Shown here: positions 1 through 64,000 of the stretch, piece after piece
Numbering within the stretch: position 1 is the stretch's first letter
Layout: every line of letters begins with the position of its first letter
Assembly: GCF_022808935.1 (NCBI RefSeq)
Contig: NZ_JAKZFR010000002.1
Coordinates: forward strand, 62,001 to 126,000
Source of the DNA: Geothrix sp. SG200
GTDB lineage: Bacteria > Acidobacteriota > Holophagae > Holophagales > Holophagaceae
Reading direction: 5' to 3'
Length of the DNA stretch: 64,000 nt
Notes under the pieces: model-generated
Seen by the model: only the letters and a program-made list of their open reading frames with translations
Told to the model about the DNA's origin: nothing
Databases searched by the model: none
Program-made: the position numbers and the translations under genes

Positions 1-361
<361 letters not shown>

Positions 362-3300
362 ATGGAATCTGACCGTTCCATGCGCCTCCTCCTCCACCTC
401 GCCCGCCTCCTCCTGCTCGCCAGCCTCGCGCTGGACGCTCCGGCTGCAGGCCTTCCCGTCTCCGGGCGGATGGTCTTCCGAAGCTACGGCCCGGCGGAGG
501 GCCTGGAGCACACGAGCCTCAGCACCATCGCCCAGGACGCGGAGGGCTTCCTCTGGGTGGGGACTGAAGGCGGCGCCTACCGCTTCGATGGCACGGGCTT
601 CCGCTTGTGGAGCCTCCCCGAAGGCCTGCCCTCGGCCTGGGTCCGTGCGTTCGGCCCCAACGAGGACGGCAGCCTCTGGATCGGCACCCGAGCAGGCCTC
701 TGCCTGCTGCGCCAGGGCCAGATCCAGACCCTCGACCCCGCAGATCCCCTGGCCAGGGCGCAGATCCACCAGATCCTGCTCGACACCCAGGGCAGCGTCT
801 GGGTCGCCGCGGAGTCGGGGCTGTTCGAGAGCGAGGATGGCGAACCCCACTTCAAGCCGGCCCCAGGCTGGCCGGGCGGCCCAGCCTATTCGCTGGGCCT
901 GGACGGCGAGACCCTCTGGGTGGGCGGATCATCCGTCCTCTACCAGCGCGGCGGAGATGGCACCTGGAAGGCCTGGTCGGCCCACGAAGGGGTGCCCGCC
1001 GAGCAGGTGAAGGCCCTGCTGAAGACCCGCTCGGGCACCCTGTGGGTTCGGACTCCCAGCCAGCTGCGCGTGCTCGCCCCCAAGGGCACGCGCCTGACCC
1101 TTCCGGCTCTGGGTCTCCCACCCCTGGGCGTCAGCTTCTACGAGGAGTCCCTCTGCCCCGACGGCGACGGCGGCGTGTTCGTCCCCACCGCCAAGGGCCT
1201 GCTCCACTTCACCGATCGCTCCTGGAGGATCCTGGACGAAAGCCGCGGGTTGCCCTCGGGCTGGGCCAACCAGGCCTTCGTCGACGCCGCGGGCAACCTC
1301 TGGGTGGCCAGCCTGGGGCTGCACCGTCTCCTCGGCCGTGGCGCCTGGGAGAACTTCACGCGGCTGGACGGCCTGCCGGCGGACAACATCTGGGGCCTGC
1401 TGCGGGACCGCTCCGGCGTGCTCTGGGTCGACACCAGCGGCGGCCTCGCCCGCATAGAGGCCAAGGGCCCGGCACCCTTCCCCGCAGCGGCAGGGCTGGT
1501 GCTCTACGCGCTCAGGGAAAGCGCGGATGGGTCCATCTGGGGGGCCGGTGAGCACCCCTTCCTGGTCCGCATCAGCCCGGATCGGTCACGGCTGACGCGG
1601 ATCCAGCTGCCTCCCTCGAAGGCTCCGGCGCTCCCTGTGGCACTGCTTTTCGACCGGCACGGCGACCTGTGGGTGGGAACCACTCATGACGGCCTGTGGC
1701 GCGTCTCGGATCCCGCCGGTCATCCCGAATTCCACCGGGCGGAGATCCCCGGGACCACCGCGGAGGACGCCATCACCGCCCTTCACGAGGACGCCCAGGG
1801 CCGCCTCTGGGCGGCGACAGGACAAGGACTGGCCCGCCAGGACGGCGACACCTGGCGGACCTGGGGGCCAGACATCGGCCTCCGGCCAGCCCCCCTCGCC
1901 GCCCTGGCGCCCCTGCCCGACGGAACCGCCTGGGTGGCCTACCGGGAGCCCATGGGGCTCACGCTCGTGGACCTCCGGGGCGAGGCACCCAGGGTGGTGC
2001 GGCACTGGACCCGCAAGGAGGGCCTCGCCAGCGATTCGGTCTACAGCCTGGCGACGGATGCCGCAGGCCGCCTGTGGGTGGGCGGTCCCCGGGGCGTCCA
2101 GTGGGTGGATGGGACGGAGCACCGCCTGTTCAGGCGGGAGGACGGCCTGACGAGCACGGACTGCAATCCGTTCTCCACCTGGGTGGACGCGGATGGAGGC
2201 GTCTGGTTCGGCTCCACGGCGGGACTCCTCCACCACAGCCCCGAGCGGCGGTTCCAGGCCCAGAATCCGCCTTCGACCCTCTTCGTCTCCTTCCGGCTGG
2301 GGGACCGCCAATGGAGCCACCCTTTCGCGGGCCCCGTGGACCTGGGACCCGTGCCCTACGGGAACCGCACGCTGGCCGCCCACTTCACCTCCCTGACCTT
2401 CGAACACGAAGGGCGGATCCGCTTCCAGTCCCGCCTGACCGGCCTCGACGAGGGCTGGGTGGACATCCCGACCCAGGACCTCCGCTACCAGGCCCTGCCG
2501 CCCGGCCCCTACCGGCTGGAAGTCCGGGCCCTGCTGGATGACGGCACGGCCGGTCCCGTGGCCGCCGTGACCTTCCTGGTGCTGCACCCATGGTGGCTGC
2601 GCTGGTGGGCCTGGCCCGTCTGGGGCGGCCTGGCCGTGTGCGCTGGGTTGATGGCCTTCCGGTGGCGGTTGCGCCTCCTGGAGAAGCGCAACGAGGAACT
2701 GAAGGTCCTGGTCTACCAGCGCACCGAAGCCCTGGAGCTGAGCAACCTCGCCCTGGCCACCATCTCCACGACGGACCCCCTCACGGGCCTGCGCAACCGG
2801 CGCTACCTGGAGGAGGAGCTGCCCCCGGTCATCGCTCTCGTCCTGCGCGCCCAGCGCGACCACCTGGCCGCGGAGCACAGCGCCAGCGAGACCTGCCTCG
2901 TCTTCGCCATGATCGACCTGGATCACTTCAAGCGCGTGAACGACACCTGGAGCCACGCCGCGGGCGATCTGGCCCTGAAGCAGGTGGCGGACGTCCTCCG
3001 CCACGAGGCCCGCGAGTCCGACTTCCTCATCCGGTGGGGCGGCGAGGAGATCCTCTTCGTGGGCCACACCGCCGATCTCGACGGCGCCGCCACCGTGGTG
3101 GCGCGCCTCCACCAGGCCATCCGGGAGCACGCCTTCAACCTGGACCTGCCGCAACCCATCCAGATCACTTGCTCCATCGGCTTCTCGCTCTTCCCCTTCC
3201 AGTCAGACCACCTCGAGGCCGCCTCCTGGGAGGACCAGGTGCGCGTGGCCGACCGCTGTCTCTACGCCGCCAAGCGCTCCGGCCGGGACGGCTGGGTGGG

Positions 3301-3430
3301 CGTCGCGGCGCATTCCGGCCTGCCGGAGGGCCTGGCCCAGCGCTTCGATCAGGGCCCCGCCCTCTGCGCCCAGGCCGGCGCCGTCGAGCTGCGCCACAGC
3401 CCCCGCGAGGGGGATCTGGTGTGGCACTGA
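362..3430 (+). CDS. Membrane sensor with Reg_prop beta-propeller, Y_Y_Y domain and GGDEF diguanylate cyclase
   Basis: A 1022-residue one-component c-di-GMP synthase. Start choice: ATG at 362, or ATG at 380, which places the hydrophobic signal/anchor sequence at the very N-terminus. Residues about 40-640 are repeated two-component-regulator propeller blades (recurring 'GxLWVGT/WVGG' motifs), normally a periplasmic ligand sensor. A Y_Y_Y immunoglobulin-like domain follows at about 665-735, then one membrane helix near 745-768, a short coiled segment, and a GGDEF domain from about 804. The signature is GGEEI (about 893), an active variant, with an RESD inhibitory I-site five residues upstream, so product inhibition by c-di-GMP is likely. 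This output replaces the histidine kinase usually attached to such sensors. The sensed ligand is unknown. Confidence 0.9.
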   Translation: MESDRSMRLLLHLARLLLLASLALDAPAAGLPVSGRMVFRSYGPAEGLEHTSLSTIAQDAEGFLWVGTEGGAYRFDGTGFRLWSLPEGLPSAWVRAFGPNEDGSLWIGTRAGLCLLRQGQIQTLDPADPLARAQIHQILLDTQGSVWVAAESGLFESEDGEPHFKPAPGWPGGPAYSLGLDGETLWVGGSSVLYQRGGDGTWKAWSAHEGVPAEQVKALLKTRSGTLWVRTPSQLRVLAPKGTRLTLPALGLPPLGVSFYEESLCPDGDGGVFVPTAKGLLHFTDRSWRILDESRGLPSGWANQAFVDAAGNLWVASLGLHRLLGRGAWENFTRLDGLPADNIWGLLRDRSGVLWVDTSGGLARIEAKGPAPFPAAAGLVLYALRESADGSIWGAGEHPFLVRISPDRSRLTRIQLPPSKAPALPVALLFDRHGDLWVGTTHDGLWRVSDPAGHPEFHRAEIPGTTAEDAITALHEDAQGRLWAATGQGLARQDGDTWRTWGPDIGLRPAPLAALAPLPDGTAWVAYREPMGLTLVDLRGEAPRVVRHWTRKEGLASDSVYSLATDAAGRLWVGGPRGVQWVDGTEHRLFRREDGLTSTDCNPFSTWVDADGGVWFGSTAGLLHHSPERRFQAQNPPSTLFVSFRLGDRQWSHPFAGPVDLGPVPYGNRTLAAHFTSLTFEHEGRIRFQSRLTGLDEGWVDIPTQDLRYQALPPGPYRLEVRALLDDGTAGPVAAVTFLVLHPWWLRWWAWPVWGGLAVCAGLMAFRWRLRLLEKRNEELKVLVYQRTEALELSNLALATISTTDPLTGLRNRRYLEEELPPVIALVLRAQRDHLAAEHSASETCLVFAMIDLDHFKRVNDTWSHAAGDLALKQVADVLRHEARESDFLIRWGGEEILFVGHTADLDGAATVVARLHQAIREHAFNLDLPQPIQITCSIGFSLFPFQSDHLEAASWEDQVRVADRCLYAAKRSGRDGWVGVAAHSGLPEGLAQRFDQGPALCAQAGAVELRHSPREGDLVWH

Positions 3431-3433
3431 GGC

Positions 3434-4159
3434 CTACAGCTTCGCCTCCATCTCCTTCACCATCTGCTCACCGCCCAGCTGCCGCATCTGGTTCAGGATC
3501 CAGGCCTGGCGTCCCCGGACGTACTCGCTGGGTGCATTCGCGCGGAACTTGCGGGGGTTGGGGAGCACGGCGGCCAGCAGGGCCGCCTCGCCGGGCGTGA
3601 GGCGCTTGGCGGGCTTGCCGAAGTAGGTGCGGGCCGCGGCCTCGGCCCCGTAAACACCGTCCCCAAACTCCACGATGTTCAGGTAGACCTCCAGGATCCG
3701 CTTCTTCGACCAGCCCAGCTCGATCATCAGCGTGAACCAGGCTTCCGCGCCCTTCCGCGTCCAGGAGCGGCTGTTCCACAGGAAGAGGTTCTTGGCCGTC
3801 TGCTGGGAGACCGTGGAGGCGCCGCGCTTCTTGCGGCTGTGCTCGTTGTGCTGGACGGCCTTCTCGATGGCGTCCCAGTCGAAGCCGAAGTGGTCCGGGA
3901 AGTTCTGGTCCTCGGCGGCGATCACCGCCGCGCCCAGGCTGGGCGAGATGTCCTCCAGGGGCACCCAGCGATGATGGGAGACATAGGGCCTGCCGCTGGA
4001 CCAGGATTCCACCCGGCGCTGCACCATGAGGGCCGACACGGGCACGGGCACGAAGCGGAACACGGCCACCAGCACCACGCTGGCCCCCAGGAACAGGCCC
4101 AGCATCCAGCCCAGGACCACCAGGATCCGTCTGCCCCACCCGCGCTTCTTCTTCGCCAT
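3434..4159 (-). CDS. mtgA: Monofunctional biosynthetic peptidoglycan transglycosylase
   Basis: A 241-residue GT51 enzyme that polymerises lipid II into glycan strands in the periplasm without a transpeptidase domain. The N-terminus is basic ([11 protein letters not shown]) and is followed by one membrane anchor at about residues 10-32. The catalytic motif [14 protein letters not shown] carries the active-site Glu, and later motifs [34 protein letters not shown] and [14 protein letters not shown] are family hallmarks. The ATG at 4157-4159 has GGAGGG immediately upstream, although the frame is open further 5'. It ends 3 bp from the convergent cyclase gene and starts 55 bp from the divergent aminopeptidase gene. 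Confidence 0.94.
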
Positions 4160-4214
4160 CCCTCCAGGATGCCAGCCCCGCCGCCCTGTGGCATCCTCGC
4201 AGGCGGAGGAAGGC

Positions 4215-5363
4215 ATGAGCGAAGCCCTGACGGGACCCGAACTGGTGGCGCTGGTGCGGCGGGTGTTCCAGCCGCGGCCGGAGGACAAGGCCCTGGCCAT
4301 CCTGGTGGACCTGCCGGACCTGCACGTGCCGGACGACGCCGGCTGGATCGAGCGCCGCGCCATCGCCCAGGCCTGGGCTGACACGCTGAACGCCCACCGC
4401 CATGAACTGGGGCTGGAGACCCGGCTGGTGGTCTACCCCAACGTCCACACCAACAACGGCGACCTGCCCGAGCGCGCCTGGATCCACGCCGGCGGTCCCC
4501 TGCCCTCCGCCGATTCGCTGGACCCCGCGGCCTCCGTGAGCTTCGCCGAGCTCTACGCTGGCCACCCCATCCTCATCGCCCTCACGAAGTTCTCCGCCAC
4601 GGCCCCCCTCAAACTCGCCGCGAAGACCCACCCCATCCGCGCCGCCACCATGCCAGGCTTCCGCTCGGACATGATCCCCGCCCTGCGCCTGGACTACACG
4701 GAGGTGAACCGCCGCGTGAACCTCCTGAAGGAGCTGCTGGACCGGGCCGAGGGCGCGGCCTTCCGCTTCGGCACCCCCGACGGCCCCTGCGAGCTCTTCG
4801 TGGACCTGCGCCACCGCACGGGCCACGCCTCCGGCGGCCTGCTGCCCGCGCCAGGCGCGGCGGGGAACCTGCCGTCGGGCGAGGCCTACATCGTGCCCTA
4901 CGAGGGCGAGCGTGACGGCGATCCCAGCCGAACGGCGGGCGTGATGCCCGTGCAGTTCGGGGCTGAGGTGGTGCGCTACCGCCTCGAGGGCAACAAGGCC
5001 CTGGAAGTCGTCTCCGAAGGGCCGAAGTCCCGGGAGGAGGCCGCCCACCTCGCCAAGGAGCCCGCCTACGGCAACCTGGCCGAGCTGGGCCTGGGCGTGC
5101 TCGCCGCCTTCGGCGTGAAGCCCATCGGCGAGATCCTCCTGGACGAGAAGCTGGGCCTCCACCTCGCCTTCGGCCGCAGCGACCACTTCGGCGGCCAGGT
5201 GGGACCGAAGGACTTCAGCGGCCCCGAGGCCGTCATCCACATCGATCGCGTCTATGTACCCGAGACTCAGCCCGACGTGAAGGTGCTGTCCGTGGATCTC
5301 GCGATGGCCGACGGCAGCGCCGCGCCGCTCATGCGGGATGGAGCCTACACCGTCGGATTCTGA
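4215..5363 (+). CDS. M29-type (AmpS/aminopeptidase T-like) metallo-aminopeptidase
   Basis: A 382-residue protein of the thermophilic-aminopeptidase-like M29 family, which removes N-terminal residues using a two-metal centre. The family metal-ligand motifs appear in order: NLPSGE (about residue 219), ELGLG (about 290), a [14 protein letters not shown] segment (about 314) and VIHID (about 341). The match is to family motifs rather than to one characterised enzyme, so substrate range is open. The ATG at 4215 follows GGAGGAAGG; the longer open frame upstream lacks such a site. It is divergent from mtgA and its 3' end faces the inverted-repeat element at 5385. Confidence 0.82.
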
Positions 5364-5384
5364 TCCCATGCCGCAGGGAGTTTT

Positions 5385-5460
5385 GCCACGGATGAACACG
5401 GATAGACACGGATGAAAGCCAGCGCGCCTGATCGGTGTTCATCTGCGGTCATCCGTGGCT
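5385..5460. repeat. Inverted-repeat element with 'cacggatgaa' words
   Basis: The left arm (5385-5416) is three tandem imperfect copies of a 10-11 bp word, cacggatgaa. The right arm (5431-5460) is the inverse complement, built from 'ttcatctgcgg' and 'tcatccgtgg'. The loop is about 14 bp. It lies between the convergent 3' ends of the aminopeptidase and CWC genes and overlaps the last codons of the CWC gene. It is one of seven similar intergenic elements in the window. Confidence 0.75.
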
Positions 5461-5685
5461 GACTTCCTTACGTGGCGGCGCCTCGGCGCAGCGGCGGCAG
5501 AGACAGACCACGTTCCGGAGTTTCTCGGGGACCAATGCCAGCGAAGCCGGGTTGAAGGTGGCGGTGGTGCACCAGCAGGGCGCGTCCAGATGGCCGCAGG
5601 CGGCGGGGGCACATCCGTTCGGCCCGCCGCAAAGGGGGCAGGTCTGTCTCTGGGCGGCGGTCAGGCTCTGGTCGTCGAGGGGCAT
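5449..5685 (-). CDS. Cysteine-rich CWC family protein
   Basis: A 78-residue protein with eight cysteines, CPLCGGPNGCAPAAC, then CWC, then CLC and C, matching the small Cys_rich_CWC family. The cysteines are probably metal-binding; the molecular function is not known. Start: ATG at 5683-5685 (MPLDDQSLT); the frame is open further upstream but only the Cys-rich part is family-like. The final codons, Ser-His-Gly-stop, lie inside the right arm of the repeat element at 5385-5460, so the element supplies the present stop codon. It follows the DUF2200 gene in the same direction. Confidence 0.8.
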   Translation of the reverse strand: MPLDDQSLTAAQRQTCPLCGGPNGCAPAACGHLDAPCWCTTATFNPASLALVPEKLRNVVCLCRRCAEAPPRKEVSHG

Positions 5686-5755
5686 GGTCGGAACTCGGAA
5701 TGGCGGTTCAGGGACGCAAGGTGGCGATGGTGGCCTGCAGGCGGGCCACCCCCTT

Positions 5756-6106
5756 TTACTGGCGCAAGATCTTGTCCATGGATCTGCCCTTCGCGAGCTC
5801 GTCGATGAGCTTGTCGAGATACCGGATCTTCTGCGTGATGGCGTCCTGGATGTCCTCGACCCGAACGCCGCACACGACCCCCTTGATGTGAGAACTGTTC
5901 GGGTGGATCGCCGGGGCCTGGTCGAAGAAATGCTGGAAATCAATATTGACCGCGGCGTGGTGGCGGAGCTGCTCGCGGCTGTAGCCCGTCAGCCAGCAGA
6001 TGATGGTGTCCACCTCCTCCTTCGTCCGGTTCTTGCGCTCGGCCTTCTGCACGTACAGCGGATAGACCGTCGTGAAAAGCAGCTTGGAGATTTCGCGAGG
6101 GGGCAT
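5756..6106 (-). CDS. DUF2200 family protein
   Basis: A 116-residue protein that matches the DUF2200 family from end to end: YPLYVQKAERKNRTKEEVD, IICWLTGYS, IKGVVCGVRVEDI and KIRYLDKLIDELAKGR are all family-typical. No biochemical role is established for the family. The length is normal. It lies directly downstream of the cassette-like module at 6159-6701 and upstream of the CWC gene, on the same strand. The ribosome site is weak (AAGAGA about 6 nt before ATG). The patch 5449-6673 looks like accessory DNA between conserved chromosomal genes. Confidence 0.88.
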   Translation of the reverse strand: MPPREISKLLFTTVYPLYVQKAERKNRTKEEVDTIICWLTGYSREQLRHHAAVNIDFQHFFDQAPAIHPNSSHIKGVVCGVRVEDIQDAITQKIRYLDKLIDELAKGRSMDKILRQ

Positions 6107-6152
6107 GGGGAGTCTCTTGGTTCGATCGTTTCAGGGATGCCTGTCGAATGAG

Positions 6153-6262
6153 GCTAAACGGACCCGCCTGCACCGAGACGCTGAGCGGAGCCGAGGTAGC
6201 GAGATGCTGAGAGAGAGCGAATGGCAATGCAGGCGGGTTCTGGCTTGAGCGGGAGGTTAGGC
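6153..6262 (-). repeat. attC-like recombination site (candidate)
   Basis: Read on the minus strand, the site begins with GCCTAAC (6256-6262), matching the RYYYAAC inverse core of integron attC sites and overlapping the TAA stop of the gene above. It contains an 11-bp inverted pair (acccgcctgca 6162-6172 and tgcaggcgggt 6228-6238) and ends GTTTAGC (6153-6159), one base off the GTTRRRY core. The arms are asymmetric: 17 nt versus 2 nt separate the core boxes from the stem, which is not typical. No integrase gene is in the window. Confidence 0.4.
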
Positions 6263-6701
6263 GTCTGCATTTGAATCGCCATTCTGGCTTGAAGTGTGGA
6301 ATGCCATGGTGATGATTGACGGAAAAATAAAGCCCTTGAGATAGGAGAGCGGATGCCTACCCAGGGTGAAATCGACGGGCAGTTTCCCGAAGTGCGCCCA
6401 ATAGTGCGTCGCAACAAGCCCGGTGATAGCGGCCCACATTCCATACAATGCCCAGCGTTTACCAAAGACGACGAGCAATAAACTGAGAGTAATCATTACT
6501 CGAAGGACCGATTGCACGTATTCGAATGTTGTATGCGTACTAGTTCCAACACTTAAATACAGATCGCACAGGGTATAAATGTGGTAACAGATCAGCAGTC
6601 CGGCGAGAATAAAGATGATCAGGCGCCGGAATAACAGAAATCGGCTCGTCTTCATTTTAGGCAGTGTGCTCACTTCGGCCCTCCTTTCTACAGACGCCTA
6701 A
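6159..6701 (-). mobile_element. Integron-type single-gene cassette (candidate)
   Basis: On the minus strand the module starts TTAGGCGTCTG (6701-6691), runs through a short leader with a good ribosome site into one small low-GC gene (6673-6257), and ends in the attC-like site whose first core, GCCTAAC, overlaps the gene's stop codon. The start TTAGGC is the complement of that core, exactly what a cassette cut at G^TTRRRY would show. The 11-bp sequence ttaggcgtctg therefore appears inverted at both edges (6257-6267 and 6691-6701). The composition differs visibly from the surroundings. Evidence against: imperfect right core, no integrase, no neighbouring attC array. Confidence 0.4.
6257..6673 (-). 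CDS. Small multi-pass membrane protein, unknown function
   Basis: A 138-residue protein with about four hydrophobic segments (near residues 15-35, 52-70, 72-92 and 108-125) and a basic N-terminus, so an inner-membrane protein. I recognise no family. The GTG at 6671-6673 is the preferred start because GGAGG lies 6 nt upstream; an ATG six codons later is possible. The gene is clearly poorer in GC than every neighbour, with many AT-ending codons, which suggests recent transfer. Its stop codon is embedded in the attC-like core site and its leader starts at the mirrored sequence, so it is probably the cargo of a gene cassette. Confidence 0.7.
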   Translation of the reverse strand: MSTLPKMKTSRFLLFRRLIIFILAGLLICYHIYTLCDLYLSVGTSTHTTFEYVQSVLRVMITLSLLLVVFGKRWALYGMWAAITGLVATHYWAHFGKLPVDFTLGRHPLSYLKGFIFPSIITMAFHTSSQNGDSNADA

Positions 6702-6739
6702 GTTCCTTTAGACGGAGATGAACGAAGAGGACGCTATTG

Positions 6740-6816
6740 GGATCACTCTCCCACCACCGTCCTTCCTCGTCCATCGCCAGCTGCCTTGTCTTTTCTTGGT
6801 GCCTTGGTAGTGATCC
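6740..6816. repeat. Degenerate inverted-repeat element of the 'ccaag' type
   Basis: The ends are a perfect 8-bp inverted repeat, ggatcact (6740-6747) and agtgatcc (6809-6816). The right arm contains 'cttggtgccttgg' (about 6795-6807), the same word set as the elements at 11902 and 62790. The left arm has decayed and only partly matches. It lies just beyond the 3' end of the tricorn gene. Confidence 0.45.
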
Positions 6817-6835
6817 TTCTTTTACCGCGAACGGC

Positions 6836-9800
6836 TCATCGCTTCGGATACGCCGGCACCGCGGGGAAGGCAGGTGTGGGGTTGTCGCGCAGCTGCTTCA
6901 GCAGGGCCTCGATGCCCACTTCGAGCTGGCGGTCGTGGCCCTGCAGGAGGCTCGCGGGGTCGTTCTCCACGGTGAGGTCGGGGTCGGCGCCGTGGTTCTC
7001 CACCCACCACTTTCCTTCACGGCCGTAGAAGCCGTTGTTGCTCTGCTCGACGCGGCCGCCGTCCAGGGTGAGCTGGGTGTTGATGATGCCCACGAGGCCG
7101 CCCCAGCTGGGCACGCCCACGATGGTGCCGAGCTTGCGCGCCTTCACGTGCTCGAGGAAGGCTTCGCCGTCGCTGCCGTTCTGCTCATTCGTGAGGAAGA
7201 CGTAGCGACCGTCGCTGGCGGTGCCGGGGTAGCGGAAGGGCCCCATGCCGCGCAGCACGTTGAAGCCCACCTGCTTGCGCTCCAGCTTGTCGATCATGAA
7301 GAACTCGGTCCAGCCCCCGCCGTTGCCGCGCACATCGATGACGATGCCCTTCTTGTAGCGGAAGGCGCGCCAGTACTTGTCGAACTGGCCGATGTTCTGG
7401 TCGCCCATGGCCGTGAGGTGCATGTAGCCGAGCTGGCCGTTGGAGGCCTTGTCCACGGCGGCGATGTTGCCGGCCACCCAGTGCTCATAGCGCAGAGATC
7501 CGTCATTGGGGACGGGTTCGACCTCGATGATGCGGGCGCCATCCAGGGTGGGCTTCGCGTTCACCGTCAGCGTGACCTTCTGGCCCTTGATGACCTGGAG
7601 GCGGGACTCGATGGCCTCGGGAGCCTTGAGGGGCTTGCCGTCGATGGCTAGCAGGTAGTCGCCCTCCTTCACCTTGGGCGCGGGATCGGCCAGCGGCGCC
7701 TTGAGGTCGCGAGCGTAGGCCGTGGGGCCATAGACCTTGGTGAAGCGGTAGACGCCGTTCTCGGCCTTGAAGTCGGCGCCGAGGAACCCCGGGTGGACCG
7801 GACTGGGCGCCAGCTTGGCCGGGCCCAGGTCGCCGCCGGACACATAGGTGTGGCTCACGCACAGCTCGCCCACCATCTGGCTCAGCAGCCAGTTCAGCTC
7901 CTGGCGGGAGTTCAGCTCAGGCAGCCAGGCGCGGAACTTGGCGCCGATGGCGTTCCAGTCGTTCCCGTTCATGTTCGCGTCATAGAAGAAATCCCGGTAC
8001 CAGCGCCAGGTGTCCTCGAAGATCTGCCTCCACTCGGCCCGGGGGTCGGCGATCATGATCATCCGCTCCAGGTCCAGCTTCTCGGGCAGGGCCTTGGAGG
8101 TGAACACAGCCGCGGCCTCGCCCACGTGGAAGTTCGGCCCCTTGCGGAGGAGCAGGCGCTTGCCCTCGGCATCGAAGGTCCAGTCACTGACGGCGTCATT
8201 CAGCACCACCTCCTTGTCCTTCTTGGCGGAGGCGTCATAGAGGTGCAGCTTCCACTTGTCGGCGCCGCGGGGTGCGTAGAACTCCTCCACCACGTTGTCG
8301 TCCCAGCCCCCGACCTCGTCCCAGCCGACGATGCCGCGGCCGGCCTTGAGGTGGAAGAGGTTGCCGGGCTTCACAGGCAGGGGCGCGATGCGGTCGGACA
8401 GCCCGGCCACATCGATGCGGAAGGCGGAAGCGCCCGAAAGCGAAGACACGGCGGAGGTCTTGTCATCACCGGCCCGCAGCTTCACCGCCATGACCTGCAC
8501 CGGCGCGGACTGGATGTGGTTGTCCTGGCTGGGATCGAGCTGCGTGTGGAAGTTGCTGTAGCTCAGGAAATAGAGGGTGCTGCCGTCCTGGTCGAAGGCG
8601 GGGTTCACGCAGTCGTAGAACCCGTCCGTGAGGGCCACCTTCTGCTTCGTGGCGAGGTTGAACAGGATGATGCGACCGTTGCGGCTGGGCTCCACCACCG
8701 AGTAGGCCACCCACTGGGAGTCCGGCGCCCAGGTGTAGTCGCTCACCTCCCAGGAGAACTGGTCGTTCTTCAGGTCGTGGAATTCGTCCACCTTGGTGAG
8801 CTTCTTCGTGGCCACGTCCATGACGTAGATGGCGAAGCTCTTGTCGCCGAAGAGGATCTTCGTGCCGTCCGGACTCCACGTCAGGTGGTAGAGGGCGGTC
8901 TTGAGACCTGTGGGGATGCGCTCCGCCGCGCCGCCCTCCGCGGGCTGCACGTAGAGGTCGTAGTCGCCGCTGGCGTCGCTGAAATAGGCCACGCGCTTGC
9001 CGTCCGGCGACAGGCGCGGGAAGCGCTCGCGCACGCCCGGCGTCTGCGTGAGGTTCTTCGCAGGCTTCGCCGCGTCCGTGGGGAGCAGGAAGACCTCGCC
9101 CCGGGCCTCGAAGACGGCGGTCTGGCCCGTCAGGCTCATGGCCTGGATCCACTCCTTGGGATTCACGGGATGGCGCGCCACCTTCCAGCCGTCGCTGGCG
9201 GTGGTGACGGGTACGGCATGGACGGTCTTCGTGGCCAGGTCCAGGGCCTGGAGGTATCCGCCCTGTTCGAAGACCACCGTGCGGCCGTCCGTGCTGGGCT
9301 GCTGCACGTCGAAGTCCTTCAGGTCCGTGAGCTGCTCCACAGCCTTGGTGGCGGGATCGACCGCATAGAGGTTGGTGATGCCGTCGGCGCCGCGGTCGGA
9401 CTCGAAGAGCACCTTGCCGTCCGCCCAGATGGGGGCGCCGTTGCGGCCCACGTAGTCCGTCAGCTTCGTGAAGCCGCCGGTCTTCAGGTCCGCCAGCCAG
9501 AGGTCCTGGTGCAGGCCGCCCTTGTAGCGCTTCCAGTAGTACTCGACATGCCCCTTGGAGCTGTAGGCCAGGCGCTGGCCATCCGGCGACAGCGTGCCCT
9601 GGACGGCCCGCGGGACCGCGAGGGCCGCGGGTTCGTGGCCTTCCAGATCGACGGTGAAGAGCCGCTCGATGGGGCGGCGGTCGTACCCGCCGAGGGCCTT
9701 GACCACCACCTGGAGGCTGTCCGGCGTCCAGCCCTGCACGGAGGCGTACCCACTCCAGGTGAGGCGCTTCGGCGTGCCGCCCTCGGCGGGCATGACATAG

Positions 9801-10063
9801 GCTTCGGTGACCCCGTCGTACTGGGCGCTGAAGGCGATCCACTTGCCATCGGGGCTGAAGCGGGCCGCGGTCTCCACGCCGGGATGCGATGTCAGGCGGC
9901 GGGCCGCGCCGCCCTTGAGGGAGCCCAGCCAGAGGTCGCTTTCCCAGGTGAAGACCACGCGATCGCCATGCACATCCGGCGAGCTGACGAAGCGGGGCGC
10001 GCGGTCCTGGGCCACGAGGGCGCAGGCCACGAGAAGCACGGCGGAAGCACGGAAGCGCGGCAT
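6836..10063 (-). CDS. Tricorn-type protease with signal peptide
   Basis: A 1075-residue homologue of the archaeal tricorn protease. It starts MPRFRASAVLLVACALVAQ, a signal peptide, so it should work in the periplasm. Residues about 30-640 form PD40/WD40-like propeller blades ('FSPDGKWIAF', 'SPDGQRLAYSS', 'SPDGTKILFGD'). A C1 region, a PDZ domain (about 770-850) and an S41-type catalytic region follow. Catalytic residues line up with tricorn: Ser737-His738 (VSHTYVSGGD), nucleophile Ser964 (QNGSDGE) and Glu1022 (VENHGADPDL). It probably degrades peptides to short products. Start: ATG with GGAG 7 nt upstream, although the frame stays open further. The promoter candidate is at 10089-10094. Confidence 0.93.
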   Translation of the reverse strand: MPRFRASAVLLVACALVAQDRAPRFVSSPDVHGDRVVFTWESDLWLGSLKGGAARRLTSHPGVETAARFSPDGKWIAFSAQYDGVTEAYVMPAEGGTPKRLTWSGYASVQGWTPDSLQVVVKALGGYDRRPIERLFTVDLEGHEPAALAVPRAVQGTLSPDGQRLAYSSKGHVEYYWKRYKGGLHQDLWLADLKTGGFTKLTDYVGRNGAPIWADGKVLFESDRGADGITNLYAVDPATKAVEQLTDLKDFDVQQPSTDGRTVVFEQGGYLQALDLATKTVHAVPVTTASDGWKVARHPVNPKEWIQAMSLTGQTAVFEARGEVFLLPTDAAKPAKNLTQTPGVRERFPRLSPDGKRVAYFSDASGDYDLYVQPAEGGAAERIPTGLKTALYHLTWSPDGTKILFGDKSFAIYVMDVATKKLTKVDEFHDLKNDQFSWEVSDYTWAPDSQWVAYSVVEPSRNGRIILFNLATKQKVALTDGFYDCVNPAFDQDGSTLYFLSYSNFHTQLDPSQDNHIQSAPVQVMAVKLRAGDDKTSAVSSLSGASAFRIDVAGLSDRIAPLPVKPGNLFHLKAGRGIVGWDEVGGWDDNVVEEFYAPRGADKWKLHLYDASAKKDKEVVLNDAVSDWTFDAEGKRLLLRKGPNFHVGEAAAVFTSKALPEKLDLERMIMIADPRAEWRQIFEDTWRWYRDFFYDANMNGNDWNAIGAKFRAWLPELNSRQELNWLLSQMVGELCVSHTYVSGGDLGPAKLAPSPVHPGFLGADFKAENGVYRFTKVYGPTAYARDLKAPLADPAPKVKEGDYLLAIDGKPLKAPEAIESRLQVIKGQKVTLTVNAKPTLDGARIIEVEPVPNDGSLRYEHWVAGNIAAVDKASNGQLGYMHLTAMGDQNIGQFDKYWRAFRYKKGIVIDVRGNGGGWTEFFMIDKLERKQVGFNVLRGMGPFRYPGTASDGRYVFLTNEQNGSDGEAFLEHVKARKLGTIVGVPSWGGLVGIINTQLTLDGGRVEQSNNGFYGREGKWWVENHGADPDLTVENDPASLLQGHDRQLEVGIEALLKQLRDNPTPAFPAVPAYPKR

Positions 10064-10088
10064 CAAAGACTCCGGTGAAGGGTGGATC

Positions 10089-10094
10089 ACTATA
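10089..10094 (-). promoter_or_regulatory. Extended -10 element for the tricorn gene
   Basis: On the minus strand this reads TGTATAGT, a near-consensus -10 hexamer (TATAGT) with an upstream TG. It lies 25 nt before the ATG and upstream of the GGAG ribosome site. No good -35 is visible, which is acceptable for an extended -10 promoter. Confidence 0.4.
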
Positions 10095-10147
10095 CATCGC
10101 TTCACGAGGAGGGAGCGAGCCCCACGTGGACGAAGTCCCGAATCGCC

Positions 10148-10176
10148 TTGTGGCGCCTGGAAATCGATGCTAGGTT
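10148..10176 (+). promoter_or_regulatory. Candidate promoter of the ilvA leader
   Basis: TTGTGG (10148-10153), a 17-bp spacer ending in TGC, then TAGGTT (10171-10176). Transcription would begin near 10183, just ahead of the leader-peptide ribosome site (aacagg) and ATG at 10197. Both hexamers are weak matches, partly compensated by the TGn extension. Confidence 0.35.
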
Positions 10177-10196
10177 GACCTTCCAACAGGCTTTCC

Positions 10197-10265
10197 ATGT
10201 TCCACGCCGGTCCCGCCATCATTAGCGCCGCCAACGCGATCATTCCGTCGCGCGAGGGGGCATAG
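10197..10265 (+). CDS. ilvA leader peptide (attenuator)
   Basis: A 22-codon reading frame with start ATG, weak ribosome site (agg 6 nt upstream) and stop TAG. It holds two Ile-Ile pairs in the segment AIISAANAII, encoded ATC ATT (10218-10223) and ATC ATT (10239-10244). Four Ile codons in 22 directly upstream of threonine deaminase, the first committed enzyme of isoleucine synthesis, is the classic design of a ribosome-stalling leader. The last codons, GAG GGG GCA, include the G-run needed for the antiterminator. Confidence 0.75.
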   Translation: MFHAGPAIISAANAIIPSREGA

Positions 10266-10327
10266 GCCGGATCCGATCCACGATTCCAAGCCCCCCGCAC
10301 CGCAAGGTCGGGGGGCTCTTCTTTATT
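10256..10327 (+). promoter_or_regulatory. ilvA transcription attenuator: mutually exclusive antiterminator and terminator
   Basis: Terminator: agcccccc (10289-10296) pairs with ggggggct (10310-10317), continued by acc/ggt around a GCAA loop and followed by the T-rich tail cttctttatt. Antiterminator: gggggc (10256-10261), inside the leader-peptide frame, can pair with gccccc (10290-10295) and so destroy the terminator. A ribosome stalled on the Ile codons leaves 10256-10261 free (read-through); one that reaches the stop codon at 10263 covers it (termination). Confidence 0.75.
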
Positions 10328-10338
10328 CAGGAGTACCC

Positions 10339-11877
10339 ATGAGCCCAGACACGGTCCAGCCTCCCCAGGATCTCCTCGAGCGCATCCTCACGGCCCTGGT
10401 CTACGACGTGGCCATCGAGTCGCCCCTGGAGGCGGCGCCTCGGCTGTCGGGCCGGGTGGGCTGCCCCGTGTGGCTGAAGCGCGAGGACCTCCAGCCCGTG
10501 TTCTCCTTCAAGCTCCGGGGCGCCTACAACAAGATCGCCCAGCTTGAGCCCTCGGAGCGGGCCAAGGGGGTCATCGCCGCCTCCGCGGGCAACCACGCGC
10601 AGGGCGTGGCCCTGGCCGCCCGGAAGCTGGGGTGCGAGGCAGTGATCGTCATGCCCGTGACCACGCCCCGCATCAAGGTGGATGCTGTGCGGCGCCTGGG
10701 CGCGGAGGTCGTCCTCCACGGGGACTCCTTCGACCAGGCCTACGCCCACTCCCAGACCCTCATGGCTGCCGAGGGCAAGGTCTACATCCACCCCTACGAC
10801 GATCCCGACGTGATTGCGGGCCAGGGCACCATCGGCCTGGAGCTGCTGCGCCAGATGCCCCGGGGGCTGCGGGCGGTGTTCGTGCCCGTGGGCGGCGGAG
10901 GCCTCATCGCCGGCATCGCCGCCTACCTCAAGCGCCTCCGGCCGGAGATCCGGATCATCGGCGTGGAGCCCGCGGACGCGGACGCCATGACCCGCTCCCT
11001 GGCAGCGGGCCACCGGGTGAAGCTGGAGCGGGTGGGCCTCTTCGCGGACGGCGTGGCCGTCAGCCAGGTGGGCGCCCTGCCCTTCGAGCTCTGCCGGCAG
11101 CACGTGGACGAGATGGTGCGGGTGGACACCGACGAGATCTGCGCCGCCATCAAGGATGTCTTCGAGGAGACCCGGTCCATCCTGGAGCCCTCCGGGGCCC
11201 TGGCCCTGGCGGGGCTCAAGGCCTGGGCGGCCCACCAGGGTGCGGATCCCGACGGGGGAAACCTGGTGGCGATCCTCTCCGGCGCCAATGCCAACTTCGA
11301 CACCCTCCGCTTCGTGGCCGAACAGGCTGAACTGGGCGAGAAGCGGGAGGCCATTCTCGCCGTCACCATCCCAGAGCGGCCCGGCAGCTTCAAAGCCTTC
11401 TGCGAGCTCATCGGCGCCCGGTCCGTCACCGAGTTCAACTACCGCCTGGCGGATCCGGACCGGGCCCACATCTTCGTGGGGCTGCAGGTGGCGGACCGCT
11501 CGGAGATCGAACCGCTGCTGGCGCGCCTGCGGGCCGAAGGCTTGGAGGCCCGGGACCTGAGCGACAACGACATGGCCAAGTTCCACGTGCGCCACATGGT
11601 GGGGGGCCGCGCGCCCTCGGCCACCCACGAGCGGCTCTACCGCTTCGAGTTCCCCGAGCGGCCCGGCGCCCTGCTCCGCTTCCTGGAGCGCATGAGCCGC
11701 GGCTGGAACATCTCCCTCTTTCACTACCGCAACCACGGCGCCGACTACGGCCGCGTCCTGGCCGGCATCCAGGTCCCCCCCGAAGATCAGGCCGCCTTCC
11801 AGGCCTTCCTGGACGGCCTGGGCTACCAGTTCGTGGATGAAGGGGAGAACCCGGCGTACCGGCTGTTTTTGGGCTGA
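10339..11877 (+). CDS. ilvA: Threonine ammonia-lyase (threonine deaminase), biosynthetic
   Basis: A 512-residue PLP enzyme converting threonine to 2-oxobutanoate, the first step of isoleucine synthesis. Catalytic Lys58 lies in VFSFKLRGAYNK, the Gly-rich phosphate loop GGGGLIAGIAAY near residue 184. Two ACT-like regulatory regions follow: ILAVTIPERPGSFKAFCEL (about 335) and YRFEFPERPGALLRFLERM (about 433). This two-module tail is the long, isoleucine-inhibited form. ATG follows AGGAG with 5 nt spacing. It is monocistronic here, preceded by its own attenuator, and its 3' end faces the nested repeat region. Confidence 0.96.
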   Translation: MSPDTVQPPQDLLERILTALVYDVAIESPLEAAPRLSGRVGCPVWLKREDLQPVFSFKLRGAYNKIAQLEPSERAKGVIAASAGNHAQGVALAARKLGCEAVIVMPVTTPRIKVDAVRRLGAEVVLHGDSFDQAYAHSQTLMAAEGKVYIHPYDDPDVIAGQGTIGLELLRQMPRGLRAVFVPVGGGGLIAGIAAYLKRLRPEIRIIGVEPADADAMTRSLAAGHRVKLERVGLFADGVAVSQVGALPFELCRQHVDEMVRVDTDEICAAIKDVFEETRSILEPSGALALAGLKAWAAHQGADPDGGNLVAILSGANANFDTLRFVAEQAELGEKREAILAVTIPERPGSFKAFCELIGARSVTEFNYRLADPDRAHIFVGLQVADRSEIEPLLARLRAEGLEARDLSDNDMAKFHVRHMVGGRAPSATHERLYRFEFPERPGALLRFLERMSRGWNISLFHYRNHGADYGRVLAGIQVPPEDQAAFQAFLDGLGYQFVDEGENPAYRLFLG

Positions 11878-11901
11878 GCCTGAGGTCTATCTCAATACGA
11901 A

Positions 11902-12285
11902 GAGGAAAGGATTCACCGCCAAGGGCACCAAGAATACTCCTACCTGATTATCGGGAAGAGTCACCCTGAAAGATCAAACCGCGAATAACGCGAATGGGCG
12001 CGAAACGCGGCGAGGATGGGCCGCCTGGGCCTTCGGCCCCCAGTCGCGCGGTGCGCGGCTGGCCACGCGCAGGGCGGGCATGCCAGCTCTTGAAGGCTGT
12101 CGGGCCCGCCCTGCGTGTAGAGGCGGAAGCTCGGTCGTTCGCCATTCGTGCGCCCGCAGGGCGATTCGCGTCATTCGCGGTTACCTGCTTTTCAGGCTGA
12201 GTGAGGCCGATAGCCCAGTACTCGTATTTTAAGTGTGCGTTTACAGCTCTTGGGTCCTTGGCGACTTGGCGGAGATCATTTTCTC
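11902..12285. repeat. Outer 'ccaag' inverted-repeat element carrying another element inside it
   Basis: This fills nearly the whole 430-bp gap between ilvA and rsmE. The left arm (11902-11934) contains gattcaccgccaagggcacc; the right arm (12248-12285) is its approximate inverse complement, tcttgggtccttggcgactt onward. Flanking bases also pair (gaggaaa and ttttctc). Between the arms lies a complete second element at 11961-12200. I see no gene in this region. Confidence 0.65.
11961..12200. repeat. Inner 'cgcgaat' inverted-repeat element
   Basis: The left arm (11961 to about 12005) runs cctgaaa, then accgcgaataacgcgaatgg and more. The right arm (about 12140-12200) is its inverse complement, gattcgcgtcattcgcggtt then ttttcagg. 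Word spacing is about 10 bp. The interior carries a 15-bp stem, acgcgcagggcgggc (12065-12079) with gcccgccctgcgtgt (12104-12118), one mismatch. It sits wholly within the element at 11902-12285. Confidence 0.7.
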
Positions 12286-12307
12286 AAACGTACGTTCTCA
12301 AGCCAGA

Positions 12308-13015
12308 TCAGAACAGCTTTCCCACCAGCGCCGCCAGGGCGGTCTCGGTGCGGAGGATGCGGGGGCCGAGGTCCAGGGGCTTCAGGCCGGCCTTGAGGAG
12401 GCTCTGCACTTCGGCCTCCACCCAGCCGCCCTCGGGGCCGATGGCGAGGGTGACGGGGGCCGCCAGCACCTTCGGCGCAGTGGCGCCGGTTCCGGGATGC
12501 GCCATGAGGCCCGTGCCGCCCGCCAGCAGATCGGGCAGCTCGTCCTCTACGAAGGGGCGGAAGAGCCGCGCCAAGCGCAACTCCGGCAGCACCGTGTCCT
12601 TGGCCTGCTCCAGGCCCAGGATCAGCTGCTCGCGCAGGTTCTCGGGCTTCATCCTGGGGCTGGCCCAGTAGGCCTTCTCCACCTTCCAGGCGTTGAGCAG
12701 CACGATCCGCGCCGCGCCCAGGCTGGCGGCGGCCGCCACCACGCGGTTCAGGACTTTGGGTCGAGGCACCGCGACGAGCAGGTTCAGCGGCAGCTTGGGC
12801 GGCGGCGCCTGGTCCAAGGTCAGCTCCAGCTCCAGGACCTCGCCGTCCAGGCGCAGCACCCGGCCCCGGCCCATCTTCCCGTTCAGCAGGCCCACGGCCA
12901 GCTCGGCGCCAACACCGGCACGATGGACCTCGCGGACATGGGCCAGGCGCCGACCCGCGAGGCGGGCCCGATCCGGGGCCACCATGTCCTCCGGCAGCAG
13001 CAGCACCAGGTTCAA
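12308..13015 (-). CDS. rsmE: 16S rRNA (uracil-1498-N3)-methyltransferase
   Basis: A 235-residue SPOUT-family methyltransferase that methylates U1498 of 16S rRNA with SAM. The C-terminal knot motif LAIGPEGGWVEAEV and the following LGPRILRTETA segment are diagnostic, and an N-terminal PUA-like part (RRLAHVREVHRAGVGAEL) is present. The likely start is TTG at 13013-13015, overlapping the TGA of the upstream acetyltransferase gene as TTGA; this gives the normal N-terminus MNLVLLLPEDM. An ATG ten codons later would truncate the domain. It is the last gene of a tfoX-like/GNAT/rsmE operon. Confidence 0.93.
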   Translation of the reverse strand: MNLVLLLPEDMVAPDRARLAGRRLAHVREVHRAGVGAELAVGLLNGKMGRGRVLRLDGEVLELELTLDQAPPPKLPLNLLVAVPRPKVLNRVVAAAASLGAARIVLLNAWKVEKAYWASPRMKPENLREQLILGLEQAKDTVLPELRLARLFRPFVEDELPDLLAGGTGLMAHPGTGATAPKVLAAPVTLAIGPEGGWVEAEVQSLLKAGLKPLDLGPRILRTETALAALVGKLF

Positions 13016-13545
13016 GGCAGGTCCCGGCCCAGGTCCAGGGCCAGGATCAGGTCGCGGTCGACCTGGTTCCCGATCTGGAAGACATGGTCGCCGACTTCGC
13101 GGAAGCCGCTGCGGGCGTAGAAAGCCAGGGCCTTGTGGTTGTTCTCCCAGACACCCAGCCAGAGGACGTCCGCGCCCCAGGCTTGCGCCATCTCCACCGC
13201 CTCCGCCATCAGGGCCGCGCCGCGGCCCCCGTCCTGGGCCGCGCGCAGCACATAGATGCGCTGCAGCTCCACCGGACGCTCGCCGGGGACACCCGGCTCC
13301 CGGTGGCCCAGGCGCAGCTGGAGGAAGCCCATGGGCACACCCTCGACCTCCAGGATCCTGGCGGGCCGGGCCGGATCCTCCAGCTCGGCCTGCTGGATGG
13401 CCTCACCGTAGGCGGTCGCCAGGAAAGCCTCCAGGTCCGGGCCGGAGGTGTGCTGTTCGAAGGTCTCGCGGAAGGTGCGGGTCGCGAGGTCGGCAAGGAT
13501 GGCGGCGTCTTCCGGGGTGGCGGGTCGGATGGCGATGGCAGGCAT
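13012..13545 (-). CDS. GNAT-family N-acetyltransferase
   Basis: A 177-residue single-domain acetyltransferase. The acetyl-CoA binding region is RIYVLRAAQDGGRGAALM followed by WLGVWENNHKALAFYARSGF, close in layout to PaiA/RimI-like enzymes with the NxxAxxFY motif. The substrate (small amine or protein N-terminus) cannot be told from sequence. It starts 5 bp after the end of the tfoX-like gene and its stop overlaps the rsmE start, so translation is coupled along the operon. No ribosome site is visible of its own. Confidence 0.88.
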   Translation of the reverse strand: MPAIAIRPATPEDAAILADLATRTFRETFEQHTSGPDLEAFLATAYGEAIQQAELEDPARPARILEVEGVPMGFLQLRLGHREPGVPGERPVELQRIYVLRAAQDGGRGAALMAEAVEMAQAWGADVLWLGVWENNHKALAFYARSGFREVGDHVFQIGNQVDRDLILALDLGRDLP

Positions 13546-13550
13546 GGACG

Positions 13551-13907
13551 CTAATTTCGCTTGGGGTTGGAGCGGGGGCTCGTCTTGGCGCGGGCGGCCA
13601 CGGCGATGGCCTTGGCCATCCAGACCGCGAGCTGGTCCGGGTCCTCCAGCACCTCGACAGGCAGCTCGTAGTACTGCATGGGCCGCGCGGGATCGCCGAA
13701 GGGCATGAAGGGCCCCATGCCGGCGGCCTCGAAGTCGGGGCGGTTCGTGTCGTCCGCCTTGAAGTAGAGCGTGTCCTCCGCGGCCAGGGCGAAGGCGCGT
13801 CCGTCGGCGAAGAAGCAGAGACCGCCGAACATCCGCCGGGAGTCCACGGGGCGGATCCGCCCCATCTGCTCCAGGAGGTATGTGCGGTAGCTCACGGAAA
13901 CGGCCAT
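13551..13907 (-). CDS. TfoX N-terminal-domain protein
   Basis: A 118-residue protein matching the TfoX/Sxy N-terminal domain: SRRMFGGLCFFADGRAFALA followed by DTLYFKADD and PMQYYELPVEV. The full-length TfoX C-terminal domain is absent, as in many small members of unknown role, so a competence function should not be assumed. The tail is basic and lysine/arginine-rich. Start: ATG at 13905-13907, with AGGAGAG about 12 nt upstream, somewhat long. First gene of the operon with the acetyltransferase and rsmE; divergent from the phosphotransbutyrylase gene. Confidence 0.87.
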   Translation of the reverse strand: MAVSVSYRTYLLEQMGRIRPVDSRRMFGGLCFFADGRAFALAAEDTLYFKADDTNRPDFEAAGMGPFMPFGDPARPMQYYELPVEVLEDPDQLAVWMAKAIAVAARAKTSPRSNPKRN

Positions 13908-13968
13908 GGCGACATGGTACTCTCCTCGCGGCACCGCCGGGACGCCCGGCGTTTTCACAGGATCCCCC

Positions 13969-14871
13969 ATGCGGATCAACACCCTAGACGATCTCCTCCG
14001 CGCCGTGAAGGACCGCCCCCGCAAGCGCCTGGTGGTGGCCTGGGCCAATGACGCCCACACCCTGGAGGCCGTGAACGCCGCCGTGGAAGCCGGATTGGTG
14101 GAGGCCATCCTCGTGGGCGACGAACCCGTGATGGTGAAGGTCTGCGGCGAACAGGGCATGGCGAAGGAGCGCTTCCGCATGGTCCACGCCGCCTCGGACA
14201 CCGAGGCCGCGGACAAGGCTGTGGCCATGGTGCGCTTCGGCGAGGCGGACCTGCTGATGAAGGGCCTGCTCAGCACCGAGAAGTACATGAAGGCCATCCT
14301 GAACAAGGACCAGGGTCTGCTGGACCCCGGCGCCATCCTCAGCCACGTGACCGTGATGGAGCACCCGGGCCATCCCAAGCTGCTCATCGCCGGCGACGTG
14401 GCCGTGATCCCCGAACCGGAGTTCAAGGAAAAGGTGGCCATCCTCGGCTACCTGGTGCGGACCGCGAAGGCCCTGGGCGTCGAGATCCCCAAGGTGGCCG
14501 TGCTGGCCGCCTCCGAGCAGGTGCAGCCGAAGATGCGCGCCAGCGCCGAGGCCGCCCTGCTCTCCAAGATGGCTGACCGCGGCCAGATCAAAGGGGCCCT
14601 CGTCGACGGGCCCATGGCCCTGGACGGCGCCATCGACCCTGAATCCGCGCGCATCAAGGGCATGACCGGCCCCGTGGCGGGCGACGCAGACTGCCTGCTC
14701 TTCCCCAACCTGGAGGCCGGCAACACCTTCTACAAGGCCGGCACCAAGCTGGGCGGCGCGGAGATCGCCGCCGTCGTGGCCGGAGCCCGGGTCCCCTGCG
14801 TGCTCAGCAGCCGGGGCGACACCGCCAAGACCAAGCTCAGCTCCATCGCCCTGGCGGCCCTGCTGGCTTAA
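13969..14871 (+). CDS. ptb: Phosphate butyryltransferase-like phosphotransacylase
   Basis: A 300-residue PTA/PTB-family enzyme that swaps CoA for phosphate on short acyl-CoAs (butyryl-CoA to butyryl phosphate). Hallmarks are LLMKGLLSTEKYMKAILNK, LSHVTVMEHPGHPKLLI and the C-terminal KLGGAEIAAVVAGARVPCVL. It is Ptb-like rather than acetyl-specific Pta by length and by these motifs. ATG at 13969 follows AGGATC. The partner kinase is probably the fused enzyme encoded convergently at 15788-17995, which carries its own phosphotransacylase domain, so this genome has two such activities within 4 kb. Confidence 0.9.
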   Translation: MRINTLDDLLRAVKDRPRKRLVVAWANDAHTLEAVNAAVEAGLVEAILVGDEPVMVKVCGEQGMAKERFRMVHAASDTEAADKAVAMVRFGEADLLMKGLLSTEKYMKAILNKDQGLLDPGAILSHVTVMEHPGHPKLLIAGDVAVIPEPEFKEKVAILGYLVRTAKALGVEIPKVAVLAASEQVQPKMRASAEAALLSKMADRGQIKGALVDGPMALDGAIDPESARIKGMTGPVAGDADCLLFPNLEAGNTFYKAGTKLGGAEIAAVVAGARVPCVLSSRGDTAKTKLSSIALAALLA

Positions 14872-14876
14872 AGCAC

Positions 14877-15731
14877 CTACTTCTTCTCGACGTTCAGCTC
14901 CGAGAAGGTCATGAGGATCTGCTGCTTGTTCGCGCTCCCCATCCAGACGCTGAGGTCCAGGGCCACAGGGAGCGGAAGGTCCTGGACGGCCTTGTTCGTG
15001 ATCAGGACCTTCAGGCGCAGGGAGGAGTCCGCGGACACGTAGTCGCCGTCGTAGCTGGCCAGCACCAGCCCGCCTGGCTGGCGCTCGAAGGTGGGCCGGA
15101 TGGAGGAGTCGAAGGCCGGACTCTTCACCTTCATCTCGGTGATGGTGAACGTCCGGTCCATCTGGAGGTGCACCTTGACATCCCCCGTCTCCTCCCAGTC
15201 CACGAGGTAATGGGAGCCCGCATCCATCACCCGGGCGGAACCGCCTGCGGGCGGGAACGGGGTGTTCACCATGAAGGGAGCCCAGGTCTGGAAGAAGCCC
15301 GTGAGGGTCTGCTCCATGCCGCTGTACACCTGGTTCAACCCGGCCGTGGTCTGGGGATTCGGGCTGTCCACGGTGTTGTGCGAGACCTGGGCATCGCCCT
15401 GGGGGCCCACCCGCACGTCGAACCGGACCTTCGCGAAGAGGTCCATGGCCGCCTTGTAGCCCTCCGGATTCGCCTTCGCCTGTTCCGCCAGCATGGCGGC
15501 CCAATCCGGCGTCGCGACAAAGCGGTAGCGGTTGAAGCCCTTCCCGGCCAGGTTCACGTAGGCAGCACGGGCCTTCTGGAGCACGCCTTCGGGGTCGGGC
15601 ACGGCCTTGGGTGCCGGTGCTTTTGGCGCCGCTTTGGGGGGCGCGGCCAGGAGCACGGGTCCCCAGGCCGCCGGTCCGAGTCCGGCCGAGGCGAGGAGGA
15701 GGATCGGGGCAACACGGCGACGGTGGCTCAA
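14877..15731 (-). CDS. Exported protein of unknown function
   Basis: A 284-residue protein with an N-terminal signal sequence (MSHRRRVAPILLLASAGLGP) followed by an Ala/Pro/Lys-rich linker (PPKAAPKAPAPKAVPDP) and a single beta-rich domain. The body resembles an outer-membrane lipoprotein carrier-like fold in its alternating beta pattern (VRFDVRVGPQGDAQVSH, VKVHLQMDRTFTITEMKV), but I cannot assign a family. No cysteine follows the signal peptide, so it is probably periplasmic and not a lipoprotein. It ends 5 bp from the convergent ptb gene and lies downstream of the fused kinase gene. Confidence 0.75.
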   Translation of the reverse strand: MSHRRRVAPILLLASAGLGPAAWGPVLLAAPPKAAPKAPAPKAVPDPEGVLQKARAAYVNLAGKGFNRYRFVATPDWAAMLAEQAKANPEGYKAAMDLFAKVRFDVRVGPQGDAQVSHNTVDSPNPQTTAGLNQVYSGMEQTLTGFFQTWAPFMVNTPFPPAGGSARVMDAGSHYLVDWEETGDVKVHLQMDRTFTITEMKVKSPAFDSSIRPTFERQPGGLVLASYDGDYVSADSSLRLKVLITNKAVQDLPLPVALDLSVWMGSANKQQILMTFSELNVEKK

Positions 15732-15787
15732 GGGGCCCTCCGGAAGGTCAGGTTTCGACGATGGATGGCCCCAGTCTAAGGGCGTTC

Positions 15788-17995
15788 TCAGGCTGGCGGG
15801 TAGTCCTTGGCCATTTCCCGGCCGGAGAGGACGCGCAAGGCACCCTTGGCTAGGGCGGCCATCTCGTTCTCGCCGGGGTAGACCTTCACGGGGCAGCCGA
15901 GGGCGGCGGTCAGGCGGGTCAGCTCCGCCACCAGCTTCGGGGAGCGGGCCATGCCGCCCGTGAGGAGGATGGCGTCGATGGAGGCGCCCTCGAAGGCGGG
16001 CGCCAGCGCCGTGATGGCCTTGGCGATCTGGTAGATCATGGCGTCATAGACCAGCGTGGCTTCGACGTCCCCGGCCTCCACCCGGCGCTCCACCTCGCGC
16101 ATGTCCGAGGTGCCCAGGAGGTCGATCATGCCGCCCCGGCCCTTGTTCTTGAGCTTCAGCTCACCCTTGGTGTACTTGCCGGAGAAGCAGAGGTCGATGA
16201 GCTGGCCCGCAGGCAGGGTGCCCGTGCGCTGGGGCGAGAAGGGCCCTTCTCCGTCCAGGCCGTTGTTCACGTCGATGTAGCGGCCCTTGCGGTGGGCGCC
16301 GACGGTGATGCCGCCTCCCATGTGGGCCACGATGACATTCACGCGCTCGTAGAAGGTCTCGTGCTCCTCGGCGTAGCGCCGGGCCGTGGCGATCTGGTTC
16401 AGCGCATGGCTGATCACGCGGCGGGGCAACTCCTTCAGGCCGGAGATCTTCACCTTGGGATCGGCCTCGTCCACCACCACCGGGTCCACGATGTAGGCCG
16501 GGGTGCCCGTGCCAGCCACCAGCTCGGCGGCGATGAGGGCTCCCAGGTTCGAGGCGTGTTCCCCGCGGGTTCCTTGTTTCAGGTCCTCCAGCATGGGAGG
16601 GCCCACCCGCCAGGTGCCGTGGGGAATGGGCCGCAGCAGGCCCCCCCGCCCGGCCACGGCGTCGAGGTCCGCAGGGGTGAAGCCCCGGTCCCGCAGGAAG
16701 CACAGGACCGCATCCTTGCGGAAGGCGAACTGCTCGGTGATGGGGTGGCCCTCGAAGGGCTTCAGCTCTTCGGCGGAATGCTGGAGCTCCTCCGTGAACC
16801 GCTCCTCATCGCCTTCGAAGATCGAGGTCTTGGTGGACGTCGATCCGGGGTTCAGCACCAGCACGCGATGGCGCCGGAAGAAGGTGTCCTTGGGCGTCCG
16901 CTTCCACTCGCCGTAGGCGTGCAGGCGCATGACGGAGGCCTTGACGGCCAGGCGGATGTCCTCGGGCGTGCAGTCCATGGGCAGGTCCACGCCCTGGAAC
17001 CAGAGGCCGAACATGACGGGGAACTTCTTGGCCTCCGGGAACCGCGTGGCGTAGAGGTGGTAGAGCAGGTTCCCCATGTCCAGGTTGGGGCACACGATCA
17101 CATTGGGGACGCCTTCCCAGGGCAGGCCGTCCGCATGGTACAGGTCCGCGGAGCGGCGCGAGAGGGCCACGCTGACCTTCACCTCCCCACGGATGTGGAT
17201 GCTGGCGTAGCGCGTGTGGTGGGCGATGCGTTCCGCGAGGATCTCCGGCACCAGCTCGGCGGCCTGCCGCACCAGCTCGGGCGACGGTCCCTCGTCGCTG
17301 CCGCGGTTGGAGTACGACACCATGGCACAGCGGATCTCCGGCAGCACCTCCTCGGGGATGAGGTCGCGGGCCACCGCGCAGGTGCCCACGGCCACTTCCG
17401 CCAGCGTGCGCGGCGTCATCGTCGCGTTCACGCCCACGTCGCCGAACACCACGATGTTGCGGGGGTAGACCTCCTCGGGATGCTCGTCCGGCAGCACGAA
17501 CACGCCCGCCTCGCAGGCGACGCTGCGTTGGGACAGGATGTCCACCATGGGGCGGAAGAAGGCCTTGGGTTCGTGGATGGCGCCGCCCACCACCATGTCG
17601 GCGTGCCCGAGCTTCACGGCCCAGATGCCGAAGCGGCCGGGCTCCCGGACCAGGTCCCGGGCCTCCGCGATCCCGATGGGCCGCTGGTGAGTCCTCCCGA
17701 ACTCCACGCAGGCCGCGGCGAAGGACTCCACCAGGTCCGGCCGGGAGGCGGGATCCACGAAGGCGCTCTCGGAGAGGGTGTAGGCCACCCGGTCCGCGCC
17801 CAGGTGCGCCAGCCGCTGGGCGGCCACGGCCCGGACCTCGGCCTCGGGCGCGAGGAAGACAGGGCGGATGAAGCGCCCGAGAAAACAGGCGGCTTCGAGG
17901 GTGCGGGGATCCAGGGCCTCCGGGAACATCACCGTGGGGCGGTTCCGGGGCACGGCCAGGAGACGACTGTCGAGGGACGCTTCGATGTCAAACAT
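15788..17995 (-). CDS. Phosphotransacylase-butyrate kinase fusion
   Basis: One 735-residue chain with two complete enzymes. Residues about 1-365 are a PTA/PTB domain (GGAIHEPKAFFRPMVDIL, CPNLDMGNLLYHLYATRFPE). Residues about 372-735 are a butyrate kinase: LVLNPGSTSTKTSIFEGDE, RGGLLRPIPHGTWRV, IVAHMGGGITVGAHRKGR, ILLTGGMARSPKLV and VYPGENEMAALAKGALRV. Together they would turn acyl-CoA into carboxylate plus ATP through an acyl-phosphate handed between domains. Start: ATG at 17993-17995, with GGAG 5 nt upstream; an ATG four codons earlier (18007) is possible. No frameshift is visible at the junction. Confidence 0.93.
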   Translation of the reverse strand: MFDIEASLDSRLLAVPRNRPTVMFPEALDPRTLEAACFLGRFIRPVFLAPEAEVRAVAAQRLAHLGADRVAYTLSESAFVDPASRPDLVESFAAACVEFGRTHQRPIGIAEARDLVREPGRFGIWAVKLGHADMVVGGAIHEPKAFFRPMVDILSQRSVACEAGVFVLPDEHPEEVYPRNIVVFGDVGVNATMTPRTLAEVAVGTCAVARDLIPEEVLPEIRCAMVSYSNRGSDEGPSPELVRQAAELVPEILAERIAHHTRYASIHIRGEVKVSVALSRRSADLYHADGLPWEGVPNVIVCPNLDMGNLLYHLYATRFPEAKKFPVMFGLWFQGVDLPMDCTPEDIRLAVKASVMRLHAYGEWKRTPKDTFFRRHRVLVLNPGSTSTKTSIFEGDEERFTEELQHSAEELKPFEGHPITEQFAFRKDAVLCFLRDRGFTPADLDAVAGRGGLLRPIPHGTWRVGPPMLEDLKQGTRGEHASNLGALIAAELVAGTGTPAYIVDPVVVDEADPKVKISGLKELPRRVISHALNQIATARRYAEEHETFYERVNVIVAHMGGGITVGAHRKGRYIDVNNGLDGEGPFSPQRTGTLPAGQLIDLCFSGKYTKGELKLKNKGRGGMIDLLGTSDMREVERRVEAGDVEATLVYDAMIYQIAKAITALAPAFEGASIDAILLTGGMARSPKLVAELTRLTAALGCPVKVYPGENEMAALAKGALRVLSGREMAKDYPPA

Positions 17996-18071
17996 GGGGC
18001 TCCGCATCGCTTGAAAAGCCTTGCAGCGCAGAGTCTAGCAGGCAGCGGATTCTATTTTGCCGATCCCGTGG

Positions 18072-18707
18072 TCACATATCCTGCGACCGGTCTGCGACTT
18101 GGGCCGACTCCACCCAGATCACCTCGCAGGAACCGTCCCCGGTATCCGTCCGGCTCAGGCTGCTCACCCAGTGCCAGCCGTCCTTCCCGTCCGCCCGCAC
18201 GAGCTGGCCCTTCAGGTGGACCAGCTGTCCCACCCGGGCCGCCTTCAGGCGCCGGGCGACACCTCCGTTCGCGGGGATCATGTGCATGTTGGCGCTGTGG
18301 CTGACGACCTGGGTTTCCGGGACGGGCATGCGCGCCGATCGCCAGAAGTACCAGCGGTCCCGCTGGTCGATGGTGAAGGCCTCCAGAATGCGCGAATCGG
18401 ACATGGGGCCCCACCCCAGGGCCAGGTCCACGGGCGACAGCTCCGCCGCCCGATCGAAGCGGTAGCGCTCCTTGCCCAGGATGCGCGCATGGATATCGAA
18501 GGCGGCGAGCGGCGTGATGGTGTGGTTCTTGAAGGTCCAGGTCGCCGTCGATTCCGGAGGTTCCTGGACCGGTTCCTCCGGCGCGAGAGCGCCGGCAGGC
18601 TGGGATACGGCCCGCTGGTCCCACCACAGGAACGCGGCGACCAGGACCAGGCCAGCCATGACCAGGCCTGCCCGGCGCTCACGCCACCTCTCGAGCCATG
18701 CATCCAT
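18072..18707 (-). CDS. Membrane-anchored conserved protein of unknown function
   Basis: A 211-residue protein with a cytoplasmic basic N-terminus, one membrane helix (about residues 14-30), a Pro/Glu-rich linker and a soluble periplasmic domain. The core, LALGWGPMSDSRILEAFTID, then RWYFWRSARMPVPE and HSANMHMIPANGGVARRLKA, resembles conserved hypothetical proteins I have seen in proteobacteria, but I know of no function. The last part (VGQLVHLKGQLVRADGKDG) has an OB-fold-like beta pattern. It stands alone between the fused kinase gene and the Omp85-like gene, all on the minus strand. Confidence 0.75.
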   Translation of the reverse strand: MDAWLERWRERRAGLVMAGLVLVAAFLWWDQRAVSQPAGALAPEEPVQEPPESTATWTFKNHTITPLAAFDIHARILGKERYRFDRAAELSPVDLALGWGPMSDSRILEAFTIDQRDRWYFWRSARMPVPETQVVSHSANMHMIPANGGVARRLKAARVGQLVHLKGQLVRADGKDGWHWVSSLSRTDTGDGSCEVIWVESAQVADRSQDM

Positions 18708-18745
18708 GGTCCAAGGCTACTCTGACCAGCCGCCCGGATCCTGGA

Positions 18746-20395
18746 TCAGAACTTCACGACATCCGTCGCGACGAACTGGTGGTGTTCCGTGCCCGGCTCC
18801 CGAACCAGCGGGTAGGCGATGGTCAGCAGGAACACCCGCCCGACCGAGCTCTTCAGGTTGCCCAGGCGCAGGCCACCGCCCACGTCCACGTAGGTGCGGC
18901 TCCAGCGCCCGGTGTCGGTCCGGTGGATGGCGCCGGCGTCCGCGTAGGCCACGAACCCGAGCCGCAGGATGCCGAGCCAGTCGTAGGAGGTGTTGACGCG
19001 CTCTTCGAGGGAGGCCATCCACCGGCGATCCCCCAGCAGCAGGTGGTTCCCGTACCCCCGCATCCCGTCCATCCCGCCCAGGTAGAGGTAGGACTCGGGC
19101 TCCGGCCGGCGGACTGCGTCCAGCTGCACATAGGCCGCCTGGGTCTGCGCCCGGAAACCCTGGTAGTAGGTGGTCAGGCTGAGCGTCGCGAGGGCGTCGC
19201 GCCAGCCCTCGGGCTCATGCCGGGTCGCCCCCTTGGCCCGGAGCAGGATGAGGGAACTTTCCCCCGGCGCCCATCCCTTGGAGGCGCTGACCCGGACGAA
19301 GGGCGAGTCGAGGTCGCTCCCCAGGCTCTTCAGATAAGAGCCCACACTGACACTCGCGGCCCACCCGAGGTTGTAGTCCTCGGAGTGGGTCATGCCCGCG
19401 AGGTCCCGGAACGTCCGGAACCGGTCCTCGAACAGGCTCCACGAGACGTGGAGGCCTCGCAGCCGGCGATCTGTCAACGAGGGAACGGGGAGGTTCCCGG
19501 CATCCAGAGTCTGGATCGGGCCGTACGCGGATCGGCTCAGGTCCAGCCCTCCGCCCAGCCGCACAGCCCGACCGTCCATCACCGCGGCGGCCATGGAGCC
19601 TTCGACCAGGAGGCCCTCCTGCCGGGAGGCGAAGGCGTAGGCGGTGCGCTCCTGGTTGTAGACCGACTGGATGGCGTCCGAGGACGAGGCCCTGAACGTC
19701 ATGGACCATGGTGTTTCCAGCCCCCGGTACGGCTTCGAGAGCTCGAGGTAGCGGGTCTTCCCGTCCGAGAGCACCTGATAGCGCGAATCCAGCGTCCATT
19801 GGGTTCCGAGGATCTGCCGGTCCAGGTACTGCATCGTCTCGATGGAGCGCTCGGGGGTGCGCTCGTGGGACAGGATCAAGTCTTTCCCGTAGCCCAGGAA
19901 GTTGGCCTCGTGGAGGGAGAACCCGAAATTCCGCTGCCCGCCCACCTGGGTGAAGCCCGCGCTGCCCTTCAAGGTCCAGGCATCCCGGGTGCGGACCACG
20001 GCCCTGACTGCCCCGGTCTCGTCCACCTGAGGGTCGATCTGGGCGTCCTTGAAGAACCGGAAGGTCCGCAGGTTCCGCTCGGCCTCATGGATCAGCCGGG
20101 CCTTCACGGGATCCCCCGGCTTGAAGGGGATCTCCCGGCGCACCACCTGCTCCCGCGTCTGGATGTGCAGGAAGTTCGCGGTACGACCGATCCAGTGGTT
20201 CTCGTGGGGAAGGGAGAGATCGAAGACATCCCCCACGCGGATGTCGATTCCTGCGATGCGGGCCTGTCGGGCCTCCAGCTCTTCCCAGGTGGGCGGCGCC
20301 TGGGCGCCGAGCGTGGTGCCGACCAGGAACCCCGCCAGGGCAGCCCTTCGGCAGAAGCGATCCGGACGTCGGCCCCTTTCCTGCGCGATGGACAT
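18746..20395 (-). CDS. Omp85/BamA-like outer-membrane beta-barrel protein
   Basis: A 549-residue exported protein. After a signal region (about residues 18-34) comes one POTRA-like domain (REIPFKPGDPVKARLIHEAERNLRTFRFF) and then a 16-strand-like barrel with alternating aromatic residues. The segment LGGMDGMRGYGNHLLLGDRR corresponds to the conserved RGF/RGY loop of Omp85 proteins, and the chain ends in phenylalanine (VVKF), the outer-membrane sorting signal. It has too few POTRA domains to be BamA itself, so a TamA- or patatin-barrel-like role is possible. ATG at 20393-20395 is preferred over a TTG two codons earlier. A 14-bp palindrome lies just upstream. Confidence 0.85.
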   Translation of the reverse strand: MSIAQERGRRPDRFCRRAALAGFLVGTTLGAQAPPTWEELEARQARIAGIDIRVGDVFDLSLPHENHWIGRTANFLHIQTREQVVRREIPFKPGDPVKARLIHEAERNLRTFRFFKDAQIDPQVDETGAVRAVVRTRDAWTLKGSAGFTQVGGQRNFGFSLHEANFLGYGKDLILSHERTPERSIETMQYLDRQILGTQWTLDSRYQVLSDGKTRYLELSKPYRGLETPWSMTFRASSSDAIQSVYNQERTAYAFASRQEGLLVEGSMAAAVMDGRAVRLGGGLDLSRSAYGPIQTLDAGNLPVPSLTDRRLRGLHVSWSLFEDRFRTFRDLAGMTHSEDYNLGWAASVSVGSYLKSLGSDLDSPFVRVSASKGWAPGESSLILLRAKGATRHEPEGWRDALATLSLTTYYQGFRAQTQAAYVQLDAVRRPEPESYLYLGGMDGMRGYGNHLLLGDRRWMASLEERVNTSYDWLGILRLGFVAYADAGAIHRTDTGRWSRTYVDVGGGLRLGNLKSSVGRVFLLTIAYPLVREPGTEHHQFVATDVVKF

Positions 20396-20416
20396 GCCCA
20401 AAGCCTAGGCGAAATG

Positions 20417-20430
20417 GTGACGGCCGTCAC
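20417..20430. promoter_or_regulatory. 14-bp perfect palindrome upstream of the Omp85-like gene
   Basis: GTGACGGCCGTCAC, a perfect palindrome centred 28 bp upstream of the start codon at 20395 and between this gene and the divergent SPFH gene. It could be an operator for a dimeric repressor of either gene. No protein binding is known; chance is not excluded in DNA this GC-rich. Confidence 0.35.
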
Positions 20431-20606
20431 GGCGGATGGGCGGGATCCGCCTATGATTCGTGCCTTCGTATGGTTCTTTCCGCGCAGGATTCCAGTCATC
20501 CGCTCCTCCCGGAGCCGGGACGCAGGACCGCGGAAAGCTCCCCGAATCCGGGCGGGACGGCGCGCCGGAACGGTAACCTATCCCAAACCCGTCCCCTGGA
20601 GTCCTC

Positions 20607-22640
20607 ATGGACCTCACCTGGCTTTCTGCCAACCCCGGCCTGACCCTGCTGACCCTGCTCGCGATCACCTTCGCGGTGCTGCTCCTCAGCAAGTGGATCC
20701 GCTACATCCCGAACAACCGCGTGGGCATCGTGGAAAAGCTCATCAGCCGGAAGGGCTCGGTCAAGACCGGCCTCATCGCCCTCAGCGGCGAGGCCGGCTA
20801 CCAGCCCCAGCTCCTGCGCGGCGGCTGGCACCTGCTCACGCCCTTCCAGTACCGCATCCACAAGATGCCCCTGGTGACCATTCCCCAGGGCAAGATCGGC
20901 TACATCTTCGCCCGCGACGGCCACGACCTGCCGCCCTCCCAGGCCCTGGCCAGCAATGCCCACGGTGCCGACTTCCAGGATGTGGTGGCCTTCATTCAGG
21001 GCGGTGGCGAAAAGGGCCCCCAACGCCAGATCCTGCGCGAGGGCATCTACGCCATCAACCTGGCCCAGTTCGTGGTGCTCACCGAGGACCGGCTCTTCTA
21101 CCTGCCCCTGGATCCCGGCGAGTTGGACACCTTCCAGAAGATGAGCGCCATCATCACCGAGCGCGGCGGCTGGCGCCCCGTGATCATCAAGGGCACGGAC
21201 GACGCCGTGGGCATCGTGACCGTGCATGACGGCCCCAGCCTGGCCAGCGGCGAGATCATCGCCCCCACCGTGGGCGAGGACCCGCATCAGGCATCCAGCT
21301 ACCACAACAACTTCCAGGACGCGGACAAGTTCCTGGTGGCGGGCGGCCAGCGCGGGCGCCAGTACCAGGTGCTGGTGGAAGGCACCTACTACATCAACCG
21401 CCTCTTCGCCACGGTGGAGCTGATCCCCAAGACCGTGGTGGAGGTGGGCACCGTCGGCGTGGTGGTGAGCTACACCGGCGCCATCGGCGCCGACATCAGC
21501 GGCCAGGAATACCGCCACGGCGAGCTCGTGGCCAAGGGCAGCCGCGGCGTGTGGAGCGAGCCTCTGCTGCCCGGCAAGTACGCCTTCAACACCTACGCCG
21601 GCAAGGTGCTCATGGTGCCCACGACGAACTTCATCCTGAAGTGGTCCAAGGGCGAGGTGGGCAGCCACAAGTTCGACGAGAACCTGGCGGAGGTGAGCCT
21701 CATCACCAAGGACGCCTTCGAGCCCAGCCTGCCCCTCTCGGTGGTGGTGCACATCGACTACCGCAAGGCGCCCCTTGTCATCCAGCGCTTCGGCGACATC
21801 AAGAAGCTGGTGGAGCAGACGCTGGATCCCATGGTCAGTGCCTACTTCAAGAACATCGGCCAGACCCGCACCCTCATCCAGCTCATCCAGGACCGCAGCG
21901 CCATCCAGGAGCTGAGCGGCTCGCAGATGAAGGAGAAGTTCGCCCAGTACAACCTCGAACTGCAGGAGGTCCTCATCGGCACGCCCACCAGCGGGGCGCC
22001 CGGCGGGCAGATCGAGCAGATCCTCGTCCAGCTCCGCAGCCGCCAGATCGCCGACGAGCAGGTGGAGACCTACGGCCGCCAGCAGAGCGCCGCGGTGAAG
22101 GAGCGGGAGCTGCGCGAGGCCGAGGCCCGGGCCAAGCAGCAGACCCTGCTGACGGAATCTGCCATCGGCATCGAGGTGCAGAGCAACCAGGGCAAGGCCG
22201 ATTACGCCAAGGCCCAGCAGCAGGCCGCGCAGATCCAGACACTCGCCGGCGCCGAGGCGGAGAAGGTTCGCCTCATGGGCGAGGGCGAGGCCAAGCGCAT
22301 CAAGGTCATGGCCGAGGCCCAGGCCGAGCAGGCCGCCCGCGTGGGCATCGCCCAGGCCATGGCCATCGAGGAACAGGTCCGCGCCTACGGCGGACCCCAG
22401 TTCCAGCTGGTGCAGCAGGTCATGAGCCGTTTCGCCGAAGCCATCGAGAAGTCCCAGGTGGACGTGGTGCCCAAGATCCACATGGGCGGTGGAGAGAAGG
22501 GCGGCGGCAGCCTCATCGAGAGCCTGCTTGGCCTCCTGCTCAGCGAGAAGGCCGGCCAGCTCGCGGGCGTGGTGCCCACTGCGGCCAACCCCGAGGCCGA
22601 GGCCTTGAAATCAGCCCTGAGGCAGAACCTCACGAAATGA
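20607..22640 (+). CDS. Flotillin-like SPFH/Band 7 membrane scaffold protein
   Basis: A 677-residue protein with one N-terminal membrane helix (about residues 8-28), an SPFH region extending to about residue 450, and a long Ala/Glu/Lys-rich coiled coil (about 490-600: KERELREAEARAKQQ, GAEAEKVRLMGEGEAKRIKV) typical of flotillins. Flotillins oligomerise under membrane microdomains and stabilise membrane complexes. It is longer than YqiK/FloT because the SPFH part holds an insert (about residues 95-240). No NfeD-like partner gene is adjacent. Divergent from the Omp85-like gene across a 211-bp gap; it is followed by a TPR gene 85 bp downstream. Confidence 0.87.
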   Translation: MDLTWLSANPGLTLLTLLAITFAVLLLSKWIRYIPNNRVGIVEKLISRKGSVKTGLIALSGEAGYQPQLLRGGWHLLTPFQYRIHKMPLVTIPQGKIGYIFARDGHDLPPSQALASNAHGADFQDVVAFIQGGGEKGPQRQILREGIYAINLAQFVVLTEDRLFYLPLDPGELDTFQKMSAIITERGGWRPVIIKGTDDAVGIVTVHDGPSLASGEIIAPTVGEDPHQASSYHNNFQDADKFLVAGGQRGRQYQVLVEGTYYINRLFATVELIPKTVVEVGTVGVVVSYTGAIGADISGQEYRHGELVAKGSRGVWSEPLLPGKYAFNTYAGKVLMVPTTNFILKWSKGEVGSHKFDENLAEVSLITKDAFEPSLPLSVVVHIDYRKAPLVIQRFGDIKKLVEQTLDPMVSAYFKNIGQTRTLIQLIQDRSAIQELSGSQMKEKFAQYNLELQEVLIGTPTSGAPGGQIEQILVQLRSRQIADEQVETYGRQQSAAVKERELREAEARAKQQTLLTESAIGIEVQSNQGKADYAKAQQQAAQIQTLAGAEAEKVRLMGEGEAKRIKVMAEAQAEQAARVGIAQAMAIEEQVRAYGGPQFQLVQQVMSRFAEAIEKSQVDVVPKIHMGGGEKGGGSLIESLLGLLLSEKAGQLAGVVPTAANPEAEALKSALRQNLTK

Positions 22641-22725
22641 CCCATCCCGGGTTTCCAGGAGAAGGGGCGGCGATGCCGCCCCTTTCGCTGGTAGGTTTGG
22701 AGGATCAATTCCTACCTGTTTCCGG

Positions 22726-23571
22726 ATGCCCATGCTCGCGCTGCTCCTGCTGTCCCCCTTCGCCCAGGTCCAGTCCCAGGGACTCGCCATGCCCATGCCC
22801 GCCTCGGCGGAGGCTCTCTACAAGGCTGGCGACTGGGCCGGCCTCGCGGACTGGTTCGAGACCGTGCCGCCCGCCACCCGGGGAGCCCACTACGAGACAT
22901 GGATCCAGGCCCTCCAGCGGAGCCGGCGCTGGGAGCGCCTCGTGACGGTCTGCGAAGCGCTCCAACCGCAGCTGGAGGCCAAGTCCGGCCCCCGTCTGGG
23001 CATCTACCGCCTCTACCGGGCCCAGGCCCTGAGCCAGCTGGGCCGTCATGCCGAGGCCGCGGCCGCCCATGCCGAGAACGGCCGCCTGGGCTACCCAGAC
23101 GGCTTCTCCAACGCCTGCACCGAGGCGAGGCTGTCCCAGGACTGGAGTTCCCTGCTGGCCTACGCGACGGAGCTACTAGCCAGGAGGCCCGATCAGGCCC
23201 TCGGACTGGCCTGGAAAGGCGAAGCCCTCGCCCGGCTGGACCGGTTCCCCGAGGCCGAGCCGATCCTTCGCGAGGCCCTGGTGAAGGATCCGAAGATCGC
23301 CTACGCCTGGAACAACCTGGGCCGCTGCCTCAATGAGCGGAAGGCCTGGGGGGAGGCCTGTGAAGCCCTGGACCGGGCCCTGGCTTTGGATCCCGGCCAA
23401 CTTGAGGCCCTCTTCAACCGCGGCCGCGCCCGCTTCGAGCTGAAGCTCTACAAGGAGAGCCGGGACGACTTCCGCGCCGCACTGGCCCTGCGCCCGAACG
23501 ACCCGGTCATCGCCGAGAACCTGCGCCAGGCCGAGCGCTACGCAGCCCTGCCCGCACCCAAGTCGCGCTAG
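22726..23571 (+). CDS. TPR-repeat protein, probably exported
   Basis: A 281-residue protein of tetratricopeptide helices. The N-terminus (MPMLALLLLSPFAQVQSQG) reads as a signal peptide. TPR motifs are clear near residues 180-260: RPDQALGLAWKGEALARLDR, AYAWNNLGRCLNERKAW and ALFNRGRARFELKLYKESR. TPR proteins act as scaffolds for protein partners; nothing here shows which. The ribosome site is poor; ATG at 22726 or the ATG two codons later are both possible. It follows the SPFH gene in the same direction, so the two may be co-transcribed. Confidence 0.82.
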   Translation: MPMLALLLLSPFAQVQSQGLAMPMPASAEALYKAGDWAGLADWFETVPPATRGAHYETWIQALQRSRRWERLVTVCEALQPQLEAKSGPRLGIYRLYRAQALSQLGRHAEAAAAHAENGRLGYPDGFSNACTEARLSQDWSSLLAYATELLARRPDQALGLAWKGEALARLDRFPEAEPILREALVKDPKIAYAWNNLGRCLNERKAWGEACEALDRALALDPGQLEALFNRGRARFELKLYKESRDDFRAALALRPNDPVIAENLRQAERYAALPAPKSR

Positions 23572-23651
23572 GCCTGGGTCATTGCGAGGCATGCCAAGAC
23601 ACGCCCCTGCCTCCCCGGCCTTGACTTGTCCCGACCTTCCAGGGTGAGCCC

Positions 23652-24071
23652 ATGAAAAAGACAGACGCGAAGCAAGGCCAGTCGGCTTCGGAACTCATCT
23701 CTGGACGGATCGCCGAGCTCGGCAACTGGCGGGGGGAAACCCTCGATAGGATCCGCAGGCTCATCCGGGAGGCCGACCCGGACATCGTCGAGGAATGGAA
23801 ATGGATGGGTACGCCCGTCTGGTCGCACGATGGCATCATCTGCACGGGCGAATCGTACAAGAAGGCTGTGAAGCTCACCTTCATCAAGGGCGCGTCTCTG
23901 GAAGACCCGGACCATCTCTTCAACTCGAGCCTCGAAGGAAACGCGCGCCGCGCCATCGACATCCACGAGGGAGACGAGATCAACGCATCCGCCTTCAAGG
24001 CGCTCATTCGCCGAGCGGTCGTCCTCAACATCGCCGGCAAGCCGAAAACCACGAAAAAAGCGAAGCCATAG
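23652..24071 (+). CDS. DUF1801 domain protein
   Basis: A 139-residue protein of the DUF1801 (YdhG-like) family: LDRIRRLIREADPDIVEEWKW followed by MGTPVWSHDGIICTG and KKAVKLTFIKGASLEDP. These small proteins have an iron-chaperone/frataxin-like fold in structural databases, but no agreed function. The C-terminus is lysine-rich (GKPKTTKKAKP). ATG follows GGGTGAGCCC. It stands alone between the TPR gene and the aldolase gene. Confidence 0.88.
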   Translation: MKKTDAKQGQSASELISGRIAELGNWRGETLDRIRRLIREADPDIVEEWKWMGTPVWSHDGIICTGESYKKAVKLTFIKGASLEDPDHLFNSSLEGNARRAIDIHEGDEINASAFKALIRRAVVLNIAGKPKTTKKAKP

Positions 24072-24117
24072 GAGACCTCAGGCCAATTTCCGTTCTTCCT
24101 CAGGCGATAATCCCGTC

Positions 24118-24768
24118 ATGGACGCCAACGGCCCACTCCACGACCTCCTCGACGGCTGCCGCCGGCTCCATGCGGGCGGTCTCCTGGCGGCCTCAGACGG
24201 CAACCTCTCCGTGCGCCTGCCCAACGGCCTCATCGCCATGACGCCCAGCGGCGTCCCCAAGGCCAAGGTGCGCCTGGAGGACTTGGCCCACCTCACGCTG
24301 GATGGCGAGATCCTCTCGGGCCGTCCCAGCAGCGAGCGGGCCATGCACCTGGCCATCTACCGGGCGGTGCCGGAAGCGAAGGCGGTGGTCCACGCCCACC
24401 CGCCCACGGCCATCGCCTGGACCCTGGCCCGGCCTGAGCTGGCCGAACTCCCCTCCGACGGCCTGCCCGAGGTGATCCTCGCCGCGGGCCGCATCCCCAT
24501 CGTGCCCATGGCCATCCCCGGTACCGAGGCCATGGGTACGAACCTCCTGCCGTTCCTGCCCGGGCACCGCCTCATGATCCTGGCCCGCCATGGCGGCCTC
24601 TGCTGGGGCGAGCACCTGGACGAGGCCGTGGGCGGCCTCGAGCGCCTTGAGCAGGTCGCCCAGATCCTGTGGAAGGCCGAGGCCCTCGGCGGCGCCAAGC
24701 CGCTGGCTCCTTCCGAACTCGAAGGGCTCCGGGCCCTGCGCGCGAAGCTCGGGTCGAGGATCATTTGA
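24118..24768 (+). CDS. Class II aldolase/adducin-family enzyme next to mtnA
   Basis: A 216-residue zinc aldolase of the FucA/AraD/MtnB family. The zinc ligands are visible: His92 and His94 in VVHAHPP and His158 in ARHGGLCWG, with the catalytic Glu in PSSERAMHLAIY. The SDGNLSVR and TPSG phosphate-binding motifs are intact. Directly followed by mtnA, it should act on 5-methylthioribulose 1-phosphate or 5-deoxyribulose 1-phosphate. It could be the MtnB dehydratase or, more likely here because no mtnC/mtnD genes follow, the aldolase that splits these to DHAP and an aldehyde. A GATAAT hexamer 6 nt before ATG may drive a nearly leaderless transcript. Confidence 0.87.
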   Translation: MDANGPLHDLLDGCRRLHAGGLLAASDGNLSVRLPNGLIAMTPSGVPKAKVRLEDLAHLTLDGEILSGRPSSERAMHLAIYRAVPEAKAVVHAHPPTAIAWTLARPELAELPSDGLPEVILAAGRIPIVPMAIPGTEAMGTNLLPFLPGHRLMILARHGGLCWGEHLDEAVGGLERLEQVAQILWKAEALGGAKPLAPSELEGLRALRAKLGSRII

Positions 24769-24792
24769 ACTCGATTGGAACGACAACCGCCA

Positions 24793-24863
24793 ACCGCAGA
24801 GAGCGCGGAGAACGCAGAGGGGCTCTTGTTCATTTCTCTGCGCTCTCGGCGTTCTCTGCGGTG
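24793..24863. repeat. Inverted-repeat element with 'cgcagagag' words
   Basis: The left arm (24793-24821) is three tandem 9-bp words, cgcagagag, cgcggagaa and cgcagaggg. The right arm (24834-24862) is the near-exact inverse complement. The loop is about 12 bp. It lies between the aldolase gene and mtnA, in a gap of 135 bp, and would form a long hairpin in any aldolase-mtnA transcript. Confidence 0.75.
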
Positions 24864-24903
24864 AATCCACCTTTCATGCCCCCCGCCGGATTGAGAACTG
24901 CCC

Positions 24904-25899
24904 ATGAACCCTTTTGAATCCCTCGGACTGAAACACGACGGCCGCACGCTCTGGGTGCTGGACCAGACCCAGCTTCCGGACGCGGAGGTCTGGCTGGACG
25001 GCAGCGACCCGGAGGTCATGGTGGGCCTCATCAAGCGGTTGGCCGTGCGCGGCGCGCCGCTCATCGGCGTGGCGGCCGCGGCGAGCCTGGCCACCTTCGC
25101 GCACCGGAGCGCCTCTGCTTCCGAGTACGCGGCCGCCTGCGCATCCCTGCGCGCAGCCCGGCCCACGGCCGTGAACCTCATGTGGGCCATGGACCGAATG
25201 AAGGATGCGGCTGATCCCGTGGCCGAAGCCCAGGCCATCTTCGAGGAGGACGTGCGCCTCTGCGAAGGCATGGCCCAGCACGGTGCGGCGCTCATCCAGG
25301 ACGGTGAAGGCATCCTCACCCACTGCAACACCGGCGGCCTGGCCACCGCGGGCATCGGCACGGCCCTGGGTGTCATCCGCCGGGCCCACGAACAGGGCAA
25401 GCGAATCCACGTGTATGCGGACGAGACGCGGCCCCTTCTGCAGGGCGGCCGCCTCACGGCCTGGGAACTGCGCAAGCTGGGCATCCCCTCGACCCTCATC
25501 ACCGACAGCATGGCGGCCCTGCTCATGCGCGACGGCAAGGTGCAGCGGGTGCTCGTGGGCTCGGACCGCGTGGCCGCGAACGGCGACTTCGCCAACAAGG
25601 TGGGCACCTACGGCGTGGCCGTGCAGGCCCGGCACCACGGCGTGCCCTTCCACCCCGTGGCGCCCTTCAGCACCGTGGACCTGGCCTGCCCCAACGGCGC
25701 CGCCATCCCCATCGAGCTGCGTTCAGAGGCCGAGGTGCGCGGCTACGGCCCCTGGCGCTGGGCCCCGGAGGGCATGCCCGCCTGGAACCCCAGCTTCGAC
25801 GTCACGCCGGTGGGGCTCGTGACTAGCCTTGTTCTGGATCGAGGGGTCTTCACGGCCGCACAGCTGGAGGCCGGAGCGCTTCGGAGTCTCCTCTCGTAG
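24904..25899 (+). CDS. mtnA: S-methyl-5-thioribose-1-phosphate isomerase
   Basis: A 331-residue aldose-ketose isomerase converting methylthioribose 1-phosphate to methylthioribulose 1-phosphate in methionine salvage; the enzyme also accepts 5-deoxyribose 1-phosphate. The catalytic pair is Cys141 (LTHCNTGGLATAG) and Asp221 (GSDRVAANGD); RGAPLIGVAAA and VYADETRPLLQG are further hallmarks that separate it from eIF2B subunits. Length is normal. No convincing ribosome site is present. It lies downstream of the class II aldolase gene, separated by the hairpin element at 24793-24863. Confidence 0.95.
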   Translation: MNPFESLGLKHDGRTLWVLDQTQLPDAEVWLDGSDPEVMVGLIKRLAVRGAPLIGVAAAASLATFAHRSASASEYAAACASLRAARPTAVNLMWAMDRMKDAADPVAEAQAIFEEDVRLCEGMAQHGAALIQDGEGILTHCNTGGLATAGIGTALGVIRRAHEQGKRIHVYADETRPLLQGGRLTAWELRKLGIPSTLITDSMAALLMRDGKVQRVLVGSDRVAANGDFANKVGTYGVAVQARHHGVPFHPVAPFSTVDLACPNGAAIPIELRSEAEVRGYGPWRWAPEGMPAWNPSFDVTPVGLVTSLVLDRGVFTAAQLEAGALRSLLS

Positions 25900-25919
25900 T
25901 GCCGATTCTTTCCATCTCT

Positions 25920-25949
25920 GGTTCAATGAGGGAAATCACCTCATGAACC
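25920..25949 (+). promoter_or_regulatory. Hairpin directly upstream of the TonB-receptor ribosome site
   Basis: ggttcaatgagg (25920-25931) pairs with cctcatgaacc (25939-25949) with one bulged A and a 7-nt loop. The stem ends one base before the GGAG of the ribosome site (25950-25953). It could be an mRNA control hairpin or a DNA operator. The gap is far too short for a cobalamin riboswitch. Confidence 0.45.
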
Positions 25950-25958
25950 GGAGATTTT

Positions 25959-27944
25959 ATGACATTGAAGCCCACGGCTCTGGCGGGACTGGCGCTTCTT
26001 CTGGCCGCCAGCGGCGCTCTGCCTGCCCAGGAATCGCCGGAAAGCGGCGCGCCCGGCCAGGAGAAGCCGCGGGAGTCCTGGGCCGCCGAATCGAGGCCCG
26101 TGGCCGTGTCCCGCACGCCAGGCCAGGTGGTGATCTTCGACGAGGACGACATCCTCCGCTCCGGAGCCCGCACCCTGGGCGAGTTCCTGCTCCGCGAGCT
26201 GCCCTCCCAGGTGCAGAGCCAGGGCGGCCCGGGCCTGCCCTCACGCATCTACCTGGGCGGCAGCCGGCCCCAGGACACTCTCGTCACGATCGATGGCATG
26301 CCCCTCATGGACCCCGGCCGCCTGGGCCAGGACCTCAGCGAGGTGCCCCTGCTCGGGATCACGCGCATCGAGGTCATCACCGGCTCGCCCAGTTCCGGTG
26401 CCAGCGGCCAGGGCGGGACCCTGGCCCTCTTCACCGGCAAGCCCCCCCGCCCCGGCGTCTCCGGAGACCTGGGCGGACTGGGCGGGAACAACGGACAGGG
26501 CCAAGGCACGGCCACGCCCGGCTACGCCTGGGAGGGCGGTTACCTCCGTGGAGGCAACCTCAGCGCCGAGGAGAAGCAGGCCGTCCCCACAGACCGGCCC
26601 TACCGCCAGGTCACCAACTTCCTCGGGCTCGGCCAGCGTTGGGGTTCGGCCACCTGGAGCCTTGCCTGGCGCGGCACGGCCTTCGGCGTACCGGAGCCCT
26701 ACCAGGAAGTCTCCGACACGCTGCGGATCTACAATCCATCCCGGGAGAGTCGCCAGCGGAGCGACAGCGGGCAGCTGAGGCTGGACTGGGATCTGGGGCG
26801 CGGCATGGCCTTCGAGATGGCCCTGGGCCTGGCCCGCTTCCGCCACGAGCAGCCGCCCGTCGGTTCGGCCACACCCACGGCCTTCGAGGGCCGGGACACC
26901 CGCTTCCAGTCGGCTTTGCACCTCCGGACCGGTTCCCGCTCGAGCCTGAGCCTGCGCCTCGATGGCCAGGACCTGCGGCAGGACGGGGACCTCGATCCCG
27001 CCATCACCGGCCTGGCCAAGGGCACTCAGGTGGGCCTGGGCCTGGAGTGGCGCTTCGAACCCCGGCCCGGCACCTGCCTGCTGGGCCAGGCGCGGGCCAC
27101 GCAGGATCGCCAGAACCTGGACCTGGGGGGCTCGGGCACCGAGGTGCTCCGCGCCTCCGGCCACACCCTCCGGCTGGGCATCAACCAGGAGCTTGGCTAC
27201 GGCTTGCGGCTCTACGCCGCCGGCGGGAGTGGCCGCACCGCCCCCGCCCTCCTGGAGCAGTTCCGGAACAGCCTCGTCCCGGGGACGGCCCCCCTCCGTA
27301 TGGAGCAGGTCACCTTCTTCCAGGTCGGCCTAGGCTGGGGCCGGGGTGCCTGGTACGGACGGCTGGAGAGCCAGCAGCAGACCGGGAAGGACCTCGTCGG
27401 TCCGTCCGGGCTGACCTACGCGAACCAGGACCGGGTCCGGGTGCGGGGGACGGATGCCGCCTTCGGCTGGCGCTCGGCGAAGAAGCTGGGAGTGGAGGCC
27501 TTCCTGCGCACCCAGGAGGCGCGCGACCTGAACGCGCCGGACGGCCAGCAGTACCGCACGGCGGCCTCCCAGCGCCGGCCCTTCTCCTCGCACGGGATCA
27601 GGGGATTCATGGGCTGGAGCCACGTGCAGACCGAGGTCCACTACACCCTGCAGGGCCACCAGTACTCCTCCTTCGGGGACGGCGGCGGCCGGGCTGCGGC
27701 CAACGGGTTGCCGCCGGTCATCCGCGCCACTCAGGTGGTCTACCGGGACATGGGGATGTCCACCACGGTGACCGCCGGCCGGCATTGGACCTTCGTCCTC
27801 CGCGGCGAGCACCTGCTGCAGCCACGAACCAGCGCCGACCAGTGGCTCACCGCCAGCCGCGAAGGCCAGAACGACGCCTACATCATCGACGGCTACCCCG
27901 CCGCCCCGCCGAGCTACTCCATGGAGGCCCGGTTCAGGTTCTAG
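25959..27944 (+). CDS. TonB-dependent outer-membrane receptor
   Basis: A 661-residue receptor of the BtuB/FepA type. Signal peptide MTLKPTALAGLALLLAASGA is followed by a plug domain (about 45-160: VVIFDEDDILRSGARTLGEF, DTLVTIDGMPLMDPG, ITRIEVITGSPSSGASGQGG) and a beta-barrel ending EARFRF, with a C-terminal phenylalanine for BAM-dependent sorting. No typical TonB box is obvious. It takes up a ligand (siderophore, cobalamin or other) using TonB energy; the substrate is not shown by sequence. ATG follows GGAGATTTT. The 3' end overlaps the convergent purF gene by 11 bp. Confidence 0.88.
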   Translation: MTLKPTALAGLALLLAASGALPAQESPESGAPGQEKPRESWAAESRPVAVSRTPGQVVIFDEDDILRSGARTLGEFLLRELPSQVQSQGGPGLPSRIYLGGSRPQDTLVTIDGMPLMDPGRLGQDLSEVPLLGITRIEVITGSPSSGASGQGGTLALFTGKPPRPGVSGDLGGLGGNNGQGQGTATPGYAWEGGYLRGGNLSAEEKQAVPTDRPYRQVTNFLGLGQRWGSATWSLAWRGTAFGVPEPYQEVSDTLRIYNPSRESRQRSDSGQLRLDWDLGRGMAFEMALGLARFRHEQPPVGSATPTAFEGRDTRFQSALHLRTGSRSSLSLRLDGQDLRQDGDLDPAITGLAKGTQVGLGLEWRFEPRPGTCLLGQARATQDRQNLDLGGSGTEVLRASGHTLRLGINQELGYGLRLYAAGGSGRTAPALLEQFRNSLVPGTAPLRMEQVTFFQVGLGWGRGAWYGRLESQQQTGKDLVGPSGLTYANQDRVRVRGTDAAFGWRSAKKLGVEAFLRTQEARDLNAPDGQQYRTAASQRRPFSSHGIRGFMGWSHVQTEVHYTLQGHQYSSFGDGGGRAAANGLPPVIRATQVVYRDMGMSTTVTAGRHWTFVLRGEHLLQPRTSADQWLTASREGQNDAYIIDGYPAAPPSYSMEARFRF

Positions 27945-29370
27945 CCGCGGCGGGGGTGTTGGTCTTGGCCGCGAACCCCTCGGGGGGATAGATGTAGTCC
28001 AGGTCGAAGCAGGCGGTGCAGAACTCCTGGCGGCGGCCCGGCAGCAGGCCCTCGAAGTCGGCCACGTCCAGCCATCGCAGGCTGTCGGCACCCAGGTACT
28101 CGCAGATCTCCGATTCGGACATGCGGTTGGCGATGAGCTCTTCGCGGGTGGGGGTGTCGATGCCGTAGAAGCAGGGGCCGATGACCTTGGGCGAGCCGAT
28201 GCGGACGTGGATCTCTTTCGCGCCGGCAGACCGCACCATCCGCACGATCTTGCGCAGGCTGGTGCCACGTACGATGGAGTCGTCGATGAGTACCACCCGC
28301 TTTCCCGGAAAGAAATCCGGCAGCGGGTTGAACTTCTGCTTCACGCCCTCGTCCCGGCTGGCCTGGGTGGGCTTGATGAAGGTGCGGCCCACATAGTGGT
28401 TCCGCAGCAGCCCCATGCCGAACTCGGCCTTCTTGGTCCTGGCGTACCCCAGGGCGATGAAGTTGGAGGAGTCCGGGACGGGCATCACCACGAGGTCCTC
28501 GCCGTTGGTCAGGGCGCCATCCTTGGCGGCCATGCAGGCTCCGATGCGTTCCCGGGCCTGATAGACCGATTCCCCGAAGATGGTGCTGTCGGGCCTCGAG
28601 AAGTAGATGAGCTCGAAGACGCAATGACGGGCCCGAAGCGGGGCGGAGGCCACGGAGACCACGGGCCGGCCCTTCTCCAGGCGCAGGATCTCGCCGGGCT
28701 TCACCTCCCGCAGCCGGCGGGCTCCGATGATGCCGAAGCCGCAGCACTCCGATGCGAAGACCGTTCCTTCGCTGGCGGGCTCGCCCTCCCCCTCGTGCCC
28801 CAGGTGGCCCATGACGAAGGGGCGGAAGCCATGGGGATCGCGGAAGGCGTAGAGGCGATCCTTGTACATCAGCACCGTGGAGAACGCGCCCTTCAGCTCG
28901 CCCTGGACCCGGGCGATGGCCTGCTCGATGCTCAATCCGTCCCGCACGTGGTAGAGGGCGATGAGCCGTCCGATCAGCTCGGCGTCGTTGTCGCTCTTGA
29001 ACACCACGCCGTCCCGCTCCATGCGCGCCCGCAGCTCCCCATAGTTGATGAGGTCGCCGTTGGAAGCGATGGCCATGACCGGCCCTTCCGCCAGCTCGAT
29101 GGCATGGGGCTGGGCGTTCGCCACGTCGCTGCAGCCCGCGGTGGGATACCGGACGTGCCCAATGGCCGTCGCGCCCGAGAGGCGGGCCTGGGCCTCCTCG
29201 TCGAGCACCTGCTTCACGAGCCCCATGCCCTTGTGGGCCACGATGCGGCCCGCGGCGTCCCGGGCGGCGGCTCCGCAGCTCTCCTGGCCCCGGTGCTGGA
29301 TGGCGAAGAGGATGGAGGAGACGATCGACGTGGCTCCCTCGGCTTCAAACACACCTGCGATGCCACACAC
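27934..29370 (-). CDS. purF: Amidophosphoribosyltransferase
   Basis: A 478-residue enzyme making 5-phosphoribosylamine from PRPP and glutamine, the first step of purine synthesis. Start is GTG at 29368-29370, with AGGAGG 6 nt upstream, immediately followed by the Cys that becomes the N-terminal glutaminase nucleophile (CGIAGVFEAEG); there is no propeptide. The PRPP loop is VVLIDDSIVRGTSLRK. Cysteines at RHCVFELIYFSRPDS, GPCFYGIDTP and FCTACF match the four iron-sulfur ligands of the Bacillus-type enzyme, so a 4Fe-4S cluster is likely. A pair of direct repeats lies upstream at 29422-29452. Confidence 0.96.
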   Translation of the reverse strand: MCGIAGVFEAEGATSIVSSILFAIQHRGQESCGAAARDAAGRIVAHKGMGLVKQVLDEEAQARLSGATAIGHVRYPTAGCSDVANAQPHAIELAEGPVMAIASNGDLINYGELRARMERDGVVFKSDNDAELIGRLIALYHVRDGLSIEQAIARVQGELKGAFSTVLMYKDRLYAFRDPHGFRPFVMGHLGHEGEGEPASEGTVFASECCGFGIIGARRLREVKPGEILRLEKGRPVVSVASAPLRARHCVFELIYFSRPDSTIFGESVYQARERIGACMAAKDGALTNGEDLVVMPVPDSSNFIALGYARTKKAEFGMGLLRNHYVGRTFIKPTQASRDEGVKQKFNPLPDFFPGKRVVLIDDSIVRGTSLRKIVRMVRSAGAKEIHVRIGSPKVIGPCFYGIDTPTREELIANRMSESEICEYLGADSLRWLDVADFEGLLPGRRQEFCTACFDLDYIYPPEGFAAKTNTPAAART

Positions 29371-29421
29371 GCTCAGCCTCCTGAAACAGATGCTCCAGGA
29401 TACCAAGCGGCCCGCGGCCTC

Positions 29422-29452
29422 CGGAGACCGCTACGCTCTGGTCGGAGACCGC
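29422..29452. repeat. Two direct repeats, 21 bp apart, upstream of purF
   Basis: cggagaccgc occurs at 29422-29431 and again at 29443-29452. The 21-bp period is two helical turns, so both copies face the same side of the helix, as in a tandem operator. They lie 52-82 bp upstream of the purF start codon. No regulator can be named. Confidence 0.35.
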
Positions 29453-29457
29453 AGCGT

Positions 29458-29835
29458 TTAATGCCCCCGGCCGCTCAGGGCCTGGAGCCCCACGCCGACG
29501 ACGATGATGATGAGGGCCACCCAGCGCATGGGGGTCATGGCCTCGCCGAGGAAGGCCCGGGCCATGAGGGCGTTGGCGACGAATCCGAGCGCCAGGAAGG
29601 GATAAGCGTAGTTCACCTGCACCATGGACAGGGCGCCGAGCCACACGACCACGCTCACGGCGTAGCAGGCGAGGCCAGCCAGCACCCAGGGTTCGAGCAT
29701 CAGCCTGAACAGAGGGCCGACGGCCAGCTGCATGCCGCCAGCGGCCTGGAGGCCCTTCTTCAGGCAGATCTGCGCGGCCGCATTCAGCAGCACGCCCAGC
29801 ACGATCAGGGGAATGGCCTTCAGGTTGGGGCTCAC
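29458..29835 (-). CDS. Small EamA/ArnE-like membrane transporter subunit
   Basis: A 125-residue protein with four membrane helices and the SMR/DMT-type signature LGVLLNAAAQICLKKGL near the start and AYPFLALGFVANALMARAFL near helix 3-4. It resembles ArnE/ArnF, the subunits that flip undecaprenyl-phosphate-aminoarabinose, and its place in a glycosyltransferase operon supports a lipid-linked sugar flippase role; a multidrug role is less likely. Start is GTG at 29833-29835, overlapping the TGA of the GT9 gene as GTGA, with CGGAG just upstream. No second (ArnF-like) subunit is nearby. Confidence 0.82.
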   Translation of the reverse strand: MSPNLKAIPLIVLGVLLNAAAQICLKKGLQAAGGMQLAVGPLFRLMLEPWVLAGLACYAVSVVVWLGALSMVQVNYAYPFLALGFVANALMARAFLGEAMTPMRWVALIIIVVGVGLQALSGRGH

Positions 29836-30851
29836 GGAGTCTCCGGGACAGGGGCGGCGAGGTGGGCTTCCAGGGCGTCCCAGATGATGCCGGCGGGCAC
29901 CTGGGTCATGCAGGGGTGGTCCGGCAGCGGGCAGTGCCACTTCTGGCACTCGAGGCAGGCGAGGTCCTCCTTGCGCACCACGGTCACCTTCGGCCCCCGG
30001 GGCGCCGTATGCCGCGGGATGGTGGGCCCGAACACCACCACCACCGGGGTGCCGACCACCGCCGCCAGGTGGGCCAGCCCGGAATCGTTGGCCAGCACCG
30101 CCTGGGCGCCCGCCAGCCATGCGGCGCTCTGGGACCAGGGGATCCGCGCCGTCAGGTCCAGCGCCTCGGGCACGCGCTGGCGGAAGGCCTCGGCCCGGGT
30201 CACGTCGTCTCCGGGACCGCCCAGCACCACGATGCGGAAGCCTGCCGCCAGGGTGCGGTGGGCGAGATCCACCAGGAGGTCCAGACCCAGGCGCTTGGCC
30301 CCCGCGGCCGCGCCCATGGCGAAGGCCACATAGGAATCCCGGTCGAGGCCGTGATCCCGGCGGGCGGCCTCCACGCAGGCGAGGCTCTCCTCCCTGGGGC
30401 GAAACGGGAGGAAGGCCGGGGAGCCCAGCTCGGGATAGCCGAGTCGCACGATGTCGCGGTAGCGGTCGAGGGAATGGTCATCCCGCTTCCAGTACTTGAG
30501 GCTGGATGTGAGAAGAAGGGAGGCCCCCCCATCTCCGCAGCCCACCCGGCGCGGCACCCTCGCCACGAACGCAGCGGCCGGGGCGCGCAGGCTCTTGGCC
30601 AAGGCCAGCAGGGAGGCCGGCTGGTGGTCCCGCAGCAACCGGGCGCCTTCCAGCAGGCCCGCCTTCTTCGGGGGATCGGCCACGACACCAACGTAGCCTG
30701 GGGACCCTTCGAACAGCTCCACCGTGGCCGCCGGCCCCCAGGCCACCAGGGGCTGGCCCGCGGCCAGAAGGGGCGCGGCGGCCTGGTGCATCAGGATGGC
30801 GTCGCCCACGAAGCGGGGCATGCGGATCCAGTGGGCGCCGGCCGGAATCAA
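29832..30851 (-). CDS. Glycosyltransferase family 9 (LPS heptosyltransferase-like)
   Basis: A 339-residue GT9 enzyme. It has the N-terminal WIRMPRFVGDAILM motif, a central VVLGGPGDD nucleotide-sugar segment, and AVLANDSGLAHLAAVVGTPV followed by VVFGPT, the GT9 donor-binding signature. GT9 enzymes usually add ADP-heptose to the LPS core; the variant N-terminus and the neighbouring Arn-like genes leave the donor open. The likely start is TTG at 30849-30851, overlapping the upstream TGA as TTGA behind a strong AGGAGGAGG site; the ATG at 30821 is ten codons later. Cysteines near the C-terminus (CLECQKWHCPLPDHPC) could bind metal. Confidence 0.87.
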   Translation of the reverse strand: MIPAGAHWIRMPRFVGDAILMHQAAAPLLAAGQPLVAWGPAATVELFEGSPGYVGVVADPPKKAGLLEGARLLRDHQPASLLALAKSLRAPAAAFVARVPRRVGCGDGGASLLLTSSLKYWKRDDHSLDRYRDIVRLGYPELGSPAFLPFRPREESLACVEAARRDHGLDRDSYVAFAMGAAAGAKRLGLDLLVDLAHRTLAAGFRIVVLGGPGDDVTRAEAFRQRVPEALDLTARIPWSQSAAWLAGAQAVLANDSGLAHLAAVVGTPVVVVFGPTIPRHTAPRGPKVTVVRKEDLACLECQKWHCPLPDHPCMTQVPAGIIWDALEAHLAAPVPETP

Positions 30852-32554
30852 GACCTCCTCCTGAGGAGCAGGATCTCGCCGCCGCCCGTGGGCACGGCCA
30901 GCAGCACTTCGAACCGGCGGCGCAGAGCCGGAGTCATGCCCCAGGCGTCCTGCTCCCACTCGCTGCGCTGGGCCACCAGGCGGGCCTCCGGGTCGAGGGT
31001 CTCCAGGGCTTCGGCCCGCCGCAGTTCCGGCATGAGGTGGTCCGTGTAGACCATGACGCCGCTGCGGATGGTCTGCCAGTAGAAGACCTGGCGCCCGGCG
31101 ATCAGGGGCTGGACAGCCCCGGTCCAGCGGCGGTAGCTCTTCTGCGGATCCAGCAGCCGGAAGCCCCAGGTGCCACCCACCAGATATAGGAGGCCCAGGC
31201 TCAGGGCCGCCGCAGGAACGAGGCGCCTGGACTGCTGCCTCCAGGCCAGCACCGCCACGGCGACCGTTCCCGCCCCCAGGACCAGGGCCATGAGGCGGAT
31301 CGGACCCTGGAAGGCCGCCAACTGGGTCTGCACCTTCGCGCCGCCCGCCCCCGTTGCCGCGGCGGTCAGGGCCAGGGCCGGCAGCGCGAGGCCGAGCGTG
31401 AGCAGAAGGCCCAGCCGCCGGGCGCGGGAGTCCTCCAACCGCCGGAACAGGTCGCCGACGAGCAGGGCCAGGAAGGGGTAGCCCATGAGCAGGTACTTGC
31501 CCTGCTTGCTCTGCACGGCGCTGAGGAAGACGAAGGGCACCAGGAAGGCCAGCAGGGCGAAGCGCTTCGCGGGGTCCCCCAGGCACCGCTCCCGCCGCAG
31601 GTGCAGGGCCAGGGCCGGCAACAGGAGCACCCAGGGGAAGAAGTCGCCCAGGGCGTACTCGAAGTACCGCCACCAGGGCTGGATGTGATCCCAGGCGTGC
31701 GTGGCGCGCTGGAAATTCTGGAAGATGATCAGCTCGTAGGCGTAGTGGGCTCCGCCCTTGAGGCCTGCGGCCACGTACCAGGGCGCCACCAGCAGCAGGG
31801 TGAGGCAGAGGCCCGCGACGATGCCCGCCCGCCGCAACACCGCAAGGTCCCTCTGCCAGGCCAGGAAGGCCGCAAGCACCAGGACGGACAGCACCGGTGC
31901 CAGCGGCCCCTTGGCGAGGAAGGCCAGGGCCAGCCAGAAATAGGCCTTGAGGAACCAGCGGCGGTGCTCGCCGGAGGCGGCCTCGGCGCTGTGGCCCCGC
32001 AGGAGGAGGTAGCCCCCCAGCCAGGCCAGCCAGCTCCAGGCCAGCAGAGCGGAAAAGAGCATGTCGATCTGGATGAACTGGCTCTGCCAGAACCAGAGGG
32101 GCGTGGTGGCGAGCACCAGGGCCGCGGGCTCGGCCGTCCCCGGCTCCAGAAACCGGACAGCCCAGCGCCGGAAGGCGGACAGGAAGGCCACGGCGGCGAT
32201 CACGGAAGGCAGACGGAGGGCCCAGGCGGCCACGCCCTGGGTGAAGCCCAACCCGCCGGTGAGCGCGTCCAGCAGCACTGAGGAACCCTTCATCACCCAG
32301 TAGTAGAGGATGGGCTTCTCGCTGTAGGGAACTCCGTTGAGGTAGGGCAGCAGCCAGTCGCCGCGGAGGCGCATCTCCTTCACGCACTGGGCGAAGTCCG
32401 GCTCGTCCGGAGCCCAGAGATCGCGCATGGGCAGCACCGCCAGCAGCAGCAAGGCGAAGAGCAGCTCAGGCGCGTGGGCCCGCAACCACTCCGCGAAGCG
32501 GCCCCTGGAGGGCGAGGCGTTCGGATGTCTGTCCATCCCTCCATCTTCCCTCAT
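30848..32554 (-). CDS. ArnT/GT39-like membrane glycosyltransferase (second copy)
   Basis: A 568-residue integral-membrane transferase with about 11-13 helices. The N-terminal loop LWAPDEPDFAQCVKEMRLRG followed by GDWLLPYLNGVPYSEKPILY is the acidic catalytic motif and loop of ArnT/PMT enzymes, which move a sugar from undecaprenyl phosphate to an acceptor such as lipid A. It diverges from the neighbouring ArnT homologue in the same locus. The start is ATG at 32554 or ATG at 32536; neither has an ideally spaced ribosome site. Its stop overlaps the GT9 start. It is divergent from the small repeat-protein gene at 32590. Confidence 0.87.
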   Translation of the reverse strand: MREDGGMDRHPNASPSRGRFAEWLRAHAPELLFALLLLAVLPMRDLWAPDEPDFAQCVKEMRLRGDWLLPYLNGVPYSEKPILYYWVMKGSSVLLDALTGGLGFTQGVAAWALRLPSVIAAVAFLSAFRRWAVRFLEPGTAEPAALVLATTPLWFWQSQFIQIDMLFSALLAWSWLAWLGGYLLLRGHSAEAASGEHRRWFLKAYFWLALAFLAKGPLAPVLSVLVLAAFLAWQRDLAVLRRAGIVAGLCLTLLLVAPWYVAAGLKGGAHYAYELIIFQNFQRATHAWDHIQPWWRYFEYALGDFFPWVLLLPALALHLRRERCLGDPAKRFALLAFLVPFVFLSAVQSKQGKYLLMGYPFLALLVGDLFRRLEDSRARRLGLLLTLGLALPALALTAAATGAGGAKVQTQLAAFQGPIRLMALVLGAGTVAVAVLAWRQQSRRLVPAAALSLGLLYLVGGTWGFRLLDPQKSYRRWTGAVQPLIAGRQVFYWQTIRSGVMVYTDHLMPELRRAEALETLDPEARLVAQRSEWEQDAWGMTPALRRRFEVLLAVPTGGGEILLLRRRS

Positions 32555-32589
32555 CGTGGGGAGATCCCCAATGGGCTTACAATGGAGGC

Positions 32590-32832
32590 ATGGCGCCCGC
32601 CCTCCTCAGCCTCCTGCTCCTGGCCGCCCCCGTTCCCGCGGACGGCGTGAAGGAGGACATCAAGCAGGCTGCCCGGCAGATCGGCCAGGGCTTCAAGAAG
32701 GGCGGCAAGGCGGTGGGTCACGCGGCCAAGGAAGGCGGCAAGGCCGTCGGCCGCGGCGCCAAGACTGCCGGCAAGGGCGTGGCCAAAGGCGTCAAGGAAG
32801 CCGGACACGGGGTCAAAGAGGCCGTGAAGTAG
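32590..32832 (+). CDS. Small exported protein with 11-residue Lys/Gly/Ala repeats
   Basis: An 80-residue protein. Residues 1-17 are a signal peptide. The rest is built from roughly 11-residue repeats: KAVGHAAKEGG, KAVGRGAKTAG, KGVAKGVKEAG, then HGVKEAVK. Charge is strongly positive and the pattern is amphipathic, resembling LEA-like or synuclein-like 11-mers that fold on membranes; this is an analogy, not homology. ATG is preceded closely by GGAGG. It lies on the opposite strand between the two ArnT-like genes, so a role at the lipid A/LPS surface is possible. The codon usage and third-position GC look like a real gene. Confidence 0.72.
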   Translation: MAPALLSLLLLAAPVPADGVKEDIKQAARQIGQGFKKGGKAVGHAAKEGGKAVGRGAKTAGKGVAKGVKEAGHGVKEAVK

Positions 32833-32899
32833 GCGTCCTCTCCACCGGAGCCGGAGCGAGAAGCAACCGACCCGAGAGGGAAACGGTGAAGGTGCGGAC

Positions 32900-34567
32900 T
32901 TAGCGCCGCCTGGCCACCACCGCGGCCGGACTCTGGCCCACCACCTCCCAGCGCGCCCTTTCCTCCGGGGGGAGCCCCTTCCAATTGGCGGCCTTGGCCA
33001 TGACGAACACGGGGCGCTCCGGCGCCTCGGCCTTCAGGAGCTCGGCCATGGTGCCCAGGGCGTCCGGGTTTTCGTTGAACCAGCGGGGCGCCACCGAACC
33101 CAGGTGGTCGCGGCCATAGGCCAGCTCACCGGTGCCCGCCACCACCACCGCCCGGGTGCGGGCGTAGAAAGGGAGGCCCTGGAAATAGTTGCCATAGCTG
33201 ATCCACTGGGCTTCCGGAGGTGCAGAGCGGGCCAGATCAGCCACAGACTTGCTGGGGCCCACGGCCACCTGAGCGGTGGCCGTCAGCAGCCACAGGGCGA
33301 TCCCCATGGTGACCATGAGGCGCGGCCCGGTGAGGCCCTTGAGGTGACGGGACCAGAGGCCCAGCCCGATGAAAGCCAGGCCAGGCAGCGCCAACCACCA
33401 GGATCCCTTCAAGCCGGTGTGGAGGGCCACGGCGGCCGAGAGCAGGAGGGCGCCGAGCCCCATCAATTCCCAGCCCATGCGGCGCAGAGCCGCGGGAGCT
33501 TCGCTTTCGCGCTCGAAGGCGCAGGCCAAGGCGGCCAGGGGCACGAGGACGGGCAGGATGTAGGGCGGCAGCTTGGAGCCGGACAGGCTGAAGAAGGCCA
33601 GGGGCCAGACGAACCCCATGACAGTGGCGCCGACGACCCACCGGGCCATGGGGTCCTGGGCCTGGGGGCCCCTGCCCCTCAGGAAGGCCCAGGCGCGCTT
33701 GAGCCCGACCATCGAGATCGACAGCCAGGGCAGCAGCCCGACGGCGAGGACCCCGATGAAATAGAGCTTGTCCAGCAGCCAGTTGTTCGAGCCCTGGCGG
33801 GCATGTTCATGGGTCAGGAAGCGGGTGAAGTGCTCGTGGATGAAGAAGAATTGAGCGTGGCCGGGATTGGCGCGGTCCACGAACCAGAACCAGGGCGACA
33901 CCAGGACCAGGTAGAGCAGCCAACCCAGGGGATCGAAGGCCGTCCGCAGGATGGCCCGGCGAAGGGCGGCGTCCTTCCAGCCGAAAGGCAGGGAGAACAC
34001 CAGGATGCCCCCCACGAGGATCACCTGGGCCAGCCCCTTGGTGAGCATGGCTCCGGCCATGAGCGTGAAGGCCACCAGCGTCCAGCCCAGGCCGCCCTTC
34101 CCCTCCCGGCGCCGGACCACGGCCTCGACCAGGGCCGCCAGGGCCGCCACCAGGAAGGCGCTGAACAGGGCGTCCAGCGTGAGGAGCTGGCCCACGAGGA
34201 ACGCCAGCAGTCCGGTCGCAGCCATGAAGGGCGCCCAGCGGGCATCCCGGGTGCCGAGGCGCCTGGACAGCCGCCAGGCCGCCCAGATCATGAGGCCCGA
34301 GGCCAGGGCCAGGGGCAGCCGGGCGGCCGCGCCGTTCTGCCCGAAGAGTTTCATGCCGAGGGCGGACAGCCAGTACTGCAGGGGCGGCTTCTCGAAGTAG
34401 AGCACCCCGTTCAGCCTGGGCGTCAGCCAATCGCCCGTGGCCAGCATCTCGCGGGGGATCTCCGCATAGCGCCCCTCGTCCGGCTCCCACAGCGGCCGCA
34501 CCAGGAGCGGGAGCAGGCCGAGGAAAGTCCAGAGGGCGAAGAGGGTGTACCGTTCGCGGCGCGTCAT
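32900..34567 (-). CDS. ArnT-like lipid A glycosyltransferase (GT83/PMT family)
   Basis: A 555-residue membrane protein with about 12 helices, the closer ArnT match of the two in this locus: WEPDEGRYAEIPREMLATGD then WLTPRLNGVLYFEKPPLQYW parallels the aminoarabinose transferase signature including the catalytic Asp/Glu pair. A KLPPYILPVLVPLA motif precedes the final periplasmic domain. It should transfer a pentose such as 4-amino-4-deoxyarabinose from undecaprenyl phosphate to lipid A in the periplasm. It starts 15 bp after the ArnA-type decarboxylase gene on the same strand, so the two form an operon. Confidence 0.9.
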   Translation of the reverse strand: MTRRERYTLFALWTFLGLLPLLVRPLWEPDEGRYAEIPREMLATGDWLTPRLNGVLYFEKPPLQYWLSALGMKLFGQNGAAARLPLALASGLMIWAAWRLSRRLGTRDARWAPFMAATGLLAFLVGQLLTLDALFSAFLVAALAALVEAVVRRREGKGGLGWTLVAFTLMAGAMLTKGLAQVILVGGILVFSLPFGWKDAALRRAILRTAFDPLGWLLYLVLVSPWFWFVDRANPGHAQFFFIHEHFTRFLTHEHARQGSNNWLLDKLYFIGVLAVGLLPWLSISMVGLKRAWAFLRGRGPQAQDPMARWVVGATVMGFVWPLAFFSLSGSKLPPYILPVLVPLAALACAFERESEAPAALRRMGWELMGLGALLLSAAVALHTGLKGSWWLALPGLAFIGLGLWSRHLKGLTGPRLMVTMGIALWLLTATAQVAVGPSKSVADLARSAPPEAQWISYGNYFQGLPFYARTRAVVVAGTGELAYGRDHLGSVAPRWFNENPDALGTMAELLKAEAPERPVFVMAKAANWKGLPPEERARWEVVGQSPAAVVARRR

Positions 34568-34582
34568 GGGCGCGGATCGGGC

Positions 34583-35635
34583 CTAGTTCTCGGTCTCGAC
34601 GATCTTCTCCAGCGCCTTGTGCTCTTCCACGAAGAAGTCGATGGCCTTCTTGAGAGAATCCTTCATGGACACCTTGGGCTGGAAGCCGAAGGTCTGCTGC
34701 ATGCGCTTGATGCTCGGCGTGCGGCGGGCGACGTCCTGGTAGCCCTTGCCGTAGAACTCACCGCTGCCGGTCTCCACCATCGTGCCTTCGGGGATGCCGC
34801 GCTCGATGCGGAAGGGGTGGTCCTTCCAGATGGCGATCATCATCTCGGCGATCTCGCGCACGCTGTAGTCATTGGCGGGGTTGCCGATGTTGAAGATCTG
34901 GCCGTCGGCCTTGCCGCCCTCGTTGCGCAGCACGGCCATGAGGCCGTCCAGGGCGTCCGCCACGTCGATGAAGCAGCGGCGGGCCGTGCCGCCGTCCACC
35001 AGCTGCAGGGGTTCGCCGTTGAACAGGTTCCAGCTGAATTGGGTCACCAGGCGGCTGCTGCCCTCCTTGGCGGTGTTCAGGCTGTCGAGCTTGGGGCCCA
35101 TCCAGTTGAAGGGCCGGAAGAGCGTGAACTTCAGGCCCTGCTGGAAGCCGTAGGCCCAGATGACGCGGTCCAGCAGCTGCTTGCTGGTGCTGTAGATCCA
35201 GCGGTTCATGGGGATGGGGCCCGTCACCAGGGGCGACTCGTGCTCGTCGAATTCCGCGTCGGGGCACATGCCGTAGACCTCGGAGGTGCTGGGGAACACC
35301 ACGCGCTTCTTGTACTTCACGCACTGGCGGACCACCCGGAGGTTCTCCTCGAAGTCCAGCTCGAAGACGCGCAGGGGATCGGTGACGTACACCTTGGGCG
35401 TGGCGATGGCCACCAGGGGCAGCACCACGTCGCACTTCTTGATGTGGTACTCGATCCACTCCTTGGAGATCGTGACGTCGCCCTCCACGAAGTGGAAGCG
35501 GGGGTTGGCGAGGTGGTCGGAAACCTTGTGCGTGCCCAGGTCCAGGCCGTACACCTCCCAGTCCGTGTCCTGCATGATGCGGTCCACCAGATGGGATCCG
35601 ATGAATCCATTGACACCGAGGATGAGGACCTTCAC
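34583..35635 (-). CDS. ArnA-type UDP-glucuronate oxidative decarboxylase, stand-alone
   Basis: A 350-residue short-chain dehydrogenase matching the C-terminal half of ArnA: LGVNGFIGSHLVDRIMQ, RFHFVEGDVTISKEWIEYHI, KKCDVVLPLVAIATP, PSTSEVYGMC, YSTSKQLLDRVIWAYG and GKGYQDVARRTPSIK. Catalytic Ser/Glu (TSEVYG), Tyr/Lys (YSTSK) and the ArnA-specific Arg after GKGYQDV are present, so the product is expected to be UDP-4-keto-pentose rather than UDP-xylose. The formyltransferase half of ArnA is absent. Start is GTG at 35633-35635 behind AAGGAG. First gene of the glycosylation locus. Confidence 0.92.
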   Translation of the reverse strand: MKVLILGVNGFIGSHLVDRIMQDTDWEVYGLDLGTHKVSDHLANPRFHFVEGDVTISKEWIEYHIKKCDVVLPLVAIATPKVYVTDPLRVFELDFEENLRVVRQCVKYKKRVVFPSTSEVYGMCPDAEFDEHESPLVTGPIPMNRWIYSTSKQLLDRVIWAYGFQQGLKFTLFRPFNWMGPKLDSLNTAKEGSSRLVTQFSWNLFNGEPLQLVDGGTARRCFIDVADALDGLMAVLRNEGGKADGQIFNIGNPANDYSVREIAEMMIAIWKDHPFRIERGIPEGTMVETGSGEFYGKGYQDVARRTPSIKRMQQTFGFQPKVSMKDSLKKAIDFFVEEHKALEKIVETEN

Positions 35636-35695
35636 GGGAGCTCCTTGCGCAAACGTTTCAGTCTAGCCGCTTACCCAGACGGGCGCAGCAGGCGC

Positions 35696-36598
35696 CTATT
35701 TCAGCCAGCCCTTCCGGCGGAACCAGGCCCAGATGGCCAGGGCGGTGAGGAGCATGGCAACGATGACCAGGGGGTATCCGAAGCGGTGCTCCAGCTCTGG
35801 CATCCGCTTGAAGTTCATCCCGTAGACCCCTGCGATGAACGTGAGTGGCAGGAAAAAGGCGCTGAAGACCGTGAGAACCCGCATGACCTCGTTCGTCCGC
35901 TGGCTGGCCAGGCTGATCTCCAGGTTCATGAGGTGGGTGGCGCTCTCCAGCAGCTCGTCGGCCCAGGTGTGCAGGCGATCGGCCTCCTCCACCACGTCCG
36001 CCAGCAGGCCCTGGTCGTCCCGGGCCTGCTCCTTGAGCGGGCCCAGGGCCGTCGTGATGCGCCCGAGGGTCCGTTTGATGACCGCGCAGCGGCGCTTGAG
36101 TCCGTAGACCTGCCGGACGCCCTGGTGGGGGATCTTGCGGTTGAAGAGGGCGGCCTCGATCTGGTCCAGCTTCTCCTCGCTCTCGCGCAGGGGCTCGTCG
36201 AAGGAGGCCACGGCCTTGGCGCAGAGGGCCAGCACCAGCTGTTCCGGGCGGAGGGCCTGACCCGTCGCCGCCCGCCCGGCGGCCTGGGCGAAGAAGGGCT
36301 GCTCCCGGCGGTGGACGGTGATGACCGCGCCCTCCATCATCAGCACCACCAGGCGGCGGGTCATGGCCTGGATGGTGTCACCCCGCTTGGCCACTTCGTC
36401 GTAGGCCCGCAGGATGAGCAATTGCTGCCCGGGGAGCCGCTCGAATTTGGGCAGATGGGGCTGGTTGAGCAGGTCCCGCACCGCCGCGGGATGGAGCCCG
36501 TAGCGTCCGGCCACCTCGGCCATTTCGGCGGCCGTGGGATCCACCAGATCCACCCAGGTGAAGGTCGAGCCTTCCGGAAGCGGCAGGTTCCTCAGCAT
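35696..36598 (-). CDS. corA: CorA-family magnesium/divalent-cation channel
   Basis: A 300-residue CorA protein: a cytoplasmic alpha/beta domain, a long stalk helix and two C-terminal membrane helices with the ion-selectivity motif YGMNF between them (about residue 258). The tail is basic (FRRKGWLK). It imports Mg2+ (or Co2+/Ni2+) passively, gated by internal Mg2+. The start ATG at 36596-36598 overlaps the TGA of the upstream dehydrogenase gene by one base (TGATG), so translation is coupled. Much longer upstream frame is not protein-like. Last gene of the run starting with cinA. Confidence 0.93.
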   Translation of the reverse strand: MLRNLPLPEGSTFTWVDLVDPTAAEMAEVAGRYGLHPAAVRDLLNQPHLPKFERLPGQQLLILRAYDEVAKRGDTIQAMTRRLVVLMMEGAVITVHRREQPFFAQAAGRAATGQALRPEQLVLALCAKAVASFDEPLRESEEKLDQIEAALFNRKIPHQGVRQVYGLKRRCAVIKRTLGRITTALGPLKEQARDDQGLLADVVEEADRLHTWADELLESATHLMNLEISLASQRTNEVMRVLTVFSAFFLPLTFIAGVYGMNFKRMPELEHRFGYPLVIVAMLLTALAIWAWFRRKGWLK

Positions 36599-37662
36599 CA
36601 GGGCACCCGGCACACCACCTTGCCGAAGCCTTGGCCGGCCTCGAGGTGGCGCTGGGCCTCGGGATAATCCGCCAGGTCGAAGGTGCGGTCGATGACGGGC
36701 CGGAAGGGCGGGTTGGTCGGGTTCTTCTTCAGCAGGGACAACAGGGTCCACAGGTGTTCGCGCCGGCCCATGTACGAGCCGCGGATCTGGATCTGCTTGG
36801 CGAAGAGGGCTCGCAGGTCGAAGGAGGTCTCCCGCCCGGTGGTGGCCCCACAGGTGACGATGCGGCCCCCGCGCGCGCAGGCGCTGAGGCTGGTGGCCCA
36901 GGTGGCGGCCCCAGTGTGCTCGAAGACCACGTCCACTCCGCGCTTGCCGGTCAGGTCGCGCACCTTGGAAGCCAGGGCTTTCAGGTCGCCCCGGACGAGG
37001 ACATGCTCGGCACCCAGGTCCCAGCACTTCATGGCCTTGGCCTCGCTGCCCACCACGGCGATGGCGGTGCCGCCCAGGGCCTTCACCAGCTGGATGGCCG
37101 CGCTGCCCACCCCGCTGCCCCCGCCCCACACGAGGGCGGTCTCCCCGGGCCGGAAATCGACTTTGTGGACGAGCATCTCCCAGGCCGTGAGGAAGACCAG
37201 GGGAAAGGCCGCGGCCTGATCGAAGTCCCAGTTCGGGGGGATGGGCAGCAGGTTGGCGGCGGGCACCAGCACATGGGTGGCGGCTGTGCCGTCGCAGACA
37301 TGGCCCAGCACGCCGTACGAAGGGCAGAGCATGTCGTCGCCCCGCAGGCAGGCCGGGCACACGCCGCAGCTCAGGCCCGGCGCGATCATGGCGCTGCCGC
37401 CCACCTCCACGCCCGGGGGCAGGACCGTCCCGTCGCCAGCGGCCGCCACCACGCCCGCACCGTCGCAGCCGGGCGTGAGAGGAAGCGGCAGGGGGAACCC
37501 CGGCAGGCCGAAGGTGGTCCAGAGGTCCAGGTGGTTGAGCGCCATGGCCTTCAGTTCCAGGCGGACCCAACCCGGTCTCGGCTCCGCGGGGGTGAAGGCT
37601 TCGCGGACGGGCGAGCCCGCGGGGCCGTGCTGGAGGATGCGGAAACGGAACGGATCGGCCAT
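36598..37662 (-). CDS. Zinc-type medium-chain dehydrogenase/quinone oxidoreductase
   Basis: A 354-residue medium-chain dehydrogenase. The substrate domain has GCDGAGVVAAAGDGTVLPPG and four structural-zinc cysteines CGVCPACLRGDDMLC. The catalytic zinc site is less clear. The NAD(P) fold carries VWGGGSGVGSAAIQLVKALG. The family oxidises alcohols or reduces quinones or enoyl-thioesters; the substrate cannot be set. Start: ATG with AGGAGG 6 nt upstream. It sits 10 bp after gpsA and overlaps corA, in a five-gene run. Confidence 0.88.
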   Translation of the reverse strand: MADPFRFRILQHGPAGSPVREAFTPAEPRPGWVRLELKAMALNHLDLWTTFGLPGFPLPLPLTPGCDGAGVVAAAGDGTVLPPGVEVGGSAMIAPGLSCGVCPACLRGDDMLCPSYGVLGHVCDGTAATHVLVPAANLLPIPPNWDFDQAAAFPLVFLTAWEMLVHKVDFRPGETALVWGGGSGVGSAAIQLVKALGGTAIAVVGSEAKAMKCWDLGAEHVLVRGDLKALASKVRDLTGKRGVDVVFEHTGAATWATSLSACARGGRIVTCGATTGRETSFDLRALFAKQIQIRGSYMGRREHLWTLLSLLKKNPTNPPFRPVIDRTFDLADYPEAQRHLEAGQGFGKVVCRVP

Positions 37663-37672
37663 GGAAGGCCTC

Positions 37673-38671
37673 CTATTCAGACTTCAACGACCTCGTCATC
37701 AGCCGCCGCACGGCTTCCTCGGGGCGCTCGCCGTTGAGGAGGCGGTGGACTTCAGAGGCAATGGGCAGGTCCAGGCCGTGCTCCTTGGCCAGGGCCAGGG
37801 CGGCGTCCGTGGTGAACATGCCCTCGATGATCTGGCCGCCCAGGGCATCCCGGGCCGCCTCCACACTGTTCCCCTTCCCCACCAGCTCGCCGAAGGTGCG
37901 GTTGCGGCTCTGGGGGCCCGTGGCCGTGAGCAGCAGGTCGCCCATGCCGGCCAGGCCCATCACCGTGGACGGCTGGCCGCCCAGCACCTCCACCAGCCGG
38001 GCCATCTCCGCCAGGCCCCGGGTGATCAGGGCCGCCCGGGCGTTGTAGCCCAGCTTGAGGCCGTCCACCAGGCCCGCGGCGATGGCGAGGACGTTCTTGA
38101 GGGCGCCGCAGAGCTCCGTGCCCACCACGTCCCGGCTGAGGTAGATGCGCAGTCTCTCGGAGGAGAGCTGGGCCTGGAGCGCCATGGCCCGCGCGTCGCT
38201 CACGGTGGGCGGCAGGGCCATCACGATGGCCGAGGGCACCCCCCGGCTGACCTCGTCGGCGAAGGTGGGGCCGGAGAGAACACCCACGGGGATGTCCAGC
38301 ACTCCCGTCAGCGCCTGGGACAGCGTCTGGTGGGTGCTCTGGAGGATGCCCTTGCTGACGTGGATCACGAGCTCGGCCGCCTGCGGCACCTTCGGACGCA
38401 GCATCCTCCAGGCATCCGGCGTCACCTGCGTCGGCATGGCCGAGATCCAGAGCGGGGCGCGGAAGGCTTCGGTCGGATCGTCCGACGTCTGCAGGTTCTC
38501 GGGGAAGGCCACGTCCTTCAGGCGGAGGTGCCTGCGCGTGGCGGCCATCTGGGCCATTTCGTCCGGGAAATTGCCCCAGAGCGCCACCTTTGCGCCCGCG
38601 CGGGCCCAGGTGATGGCCAGGGCCGTGCCCCAGGCGCCGGAGCCGAAGACGCCGATGTCAGCCCTGGACAT
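37673..38671 (-). CDS. gpsA: Glycerol-3-phosphate dehydrogenase [NAD(P)+]
   Basis: A 332-residue enzyme making sn-glycerol 3-phosphate from DHAP for phospholipid synthesis. The nucleotide site is GVFGSGAWGTALAITWARAG, and the catalytic Lys lies in ELCGALKNVLAIAAGLVDG; VLSGPTFADEVSRGVPSA and LAGMGDLLLTATGPQSRNRT are family hallmarks. Its start lies inside the end of plsY (14-bp overlap), so the two enzymes, which act in sequence, are translationally coupled. Confidence 0.96.
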   Translation of the reverse strand: MSRADIGVFGSGAWGTALAITWARAGAKVALWGNFPDEMAQMAATRRHLRLKDVAFPENLQTSDDPTEAFRAPLWISAMPTQVTPDAWRMLRPKVPQAAELVIHVSKGILQSTHQTLSQALTGVLDIPVGVLSGPTFADEVSRGVPSAIVMALPPTVSDARAMALQAQLSSERLRIYLSRDVVGTELCGALKNVLAIAAGLVDGLKLGYNARAALITRGLAEMARLVEVLGGQPSTVMGLAGMGDLLLTATGPQSRNRTFGELVGKGNSVEAARDALGGQIIEGMFTTDAALALAKEHGLDLPIASEVHRLLNGERPEEAVRRLMTRSLKSE

Positions 38672-39323
38672 TCGCGTCCTCCTTCTTCGCGCCCCATAGC
38701 TTGGATTCAGTGCCCGCCTGCAGCCGCAGGATGTTCTCGCGATGCTTCCAGATCACCAGGATGGCCAGGGCGGCCCAGGGAAGGACCGGCGCCGGCCCTT
38801 GGCCCAGTAATTCCGCCACGGGAGCGTGGGCACCTCGGATCATGAGGAGGTGTACCGGCACCATGGCCGCGGCCAGGATGCTGCCCAGACTGACATGGCG
38901 CGTGAGCCATAGCGCGAAGAGGAAGGTCCCCATGGGCAGCAGCACCATGGAGGCGTCCGCGGCCAGGATCACGCCCAGGGCCGTGGCCACGCCCTTGCCG
39001 CCCTGGAACCTCAGCCAGGGCGTGAACACGTGGCCCAGCACAGCCGCCAGAGCCATGAGGGACAGCAGGTCGACACCCACGCCCGCCTTCTTCGCCAGAA
39101 ACACGGGCAGGAAGCCCTTGGCGATGTCCAGCAGCAGGGTGACCACGCCCAGGGCCTTGCCGCCCACCCGGCTGACGTTGGTGGCCCCGATGTTGCCGCT
39201 GCCATGGGCGCGCACATCCCCCTTCCCTGCCAGCTTCACCAGCAGGAGACCGAAGGGGATGCTGCCGCACAGGAAGGCGGCCAGGCACCAGAGGATCGGG
39301 GAAGGCACGAGTGGCGATGGCAT
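38658..39323 (-). CDS. plsY: Acyl-phosphate:glycerol-3-phosphate acyltransferase
   Basis: A 221-residue inner-membrane enzyme with five to seven helices. It uses acyl phosphate to acylate glycerol 3-phosphate, starting phospholipid synthesis. The three PlsY motifs are visible: GSIPFGLLL, then HGSGNIGATNVSRVGGKALG, then FQGGKGVATALGV. It ends within gpsA, which supplies its substrate, and starts 12 bp after cinA. The C-terminus is soluble and slightly longer than usual (GTESKLWGAKKEDANVQG). Confidence 0.95.
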   Translation of the reverse strand: MPSPLVPSPILWCLAAFLCGSIPFGLLLVKLAGKGDVRAHGSGNIGATNVSRVGGKALGVVTLLLDIAKGFLPVFLAKKAGVGVDLLSLMALAAVLGHVFTPWLRFQGGKGVATALGVILAADASMVLLPMGTFLFALWLTRHVSLGSILAAAMVPVHLLMIRGAHAPVAELLGQGPAPVLPWAALAILVIWKHRENILRLQAGTESKLWGAKKEDANVQG

Positions 39324-39335
39324 GGACGCAGTGTA

Positions 39336-40562
39336 TCAGCCGATCCGCGAGACCCGCCTCAGCAGGTCCAAAGCCCCGGCCATTCCCCGCAGCTGCACGT
39401 CCACCCGGTCACCGGGGATGGTCAGGGCCTTCGCGACCGTTCCCTCTGGTCCAGCCAAGGCGATGAACAGGGCTCCCACTGGGGCGCCCCCTTCGGCACT
39501 CGGGCCGGCATTGCCGGTGATCCCCAGGCCCCAGGTGGCGCCCAGCCGGGCTCGGACCTTCTCGGCCAGCTCTCGGCTGGTGGCTTCGGACACGGTGCCA
39601 TCCAGGCCCAGCTGGCCTGCATCCAGCCCCAGCAGGGCCACCTTGGCGTTCGCCGAGTAGACCGTGGCGCCCCCCAAGAACACCTCGCTGGCGCCGGGAA
39701 TCGCCGTGAGGCGGGAGGCCAGCAGGCCACCCGTCACGCTCTCGGCCACGGCCAGCGTCTCCCCCCGGGCCTTCAGGCCCGCCAACACCGCATCCTCGAG
39801 GTTGCCATCCCCCACGCCCACCAGGTCCTCGCCCAGCACGGGAAGGAAGTCGTCCCGGGCGGCCTCCAGGGCCGCGGGATCGGAGCCGCGGGCCAGCAGC
39901 TCGACCTGGGTGAGGCTGGCGAGGATGGTCCAGTCCAGGTGGCCGTGCCGCTGGCGAACCTCGCGGATGCGCTCGTCCAGGGCGCTCTCAGGCACCCCCG
40001 CCACCACCATGCGCAGCGTGTGCGTGGGAGCCCCTGCCAGGGCACGCAGGCGGGGTTCCACCTGGTCCTCCCACATGCGCTTCATCTCCCGGGGCACCCC
40101 CGGCATCATCACGATGCGCACGCCGGGATGCCCCTTCGGGCCCTCCCACCACACGCCCGGAGCCGTGCCCACGGGGTTGCGCAGGGCCTCCGCGCCCTTG
40201 GGCAGCAGGGCCTGCTTGAAGTTCGACTCGGGCGGGACGCGCTTTCGGGCGGCGTAGAAGGCCAGCATGTCCTCGCGGCTCCGCGCGTCCTCGCGCAGCT
40301 CCACGCCAAGGACCTCCGCGAAACACTCCTTGGTGAAGTCATCAAAGGTGGGCCCCAATCCGCCCGTGGTGAGGATGACGTCCGAGCGCGTCAGGGCCTC
40401 GCGGAAGAGCGCGGCCAGATCTTCATGGCTGTCGCCCACGGCGGTCTTGCGGTGGAAGGCCAGGCCCAGGGAGGCCAGGCGCTCCCCCAGCCACACGGAA
40501 TTCGTATCCAGGCGGCGCGTGGTGAGCAGCTCGGTGCCGATGGCGATGCATTCGATGCGCAT
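39336..40562 (-). CDS. cinA: CinA-family nicotinamide mononucleotide deamidase
   Basis: A 408-residue two-domain protein. The N-terminal MoaB/MogA-like COG1058 domain has MRIECIAIGTELLTTRRLDTN and ILTTGGLGPTFDDFTKE; the C-terminal CinA domain has LAVAESVTGGLLASRLTAIPG, the catalytic Ser/Thr-Gly-Gly segment, and GLGITGNAGPSAEGGAPVG. The enzyme converts NMN to NaMN in pyridine-nucleotide recycling and may hydrolyse ADP-ribose. Length is normal. It starts the run cinA-plsY-gpsA-dehydrogenase-corA and is divergent from the small gene at 40592 across only 29 bp. Confidence 0.95.
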   Translation of the reverse strand: MRIECIAIGTELLTTRRLDTNSVWLGERLASLGLAFHRKTAVGDSHEDLAALFREALTRSDVILTTGGLGPTFDDFTKECFAEVLGVELREDARSREDMLAFYAARKRVPPESNFKQALLPKGAEALRNPVGTAPGVWWEGPKGHPGVRIVMMPGVPREMKRMWEDQVEPRLRALAGAPTHTLRMVVAGVPESALDERIREVRQRHGHLDWTILASLTQVELLARGSDPAALEAARDDFLPVLGEDLVGVGDGNLEDAVLAGLKARGETLAVAESVTGGLLASRLTAIPGASEVFLGGATVYSANAKVALLGLDAGQLGLDGTVSEATSRELAEKVRARLGATWGLGITGNAGPSAEGGAPVGALFIALAGPEGTVAKALTIPGDRVDVQLRGMAGALDLLRRVSRIG

Positions 40563-40591
40563 CGTAGAATCATGCCCGATAAGGAGCGGCC

Positions 40592-40888
40592 ATGATCATC
40601 CCGGATCTCGACGACCTGGTGCTGGAATCGGACGAGGAGTCCGGCATCCAGGAGCTGGGCCGTTGCTTCCTGGCCCGCGGGCCCTGGACCACGGTGGCGT
40701 TCCTCGTGAAGACGAAGACTGATCCCGAAGGCGACTGGGAGGGCCCTTCCCTCTGGCTGCACCGGTACCAGAAGGTGGCCCAGGGCTGGAAGCTGGTGAG
40801 CCGCTTCCGCACCACGGAGCCCGCCCAGCTGGAGAAGCTGGCGGACGCCCTGGAAGGGTGGAAAAGCTACTTCAGCACCGACAGGTAG
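40592..40888 (+). CDS. Small acidic protein of unknown function
   Basis: A 98-residue soluble, acidic protein (MIIPDLDDLVLESDEESG at the start; WLHRYQKVAQGWKLVSRFRT in the middle). No signal peptide, membrane segment or known domain. I do not recognise it. The ATG has a strong AAGGAG site 7 nt upstream, which supports expression; a TAGAAT hexamer at 40570-40575 may be the -10. Its 3' end overlaps the convergent DinB-like gene by 22 bp. Confidence 0.75.
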   Translation: MIIPDLDDLVLESDEESGIQELGRCFLARGPWTTVAFLVKTKTDPEGDWEGPSLWLHRYQKVAQGWKLVSRFRTTEPAQLEKLADALEGWKSYFSTDR

Positions 40889-41394
40889 CGCTCCCGGATC
40901 ACCGTCAGGTGGTGGGCCGCGTGGCCGAGGGTGATGTAGGGAATGCAGCGGGCCGTGATGGCTCTGTTGTTGGTGATGCCCTGGTTCCCCCAGGCGGCGT
41001 CCGGCAGGCTGCGGAACAGCGCGAGGCTGGCGGTCCGCAGGGCCCGCCATTCCGCGATCAGGTCGGTCATGGCGCGCGTGTCGGCCTGGGCGGCAGCGGC
41101 ATAGGGATCTTCGTCGAAGCCCGGCATGGGAGTCGCGTCCCCCCGACCGATGCGCAGGCAGCGATAGGTGAAGATGCGCTCGGCATCGATGATGTGCTGG
41201 AGCAGGTCCTTCAGGCTCCACTTGCCGGGGGCGTAGCGGAACCCGCCCTGGGCGTCGGACAGTCCCCCGAACAGGGCCGCTACCTCCTCCTGTTGCGCCT
41301 GGAGGTGGGCCAGCACATCGCCCTCACCGGCCTCGGCGATGTAGGTGGCGTAGCCTTCGGCGTATTCACCGGGGAGCGGACGGGTGAGGCTCAT
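40867..41394 (-). CDS. DinB-like four-helix metal-binding protein
   Basis: A 175-residue DinB/YfiT-type protein. Three spaced histidines that form the usual metal site are visible: LKDLLQHIIDAERIF (about residue 67) and the C-terminal YITLGHAAHHLTVIRERYL. These proteins are often thiol-dependent transferases or have unknown activity; damage induction is not implied. It lies 10 bp downstream of the pyruvate kinase gene on the same strand and overlaps the convergent small gene at 40592-40888. Confidence 0.88.
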   Translation of the reverse strand: MSLTRPLPGEYAEGYATYIAEAGEGDVLAHLQAQQEEVAALFGGLSDAQGGFRYAPGKWSLKDLLQHIIDAERIFTYRCLRIGRGDATPMPGFDEDPYAAAAQADTRAMTDLIAEWRALRTASLALFRSLPDAAWGNQGITNNRAITARCIPYITLGHAAHHLTVIRERYLSVLK

Positions 41395-41404
41395 GGGCTC
41401 TCCT

Positions 41405-42826
41405 TCAGAAGGTCATCACCTTCATGGTGTTCGTGCTGCCGGTCTTCCACAAGGGCAGGCCCATGGTCATGACCACGCGGTCGAGGCTCCCCAGCTCGTG
41501 CTTGGCCACCAGCAGCTCGCGCACCACGGACACCATCTCGTCCGTGCTGCTCACCCGGGGAATGAGCAGGGCCGTGACGCCCCGCAGGAGGCCCATGCGA
41601 CGGGCGGTGACCTCGTCCACGGTGGCGCCCAGCACCGGCGTGCGACCCGCCAGGCGACTCACCATCCGGGCGGTGCCGCCGCCCTCGGTGAAGGCCACGA
41701 TCCAGCGGGCATTGATCTCATCCGCCGTGCGGCAGGCGGCGAAGGCCACGGAGATGTCCGTGCGGGAAAGCACCTTCTCGGCCAGCTCGTCGGGCAGCGT
41801 GGAAGTGCGCTGCTTCACGTTGCTGTCCGCCTCGGCGGCGATGCGGGCCAGCCACTGGACGGCTTCCACGGGATGAGCCCCCGTGGCGCTCTCGGCGCTG
41901 AGCATGACGGCGTCCGTCCCATCCCAGATCGCGTTCGCCACATCGCTGGCCTCGGCACGGGTGGGCTGGGCATGCTCGATCATGCTCTCCAGCATCTGCG
42001 TGGCGGTGATCACCGGCTTCAGGGCCTTGCGGGCGGCCCGGATGATCTCCTTCTGGAGGCCGGGAACCCGCTCCACGCCAAGTTCTACGCCCAGGTCGCC
42101 GCGGGCCACCATCACGCCCCAGGAGACGTCGAGGATCTCGCCCAGGTGGGCCAGGGCCGTGGGGTGTTCGATCTTGGCGATGATGGGCTGGGTTCCGCCC
42201 AGGTGCTGGATGATGGCCTGGAGCTGCTGCACGTCGGAGGCCCGGCGGACGAAGCTCTGCGCGAACAGGTCCACCTCGTGCTCCACGCCCCACCGGATGT
42301 CGGCGTGATCCTTCTCGGTCAGCGGATCCACATTGATGTCCATGCCGATGGGATGGACGCCCTTCCGCGCCTTGAGGGGGCCGCCGATGACCACCTCGGC
42401 CTTCAGCAGGTCTGCGCCCTTGGCGAGGATCTTCACCGTGATGGCGCCGTCGTCCAGGAGCCAGAGCTGGCCAGGTTCCGCGCCCTCGAAGAGCTCGGGA
42501 TGCGGCAGGGGCGCGGCCCAGGCCGCGCCGGCGGGAACAGTGGCGCCGGGCGCATGGAAGACTCCTTCGGTTCCCTCGGCCAGGTCCACGGGCGCTTCCA
42601 GCAGGCCCACCCGCCACTTCGGACCTTGCAGGTCCAGGAACACGGGAATGGAGCGACCGAGTTCCGCAGCCAGAGTCCGGACTTTCTGGAGGGCCTCCAG
42701 GCGCGTCGCAGGATCTCCATGGCTGGCATTCAGCCGGACCGCATCCGCCTCGCGAAGGGATTCCCGCAACCGGTCGCCTTGCATCAGGGCGGGTCCCAAG
42801 GTCATCACGAGTTTGGTCTTGCGCAC
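41405..42826 (-). CDS. pyk: Pyruvate kinase
   Basis: A 473-residue glycolytic enzyme making pyruvate and ATP from phosphoenolpyruvate. Motifs include RKTKLVMTLGPA, VFLDLQGPKWRVG, MVARGDLGVELGVE and ITATQMLESMIEHAQPTRAE. The usual RLNFSHG is RLNASHG here, a Phe-to-Ala change beside the active site. The preferred start is GTG at 42824-42826, with GGGAG 5 nt upstream, giving the normal N-terminus; an in-frame open stretch reaches 42862. It faces the Fis-type regulator gene divergently and is followed by the DinB-like gene. Confidence 0.95.
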   Translation of the reverse strand: MRKTKLVMTLGPALMQGDRLRESLREADAVRLNASHGDPATRLEALQKVRTLAAELGRSIPVFLDLQGPKWRVGLLEAPVDLAEGTEGVFHAPGATVPAGAAWAAPLPHPELFEGAEPGQLWLLDDGAITVKILAKGADLLKAEVVIGGPLKARKGVHPIGMDINVDPLTEKDHADIRWGVEHEVDLFAQSFVRRASDVQQLQAIIQHLGGTQPIIAKIEHPTALAHLGEILDVSWGVMVARGDLGVELGVERVPGLQKEIIRAARKALKPVITATQMLESMIEHAQPTRAEASDVANAIWDGTDAVMLSAESATGAHPVEAVQWLARIAAEADSNVKQRTSTLPDELAEKVLSRTDISVAFAACRTADEINARWIVAFTEGGGTARMVSRLAGRTPVLGATVDEVTARRMGLLRGVTALLIPRVSSTDEMVSVVRELLVAKHELGSLDRVVMTMGLPLWKTGSTNTMKVMTF

Positions 42827-42966
42827 ATCAGCTCCCATTTCATGCACAGGCATTCCACACACTTTTCCACAGTCTGCGCCTGCGTTTTGAGGTTGTCACG
42901 GGGCTTTCACTCTTTTCATCGCGGTGCTACCTTCTTGGTCCCGATACAGATGATGGAGAAGACGGA

Positions 42967-43191
42967 ATGCGCGAGAAGCTGCGTATCCTCGTGGCGGAGA
43001 TGGTGCGTGGCGGTGTGCCTCTGGAGCTGGCGCGCCGCGAATTCGAGCGGGTGTACCTGGAGGAGGTGCTGGCGACCCACGAGGGGAACCACAGCGCCGC
43101 GGCCCGAGAACTGGGCATCCATCGGAACACGCTCGCCAAGAAGCTGGAGGCTCCGACGAGCCGGCTCAAGCGCGTCAGCCTCGCCAGCTGA
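42967..43191 (+). CDS. Fis-type helix-turn-helix DNA-binding protein
   Basis: A 74-residue protein that is essentially one HTH_8 (Fis family) domain: EFERVYLEEVLATHEGNHSA then AARELGIHRNTLAKKLE, the recognition helix of Fis/NtrC C-termini. It lacks the AAA+ and receiver domains of NtrC regulators and the N-terminal hairpin arm of E. coli Fis is shorter. It is probably a small DNA-binding regulator or nucleoid protein. It lies between pyk and gapA and is followed by its own terminator, so it may control these glycolytic genes; that is inference from position. Confidence 0.88.
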   Translation: MREKLRILVAEMVRGGVPLELARREFERVYLEEVLATHEGNHSAAARELGIHRNTLAKKLEAPTSRLKRVSLAS

Positions 43192-43212
43192 CCTCTCTTC
43201 CGCCCGGGGACG

Positions 43213-43237
43213 AAAACCCGGCTCCGCCGGGTTTTTC
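43213..43237 (+). terminator. Rho-independent terminator after the Fis-type gene
   Basis: aaaacccggc (43213-43222), loop tcc, gccgggtttttc (43226-43237). The stem is six G/C pairs extended by A/T pairs, followed by a T-run. It separates the Fis-type gene from the gapA promoter. Confidence 0.85.
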
Positions 43238-43264
43238 ATTTCGTAGACCGCGCCGGGTTTTCCT

Positions 43265-43293
43265 TCGACAGGACCGCCCCGGATCGGTACAAC
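43265..43293 (+). promoter_or_regulatory. Candidate gapA promoter
   Basis: TCGACA (43265-43270, five of six to TTGACA), a 17-bp spacer, then TACAAC (43288-43293). Transcription would start near 43300, giving a very short leader with the GGAGGG ribosome site before ATG at 43312. Confidence 0.45.
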
Positions 43294-43311
43294 TGGGAAT
43301 CGGAGGGCGCC

Positions 43312-44316
43312 ATGAAGAAGGTGGCCATCAACGGGTTGGGACGGATCGGGAGGCTGGTGCTGAGGCACCTCATGAAGGTGCCCCATGTGCGCGTGGTGGC
43401 GGTGAACGACCTCACGGATGCCGCCACCCTGGCCCATCTGATGAAGTACGACTCCGTGCACGGTCCCGCGGACTTTCCGGTGGCCTCGGACGGGAACTAC
43501 CTGGTGCTGGACGGGCGCCGCATCCGGGTCTACGCGGAGAAGGATCCCCAGCTCATCCCCTTCGGGGCCCAGGGAGCCCAGGTGGTCCTGGAATGCACCG
43601 GGAAGTTCACCAAGCGGGCTCAGGCCGCCGTCCATCTCCAGGGCAGCGTCAGCCACGTGATCATCAGCGCGCCCTCCGGCGACGCGGACCGCACCATCGT
43701 CATGGGCGTGAACGAATCGACGGTGGATCCCGCGAACGAGCACGTGATCTCCAACGCGAGCTGCACGACGAACTGCCTCGGCCCCCTGGTGAAGGTGATG
43801 GACGAGGCCTTCGGCATCGACTACGGCTTCATGACCACGGTGCACAGCTACACCAACGATCAGCGGGTCCTCGACCTCCCCCACAAGGATCTCCGCCGGG
43901 CGCGGGCCGCGGCCCTCAGCATGATTCCCACCAGCACCGGCGCGGCCAAGGCCATCGGTCTGGTGCTGCCCCACCTCAAGGGCCGCATGGACGGCCTGGC
44001 GGTGCGCGTCCCCACCCCCGATGTGAGCATCGTCGACCTCACCGCCACCCTCAAGTCCGACGCCACCCTGGAAGCGGTGCAGGAAGCCTACCGTTCGGCC
44101 GCCGAGACCGGTCCCCTGGCGCCCTACCTGGAGGTGCTCGACGCGGAGCTGGTGAGCGCGGACCTGCGGGGACGGACCGCCAGCACCCTGTACGATCCCT
44201 ACCTCACGAAGGTGCTGGGACCTCGGCTGGTCAAGGTCTTCGCCTGGTACGACAACGAGTTCGGCTACGCCGCCCGCTTGAAGGACCTCTGCGTCCACCT
44301 GCTGGAGCGCCTCTAG
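43312..44316 (+). CDS. gapA: Glyceraldehyde-3-phosphate dehydrogenase, canonical copy
   Basis: A 334-residue enzyme of glycolysis. NAD site AINGLGRIGRLVLR, catalytic Cys151 in SNASCTTNCLGP, the His partner in TTVHSYTNDQ, phosphate-binding IPTSTGAAKAIG, RVPTPDVSIVDL and the C-terminal WYDNEFGYAARL are all canonical. ATG follows CGGAGGG. It is followed after 3 bp by a second, diverged GAPDH gene, and pyk lies close by, making a small glycolytic cluster. Confidence 0.97.
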   Translation: MKKVAINGLGRIGRLVLRHLMKVPHVRVVAVNDLTDAATLAHLMKYDSVHGPADFPVASDGNYLVLDGRRIRVYAEKDPQLIPFGAQGAQVVLECTGKFTKRAQAAVHLQGSVSHVIISAPSGDADRTIVMGVNESTVDPANEHVISNASCTTNCLGPLVKVMDEAFGIDYGFMTTVHSYTNDQRVLDLPHKDLRRARAAALSMIPTSTGAAKAIGLVLPHLKGRMDGLAVRVPTPDVSIVDLTATLKSDATLEAVQEAYRSAAETGPLAPYLEVLDAELVSADLRGRTASTLYDPYLTKVLGPRLVKVFAWYDNEFGYAARLKDLCVHLLERL

Positions 44317-44319
44317 CCG

Positions 44320-45330
44320 ATGACCGCCCTAGCCCTGAATGGCCTCGGCCGCATCGGCCGTTTGCTGGTGCGTCGCCTGACGTCGACCCAGCCCGGCGCG
44401 CTGGGCGCCGTGAACGACCCCGCCCCCATGGACCAGCTCGTCCACCTGCTCCGCTATGATTCCGTCCACGGCCTCAGCCTCGAGACCATCGAAGGTCTCA
44501 CCGAGGGCGGGCAGGATTTCCTGCTGCTGGGCGGGCGCCGGGTGCCCCTCTTCCACGCCGCGGATCCGGCCCTGATCCCCTTCCCGGCCGGCACCCGCCT
44601 CGTGGTGGAGGCCAGCGGCCGCTTCACCCGGAAAGTCGACGCCACCCGGCATCTCAAAAATGGCGTGTCGCACGTCGTGATCAGCGCCCCCAGCCCCGAC
44701 GCGGACTACACCGTCATCGCCCCCGTGAACGGGTCCGGACTCGACCTGGCCCGCCACCAGGTGATCTCCAACGCGAGCTGCACCGCCCACGCCACGGCCC
44801 CCATGCTGAAGATCCTGGACGACGCCTTCGGCCTCGACCACGCGGGCATGAGTACGGTGCATGTGGTCACCAACGACCAGCGCCTCCTGGACCTGCCCCA
44901 CAAGGACCTGCGCCGCGCCCGGGCTGCCTTCCTGAGCATCATCCCCACCACGTCGAGCGCCTTCGGAGCCCTGCACCGGGTCATGCCGGATCTTCCGCCC
45001 GCCTTCGACGGCGTGGCGCTCCGGGTTCCCACCCTGAACGTCAACCTGGTGGACGTGGTGGCCACCCTCCACCGCGAGGCGGATGCCGCCGCCCTGAATG
45101 CCGCCTTCGCTTCCGCCGTGGCCGGCCCATGGAAGGGCCTCGTGGACCTGGCCCCGCCCCACGCGGTCAGCAGCGACATCACCGGCCGGGCGGAAAGCGT
45201 GCTGATGGATCTGGAGCTCACCATGACCCTCGGCCCGCGCTTCGTGAAGGTCTTCGGCTGGCACGACAACGAGACAGGCTATGCAGCCCGGCTCTGCGAG
45301 CTGGTCCTGGACCTGGCGAAACAGGTCTAG
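44320..45330 (+). CDS. Diverged GAPDH-family paralogue
   Basis: A 336-residue GAPDH-fold protein in tandem with gapA, 3 bp downstream and probably translationally coupled. NAD site LALNGLGRIGRLLVRR is intact. Catalytic Cys154 (SNASCTAHATAP) and the His (STVHVVTNDQ) remain, but TTN after the Cys has become TAH, the phosphate loop STGAAK is replaced by TSSAFG, and WYDNE.GY is WHDNETGY. It keeps the chemistry for oxidising an aldehyde but probably not the glyceraldehyde-phosphate site. It could be an erythrose-4-phosphate-like or other aldehyde dehydrogenase, or a regulatory subunit. Its 3' end overlaps the convergent flavoprotein gene by 4 bp. Confidence 0.9.
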   Translation: MTALALNGLGRIGRLLVRRLTSTQPGALGAVNDPAPMDQLVHLLRYDSVHGLSLETIEGLTEGGQDFLLLGGRRVPLFHAADPALIPFPAGTRLVVEASGRFTRKVDATRHLKNGVSHVVISAPSPDADYTVIAPVNGSGLDLARHQVISNASCTAHATAPMLKILDDAFGLDHAGMSTVHVVTNDQRLLDLPHKDLRRARAAFLSIIPTTSSAFGALHRVMPDLPPAFDGVALRVPTLNVNLVDVVATLHREADAAALNAAFASAVAGPWKGLVDLAPPHAVSSDITGRAESVLMDLELTMTLGPRFVKVFGWHDNETGYAARLCELVLDLAKQV

Positions 45331-46556
45331 ATCGTCCCCGCCGCGTACCCGGTGCTGAAGGCAGCCTGAAGGTTGTAGCCGCCCACAGGGCCGTCGAGGT
45401 CCAGCAGCTCGCCGCAGATCCTCAGGTTCACCCAACCGCGCAGGGCCATGGTGCGCGGGTCTACGGCGGCCAGGTCCACGCCCCCCGCCGCCACCTCGCC
45501 ACGGGCCAGCGGAACGGGCTGGGGCGCGCCGAGTGGCAGGGCCGTGACGAGGCCCACTAGTGTCCTTCGCCCGCCCTTGGAGAGGTCCTTGAGCATGAGG
45601 TCGCGACCGATTTCCGCCTCCGCCAGCAGATCCTCCACCACCCGCTCAGGCAGATGCCGCTGAAGCCAGGTGGCTGCCCGCAGGCGCGGATTGGCGCGGG
45701 CCTCCGCCTGGAGCGCGGCGTCCACCGCCTCCGGCGCCTCGAGAAGGCTGGCATGCGCCAGCCAGGCCGCACCCCCGCGACGGGCACGCTCCACGGCCTG
45801 GCTCAATTCCAGGGCGGCGGGGCCGCTGATGCCGGTCCTGGTGAAGAGGACATCCCCCGCGAAGGCGGCCAGCCGGCGCCCGGCGGGCCCCGCGCACAGG
45901 CGCAGCTCGCCGTTCCTCAGGGCCACGCCCTCCCAGGCGGGGCGCGGACGCGCCAGCGGGATGGGCGCCAGCGCCGGGAACCAGGGCTTCACGGGGACGC
46001 CCAACCCCCTCAGCCACCCCAGCACCTCCCCCCGCGTGCCGGTCTCGGGATAGCTCGCCCCACCGGTGGCGAGGATGACGTGATCCGCCTCCACCCGCGC
46101 CTCGCCCACGCGCAGAGCCGCCAGACGTGGCGCGCTGCCTTCCAGCGCGGTCACGCGGGCCCCTGTTCGCACGGCCACGCCCACCCGGCGCACGAGGGTC
46201 TCAAAGGCGGCCACCACGGCTGCGGCGCTGCCGGGGCGGTCCTGGGGGAACACCCGGCCGTTCTCCCGGGTGTAGGTTTCCACGCCCTCCCGACGCAGCA
46301 GCTCCAGCACGGCCCCATTGCCGAAGGCATGGAGGGAGGGACGAAGGAAGCGGGCCTGGTCCCCGGAGAAGGCCGCCAGCAGGGCCTTCGGTGGGCCGTC
46401 ATGGGTGATGTTGCACTTGCCGCCGCCGCTGATGCGGAGCTTCACGCCCAGCCGGCCGTTGGCCTCCAGCAGCGTCACGGCGTGCCCCTGCGAAGCGGCC
46501 CGCCAGGCCGCCACCAGCCCCGCCGCACCACCGCCCACCACGATCACGCTCGCCAT
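45327..46556 (-). CDS. BaiN/HI0933-type FAD-dependent oxidoreductase
   Basis: A 409-residue flavoprotein. It has the FAD dinucleotide loop VIVVGGGAAGLVAAWRAASQ, then VKLRISGGGKCNITH and ILATGGASYPETGTRGEVL, and at the end VGGYNLQAAFSTGYAAG, all typical of the HI0933/BaiN family. Members include an NADH-dependent enzyme of bile-acid reduction, but most have unknown substrates. Start: ATG at 46554-46556 (MASVIVVGGGAAG); the frame is open further upstream into the repeat element but not family-like. Confidence 0.9.
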   Translation of the reverse strand: MASVIVVGGGAAGLVAAWRAASQGHAVTLLEANGRLGVKLRISGGGKCNITHDGPPKALLAAFSGDQARFLRPSLHAFGNGAVLELLRREGVETYTRENGRVFPQDRPGSAAAVVAAFETLVRRVGVAVRTGARVTALEGSAPRLAALRVGEARVEADHVILATGGASYPETGTRGEVLGWLRGLGVPVKPWFPALAPIPLARPRPAWEGVALRNGELRLCAGPAGRRLAAFAGDVLFTRTGISGPAALELSQAVERARRGGAAWLAHASLLEAPEAVDAALQAEARANPRLRAATWLQRHLPERVVEDLLAEAEIGRDLMLKDLSKGGRRTLVGLVTALPLGAPQPVPLARGEVAAGGVDLAAVDPRTMALRGWVNLRICGELLDLDGPVGGYNLQAAFSTGYAAGTI

Positions 46557-46579
46557 GGGTCCATGATGGCGGAGAATCT

Positions 46580-46704
46580 GGTCCTCAGTCCTCAGTCCTG
46601 AGTCCTCAGGTGCACGGGCTGATGCCCGTGCTGAAGAGAAAACGCGGCCTGTGGCCGCATTCATATCTCACTGAAGGCTGAAGACTGGGGACCGAGGACT
46701 GGCC
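46580..46704. repeat. Inverted-repeat element with 'gtcctca' words and two inner hairpins
   Basis: The left arm (46580-46609) is four near-copies of the 7-bp word gtcctca. The right arm (46671-46704) is the approximate inverse complement, containing ctgaagactggggaccgagg. Between them are two perfect hairpins: gcacgggc/gcccgtgc (46612-46631) and gcggcc/ggccgc (46644-46658). It lies between the BaiN-type gene and the 3' end of the kinase gene, filling the gap. Confidence 0.7.
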
Positions 46705-46705
46705 T

Positions 46706-48172
46706 CTACTGGAAGATCCCCTTGAAGAACTTCCGGATCTTGCCGTCACCGGCGCCCTTCTTCCCCCGGTGCTTCTGGAGCTGGATGGGTTCCGGCAGGG
46801 ACCGGTGCCGCTCCGGAACCGCGATCCAGGGCTGGTACCCTTCCAGTTCGAGCCGAAGCTGGTGGCTGCCCTCTCCGGGAATCTCGATGGCGGCAGGCGT
46901 CTTCCCCTTGGGCTCTCCGTCCAGCAGGATCGCGGCGCCCGCCGGCTCGGTGGCCACCTGGACCTGAAAGGGCGCCGGCTGGAGCCGGAGGGTCAGGTCC
47001 TTGTCCTCCGTCTTCAGGTGATAGGCCAAGGGCAGATAGTCTGGCTTCTCCAGGCGGAGCAGGTTCGCCTTTCCCTTCACCACCACCTGACGCAGCGGCG
47101 TCCGCCCCAGGGACGTACCGTCGAGGAACACCTCGGCGCCCCCGGGTTTCGATTCGATGGACAGCACCCGGCTGGGTTCGGGCCGAAGCACCAGGAACCC
47201 GAGCGCGAGGGCCGACAGGAGCGCGCCCCCAGCCCAGAGCCATCGGCGCTGTGGAGAGGCGGCGGCCGGGTGCTCGAGCCTCAGCGTGCCCGTGGCCTTC
47301 ACCGGAGCCGTGGAGGCCAGCTGGGCCAGGTGGGCCGCGCGGCGCTCCGGGGGCAGGGGCAGCGCCTCGATGAGGGCCGCCAGGAATGAGGAGAGGTCCG
47401 GGTACCGCTTCTCCGGGTTCTTGTCCAGGGCCTTCCCGAAGACCTCGGCCAGACCGGAAGGGAAATCCGGTGGCCAGACGGGGGCCTCGTGCACGATCCG
47501 GTAGAGGGTTGCTCCGACGCTGTCTCCCGCGAACGGAAGCGTACCCGTCAGCATCTCGAAGGCCGTGAGCGCCAGGGCCCAGCGGTCCGCGGCCGGAGTG
47601 GCCCTCTCGCCGTTCAGTACCTCCGGGGCGGCGTACGCCGGGGTGCCCAGGAAGGTCGATGTGGTGGTCAGCCGTCCCGTCTGGTCGCCCCGGGCGATGC
47701 CGAAGTCCATGAGCTTCAGGCGCCCGTCCCTGGCCACCATGAAGTTGTCGGGCTTGATGTCCCGGTGGAGGATCCCCAGGGCGTGCACGGCGACCAGGGC
47801 ATCCGCGGCCTGGATCAGCAGACCCGCCGTTTCGTCGGGGTCCAGCGGGCCGCGCCGGATCCGGTCCGACAGCGATTCTCCTTCCACGTATTCCATGACG
47901 AGATAGGGCCCCAGGTCCTGCGCCTCGCCCACGTCGTAGACCGTGATGGCGTTGGGATGGTTCAGCCGGGCGGAGATCTCCGCCTCGCGCTTGAAGCGGA
48001 GCAGCACCTCCGCGTCGCCAGTGCCTTCCCGGACCACCTTGATGGCCAGGGCCCGCTTGAGCAGGGGGTCCTCTGCCAGATACACCATTCCCATCGCGCC
48101 AGAACCAAGCGTGCCGAGGACCTTGAAGCGGCCAATGGTGGAAGGATCCAGACTCATCCTTCCAACGATCAT
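46706..48172 (-). CDS. Membrane serine/threonine protein kinase with PEGA domains
   Basis: A 488-residue bacterial Hanks-type kinase. The catalytic domain (about 14-275) has the Gly loop GTLGSGAMGMVYLAEDP, Lys in LAIKVV, HRDIKPDNFMV (catalytic loop), MDFGIARG and GTPAYAAPEVLNG. A single membrane helix lies near residues 310-328. Outside are two PEGA domains (SIESKPGGAEVFLDGTSLGR and ATEPAGAAILLDGEPKGKTP), common in surface-anchored proteins. The C-terminus is basic (GKKGAGDGKIRKFFKGIFQ). Start 48172 or the ATG at 48157; GGAAGG touches the second, so the first may be correct. Confidence 0.93.
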   Translation of the reverse strand: MIVGRMSLDPSTIGRFKVLGTLGSGAMGMVYLAEDPLLKRALAIKVVREGTGDAEVLLRFKREAEISARLNHPNAITVYDVGEAQDLGPYLVMEYVEGESLSDRIRRGPLDPDETAGLLIQAADALVAVHALGILHRDIKPDNFMVARDGRLKLMDFGIARGDQTGRLTTTSTFLGTPAYAAPEVLNGERATPAADRWALALTAFEMLTGTLPFAGDSVGATLYRIVHEAPVWPPDFPSGLAEVFGKALDKNPEKRYPDLSSFLAALIEALPLPPERRAAHLAQLASTAPVKATGTLRLEHPAAASPQRRWLWAGGALLSALALGFLVLRPEPSRVLSIESKPGGAEVFLDGTSLGRTPLRQVVVKGKANLLRLEKPDYLPLAYHLKTEDKDLTLRLQPAPFQVQVATEPAGAAILLDGEPKGKTPAAIEIPGEGSHQLRLELEGYQPWIAVPERHRSLPEPIQLQKHRGKKGAGDGKIRKFFKGIFQ

Positions 48173-48215
48173 GCCAGAGGCGGAGGCGACCCGTCGCCCC
48201 GGCTACACTCGAGAC

Positions 48216-49343
48216 ATGTCCGAAGTCGGTTTCTCCAATCCCCGTCCCGCCCAGCTCCGCCGGTTCGGACGGGTGTTCTACCCCGCGGGCCTCCGCATGC
48301 AGAAGGCCCTGGCCGCCCATGTGAGCGAGCCGGGAAATCCCGACCAGCTTGTGCTCCTGGAACACGATCCCGTGTTCACGCTGGGCAGAAACGCCACGCC
48401 TGCGGACATCCACATGAGCGACGATTTCCTGGCCGCCCAGGGTGTGAGCGTCCACCGCACCGATCGGGGCGGCGAGGTCACCTACCATGGCCCCGGCCAG
48501 ATCGTGGCCTACCCCATCTGCAACCTCCGGGGCGGGCGCGAAGACGTGGGCCGCCTGGTGCGTGGGCTGGAGGAGGCCATGATCCGCACCGCGGCGGACT
48601 TCGGCGTGGTGGCGGACCGGCTCAAGGGCGCCCCCGGCATCTGGGTCGACACCGCCCGGGGCCTCGAGAAGCTGGGCGCCATCGGCCTCCACCTCAGCCG
48701 CTGGATCACCACCCACGGCATCGCCTTCAACGTGCGCCCCAACCTCGACCACTTCCGCTGGATCACGCCCTGCGGCTTCACCGACAAGGGCGTCTGCAGC
48801 CTCCAGTCGCTGCTGGGCGAGGACGCGCCCACCTGGGAAGTCGCGGCGGACCGCCTCCAGGCCCACCTCGTCACCTGCCTCGCCATGGACCTGCGTCCGG
48901 TCCGCGAACCCAGCCGCAGCGTCTCCGCCATGACCTGGCGGCGCGGCGCAGTGGGCCCCGAGATCCTGATGATGCTCCGCGTCCCGGCGCACGGGCTCTG
49001 GTGGCAGAGCGTCACGGGCATGATGGAGCCCGGCGAGACGCCCGAGCAGACCGCCCACCGGGAGCTGATGGAGGAGACGGGCCTCACCGGCACGCTGCGC
49101 CCCCTGGGTCTCTCCCACAGCTTCTGGGTGGACCCCGCCATCGTGCACTTCCCGGACGCGGAGCCCAGGTTCAACACGGAGACCTGCTTCTCCATGGAGG
49201 TGTCCGCCGAGACCCCCGTCCGCCTGGAGCCCCTGGAGCACAGCGAGTTCAGGTGGTGCGCGCCGGACGAGGCCCTGGCCCTCATGAAATGGGAGGGATC
49301 CAAAGCCGCGCTGGGGCTTCTGAAGAAGGCCCTCGGCTGTTGA
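48216..49343 (+). CDS. LipB octanoyltransferase fused to a Nudix hydrolase
   Basis: A 375-residue two-domain protein. Residues about 1-220 are LipB, which moves octanoyl from ACP to lipoyl domains: HRTDRGGEVTYHGPGQIVAY, catalytic Lys152 in GLEKLGAIGLHLSRW and Cys186 in WITPCGF. Residues about 235-375 are a Nudix hydrolase with a complete box, G268x5E274x7R282ExxEExG289, preceded by WWQSVTG, a NudB-like feature (dihydroneopterin triphosphate pyrophosphatase). The domains are joined by a short linker and share one clear start, ATG at 48216, although the frame is open upstream. A TACACT hexamer 8 nt before ATG may give a near-leaderless transcript. Confidence 0.93.
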   Translation: MSEVGFSNPRPAQLRRFGRVFYPAGLRMQKALAAHVSEPGNPDQLVLLEHDPVFTLGRNATPADIHMSDDFLAAQGVSVHRTDRGGEVTYHGPGQIVAYPICNLRGGREDVGRLVRGLEEAMIRTAADFGVVADRLKGAPGIWVDTARGLEKLGAIGLHLSRWITTHGIAFNVRPNLDHFRWITPCGFTDKGVCSLQSLLGEDAPTWEVAADRLQAHLVTCLAMDLRPVREPSRSVSAMTWRRGAVGPEILMMLRVPAHGLWWQSVTGMMEPGETPEQTAHRELMEETGLTGTLRPLGLSHSFWVDPAIVHFPDAEPRFNTETCFSMEVSAETPVRLEPLEHSEFRWCAPDEALALMKWEGSKAALGLLKKALGC

Positions 49344-49480
49344 ACGCATCCCTCTCCCGGAAAGCTTGAGGATCCCCAAGCCTGGGTATGGGCGGTCTGT
49401 GGTTCCAACCTTAGCGGAGCGCGGCGCCAAGGCCACCAGACCCCGCCTTGCTAACCTGGGATGTTCAACCGGAGCCGCCC

Positions 49481-50620
49481 ATGTTCCCCCAGTTCACCGA
49501 GGACCAGACCGCCATCCGCGACGCCGCGCGGGACTTCGCGATGTCCGAGATCGAACCCGGAGCCTCGGCGCGGGACGCCAGCGGCGAGTTCCCCAGCGAC
49601 ATCGTGAAGCAGCTCGGAGAGATGGGCTTCATGGGCATGGTCGTGCCGGAAGCCTACGGTGGCGCCGGCGTGGACTTCCTCAGCTACATCCTGGCCCTGG
49701 AGCAGGTGGCCTATGCCGACGCCTCCGTGGCCGTGACCATGAGCGTGAACAACTCCGTGGCCTGCGGGCCGATCCTGGCCTTCGGCACCGAAGCCCAGAA
49801 GCAGAAGTACCTCAAGCCCATGGCGAACGGCGAGATGATCGGCGGTTTCATGCTCACGGAGCCCGACGCGGGTTCTGACGCCGCGGCCCTCAAGACCCGC
49901 GCCACCAAGGTGGACGGAGGCTGGAAACTGAACGGCGCGAAGGCGTGGATCACCAACGGCGGCGTGGGCCGCTACTTCGTCACCATGGCTCGCACGGATC
50001 CGGACAAGGGCAAGAAGGGCATCAGCGCCTTCATCCTCGACGCGGACCAGCCGGGCGTGGTCATGGGGCGGCCCGAAGCCAAGATGGGCCTGCGCTCCAG
50101 CAAGACCGTGATGGTGGCCCTGGAGGACGCCTTCGTGTCCGAGGACGCCATGCTGGGCAAGTCCGGCGATGGCCTGAAGGTGGCCTTCGGCGGCCTGGAC
50201 GGCGGGCGCGTGGGCATCGCGGCCCAGGCCCTGGGCATCGCCCAGCGGGCCATGGACGAGAGCGTGGCCTACGCCAGGGCCCGCATGTCCTTCGGAAAAC
50301 CCATCGGCGAGCACCAGATGATCCAGACCTACCTGGCGGAAATGGAGGCGCGTCTCCAGGCTGCCCGCCTGCTGGTCTACCGTGCCGCCGCCCTCAAGGG
50401 GGCCGGCAAGCCCTGCACCGTGGAGGCCGCCACGGCCAAGCTCTTCACCACGGAAAGCGCCGTGTGGATCTGCGACCGGGCCGTCCAGATCCATGGCGGC
50501 TACGGGTACTCCCGGGAATACACCGTCGAGCGGCTCTACCGGGATGTCCGTGTGACCACCATCTATGAAGGCACCAGCGAGATCCAGCGCATGGTCATCG
50601 CCCGGGAAATTTTGAAGTAG
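49481..50620 (+). CDS. Acyl-CoA dehydrogenase
   Basis: A 379-residue FAD enzyme introducing the alpha-beta double bond into acyl-CoA. The FAD/substrate motif is GGFMLTEPDAGSDAAALKT, then ITNGGVGRYFVTMA; the catalytic Glu363 is in TIYEGTSEIQRMVI, the position of short-chain/butyryl-CoA dehydrogenases. FGKPIGEHQMIQ is family-typical. ATG at 49481 follows CGGAG with 6 nt spacing. With the crotonase at 53334 and the butyrate enzymes at 13969-17995 it fits a short-chain acyl-CoA pathway, but no ETF genes are adjacent. Confidence 0.95.
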   Translation: MFPQFTEDQTAIRDAARDFAMSEIEPGASARDASGEFPSDIVKQLGEMGFMGMVVPEAYGGAGVDFLSYILALEQVAYADASVAVTMSVNNSVACGPILAFGTEAQKQKYLKPMANGEMIGGFMLTEPDAGSDAAALKTRATKVDGGWKLNGAKAWITNGGVGRYFVTMARTDPDKGKKGISAFILDADQPGVVMGRPEAKMGLRSSKTVMVALEDAFVSEDAMLGKSGDGLKVAFGGLDGGRVGIAAQALGIAQRAMDESVAYARARMSFGKPIGEHQMIQTYLAEMEARLQAARLLVYRAAALKGAGKPCTVEAATAKLFTTESAVWICDRAVQIHGGYGYSREYTVERLYRDVRVTTIYEGTSEIQRMVIAREILK

Positions 50621-50771
50621 ACGCTCTTTTCAACGCACGATGAAATAACACTTGCCCTCATCTTGCGAGGGAGGCATCCTGCTTGTGCGGGGCCACCTAA
50701 ACGGGCCTGCAAGCTGGTCCGTAGGCACCTTGTCCCCGTGGCGGCTCTTTTTGTTCTTCTAAGGAGTGGTG

Positions 50772-52307
50772 ATGACGCGTCCCCTGATCCTCCCGGCCCT
50801 GTTGGTGGCCTTCTCCCTGGTGGCGCAAGAAGCTCCCAAGGCGGATGCGGGCGCGCCCGCCGGCGCGAAGCTGACCCTCCAGGCCGCCATTGAGACCTCC
50901 CTGAAGAACAACCTGCAGGTGCAGATCGCCGTCGAGACGCGGGACTACACGCGGGCTGGCCTGACCATCGAGCAGGGCGCCTTCGACTGGAACCTCAACA
51001 GCAGCCTCAGCATCGGGAAGTCGGAGGATGCCAGCCGGACCCAGACTTTCCTTGGCGGCCCCTTCACCTCTTCCGAGACCACCACGTTCAACCGCAGCTT
51101 CACCCTGGGTTCCACCAAGGCTTTCGGCTGGGGCGGCAACCTCAGCCTGAGCTACGCGCCCACCTACCGGTTCAGCAAGGGAACCGTGAACGGCGGGCCG
51201 GAAACGCCCTTCACCACCAATCCCTACGACGGCAGCTTCTCCGCCACCTACTCTCAGAGCCTGCTGAGGGGTTTCGGCAGGGCCGCGACCGAAAGCCGCC
51301 TCATCGTGGCGCGCAAGAGCGCCCAGGCCGCGGATCTCAATTTCCAGCTCTCCATCATCAGCCTGGTTGCCAGCACCGAGTCCCTCTACTGGGACCTGGT
51401 CTTCGCCCAGCGGAACCTGGAGAACAAGCAGCAGGCTCTGGCCCTGGCCCAGAAGCAGCTCAAGGAGAACCAGATTCGCGTGCAGGTGGGCACTCTGGCC
51501 CCCATCGAGGTGACCTCTTCCGAAGCCTCCGTGGCCCAGCGCGAGCAGGACATCATCTCGGCCGAAGCGCAGGTTCTGAACGCCAAGGACGCCCTCATCC
51601 GAGCCCTCTATCCCTCGTCCGAGCGGCCCCCGGCGGGTCTGGAGCCGGCCGACTCGCCCAGCATCAAGCCCCTGGAACTGAACGAGGCCACGGCCGAGAA
51701 GCAGGCTCTCGCCAACCGCCTCGAGCTCAAGACCGCCCGCCTCGACCTGGAATCCAAGCAGGCCCTGGAGACCGCCGCCAACAACCGCATCCTGCCCCAG
51801 CTGGACGCCTTCGCCTCCTACACCGGCAACGCCGCCTCCCAGATCCCGTCGGAAGGCCTCACCGCGGTCAACAAAGACCTCACAAAGGGCACCTACCCCG
51901 GCTATACGGTGGGCCTCCAGTTCTCCATGCCCATTCAGAACCGGGCGGCCCGGGGCAGCCAGGCCCAGGCCCGCGCCAACCGCCGCCAGAGCGAGCTGAC
52001 CCTCCGCGACCTGGAGCTGGGCATCACGCTCGAAGTCCGCCAGGCCTTCCGCAACCTGGACGCCTCCGCCAAGGGCGTGGCCGCGGCCGAGAAGACTCGG
52101 ATCTTCCGCGAGAAGGACCTCGAGGCCGAGCAGAAGAAGTTCGAGAACGGCATGAGCACGAACTTCCTGGTGCTCTCCAAGCAGAATGACCTGGACACGG
52201 CCAAGAGCAGCGAGCTCCAGGCCCAGATCACCTATGCCAAGGCCGCAACCGCCCTGGAGAAGGCCCTGGGCCATCTGCTGGAAGCCAGGAATCTGGAAGT
52301 GAAGTAA
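50772..52307 (+). CDS. TolC-family outer-membrane efflux protein
   Basis: A 511-residue outer-membrane channel of the TolC family. A signal peptide (MTRPLILPALLVAFSLVAQ) precedes repeated alpha-helical OEP halves (LTLQAAIETSLKNNLQVQIA, LVIVARK-type stretches, NQIRVQVGTLAPIEVTSSEA and FENGMSTNFLVLSKQNDL). The two homologous halves form a trimeric barrel and periplasmic tunnel. No membrane-fusion or inner-membrane pump gene is adjacent, so the partner is elsewhere. ATG at 50772 has AAGGAG 5 nt upstream; two in-frame GTGs precede it. Confidence 0.93.
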   Translation: MTRPLILPALLVAFSLVAQEAPKADAGAPAGAKLTLQAAIETSLKNNLQVQIAVETRDYTRAGLTIEQGAFDWNLNSSLSIGKSEDASRTQTFLGGPFTSSETTTFNRSFTLGSTKAFGWGGNLSLSYAPTYRFSKGTVNGGPETPFTTNPYDGSFSATYSQSLLRGFGRAATESRLIVARKSAQAADLNFQLSIISLVASTESLYWDLVFAQRNLENKQQALALAQKQLKENQIRVQVGTLAPIEVTSSEASVAQREQDIISAEAQVLNAKDALIRALYPSSERPPAGLEPADSPSIKPLELNEATAEKQALANRLELKTARLDLESKQALETAANNRILPQLDAFASYTGNAASQIPSEGLTAVNKDLTKGTYPGYTVGLQFSMPIQNRAARGSQAQARANRRQSELTLRDLELGITLEVRQAFRNLDASAKGVAAAEKTRIFREKDLEAEQKKFENGMSTNFLVLSKQNDLDTAKSSELQAQITYAKAATALEKALGHLLEARNLEVK

Positions 52308-52347
52308 TCCTGTCCGGAGGTCCCGCGCTGCGCGCACACCCCCGGGC

Positions 52348-52387
52348 CCCCAAGAAGAAGCCCGGCTTTGCCGGGCTTCTTCTTGGG
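52348..52387. terminator. Bidirectional terminator between tolC-like gene and nadC
   Basis: An 18-bp perfect stem: cccaagaagaagcccggc (52348-52365) with gccgggcttcttcttggg (52370-52387), loop of 4. It lies between convergent genes and can end both transcripts, with CTTCTTCTT serving as the U-rich side of each. Confidence 0.8.
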
Positions 52388-52426
52388 CCTGCTGTGCCTG
52401 ATTCCCCGTAAAGCCAGGGGTTCAGC

Positions 52427-53275
52427 TCAATCCATCCGGAGGCTGAGGTCCGCCGCGGGGGCGCTGTGGGTGAGGGCCCCCACGCTGAGGAAGTCGACCC
52501 CGGTCTCCGCGACGAGGCGGGCCCGCTCCAGGGTGATGTTGCCGCTGGCCTCCAGGAAGAGGCGCCGGCCGCTGCGGTCCCGCAGGGCCACCGCCTCGCG
52601 CATCTGATCGGTGGGCATGTTGTCCAGCAGCACGCCGTCCACGTCCGGCAGGTCCAGGCACGCCTTGAGCTGGCCCAGGGTCTCCACCTCCACTTCGATC
52701 TTCACCAGGTTCGGGGCCGCCCGACGGGCGGCTTCCACGGCGGCGCGGACCCCGCCTGCCGCGGCCAGGTGGTTCTCCTTGAGCAGCACGCCATCACCCA
52801 GGGTCAGCCGGTGGTTCACGCCCCCGCCGCAGCGCACGGCGTACTTCTCGAGCAGCTTGAGGCCAGGTGTGGTCTTCCGGGTATCGAGGATGCGCGCGCC
52901 GGTGCCTTCCACCGCCTCCACGAACTTCCGGGTGAGGGTCGCCGTCCCGGACAGCCGCTGGAGCAGGTTCAGCATGACCCGCTCCGCCAGCAGGATGCCG
53001 TGGCCTGAACCACGCAGGCGCATGACCTCCGTGCCCGGCCCGACCCGCTGTCCGTCGTGCCGGGCCAGATCGGCATTGAGCGCGGGGCACGTGAGGCGGA
53101 AGACCTCCATCGCGATGGGAAGTCCCGCCAGCACCAGGTCGGCCTTGGCCACCACGCGCGCCGTCATGGGCCGGTCCGGGACCGCCGCCGTGCTCCAGTC
53201 CTGGGTGCCCCAGTCCTCCCGCAGGAAGGCGCGCAGCTGGTCGCGGTAGGTCTCGGGGTGCGGGGGATGGAACAT
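52427..53275 (-). CDS. nadC: Nicotinate-nucleotide diphosphorylase (carboxylating)
   Basis: A 282-residue quinolinate phosphoribosyltransferase that makes NaMN from quinolinate and PRPP in NAD synthesis. Motifs: GHGILLAERVMLNLLQRLSG, ILDTRKTTPGLKLLEKYAV, RCGGGVNHRLTLGDGVLLK, EVEVETLGQLKACLD, VDGVLLDNM and LEASGNITLERARLVAETGV. Arg/Lys residues binding quinolinate are conserved. Length is normal. It is divergent from the crotonase gene, with start codons 59 bp apart. Confidence 0.96.
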   Translation of the reverse strand: MFHPPHPETYRDQLRAFLREDWGTQDWSTAAVPDRPMTARVVAKADLVLAGLPIAMEVFRLTCPALNADLARHDGQRVGPGTEVMRLRGSGHGILLAERVMLNLLQRLSGTATLTRKFVEAVEGTGARILDTRKTTPGLKLLEKYAVRCGGGVNHRLTLGDGVLLKENHLAAAGGVRAAVEAARRAAPNLVKIEVEVETLGQLKACLDLPDVDGVLLDNMPTDQMREAVALRDRSGRRLFLEASGNITLERARLVAETGVDFLSVGALTHSAPAADLSLRMD

Positions 53276-53333
53276 CGGTCACTCCGGCCCCAGCGTACAA
53301 TGCTCGACACCGATCCCAAACCAGGAGCCTCCC

Positions 53334-54110
<777 letters not shown>

Positions 54111-54125
54111 CTTTTCGCTTACTCC

Positions 54126-54160
54126 AAAAACAGGCGGGCTGTCCGGCCCGCCTGTTTTTT
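54126..54160 (+). terminator. Rho-independent terminator after the crotonase gene
   Basis: aaaaacaggcgggc (54126-54139), loop tgtccg, gcccgcctgtttttt (54146-54160). A G/C-rich stem with T-run; also serves as a barrier for the convergent propeller-protein gene. Confidence 0.88.
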
Positions 54161-54174
54161 GGGGCATGAAGCGG

Positions 54175-56283
54175 CTAGCGCTTGGAACCCACCGCGCCAA
54201 GCGTGGTCGCAGCAGTTTGTTCGTTGTTGTTCTGGTCCGCGACCTTCACGAGTACGCGGTCGCCGCGGACGGCATCGCGGGGAACGATCACGTCGAAACG
54301 CTCGTCCTTCTGATCGAACACCCGGTCCTCCGGCACGATCTGGAGCCAGTGTTCCCCATCCGCGCTGACGGCGGCCTCCTTCAAGGTGGAGGTCTCATCC
54401 CGGGCCACGAAGCGAATCCGGACACCCTCGCCCTCGGGGGCGGCGCTCAGCTCGGAAATGACCGGCGGCGTGTGGTCGATGAGGAAGGGGGAGGTGCGCC
54501 AGAGGCTGGTGAGGGCGGCGTTGAAGGCCGCCGTGGGCGCGTCCGAGGCGGTCACCTCGAGGCGGTACCGGCCATCGGGAACGGGCAGGGTGTCGAAGCT
54601 GAAGAACTTCTCCTTCCAGGCCTTTTCCAGGAGGATCGGCGCACCCCGCTCGGGCACGAGGCGGATGGCGAACTGGAGGGTGTCGGCATTGGGGTCGTTC
54701 ACGCGGAACACGAAGCTCTGGGCGCCCCGGCGGAAGCTGCGCTTCTCGGCACCCATGTAGCCCATGGCCGGGATGAGCTTCTGCGTCTCCAGGGGCACCC
54801 GCTCGATGCCGATGTCATCCGGGGGTGCTGTGCGTGTGATGACCAGGCCCGGAGGCATGGTGTCCACACCCTCCCAGATCGGAGCCAGGTTCCGGTGGGC
54901 CCAGTGGACCGTCACAGTCTCCACCACCGGCGTGGCGCCGCCCCGAGTGCTGCTGAGGCGCAGGCGGAACTGGGCGAACCGCGAGGACGGCAGGGCCGGA
55001 CGCTCGCCGCTGCGCAGGGGGGGCGTCCAGGGGCTCCAGGTGGCATCGGGCGTTTCCGTGCTCCCGGTGCGGAACTGGAATTCCACGTTGGTACCCGATG
55101 GCGTGTCGGCATCCAGGTAGGCTCGTCCCCAGTCCGCCAGGGGCGCACCCTTGAGGATCCGAGATTCGACGGTGCCCTCTGTGGCTTGCGCTTCGGACAG
55201 CAGGTGCAGCTCGGCGGGGTTGGAGCCCACCACGAGAAGATCCCCGCCGGAGGGCAGGAAGGCCGTGGCCTGGGCCGTGCCCAGCTCCTGCACCACGGCG
55301 AAGGGATCCGTATCGCGGACCTTGCCGAGGGGCAGCGAGAAGAGGCGGGAACGGTTGCCCGTGCCCACTAGCAGCTGGCCCTTCCAGGGAGTCAGGGCGT
55401 AGACCTGGCTCTGGGCGCTCTGCCACAGGGTCTCGGGCACCCGATCGCGGTCCAGGCGGATGACGGCCGAACGCGTGGCCGCGGCGGTATCCGCCTGCAG
55501 ATAGCCTTCGCGCCGCTCCAGCTGGCCGGTGCTGAACTTCGGCGTGAGCCCATTGTCCGCGCCGACGTACAACAGTCCATCGGCCACGGCCAGGGCGCGG
55601 ACCTCTTCAAAGGGCGTATCCATCAACGTCTCGAGACGATCGCCCTGGCGGCTGTAGCGGAGCACCAGGCCCCGGCCATGGCTGCCGAGGTACCAGCCCC
55701 CCTGCCCGTCCGGCGTCAGGGCCGTGAAGGCCGTCTCGTCCGACAGCTCCGCCAGGCGGCGGCTCGAACCGCTCCGCGCCTGGACCAGCACGGCGCCCTT
55801 CTCAGAGCCCCCCGCGGCGATGACGGCATCCCCATCCACCGCCAGGGCCCAGACGATGCGGGCTTCGATGTCCGCGAAAGGCTTCACGTCGCCGGAAGGG
55901 GACACGCGGAAGAGCTTTCCTTCCCCCGTGGGCGCCACGATCAGATCCTGGCCCAGGCGCGCCAGGGCGAACACGATGCCCCCCTTCACCTGGCCCAGGG
56001 GCTTCACCTGGCCGCCGGTGTAGTGGAAGAGCTTGCCGTCCGTGCCGGCGGAGAGGTAGGCACCCCCGGAGCCATCCGGAACGGCCGCCCAGATCACGCC
56101 CTCGGGCAGCTGGCCCACGCGACGCAGGTTCGGCGCCAGGCGCAGCCGGCCGTCCGCCCCGATGCGGACGCCGTGGGTCTCGGACCCCAGCCAGTCGTTG
56201 AACCCGGAGAAGGTGGCCACGGGCTGATCCGCCAGGGCCGCCACGCCCACGACCGCGGAGAGAAGAAACGTCATCCAGCGCAT
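54175..56283 (-). CDS. Exported beta-propeller protein with C-terminal Ig/fibronectin-like part
   Basis: A 702-residue secreted or periplasmic protein. The signal peptide is MRWMTFLLSAVVGVAALA. Residues about 40-370 form propeller blades with recurring GxIWAAVPDGSGGAYLSAGT-like units; after that come beta-sandwich regions, ending in a Ig-like segment (DHTPPVISELSAAPEGEGVR). No enzyme motif is visible. Start: ATG at 56281-56283 with AAAGGG 4 nt upstream; earlier in-frame ATGs (56301, 56310) are alternatives. It starts 24 bp after the S55 peptidase gene on the same strand and probably works with it. Confidence 0.8.
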   Translation of the reverse strand: MRWMTFLLSAVVGVAALADQPVATFSGFNDWLGSETHGVRIGADGRLRLAPNLRRVGQLPEGVIWAAVPDGSGGAYLSAGTDGKLFHYTGGQVKPLGQVKGGIVFALARLGQDLIVAPTGEGKLFRVSPSGDVKPFADIEARIVWALAVDGDAVIAAGGSEKGAVLVQARSGSSRRLAELSDETAFTALTPDGQGGWYLGSHGRGLVLRYSRQGDRLETLMDTPFEEVRALAVADGLLYVGADNGLTPKFSTGQLERREGYLQADTAAATRSAVIRLDRDRVPETLWQSAQSQVYALTPWKGQLLVGTGNRSRLFSLPLGKVRDTDPFAVVQELGTAQATAFLPSGGDLLVVGSNPAELHLLSEAQATEGTVESRILKGAPLADWGRAYLDADTPSGTNVEFQFRTGSTETPDATWSPWTPPLRSGERPALPSSRFAQFRLRLSSTRGGATPVVETVTVHWAHRNLAPIWEGVDTMPPGLVITRTAPPDDIGIERVPLETQKLIPAMGYMGAEKRSFRRGAQSFVFRVNDPNADTLQFAIRLVPERGAPILLEKAWKEKFFSFDTLPVPDGRYRLEVTASDAPTAAFNAALTSLWRTSPFLIDHTPPVISELSAAPEGEGVRIRFVARDETSTLKEAAVSADGEHWLQIVPEDRVFDQKDERFDVIVPRDAVRGDRVLVKVADQNNNEQTAATTLGAVGSKR

Positions 56284-56306
56284 AGTGCCCTTTCGATTCA
56301 TGTCCA

Positions 56307-58049
56307 TCACTCGATTTCCACGTCCAGCTGGCTCAGCCCCCGCACCTCGCGGTCGAGCGGCAGGACGGCCCGGCCGATGATCCGCCGCTGGAGCTTGTTG
56401 TCGCTGCTGGCCCCATCGCCGCTGACCAGGCTCGCCACCGTGGGCGGGATGCCCTCGATGCGGCTGCCGCGAAGCCCCGCGCCGGGCTGGCTCTGCACCA
56501 GCAGCGCGTAGGCGTGGTTGTTCCGGAGGGCCCCGTTCAGGAGCCGGACCACATCCCCCAGGTTGGCCACCTCGATCATGCGCTCATCCGGATCGGCCGC
56601 CATGAGGCTGAATCCATCGCCGACCATGAGGGTCGCCTTGCCCTTGGCCGCGGAGGAGGGCACCTGGATGTTGAAGGTGGCGGTCTCGCGCACGCCCTGG
56701 ATGTTCTGGAGGGTGACCAGCACCGGAAGTATCTCTCCCCGCTTGGCTCGTGCCTTGAGGAGGCGGACGCCCGCGATGGCCGAGAGATCCAATCGCTCCT
56801 CGGCCTTGATGGTGAGGGAGATCCCCTCGAACACCGGCTTCTCGAAGGGATTGAGCGTGATGGCCTGGAGCATGGCGCCCACGTACTGGGAGAGGCGCGA
56901 GGGGTTCAGGTCTGCGATGACGTTCTCGATCAGGATCGCAGGATGCCCGGCCAGCTTGATGTTGCCCTGCATGGACAGGCTCTGGAGCCCCAGGCCCCGA
57001 GTGTGGGCGTCCAGGGTCTGGGCCACGGCCGTGGCCACCAGGGCCGGGGTGGCCACGGGGTGGTCCATCAACTCGAACCGGAAATTCAGGGTGCGCTTGC
57101 CCCCCAGGTTCAGGCCGATCCGGAGGGGGACCATCCGCGCCTCGGCCCCCAGCAGGCCCGCGACGCCGGAGCTGCGGTCCAGCCGCAGAGCGCCGATGGG
57201 CGCCACGGGCATGGCCATCTTGAAGGAGCTCTGGTAGCTGGCCACGGTGCTCGCCACGGTGGCGGACCAGAGGGGCAGATCCACCGACCCGAGGTTGAAC
57301 AGCTGGTGCCCGAACAGCAGCACCCGCTTGCCCGAGATGTAGGTGATGGTGCCCGCGGCGGCCAGATCCAGGTCTCCCTGCATGAGCGTGACGGCCGCCA
57401 TCCCGCCGGGCTCGAGGGGGCTGGCCTCCTCCCGCGCGCCCCCGGACAGGACCGGCGCGGCTGCGAATGCGACCGGGAACCCGGCCCAAAGACGGCGGGC
57501 TTCAGGTCCGAGCGCGCTGCCCACAATGGCCATGGGCATGGCCTGAGGGTCCGGCTCGCCCATCAGTGTACGGAAATCCAGCATCTGCCCGGAGAGGGCC
57601 GCCTTGAGGACCTTGGGCGGCTCCAGCTTGGGGAGGATCAAGGGTGTGCGGCTGGGCGGAGTTTCCGGGATATCCCGGAGCTGGTCCAGCATTTCGGCGA
57701 TGGGCGTGATGCCGCCGATGGCTTCCTTCTCGAAGAGGAGGCCTGTGCTCAACGCGCCGATGAGCTTCCCGTCGATGTAGCAAGGGCTGCCGCTCATGCC
57801 CGCCAGGATCCCGGTGTCCGCCAGGGGCCCTCCGGAGGCCCTGACCATGATGCGGCTTTTGCCCGGGGCGGCATTCCGTTGCACCCCCAGCACTTCGAAA
57901 TCGAAGCGCTCGATCTTGCCGCCTTGGAACACTGTCCGGCCGTACCCCTTCATGCCCGCCCGGATCTCCGTGACCGGGAGGGTGGCGGGCCCTTGGCCTG
58001 CCAGGGGCACCAGAGAAAAGAGGGCGAAGGCGAGGGCGACCAGTTTCAT
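56307..58049 (-). CDS. SpoIVB-type (S55) serine peptidase, exported
   Basis: A 580-residue protein with signal peptide MKLVALAFALFSLVPLAGQG. Residues about 25-220 resemble the SpoIVB S55 domain: IRAGMKGYGRTVFQGGKIER, FEVLGVQRNAAPGKSRIMV, then TGILAGMSGSPCYIDGKLIGA, the catalytic Ser loop. The rest is a beta-rich domain. SpoIVB controls sigma-K signalling in sporulating Bacillus, but this is a Gram-negative homologue, so it should be read as an envelope peptidase of unknown target. A 17-bp palindrome lies upstream. It is followed by the propeller-protein gene, with which it forms an operon. Confidence 0.85.
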   Translation of the reverse strand: MKLVALAFALFSLVPLAGQGPATLPVTEIRAGMKGYGRTVFQGGKIERFDFEVLGVQRNAAPGKSRIMVRASGGPLADTGILAGMSGSPCYIDGKLIGALSTGLLFEKEAIGGITPIAEMLDQLRDIPETPPSRTPLILPKLEPPKVLKAALSGQMLDFRTLMGEPDPQAMPMAIVGSALGPEARRLWAGFPVAFAAAPVLSGGAREEASPLEPGGMAAVTLMQGDLDLAAAGTITYISGKRVLLFGHQLFNLGSVDLPLWSATVASTVASYQSSFKMAMPVAPIGALRLDRSSGVAGLLGAEARMVPLRIGLNLGGKRTLNFRFELMDHPVATPALVATAVAQTLDAHTRGLGLQSLSMQGNIKLAGHPAILIENVIADLNPSRLSQYVGAMLQAITLNPFEKPVFEGISLTIKAEERLDLSAIAGVRLLKARAKRGEILPVLVTLQNIQGVRETATFNIQVPSSAAKGKATLMVGDGFSLMAADPDERMIEVANLGDVVRLLNGALRNNHAYALLVQSQPGAGLRGSRIEGIPPTVASLVSGDGASSDNKLQRRIIGRAVLPLDREVRGLSQLDVEIE

Positions 58050-58085
58050 TGATATCTCAAGGAATGTATGAAGCCTAGCAGGACA

Positions 58086-58102
58086 GTCCCGGTGACCGGG
58101 AC
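58086..58102. promoter_or_regulatory. Inverted repeat upstream of the S55 peptidase gene
   Basis: gtcccggt g accgggac: 8-bp arms with one spacer base, centred 45 bp before the peptidase start and in the divergent gap with the Oar-like receptor. It could be an operator. Further downstream the gap also carries a g/c-rich stretch. Binding is not shown. Confidence 0.35.
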
Positions 58103-58229
58103 GGCCGCCGGCCGGGCGCCCCTGTGAATTTCAGATGCGGCATGTGACTTTTTCGTTCCTTGACCAACAGATCCCTTTTATTGCGATGCCCCCCCTGGCT
58201 ATTCTTTGGGGAACACGGAGGAACTTCTT

Positions 58230-61172
58230 ATGCGATCAAGGCATTTCGCCGGCTCATCCCTTGTGGCCCTGCTCGTGGCGGCGGCCCCCATCATGGCCCA
58301 GGGTGTCTCCACCCAGCTGGGCGGTCGCGTGCTGGATAACCAGGGCGCCGGCGTCGCCGGAGCCACCGTGGTCATCCGAAATGCCGAGACCGGTCTCACC
58401 CGCACCCTGCAGACCAGCGCCGAAGGCCGCTATCTGGCCACCCTGCTGCCGGTGGGCCCCTACACCGTGACCGTCACCAAGGCCGGCTTCCAGACCGCGA
58501 GCAACGTCAAGGTGAACCTGAACCTCGGCGATGCCGCCCCCCTGACCATCAAGCTCGCCCCCGAGACCGGCGCTGTGGTCGAAGTGGTCGCTGCCACGGC
58601 CCAGGTAGACACGGAGCGCGCCAGCGCCGCCGCCATCGTCTCCCCCGACAACCTCACCAACCTGCCGGTCTTCAACCGCAACTTCACCAACCTCGCCACC
58701 CTGACGCCCCAGGTGGTGGTGGACAGCAGCCGTGGCAACCTCGCCATCGCTGGCCAGCGCGGCGTGAACACCTCCATCAACATCGACGGCGGCGATAACA
58801 ACGAGCCGTTCTTCGGCGGCGCCACCGGATCGGCCGAGGGCAAGACGCCCTTCACCATTTCCATCGAGGCCATCCGCGAGTACCAGGTGATCACCGACGG
58901 TGCCAGCGCCGAGTTCGGCCGCATGGGCGGCGGCTACGTGAACGCCATCACTAAGAACGGCACCAACGACCTGAGCGGCAGCCTCTTCTACTACCAGCGC
59001 CCCCGGGCCTGGGTGGAGGCCGGACCCACCCTGCGCCAGCCCAATGGGTCGACCTCGACCTATCCTGTGGGCGACTTCCAGCAGGAGCAGTTCGGATTCA
59101 GCGTGGGCGGCCCCATCGTCAAGGACAAGCTCTTCTACTTCGTGGCCTACGACGCCCAGCGGCGCAAGGACCCCGTGGACATGAAGTGGGGCGGCACCAA
59201 CCCGCCGACAGGCCTGTACCCCCTGGATCCGGCCAATCCCGCCGACGCCGTCCTGCTGTCCAAGACCGGCAGCTACTCCCCGAAGTCGGATTCGGACGTC
59301 TACTTCCTCAGGTTCGACTGGAATCCCACCATCGACCACAACATCCAGCTCCGGCTGAACCACTCGGACTTCAAGGGCGTGACCGGCGCGAGCATCACGG
59401 CCGCCAGTGAAAACCTGGCCAGCGACAATGTGAAGACGGACTCCTACGTCCTCCAGTGGAACTGGGTGATCAGCGCCAACTGGATGAACGAGTTCCGGGT
59501 GAGCCTCAGCAAGGATGACATGCCGAGGTCTACCTACTCGAACATGCCAGAAGTCAGCATCAGCAACGTGGGCTACTACGGCGCCTACCCCTTCGACCGC
59601 ACCTACAACACCAAGCGCACGCAGTTCCAGGAGAACATCAGCTACGTGACCCCCACCTTCCAGGTGAAGGCGGGCGTGGACTACAACGACATCAACGTGT
59701 CCGAGTTCTTCGCCGGCAACTGGCAGGGCGTCTACTTCTTCAACAACATCACCGATTTCCGGAACGGTAACTGGTCGACCTACCGCCAGAACTTCGGCCT
59801 GAGCGGGGATGTCCACCAGGCGGGCCTCTTCGACACCAGCTACAAGCAGATGGCCGCCTTCATCCAGACCGAGTGGCGCCTGACGGATACCTTCAAGCTC
59901 GGGGTGGGCATCCGGTGGGACAAGCAGGAGAACCCTGACTACCCGATCCTGGACATGAGCAACCCGCTGGCCGCCAGCATGCCGATCTCGGCCAAGATCC
60001 CCTCCGACAGCCAGTTCTCGCCCCGCGCCTCCTTCACCTGGACACCCGCCTTCGATCACGGCAAGACCGTGGTCCGCGGCAGCATCGGCCGCTACGTGAG
60101 CACCACACCGGCCGTCTTCTTCTACCAGGTCTACGCCGCCAACGGCGTGCGGACCGGCCAGGTGGACTTCAGGGGGGCCACCGCCTCCACGACGTTCGGC
60201 ATTCCCCGCGGGAACGCCACCACCTTCACGGGCGGCGCTCCCTTCAACCCCTCGAACCCGTACTGGATCTCTTCCTTCCCGGCAGGCGCCCCGCTGCCCG
60301 CATTCAACATCTGGACCTTCAACCCCGACTTCAAGAACCCCTACACCGATCGCGTGAACCTCGGCGCGGAGCGGGCTTTCTTCAATGACCTGGTGCTCGG
60401 CGTCTCCGCCACCTACGCCAAGGGCAACCAGCTGGAGCGCACCGCCGACCTCAACATCGGCACGCCCACCATGGGCGCCTACGGCCGGCTGCTCTATCCC
60501 GCCCGACCCAACACCACCTACGGCACCATGGGCATGTATTTCTCGGATGCCACCAGCCTCTACCACGCCTACACGGCCAGCCTGAAGTACCACAAGGACG
60601 GCAGCCCCTTCGACGCCCAGCTGTACTACACCTACGCCATCAACAAGGACAGCGACTCCAACGAGCGCAACTACTCGGGCATCAGCATCCAGGACGCCGG
60701 GAACCTGGGCGCCCAGTGGGGCTACGCCGACACCGACCGCCGCCAGGTCCTCACCGGCTACTTCAGCGCCCTGGACCAGAAGGTCACCGGCATCCTCTTC
60801 TCCCTGTCCTTCCGCTACCAGACCGGCACTCCCTACACTCTGACCTACAACCGGGACATGAACGGCGACAGCAACACCAGCAATGACCGCTTCTTCGCCA
60901 ACGGGGTGGATTCGGGCCGCAACACCTTCCGGGCCGGCTCGAACCTCTACATGGATCTCGGCCTCCGCCGCGAGTTCCTGCTCACCAAGCGCCTGAAGGC
61001 TACCGCCTCCCTGGACGTCTTCAACGTGCTGAACCGCCAGGACACCTACATGTCCACCCGCATCAAGACCAGCACCCCCGCCAGCACCGACGCCGCTCCG
61101 GTCCTCGAGAACTCCCAGAACTGGGTCGGCTCTGCCCGCCAGATCCAGATCGGCGCGCGCTTCGCCTTCTAG
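58230..61172 (+). CDS. Oar-like TonB-dependent receptor with carboxypeptidase-regulatory N-domain
   Basis: A 980-residue outer-membrane receptor. Signal peptide MRSRHFAGSSLVALLVAAAP is followed by a CarboxypepD_reg-like domain (QLGGRVLDNQGAGVAGATVV, VGPYTVTVTKAGFQTASNVK), a plug (FNRNFTNLATLTPQVVVDSS, GVNTSINIDGGDNNEPFFGG) and a large barrel ending IQIGARFAF with terminal Phe. This architecture is greatly expanded in Acidobacteriota and resembles Oar proteins used for uptake of large substrates or adhesion. Start: ATG at 58230 with CGGAGG 8 nt upstream. It ends in a strong terminator. Confidence 0.92.
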   Translation: MRSRHFAGSSLVALLVAAAPIMAQGVSTQLGGRVLDNQGAGVAGATVVIRNAETGLTRTLQTSAEGRYLATLLPVGPYTVTVTKAGFQTASNVKVNLNLGDAAPLTIKLAPETGAVVEVVAATAQVDTERASAAAIVSPDNLTNLPVFNRNFTNLATLTPQVVVDSSRGNLAIAGQRGVNTSINIDGGDNNEPFFGGATGSAEGKTPFTISIEAIREYQVITDGASAEFGRMGGGYVNAITKNGTNDLSGSLFYYQRPRAWVEAGPTLRQPNGSTSTYPVGDFQQEQFGFSVGGPIVKDKLFYFVAYDAQRRKDPVDMKWGGTNPPTGLYPLDPANPADAVLLSKTGSYSPKSDSDVYFLRFDWNPTIDHNIQLRLNHSDFKGVTGASITAASENLASDNVKTDSYVLQWNWVISANWMNEFRVSLSKDDMPRSTYSNMPEVSISNVGYYGAYPFDRTYNTKRTQFQENISYVTPTFQVKAGVDYNDINVSEFFAGNWQGVYFFNNITDFRNGNWSTYRQNFGLSGDVHQAGLFDTSYKQMAAFIQTEWRLTDTFKLGVGIRWDKQENPDYPILDMSNPLAASMPISAKIPSDSQFSPRASFTWTPAFDHGKTVVRGSIGRYVSTTPAVFFYQVYAANGVRTGQVDFRGATASTTFGIPRGNATTFTGGAPFNPSNPYWISSFPAGAPLPAFNIWTFNPDFKNPYTDRVNLGAERAFFNDLVLGVSATYAKGNQLERTADLNIGTPTMGAYGRLLYPARPNTTYGTMGMYFSDATSLYHAYTASLKYHKDGSPFDAQLYYTYAINKDSDSNERNYSGISIQDAGNLGAQWGYADTDRRQVLTGYFSALDQKVTGILFSLSFRYQTGTPYTLTYNRDMNGDSNTSNDRFFANGVDSGRNTFRAGSNLYMDLGLRREFLLTKRLKATASLDVFNVLNRQDTYMSTRIKTSTPASTDAAPVLENSQNWVGSARQIQIGARFAF

Positions 61173-61188
61173 TCCCACCCGCACCACG

Positions 61189-61216
61189 AAAGGGCGGCGC
61201 TCCGGCGCCGCCCTTT
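61189..61216 (+). terminator. Rho-independent terminator after the Oar-like receptor
   Basis: aaagggcggcgc (61189-61200), loop tccg, gcgccgcccttt (61205-61216) followed by ttta. Perfect 12-bp stem. It lies 19 bp upstream of the ymdB-like start codon. Confidence 0.9.
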
Positions 61217-61234
61217 TTTAGCTAGGCTGGAAGC

Positions 61235-62005
61235 ATGAAGATCCTGGCGCTGGGCGATGTGGTGGGGGAACCGGGGCGGAGGCTGGTGGAGGCCTTCGTG
61301 CCTGAGCTGCGCCGGGAGACCGGGGCTGATCTCGTGATCGTGAACGGCGAGAATGCCGCCCACGGCCATGGCATCACCGACACCATCGCCCGGGAATGGT
61401 TCGACCGCTTCGGGGTGGACGTCATCACCACGGGCAACCACGCCTTTGACGTGAAGGGCATCGACGCCTATTTCCGCCAGGAGCCCCGCCTGCTCCGCCC
61501 CGCCAACCATCCACCCGATACGCCTGGAAACGGCTGGGTGAAGCTGCACACGCCCTCGGGGGCCGAGGTTCTCGTCATCAACCTCATGGGCCGGGTGCAC
61601 ATGCCTGCCTGCGACTGCCCCTTCCGGGGCGTGGACACCATCCTCCAGAAGGAGCGGGCTGACCTCGTCATCGTGGACATGCACGCCGAGGCCACCAGCG
61701 AGGCCCAGGCCATGGGCTTCCACCTGGAGGGCCGCGCCGCAGCCGTCCTGGGCACCCACACCCACGTGCCCACCCTCGACGCCAAGGTTCTGCCCGGCGG
61801 CACGGCCTACGTCACCGACATCGGCATGACCGGCCCCTACGACGGCGTCATCGGCATGAAGAAGGAAGCCAGCATCGGCCGCTTCCTCAGGGTGCAGCGC
61901 CCCAAGTACGAAGTGGCCGAAGGCGACCTCCAGCTCCACGCCGTGCTGGTCACCACCGAAGGCCGAAAGGCGACCAGCATCGAGCGGATCCTGAGAAAGC
62001 TGTAG
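61235..62005 (+). CDS. YmdB-family metallophosphoesterase
   Basis: A 256-residue metallophosphoesterase (TIGR00282/YmdB family). Metal-binding motifs: MKILALGDVVGEPGRR, VNGENAAHGHGIT, ITTGNHAFDVK, DMHAEATSEAQAM and LGTHTHVPTLDA. In Bacillus YmdB cleaves 2',3'-cyclic nucleotides and shapes biofilm decisions; the same activity is likely, the physiology here unknown. It is convergent with aqpZ, ends 15 bp apart. Confidence 0.92.
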   Translation: MKILALGDVVGEPGRRLVEAFVPELRRETGADLVIVNGENAAHGHGITDTIAREWFDRFGVDVITTGNHAFDVKGIDAYFRQEPRLLRPANHPPDTPGNGWVKLHTPSGAEVLVINLMGRVHMPACDCPFRGVDTILQKERADLVIVDMHAEATSEAQAMGFHLEGRAAAVLGTHTHVPTLDAKVLPGGTAYVTDIGMTGPYDGVIGMKKEASIGRFLRVQRPKYEVAEGDLQLHAVLVTTEGRKATSIERILRKL

Positions 62006-62020
62006 GGACCTTCGAGGGGT

Positions 62021-62698
62021 TCAGTCCTCGAGCTTGGGGAAGAGCCAGCCTGCGACGGCCGCGCCGAGGAGGGGCGCCACCCAGAAGAGCCAGAGCTGAC
62101 CGAGTGCCCAGCCGCCCACGAACAGGGCCGGTCCCGTGCTGCGGGCAGGATTCACGGAGGTGTTCGTGACCGGGATGCTGATGAGGTGGATGAGGGTGAG
62201 GCAGAGGCCGATGGCGATGGGCGCGAAGCCCGGCGCGGCCTTCTTGGCGGTGCTGCCCAGGATCACCATGAGGAAGAAGAAGGTCATCACGACCTCGGTC
62301 AGGAAGGCTGCACCCAGCCCGTACTTGCCCGGCGAGTGGTCCGCATAGCCGTTGGCCGCGAAGCCGCCGATGGCGGACCCGTTGCCCGTGGCGATGACGT
62401 AGAGGATGGCCGAAGCGACCACGGCCCCCAGCACCTGGGCCAGCCAGTAGCCGGCCACATCCTTGTAGGGGAAGCGCCCGCCCACGGCCAACCCCAGGGT
62501 CACGGCCGGGTTCAGGTGGCAGCCCGAAACGGGGCCGATGGCGAAGGCCATGGTCAGCACCGTGAGTCCGAAGGCCACGGCCACGCCGTGGAGACCGATG
62601 CCCACCCCCGGGAAGGCCGCCGCCAACACCGCGCTGCCGCACCCGCCCAGCACCAGCCAGAGGGTCCCGAAGAATTCCGCCGCAAGCCGCTTGTTCAC
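62021..62698 (-). CDS. aqpZ: Aquaporin Z
   Basis: A 225-residue water channel with six helices and two half-helices carrying the NPA motifs ([19 protein letters not shown] and [19 protein letters not shown]). The selectivity-filter residues Phe, His and Arg expected of water-selective AqpZ are consistent with [17 protein letters not shown] and the second NPAR. Length is normal. It is convergent with ymdB; upstream lies the repeat element at 62790-62920. Confidence 0.95.
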
Positions 62699-62789
62699 AC
62701 GTCCTCCCTTGGAATAAATAAACGATGAACGGGAAATCGGAGCCAGTTTAGCGGCCCGCCGGGAGGATGCATCCTATTTCGGCGTTCAA

Positions 62790-62920
62790 AAACCAAAAGA
62801 AAACCGCCAAGACACCAAGAAAAACCACGCTCCCGATTGGTGTGCCTCCGTCAGAAAGCACCAGAGAGGAGAGCACTCCCCGCCTTGGGAGCTTTTGCAG
62901 TTCTTGGTACCTTGGTGGGG
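62790..62920. repeat. Inverted-repeat element of the 'ccaag' type
   Basis: The left arm (62790-62826) contains aaccgccaagacaccaagaa; the right arm (62894-62920) holds gttcttggtaccttggtggg, its inverse complement. The loop is about 65 bp. The same words occur in the elements at 6740 and 11902. It lies in the 262-bp gap between the aqpZ start and the exonuclease 3' end; no gene is visible in the gap. Confidence 0.65.
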
Positions 62921-62960
62921 GCCCGTCCCTTACCTCTCGTGGTAAGCAGACTCATCGGGT

Positions 62961-63776
62961 CTAGGACAGCCGCTCCCATCCCTCCAGGTAGAGATTGAAG
63001 GCGGGATCCGCCGCGGCCTTCTGCGCAACCAGGGCGCGGATCTGGACCTCCTCGACCTCCATCTGCTCGGGCGTCAGGTGACCCGACAGCGTCATGGCGC
63101 GCAGCCACACCAGGAAGGTGGTGAGGGCGTCGAACTGGTTGTAGCGCACGATGCCGGCGATGTCCCCCGCCCGCCAAAGGTCGATGACGCTCTTCCCGTC
63201 CGTGCCCAGCTTGCCCGGGATCCCGCAGGCCGTGGCCAGCTCGTGGAGGGTGGACGAGGCCTTTCCCCAACTCCCCGTCACCTCCCGCAGGTCGATGTGC
63301 TGGTTCCCATACCGGTCGAAGAAGTCCCCCGCCGCCCATTTCTCCGCGCTGCGGCCCAGTCCGGGGATGGAGAGGCGATGGACCATGGCCCGCTGGACCA
63401 GGATGGGCAGGTCTGCATCCCGCGAGTTGAAGCCCACCAGCTGGGGCTTCTTGTCCCCCAGAGCCACCAGGAAGCGGCGCAGCAGGTCGTCCTCGGCCAG
63501 GGCCTCCGGCCCCTCCGGCAGCGCGAAGAGCTTGTGCTGGACCTCACCGTGCCGCACCGTGCGGATCACCGCCGCGATGGACACCACGCGGCAGAGGATG
63601 GTCTTGAGGTAGGGCCGCGGGTCCGCCTCCGTGGCGCCGCCGTAGGCCCAGAGCCGCTCCGTCACCTCTTCGTCCGGCATCTCCTTCGGAAGGTCCAGCA
63701 CACGCCGGCCCGTAGCAGGATCCGGCACCCACTCGGCGTCGAAGGCGAAGATCTGGGGGTGCGGGGGACGCAGCAT
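62961..63776 (-). CDS. Predicted PolB-like 3'-5' exonuclease
   Basis: A 271-residue protein of the DNA_pol_B_exo2 family, a stand-alone DEDDy exonuclease. The catalytic acids are visible: IFAFDAEWVPD (Exo I), GFNSRDADLPILVQRAM (Exo II) and YNQFDALTTFLVWLRAM (Exo III). It should degrade or proofread DNA or RNA 3' ends; there is no polymerase domain. Start: ATG at 63774-63776. Both flanks carry repeat elements. Confidence 0.9.
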   Translation of the reverse strand: MLRPPHPQIFAFDAEWVPDPATGRRVLDLPKEMPDEEVTERLWAYGGATEADPRPYLKTILCRVVSIAAVIRTVRHGEVQHKLFALPEGPEALAEDDLLRRFLVALGDKKPQLVGFNSRDADLPILVQRAMVHRLSIPGLGRSAEKWAAGDFFDRYGNQHIDLREVTGSWGKASSTLHELATACGIPGKLGTDGKSVIDLWRAGDIAGIVRYNQFDALTTFLVWLRAMTLSGHLTPEQMEVEEVQIRALVAQKAAADPAFNLYLEGWERLS

Positions 63777-63815
63777 GGGAACGCTCCTGGAATACCTTCA
63801 AGTCTGAGCAATGCT

Positions 63816-63924
63816 CAAAAGCCTCCACGAAGGGCACGAAGGGTATAGGCAAATCGCGAAGGCGAATTCGTGGCCTTTAGACTCGCCCGAAGGGCTTCTT
63901 CGTGTCCTTCGTGGAGCTCTTTTG
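63816..63924. repeat. Inverted-repeat element with 'cacgaag' words
   Basis: The left arm (63816-63844) reads caaaagcctccacgaagggc then acgaaggg; the right arm (63896-63924) is its inverse complement, ttcttcgtgtccttcgtgga then gctcttttg. The flanking caaaag/cttttg also pair, so the arms are about 29 bp. It fills the gap between the exonuclease start and the next gene's 3' end. Confidence 0.75.
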
Positions 63925-63933
63925 ACGACCGGG

Positions 63934-64000
63934 TTACTTCTCCAAAGCCCACTTGCCCCCGCCGCCCACCGCGCAGGCCAGACCCACGAGCAGGCGGAAG
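63934..64000 (-). CDS. C-terminal end of an unidentified protein (runs off the window)
   Basis: The last 22 codons of a gene entering from the right edge, ending LLVGLACAVGGGGKWALEK and stop TAA at 63934-63936. The hydrophobic stretch followed by a basic end suggests a final membrane helix. Too short to assign. The gene ends 10 bp from the repeat element. Confidence 0.55.
   Translation of the reverse strand, partial: FRLLVGLACAVGGGGKWALEK

Follow-up and report, generated by a model that had tools for sequence, protein, structure and literature searches.

Two nested palindromic elements between ilvA and rsmE of Geothrix sp. SG200 that look like gene-less relatives of GxxExxY elements

Two successive insertions of palindromic elements, the outer before the inner, probably produced the spacer between ilvA and rsmE in Geothrix sp. 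SG200, and both elements appear to be gene-less relatives of elements that carry GxxExxY genes. The stretch analyzed, here called the window, is 64 kb of contig NZ_JAKZFR010000002.1 (genome label G000), and the IlvA that it encodes is 91–94% identical to that of named Geothrix species. An ilvA-like threonine dehydratase gene (10339–11877, forward strand) converges with an rsmE-like gene (12308–13015, reverse strand), and the roughly 430 bp between them (11878–12307) hold an outer hairpin with ccaag arms around a larger palindrome with cgcgaat arms. The first-pass annotation had already described one element nested in another in this gap, close to the positions reported here, and this was confirmed both by the scores of the arms against shuffled sequence and by a motif scan.

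The left arm of the outer element lies at 11902–11932 (forward strand, CCGCCAAG GGCACCAAG) and its right arm at 12247–12285 (reverse strand, CCGCCAAG TCGCCAAG GACCCAAG), each recognized by alignment to the other and by the motif scan, and the right one also from its sequence. Alignment of 11902–11932 with 12257–12285 gave a score of 23, which was reached by 3 of 2000 dinucleotide shuffles, and an extra unit of the right arm is found at about 12247–12256. The left 17-mer has one further exact match (G000:C1:438781), which apparently falls within coding sequence and was attributed to chance. For the inner palindrome, 11961–11995 aligned with 12164–12200 at a score of 39 (0 of 2000 shuffles), and arm alignment and motif scan placed the cgcgaat arms at 11977–11995 (forward strand, CCGCGAAT AACGCGAAT) and 12164–12182 (reverse strand). 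Its GC-rich core stem occupies 12065–12118, where 12065–12091 and 12093–12118 align with a score of 27 that no dinucleotide shuffle attained. Comparison with known RNA families returned nothing near the gathering score for the element. Another ccaag-type hairpin is present in the window at 62804–62916; within its loop is a match to the external end of the inner unit (score 19.6), perhaps a remnant.

Copies of the inner unit in this genome have external ends like GGTTATCGGCCTGACTCAGCCAGAAAA in common, beyond the cgcgaat arms, so the unit in the window reaches from about 11942 to 12218 (about 277 bp). The interval first assigned to it, 11961–12200, thus holds a real element but is too short, and the junctions expected near 11960/12201 fall instead at about 11941/12219, some 20 bp off on each side. 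The left external terminal inverted repeat (11942–11972, forward strand) is common to other copies, and the right one (12187–12218, reverse strand) matches G000:C3:74189-74215 with 2 mismatches. Candidate target-site duplications flank the unit, TACTCCT at 11935–11941 and TACTCGT at 12219–12225, a 6 of 7 match that is weak alone.

The inner unit is a member of a dispersed family, with six further near-full copies and partial ones in this genome, some of them within other outer hairpins, and copies in other Geothrix genomes as well; five copies elsewhere are 79–89% identical to it over 206–279 bp. Thirteen aligned copies have a mean column identity of 86% and a common palindrome including the core stem, in which 10 of 70 pairs have changed in a compensatory way. 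Candidate duplications of 6–7 bp accompany the copies in the window and at sites L005 and L007 but are not evident at L002, L004 and L006. The flanks of the unit are complementary to each other in the window (p = 0.006) and at L003 (p = 0.001), L005 (p = 0.001), L006 (p = 0.003) and L004 (p = 0.04); no such complementarity was found within 110 bp at L002 or L007, nor around the copies examined from other genomes. The central loop (L002 and L208 compared with 12065–12118 of the window) stands in one orientation in some copies and in the opposite one in others, as though it had been flipped through the stem.

Relatives, represented by one genome per species and mostly by drafts, were read at the same junction. 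In six of them, G. terrae (G046), G. oryzisoli (G008), G. fuzhouensis (G004), G014, G015 and G018, the end of ilvA overlaps rsmE at CTAG, so the whole block between the two genes is inserted material, and this comparison shows the entire block to be an insertion relative to those six. Three differing arm elements occupy the junction in G. paludis (G009), G. fermentans (G003) and G. campi (G001). Every relative read here has either a gap of zero to a few bp or another element, and the ccaag outer element alone was seen in none of them. The comparison of gaps proposed in the first-pass annotation therefore bore out the insertion itself, with no gap in six relatives, while the ancestral gap carrying only the outer element was not among the relatives read. 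In G002 (L037), the gap is filled by an element that is unrelated to these, has inverted repeats at its termini and is flanked by TTAG on either side.

The order of insertion could be followed at sister loci. Five relatives were searched with the flanks of 16 sites of the SG200 genome, and 59 orthologous stretches were read from four of them. At L006, the acaggattaacaggat outer arms enclose the inner unit in SG200; in G. paludis the outer arms surround a short loop without it, and G. terrae has neither outer arms nor inner unit. At L007, likewise, the outer arms are present in G. paludis and the inner unit is absent, while SG200 has both, and the heptamer AAAGCCA, which occurs once in the uninserted G. 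paludis site, stands on both sides of the inner unit in SG200. L003 also has outer arms only in G. paludis and both elements in SG200. These comparisons show the outer element preceding the inner one at the three loci, and from the nesting together with these loci we infer the same order at ilvA–rsmE. The order of events proposed earlier is thus upheld at the three sister loci, with no outer-only relative at ilvA–rsmE itself. Discrete sequential insertion, as proposed for this class of elements, is well founded in the six gapless relatives, the dispersed copies and the three outer-only sites of G. paludis, and has been documented repeatedly among the sites compared.

Other sites gave a more varied picture. 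L004 is empty in four relatives, and L002, L008, L010 and L014 are common to SG200 and G. paludis. At L005, the outer arms and external ends are common to G. paludis (L174) and SG200, and the inner arms and core differ. Differing arms inside similar outer ends were found among relatives at both L005 and L010, for which simple cut-and-paste is no explanation.

The arms of the outer and inner elements follow the same grammar, inverted arms of CRCNRAK units every 8–10 bp. The motif C-CRCNRAK-n(1-3)-CRCNRAK, drawn up from the arm sequences, has 13 matches in the 64-kb window compared with 0.6 in shuffles, a count that is not fully independent since the window itself was one source of the motif. 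It marks all four outer and inner arms, the left ones on the plus and the right ones on the minus strand, and most matches in the window form such left-plus/right-minus pairs (5386–5458, 11916–12272, 11979–12180, 24794–24861 and 63825–63914). The independent genome-wide count, with fixed spacing, was 136 against 8 for the reversed control, some of the matches being chance matches in coding sequence. Within the first 100 matches listed, 23 of 25 pairs of close neighbors stood in plus–minus order.

The same grammar brackets GxxExxY genes. By inspection, each of the five GxxExxY genes of the SG200 genome is flanked by inverted arms or enclosed in an element of this kind. An arm score of at least 36 was found at GxxExxY loci in 28 of 30 scorable Geothrix cases and in 18 of 23 from other Acidobacteriota genera, with a threshold chosen after the first loci had been seen and arms detected in windows of 250–300 bp. 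In the controls, this score was reached at 1 of 29 ilvA loci, in 0.35% of random windows from the fetched Geothrix loci and in 0.05% of those from the present window. The association between arms and GxxExxY genes is thus directly observed. The arms keep a single grammar with letters specific to each element (cacagag, cgcgaat, cacgaag, caccaag and others), and GxxExxY genes with ccaag arms at L159 and with cgcgaat arms at L165 match the outer and inner types of the window. At L029 and L030, the GxxExxY gene with its arms is absent as a whole unit from all four relatives read. The L033 junction holds a GxxExxY element with cgcgaat arms in SG200, a different arm-only element in each of three relatives and nothing in a fourth relative (L278, L294, L307, L321), which reads as a spot reoccupied or as arms rewritten. 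In the GxxExxY copy at L033:1501-1845, the E of ExK is replaced by K, so that this copy may be a dead nuclease.

The GxxExxY protein corresponds to TIGR04256 and keeps the G-x-G-x-x-E-x-x-Y sequence and the D and ExK nuclease residues. Its structure model (pLDDT 97) is nearest to RecB/Cas4-type nucleases (LHK-Exo, SSO0001) at modest scores, and a sequence search for a solved relative gave nothing significant. No paper describing the arms or the role of the protein was found in the literature searched for GxxExxY, PF13366 and TIGR04256. The arm-only elements yielded no GxxExxY sequence, and the five genes of the genome lie outside the nested elements of the window. Because these elements hold no GxxExxY gene, they are termed gene-less relatives here, and they look like relatives of GxxExxY elements rather than full members. 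Since the arms of both fit the grammar that brackets GxxExxY genes in the phylum, this appears to be the simplest reading; common descent from, or dependence on, GxxExxY elements would follow from the likeness of the arms.

We suggest that an outer element of about 100 bp with ccaag arms would have inserted first, where the convergent ilvA and rsmE had overlapped. Later, the 277-bp unit with its external terminal inverted repeats, cgcgaat arms and GC-rich core would have entered the loop of the outer element, with an apparent duplication of about 7 bp. Mobilization may have occurred in trans, through a GxxExxY PD-(D/E)XK nuclease acting on arms extruded as a cruciform or hairpin. Searches around GxxExxY genes did not find pairs of the inner unit's external repeats, so that a separate transposase may move this unit.

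A plausible though on balance doubtful alternative is that the inner unit is simply a MITE, left over from an insertion sequence, non-autonomous and mobilized by the transposase of that sequence, with no tie to GxxExxY and with cgcgaat arms that are just part of its interior. Its external terminal inverted repeats, its length of about 277 bp and the candidate duplications in the window and at L005 and L007 would fit such an origin. However, a search of the SG200 genome for a longer element with the same ends returned five pattern matches, all of them in known copies, several copies have no evident target duplication, and the cgcgaat arms obey the grammar of GxxExxY arms. Transposition of REP/BIME-type repeats by a RAYT (Y1 tyrosine) transposase could also yield many copies of short intergenic palindromes, but it is scarcely credible here and largely refuted, given that the assembly (98% complete) has no Y1 transposase; the units are moreover far longer than REPs, with arms made of tandem 8–10 bp units.

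Selection rather than mobility might also account for the hairpins, as bidirectional terminators or RNA stabilizers of the convergent ilvA and rsmE. The stretch 11895–12290 folds as a strong hairpin (z = −6.9) at a convergent junction, and the compensatory changes indicate a maintained palindrome. Yet six relatives have no space for a hairpin there, the copies are dispersed and the other elements of the window are not limited to convergent junctions, which makes this origin improbable, although a later use of the element as a terminator is possible. Formation of the nesting in place, by slippage or hairpin-templated copying, draws on the tandem repeats of the arms, the differing arm sequences at the same junction among relatives (L033, L032, L010) and the two orientations of the central loop, but seems very improbable. 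Local slippage cannot yield the inner unit when copies 79–89% identical to it are dispersed in the genome and G. paludis lacks the unit at three shared sites while keeping the outer arms; on these two grounds slippage is refuted for that unit, as the first-pass annotation had argued, and it is possible that the arms themselves formed by slippage or templated copying. Two successive insertions of gene-less GxxExxY-element relatives accordingly remain our preferred account.

If palindromic mobile elements have GxxExxY genes as their coding component, an annotated family would gain a role, many unexplained intergenic hairpins would be accounted for, and a link to the 23S rRNA intervening sequences with S23p would emerge. 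Sites that are empty, outer-only or outer-plus-inner form a series of natural experiments on how such elements move. More tentatively, and with rather less than even confidence, we propose that GxxExxY genes together with their arms make up a class of small mobile elements not described before, which a minimal Cas4/RecB-like nuclease would spread by acting on cruciform or hairpin arms, with the many gene-less hairpins, including both nested here, as non-autonomous dependants and S23p/IVS elements as a sister class with a different protein and heptad arms.

Among known systems, REP, BIME and REPIN sequences with RAYT are likewise dispersed intergenic palindromes, whereas the elements of the window are much longer, have another arm structure and occur in a genome without Y1 transposase. 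MITEs resemble them in being short and palindromic, with terminal inverted repeats and, in some copies, candidate target duplications; the present elements differ in that no parent transposase was found in the SG200 genome, in their several palindrome layers and inconsistent target duplication, and in an arm family tied to a nuclease gene. Loci of GxxExxY proteins (TIGR04256/PF13366, PDDEXK_3) have arms of the same grammar, including the ccaag and cgcgaat types, but enclose the gene that the window elements are without. In the 23S rRNA intervening sequence of Coxiella burnetii, the S23p gene is preceded by heptameric repeats and the terminal stem measures 28 bp (PMC4990558). S23p (PF05635) genes in Geothrix (L322–L337) lie between inverted tandem-heptad arms (9 of 12 above threshold, 12 of 12 heptad-like by eye), with heptad repeats as in the Coxiella sequence (PMC4990558); the SG200 genome has no PF05635 gene. 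Such intervening sequences are likewise small, with complementary ends that form a long stem and an optional small ORF inside, whereas the elements of the window are intergenic, between ilvA and rsmE rather than in rRNA, their arms are built of CRCNRAK units rather than heptads, and the gene associated with such arms elsewhere is GxxExxY rather than S23p.
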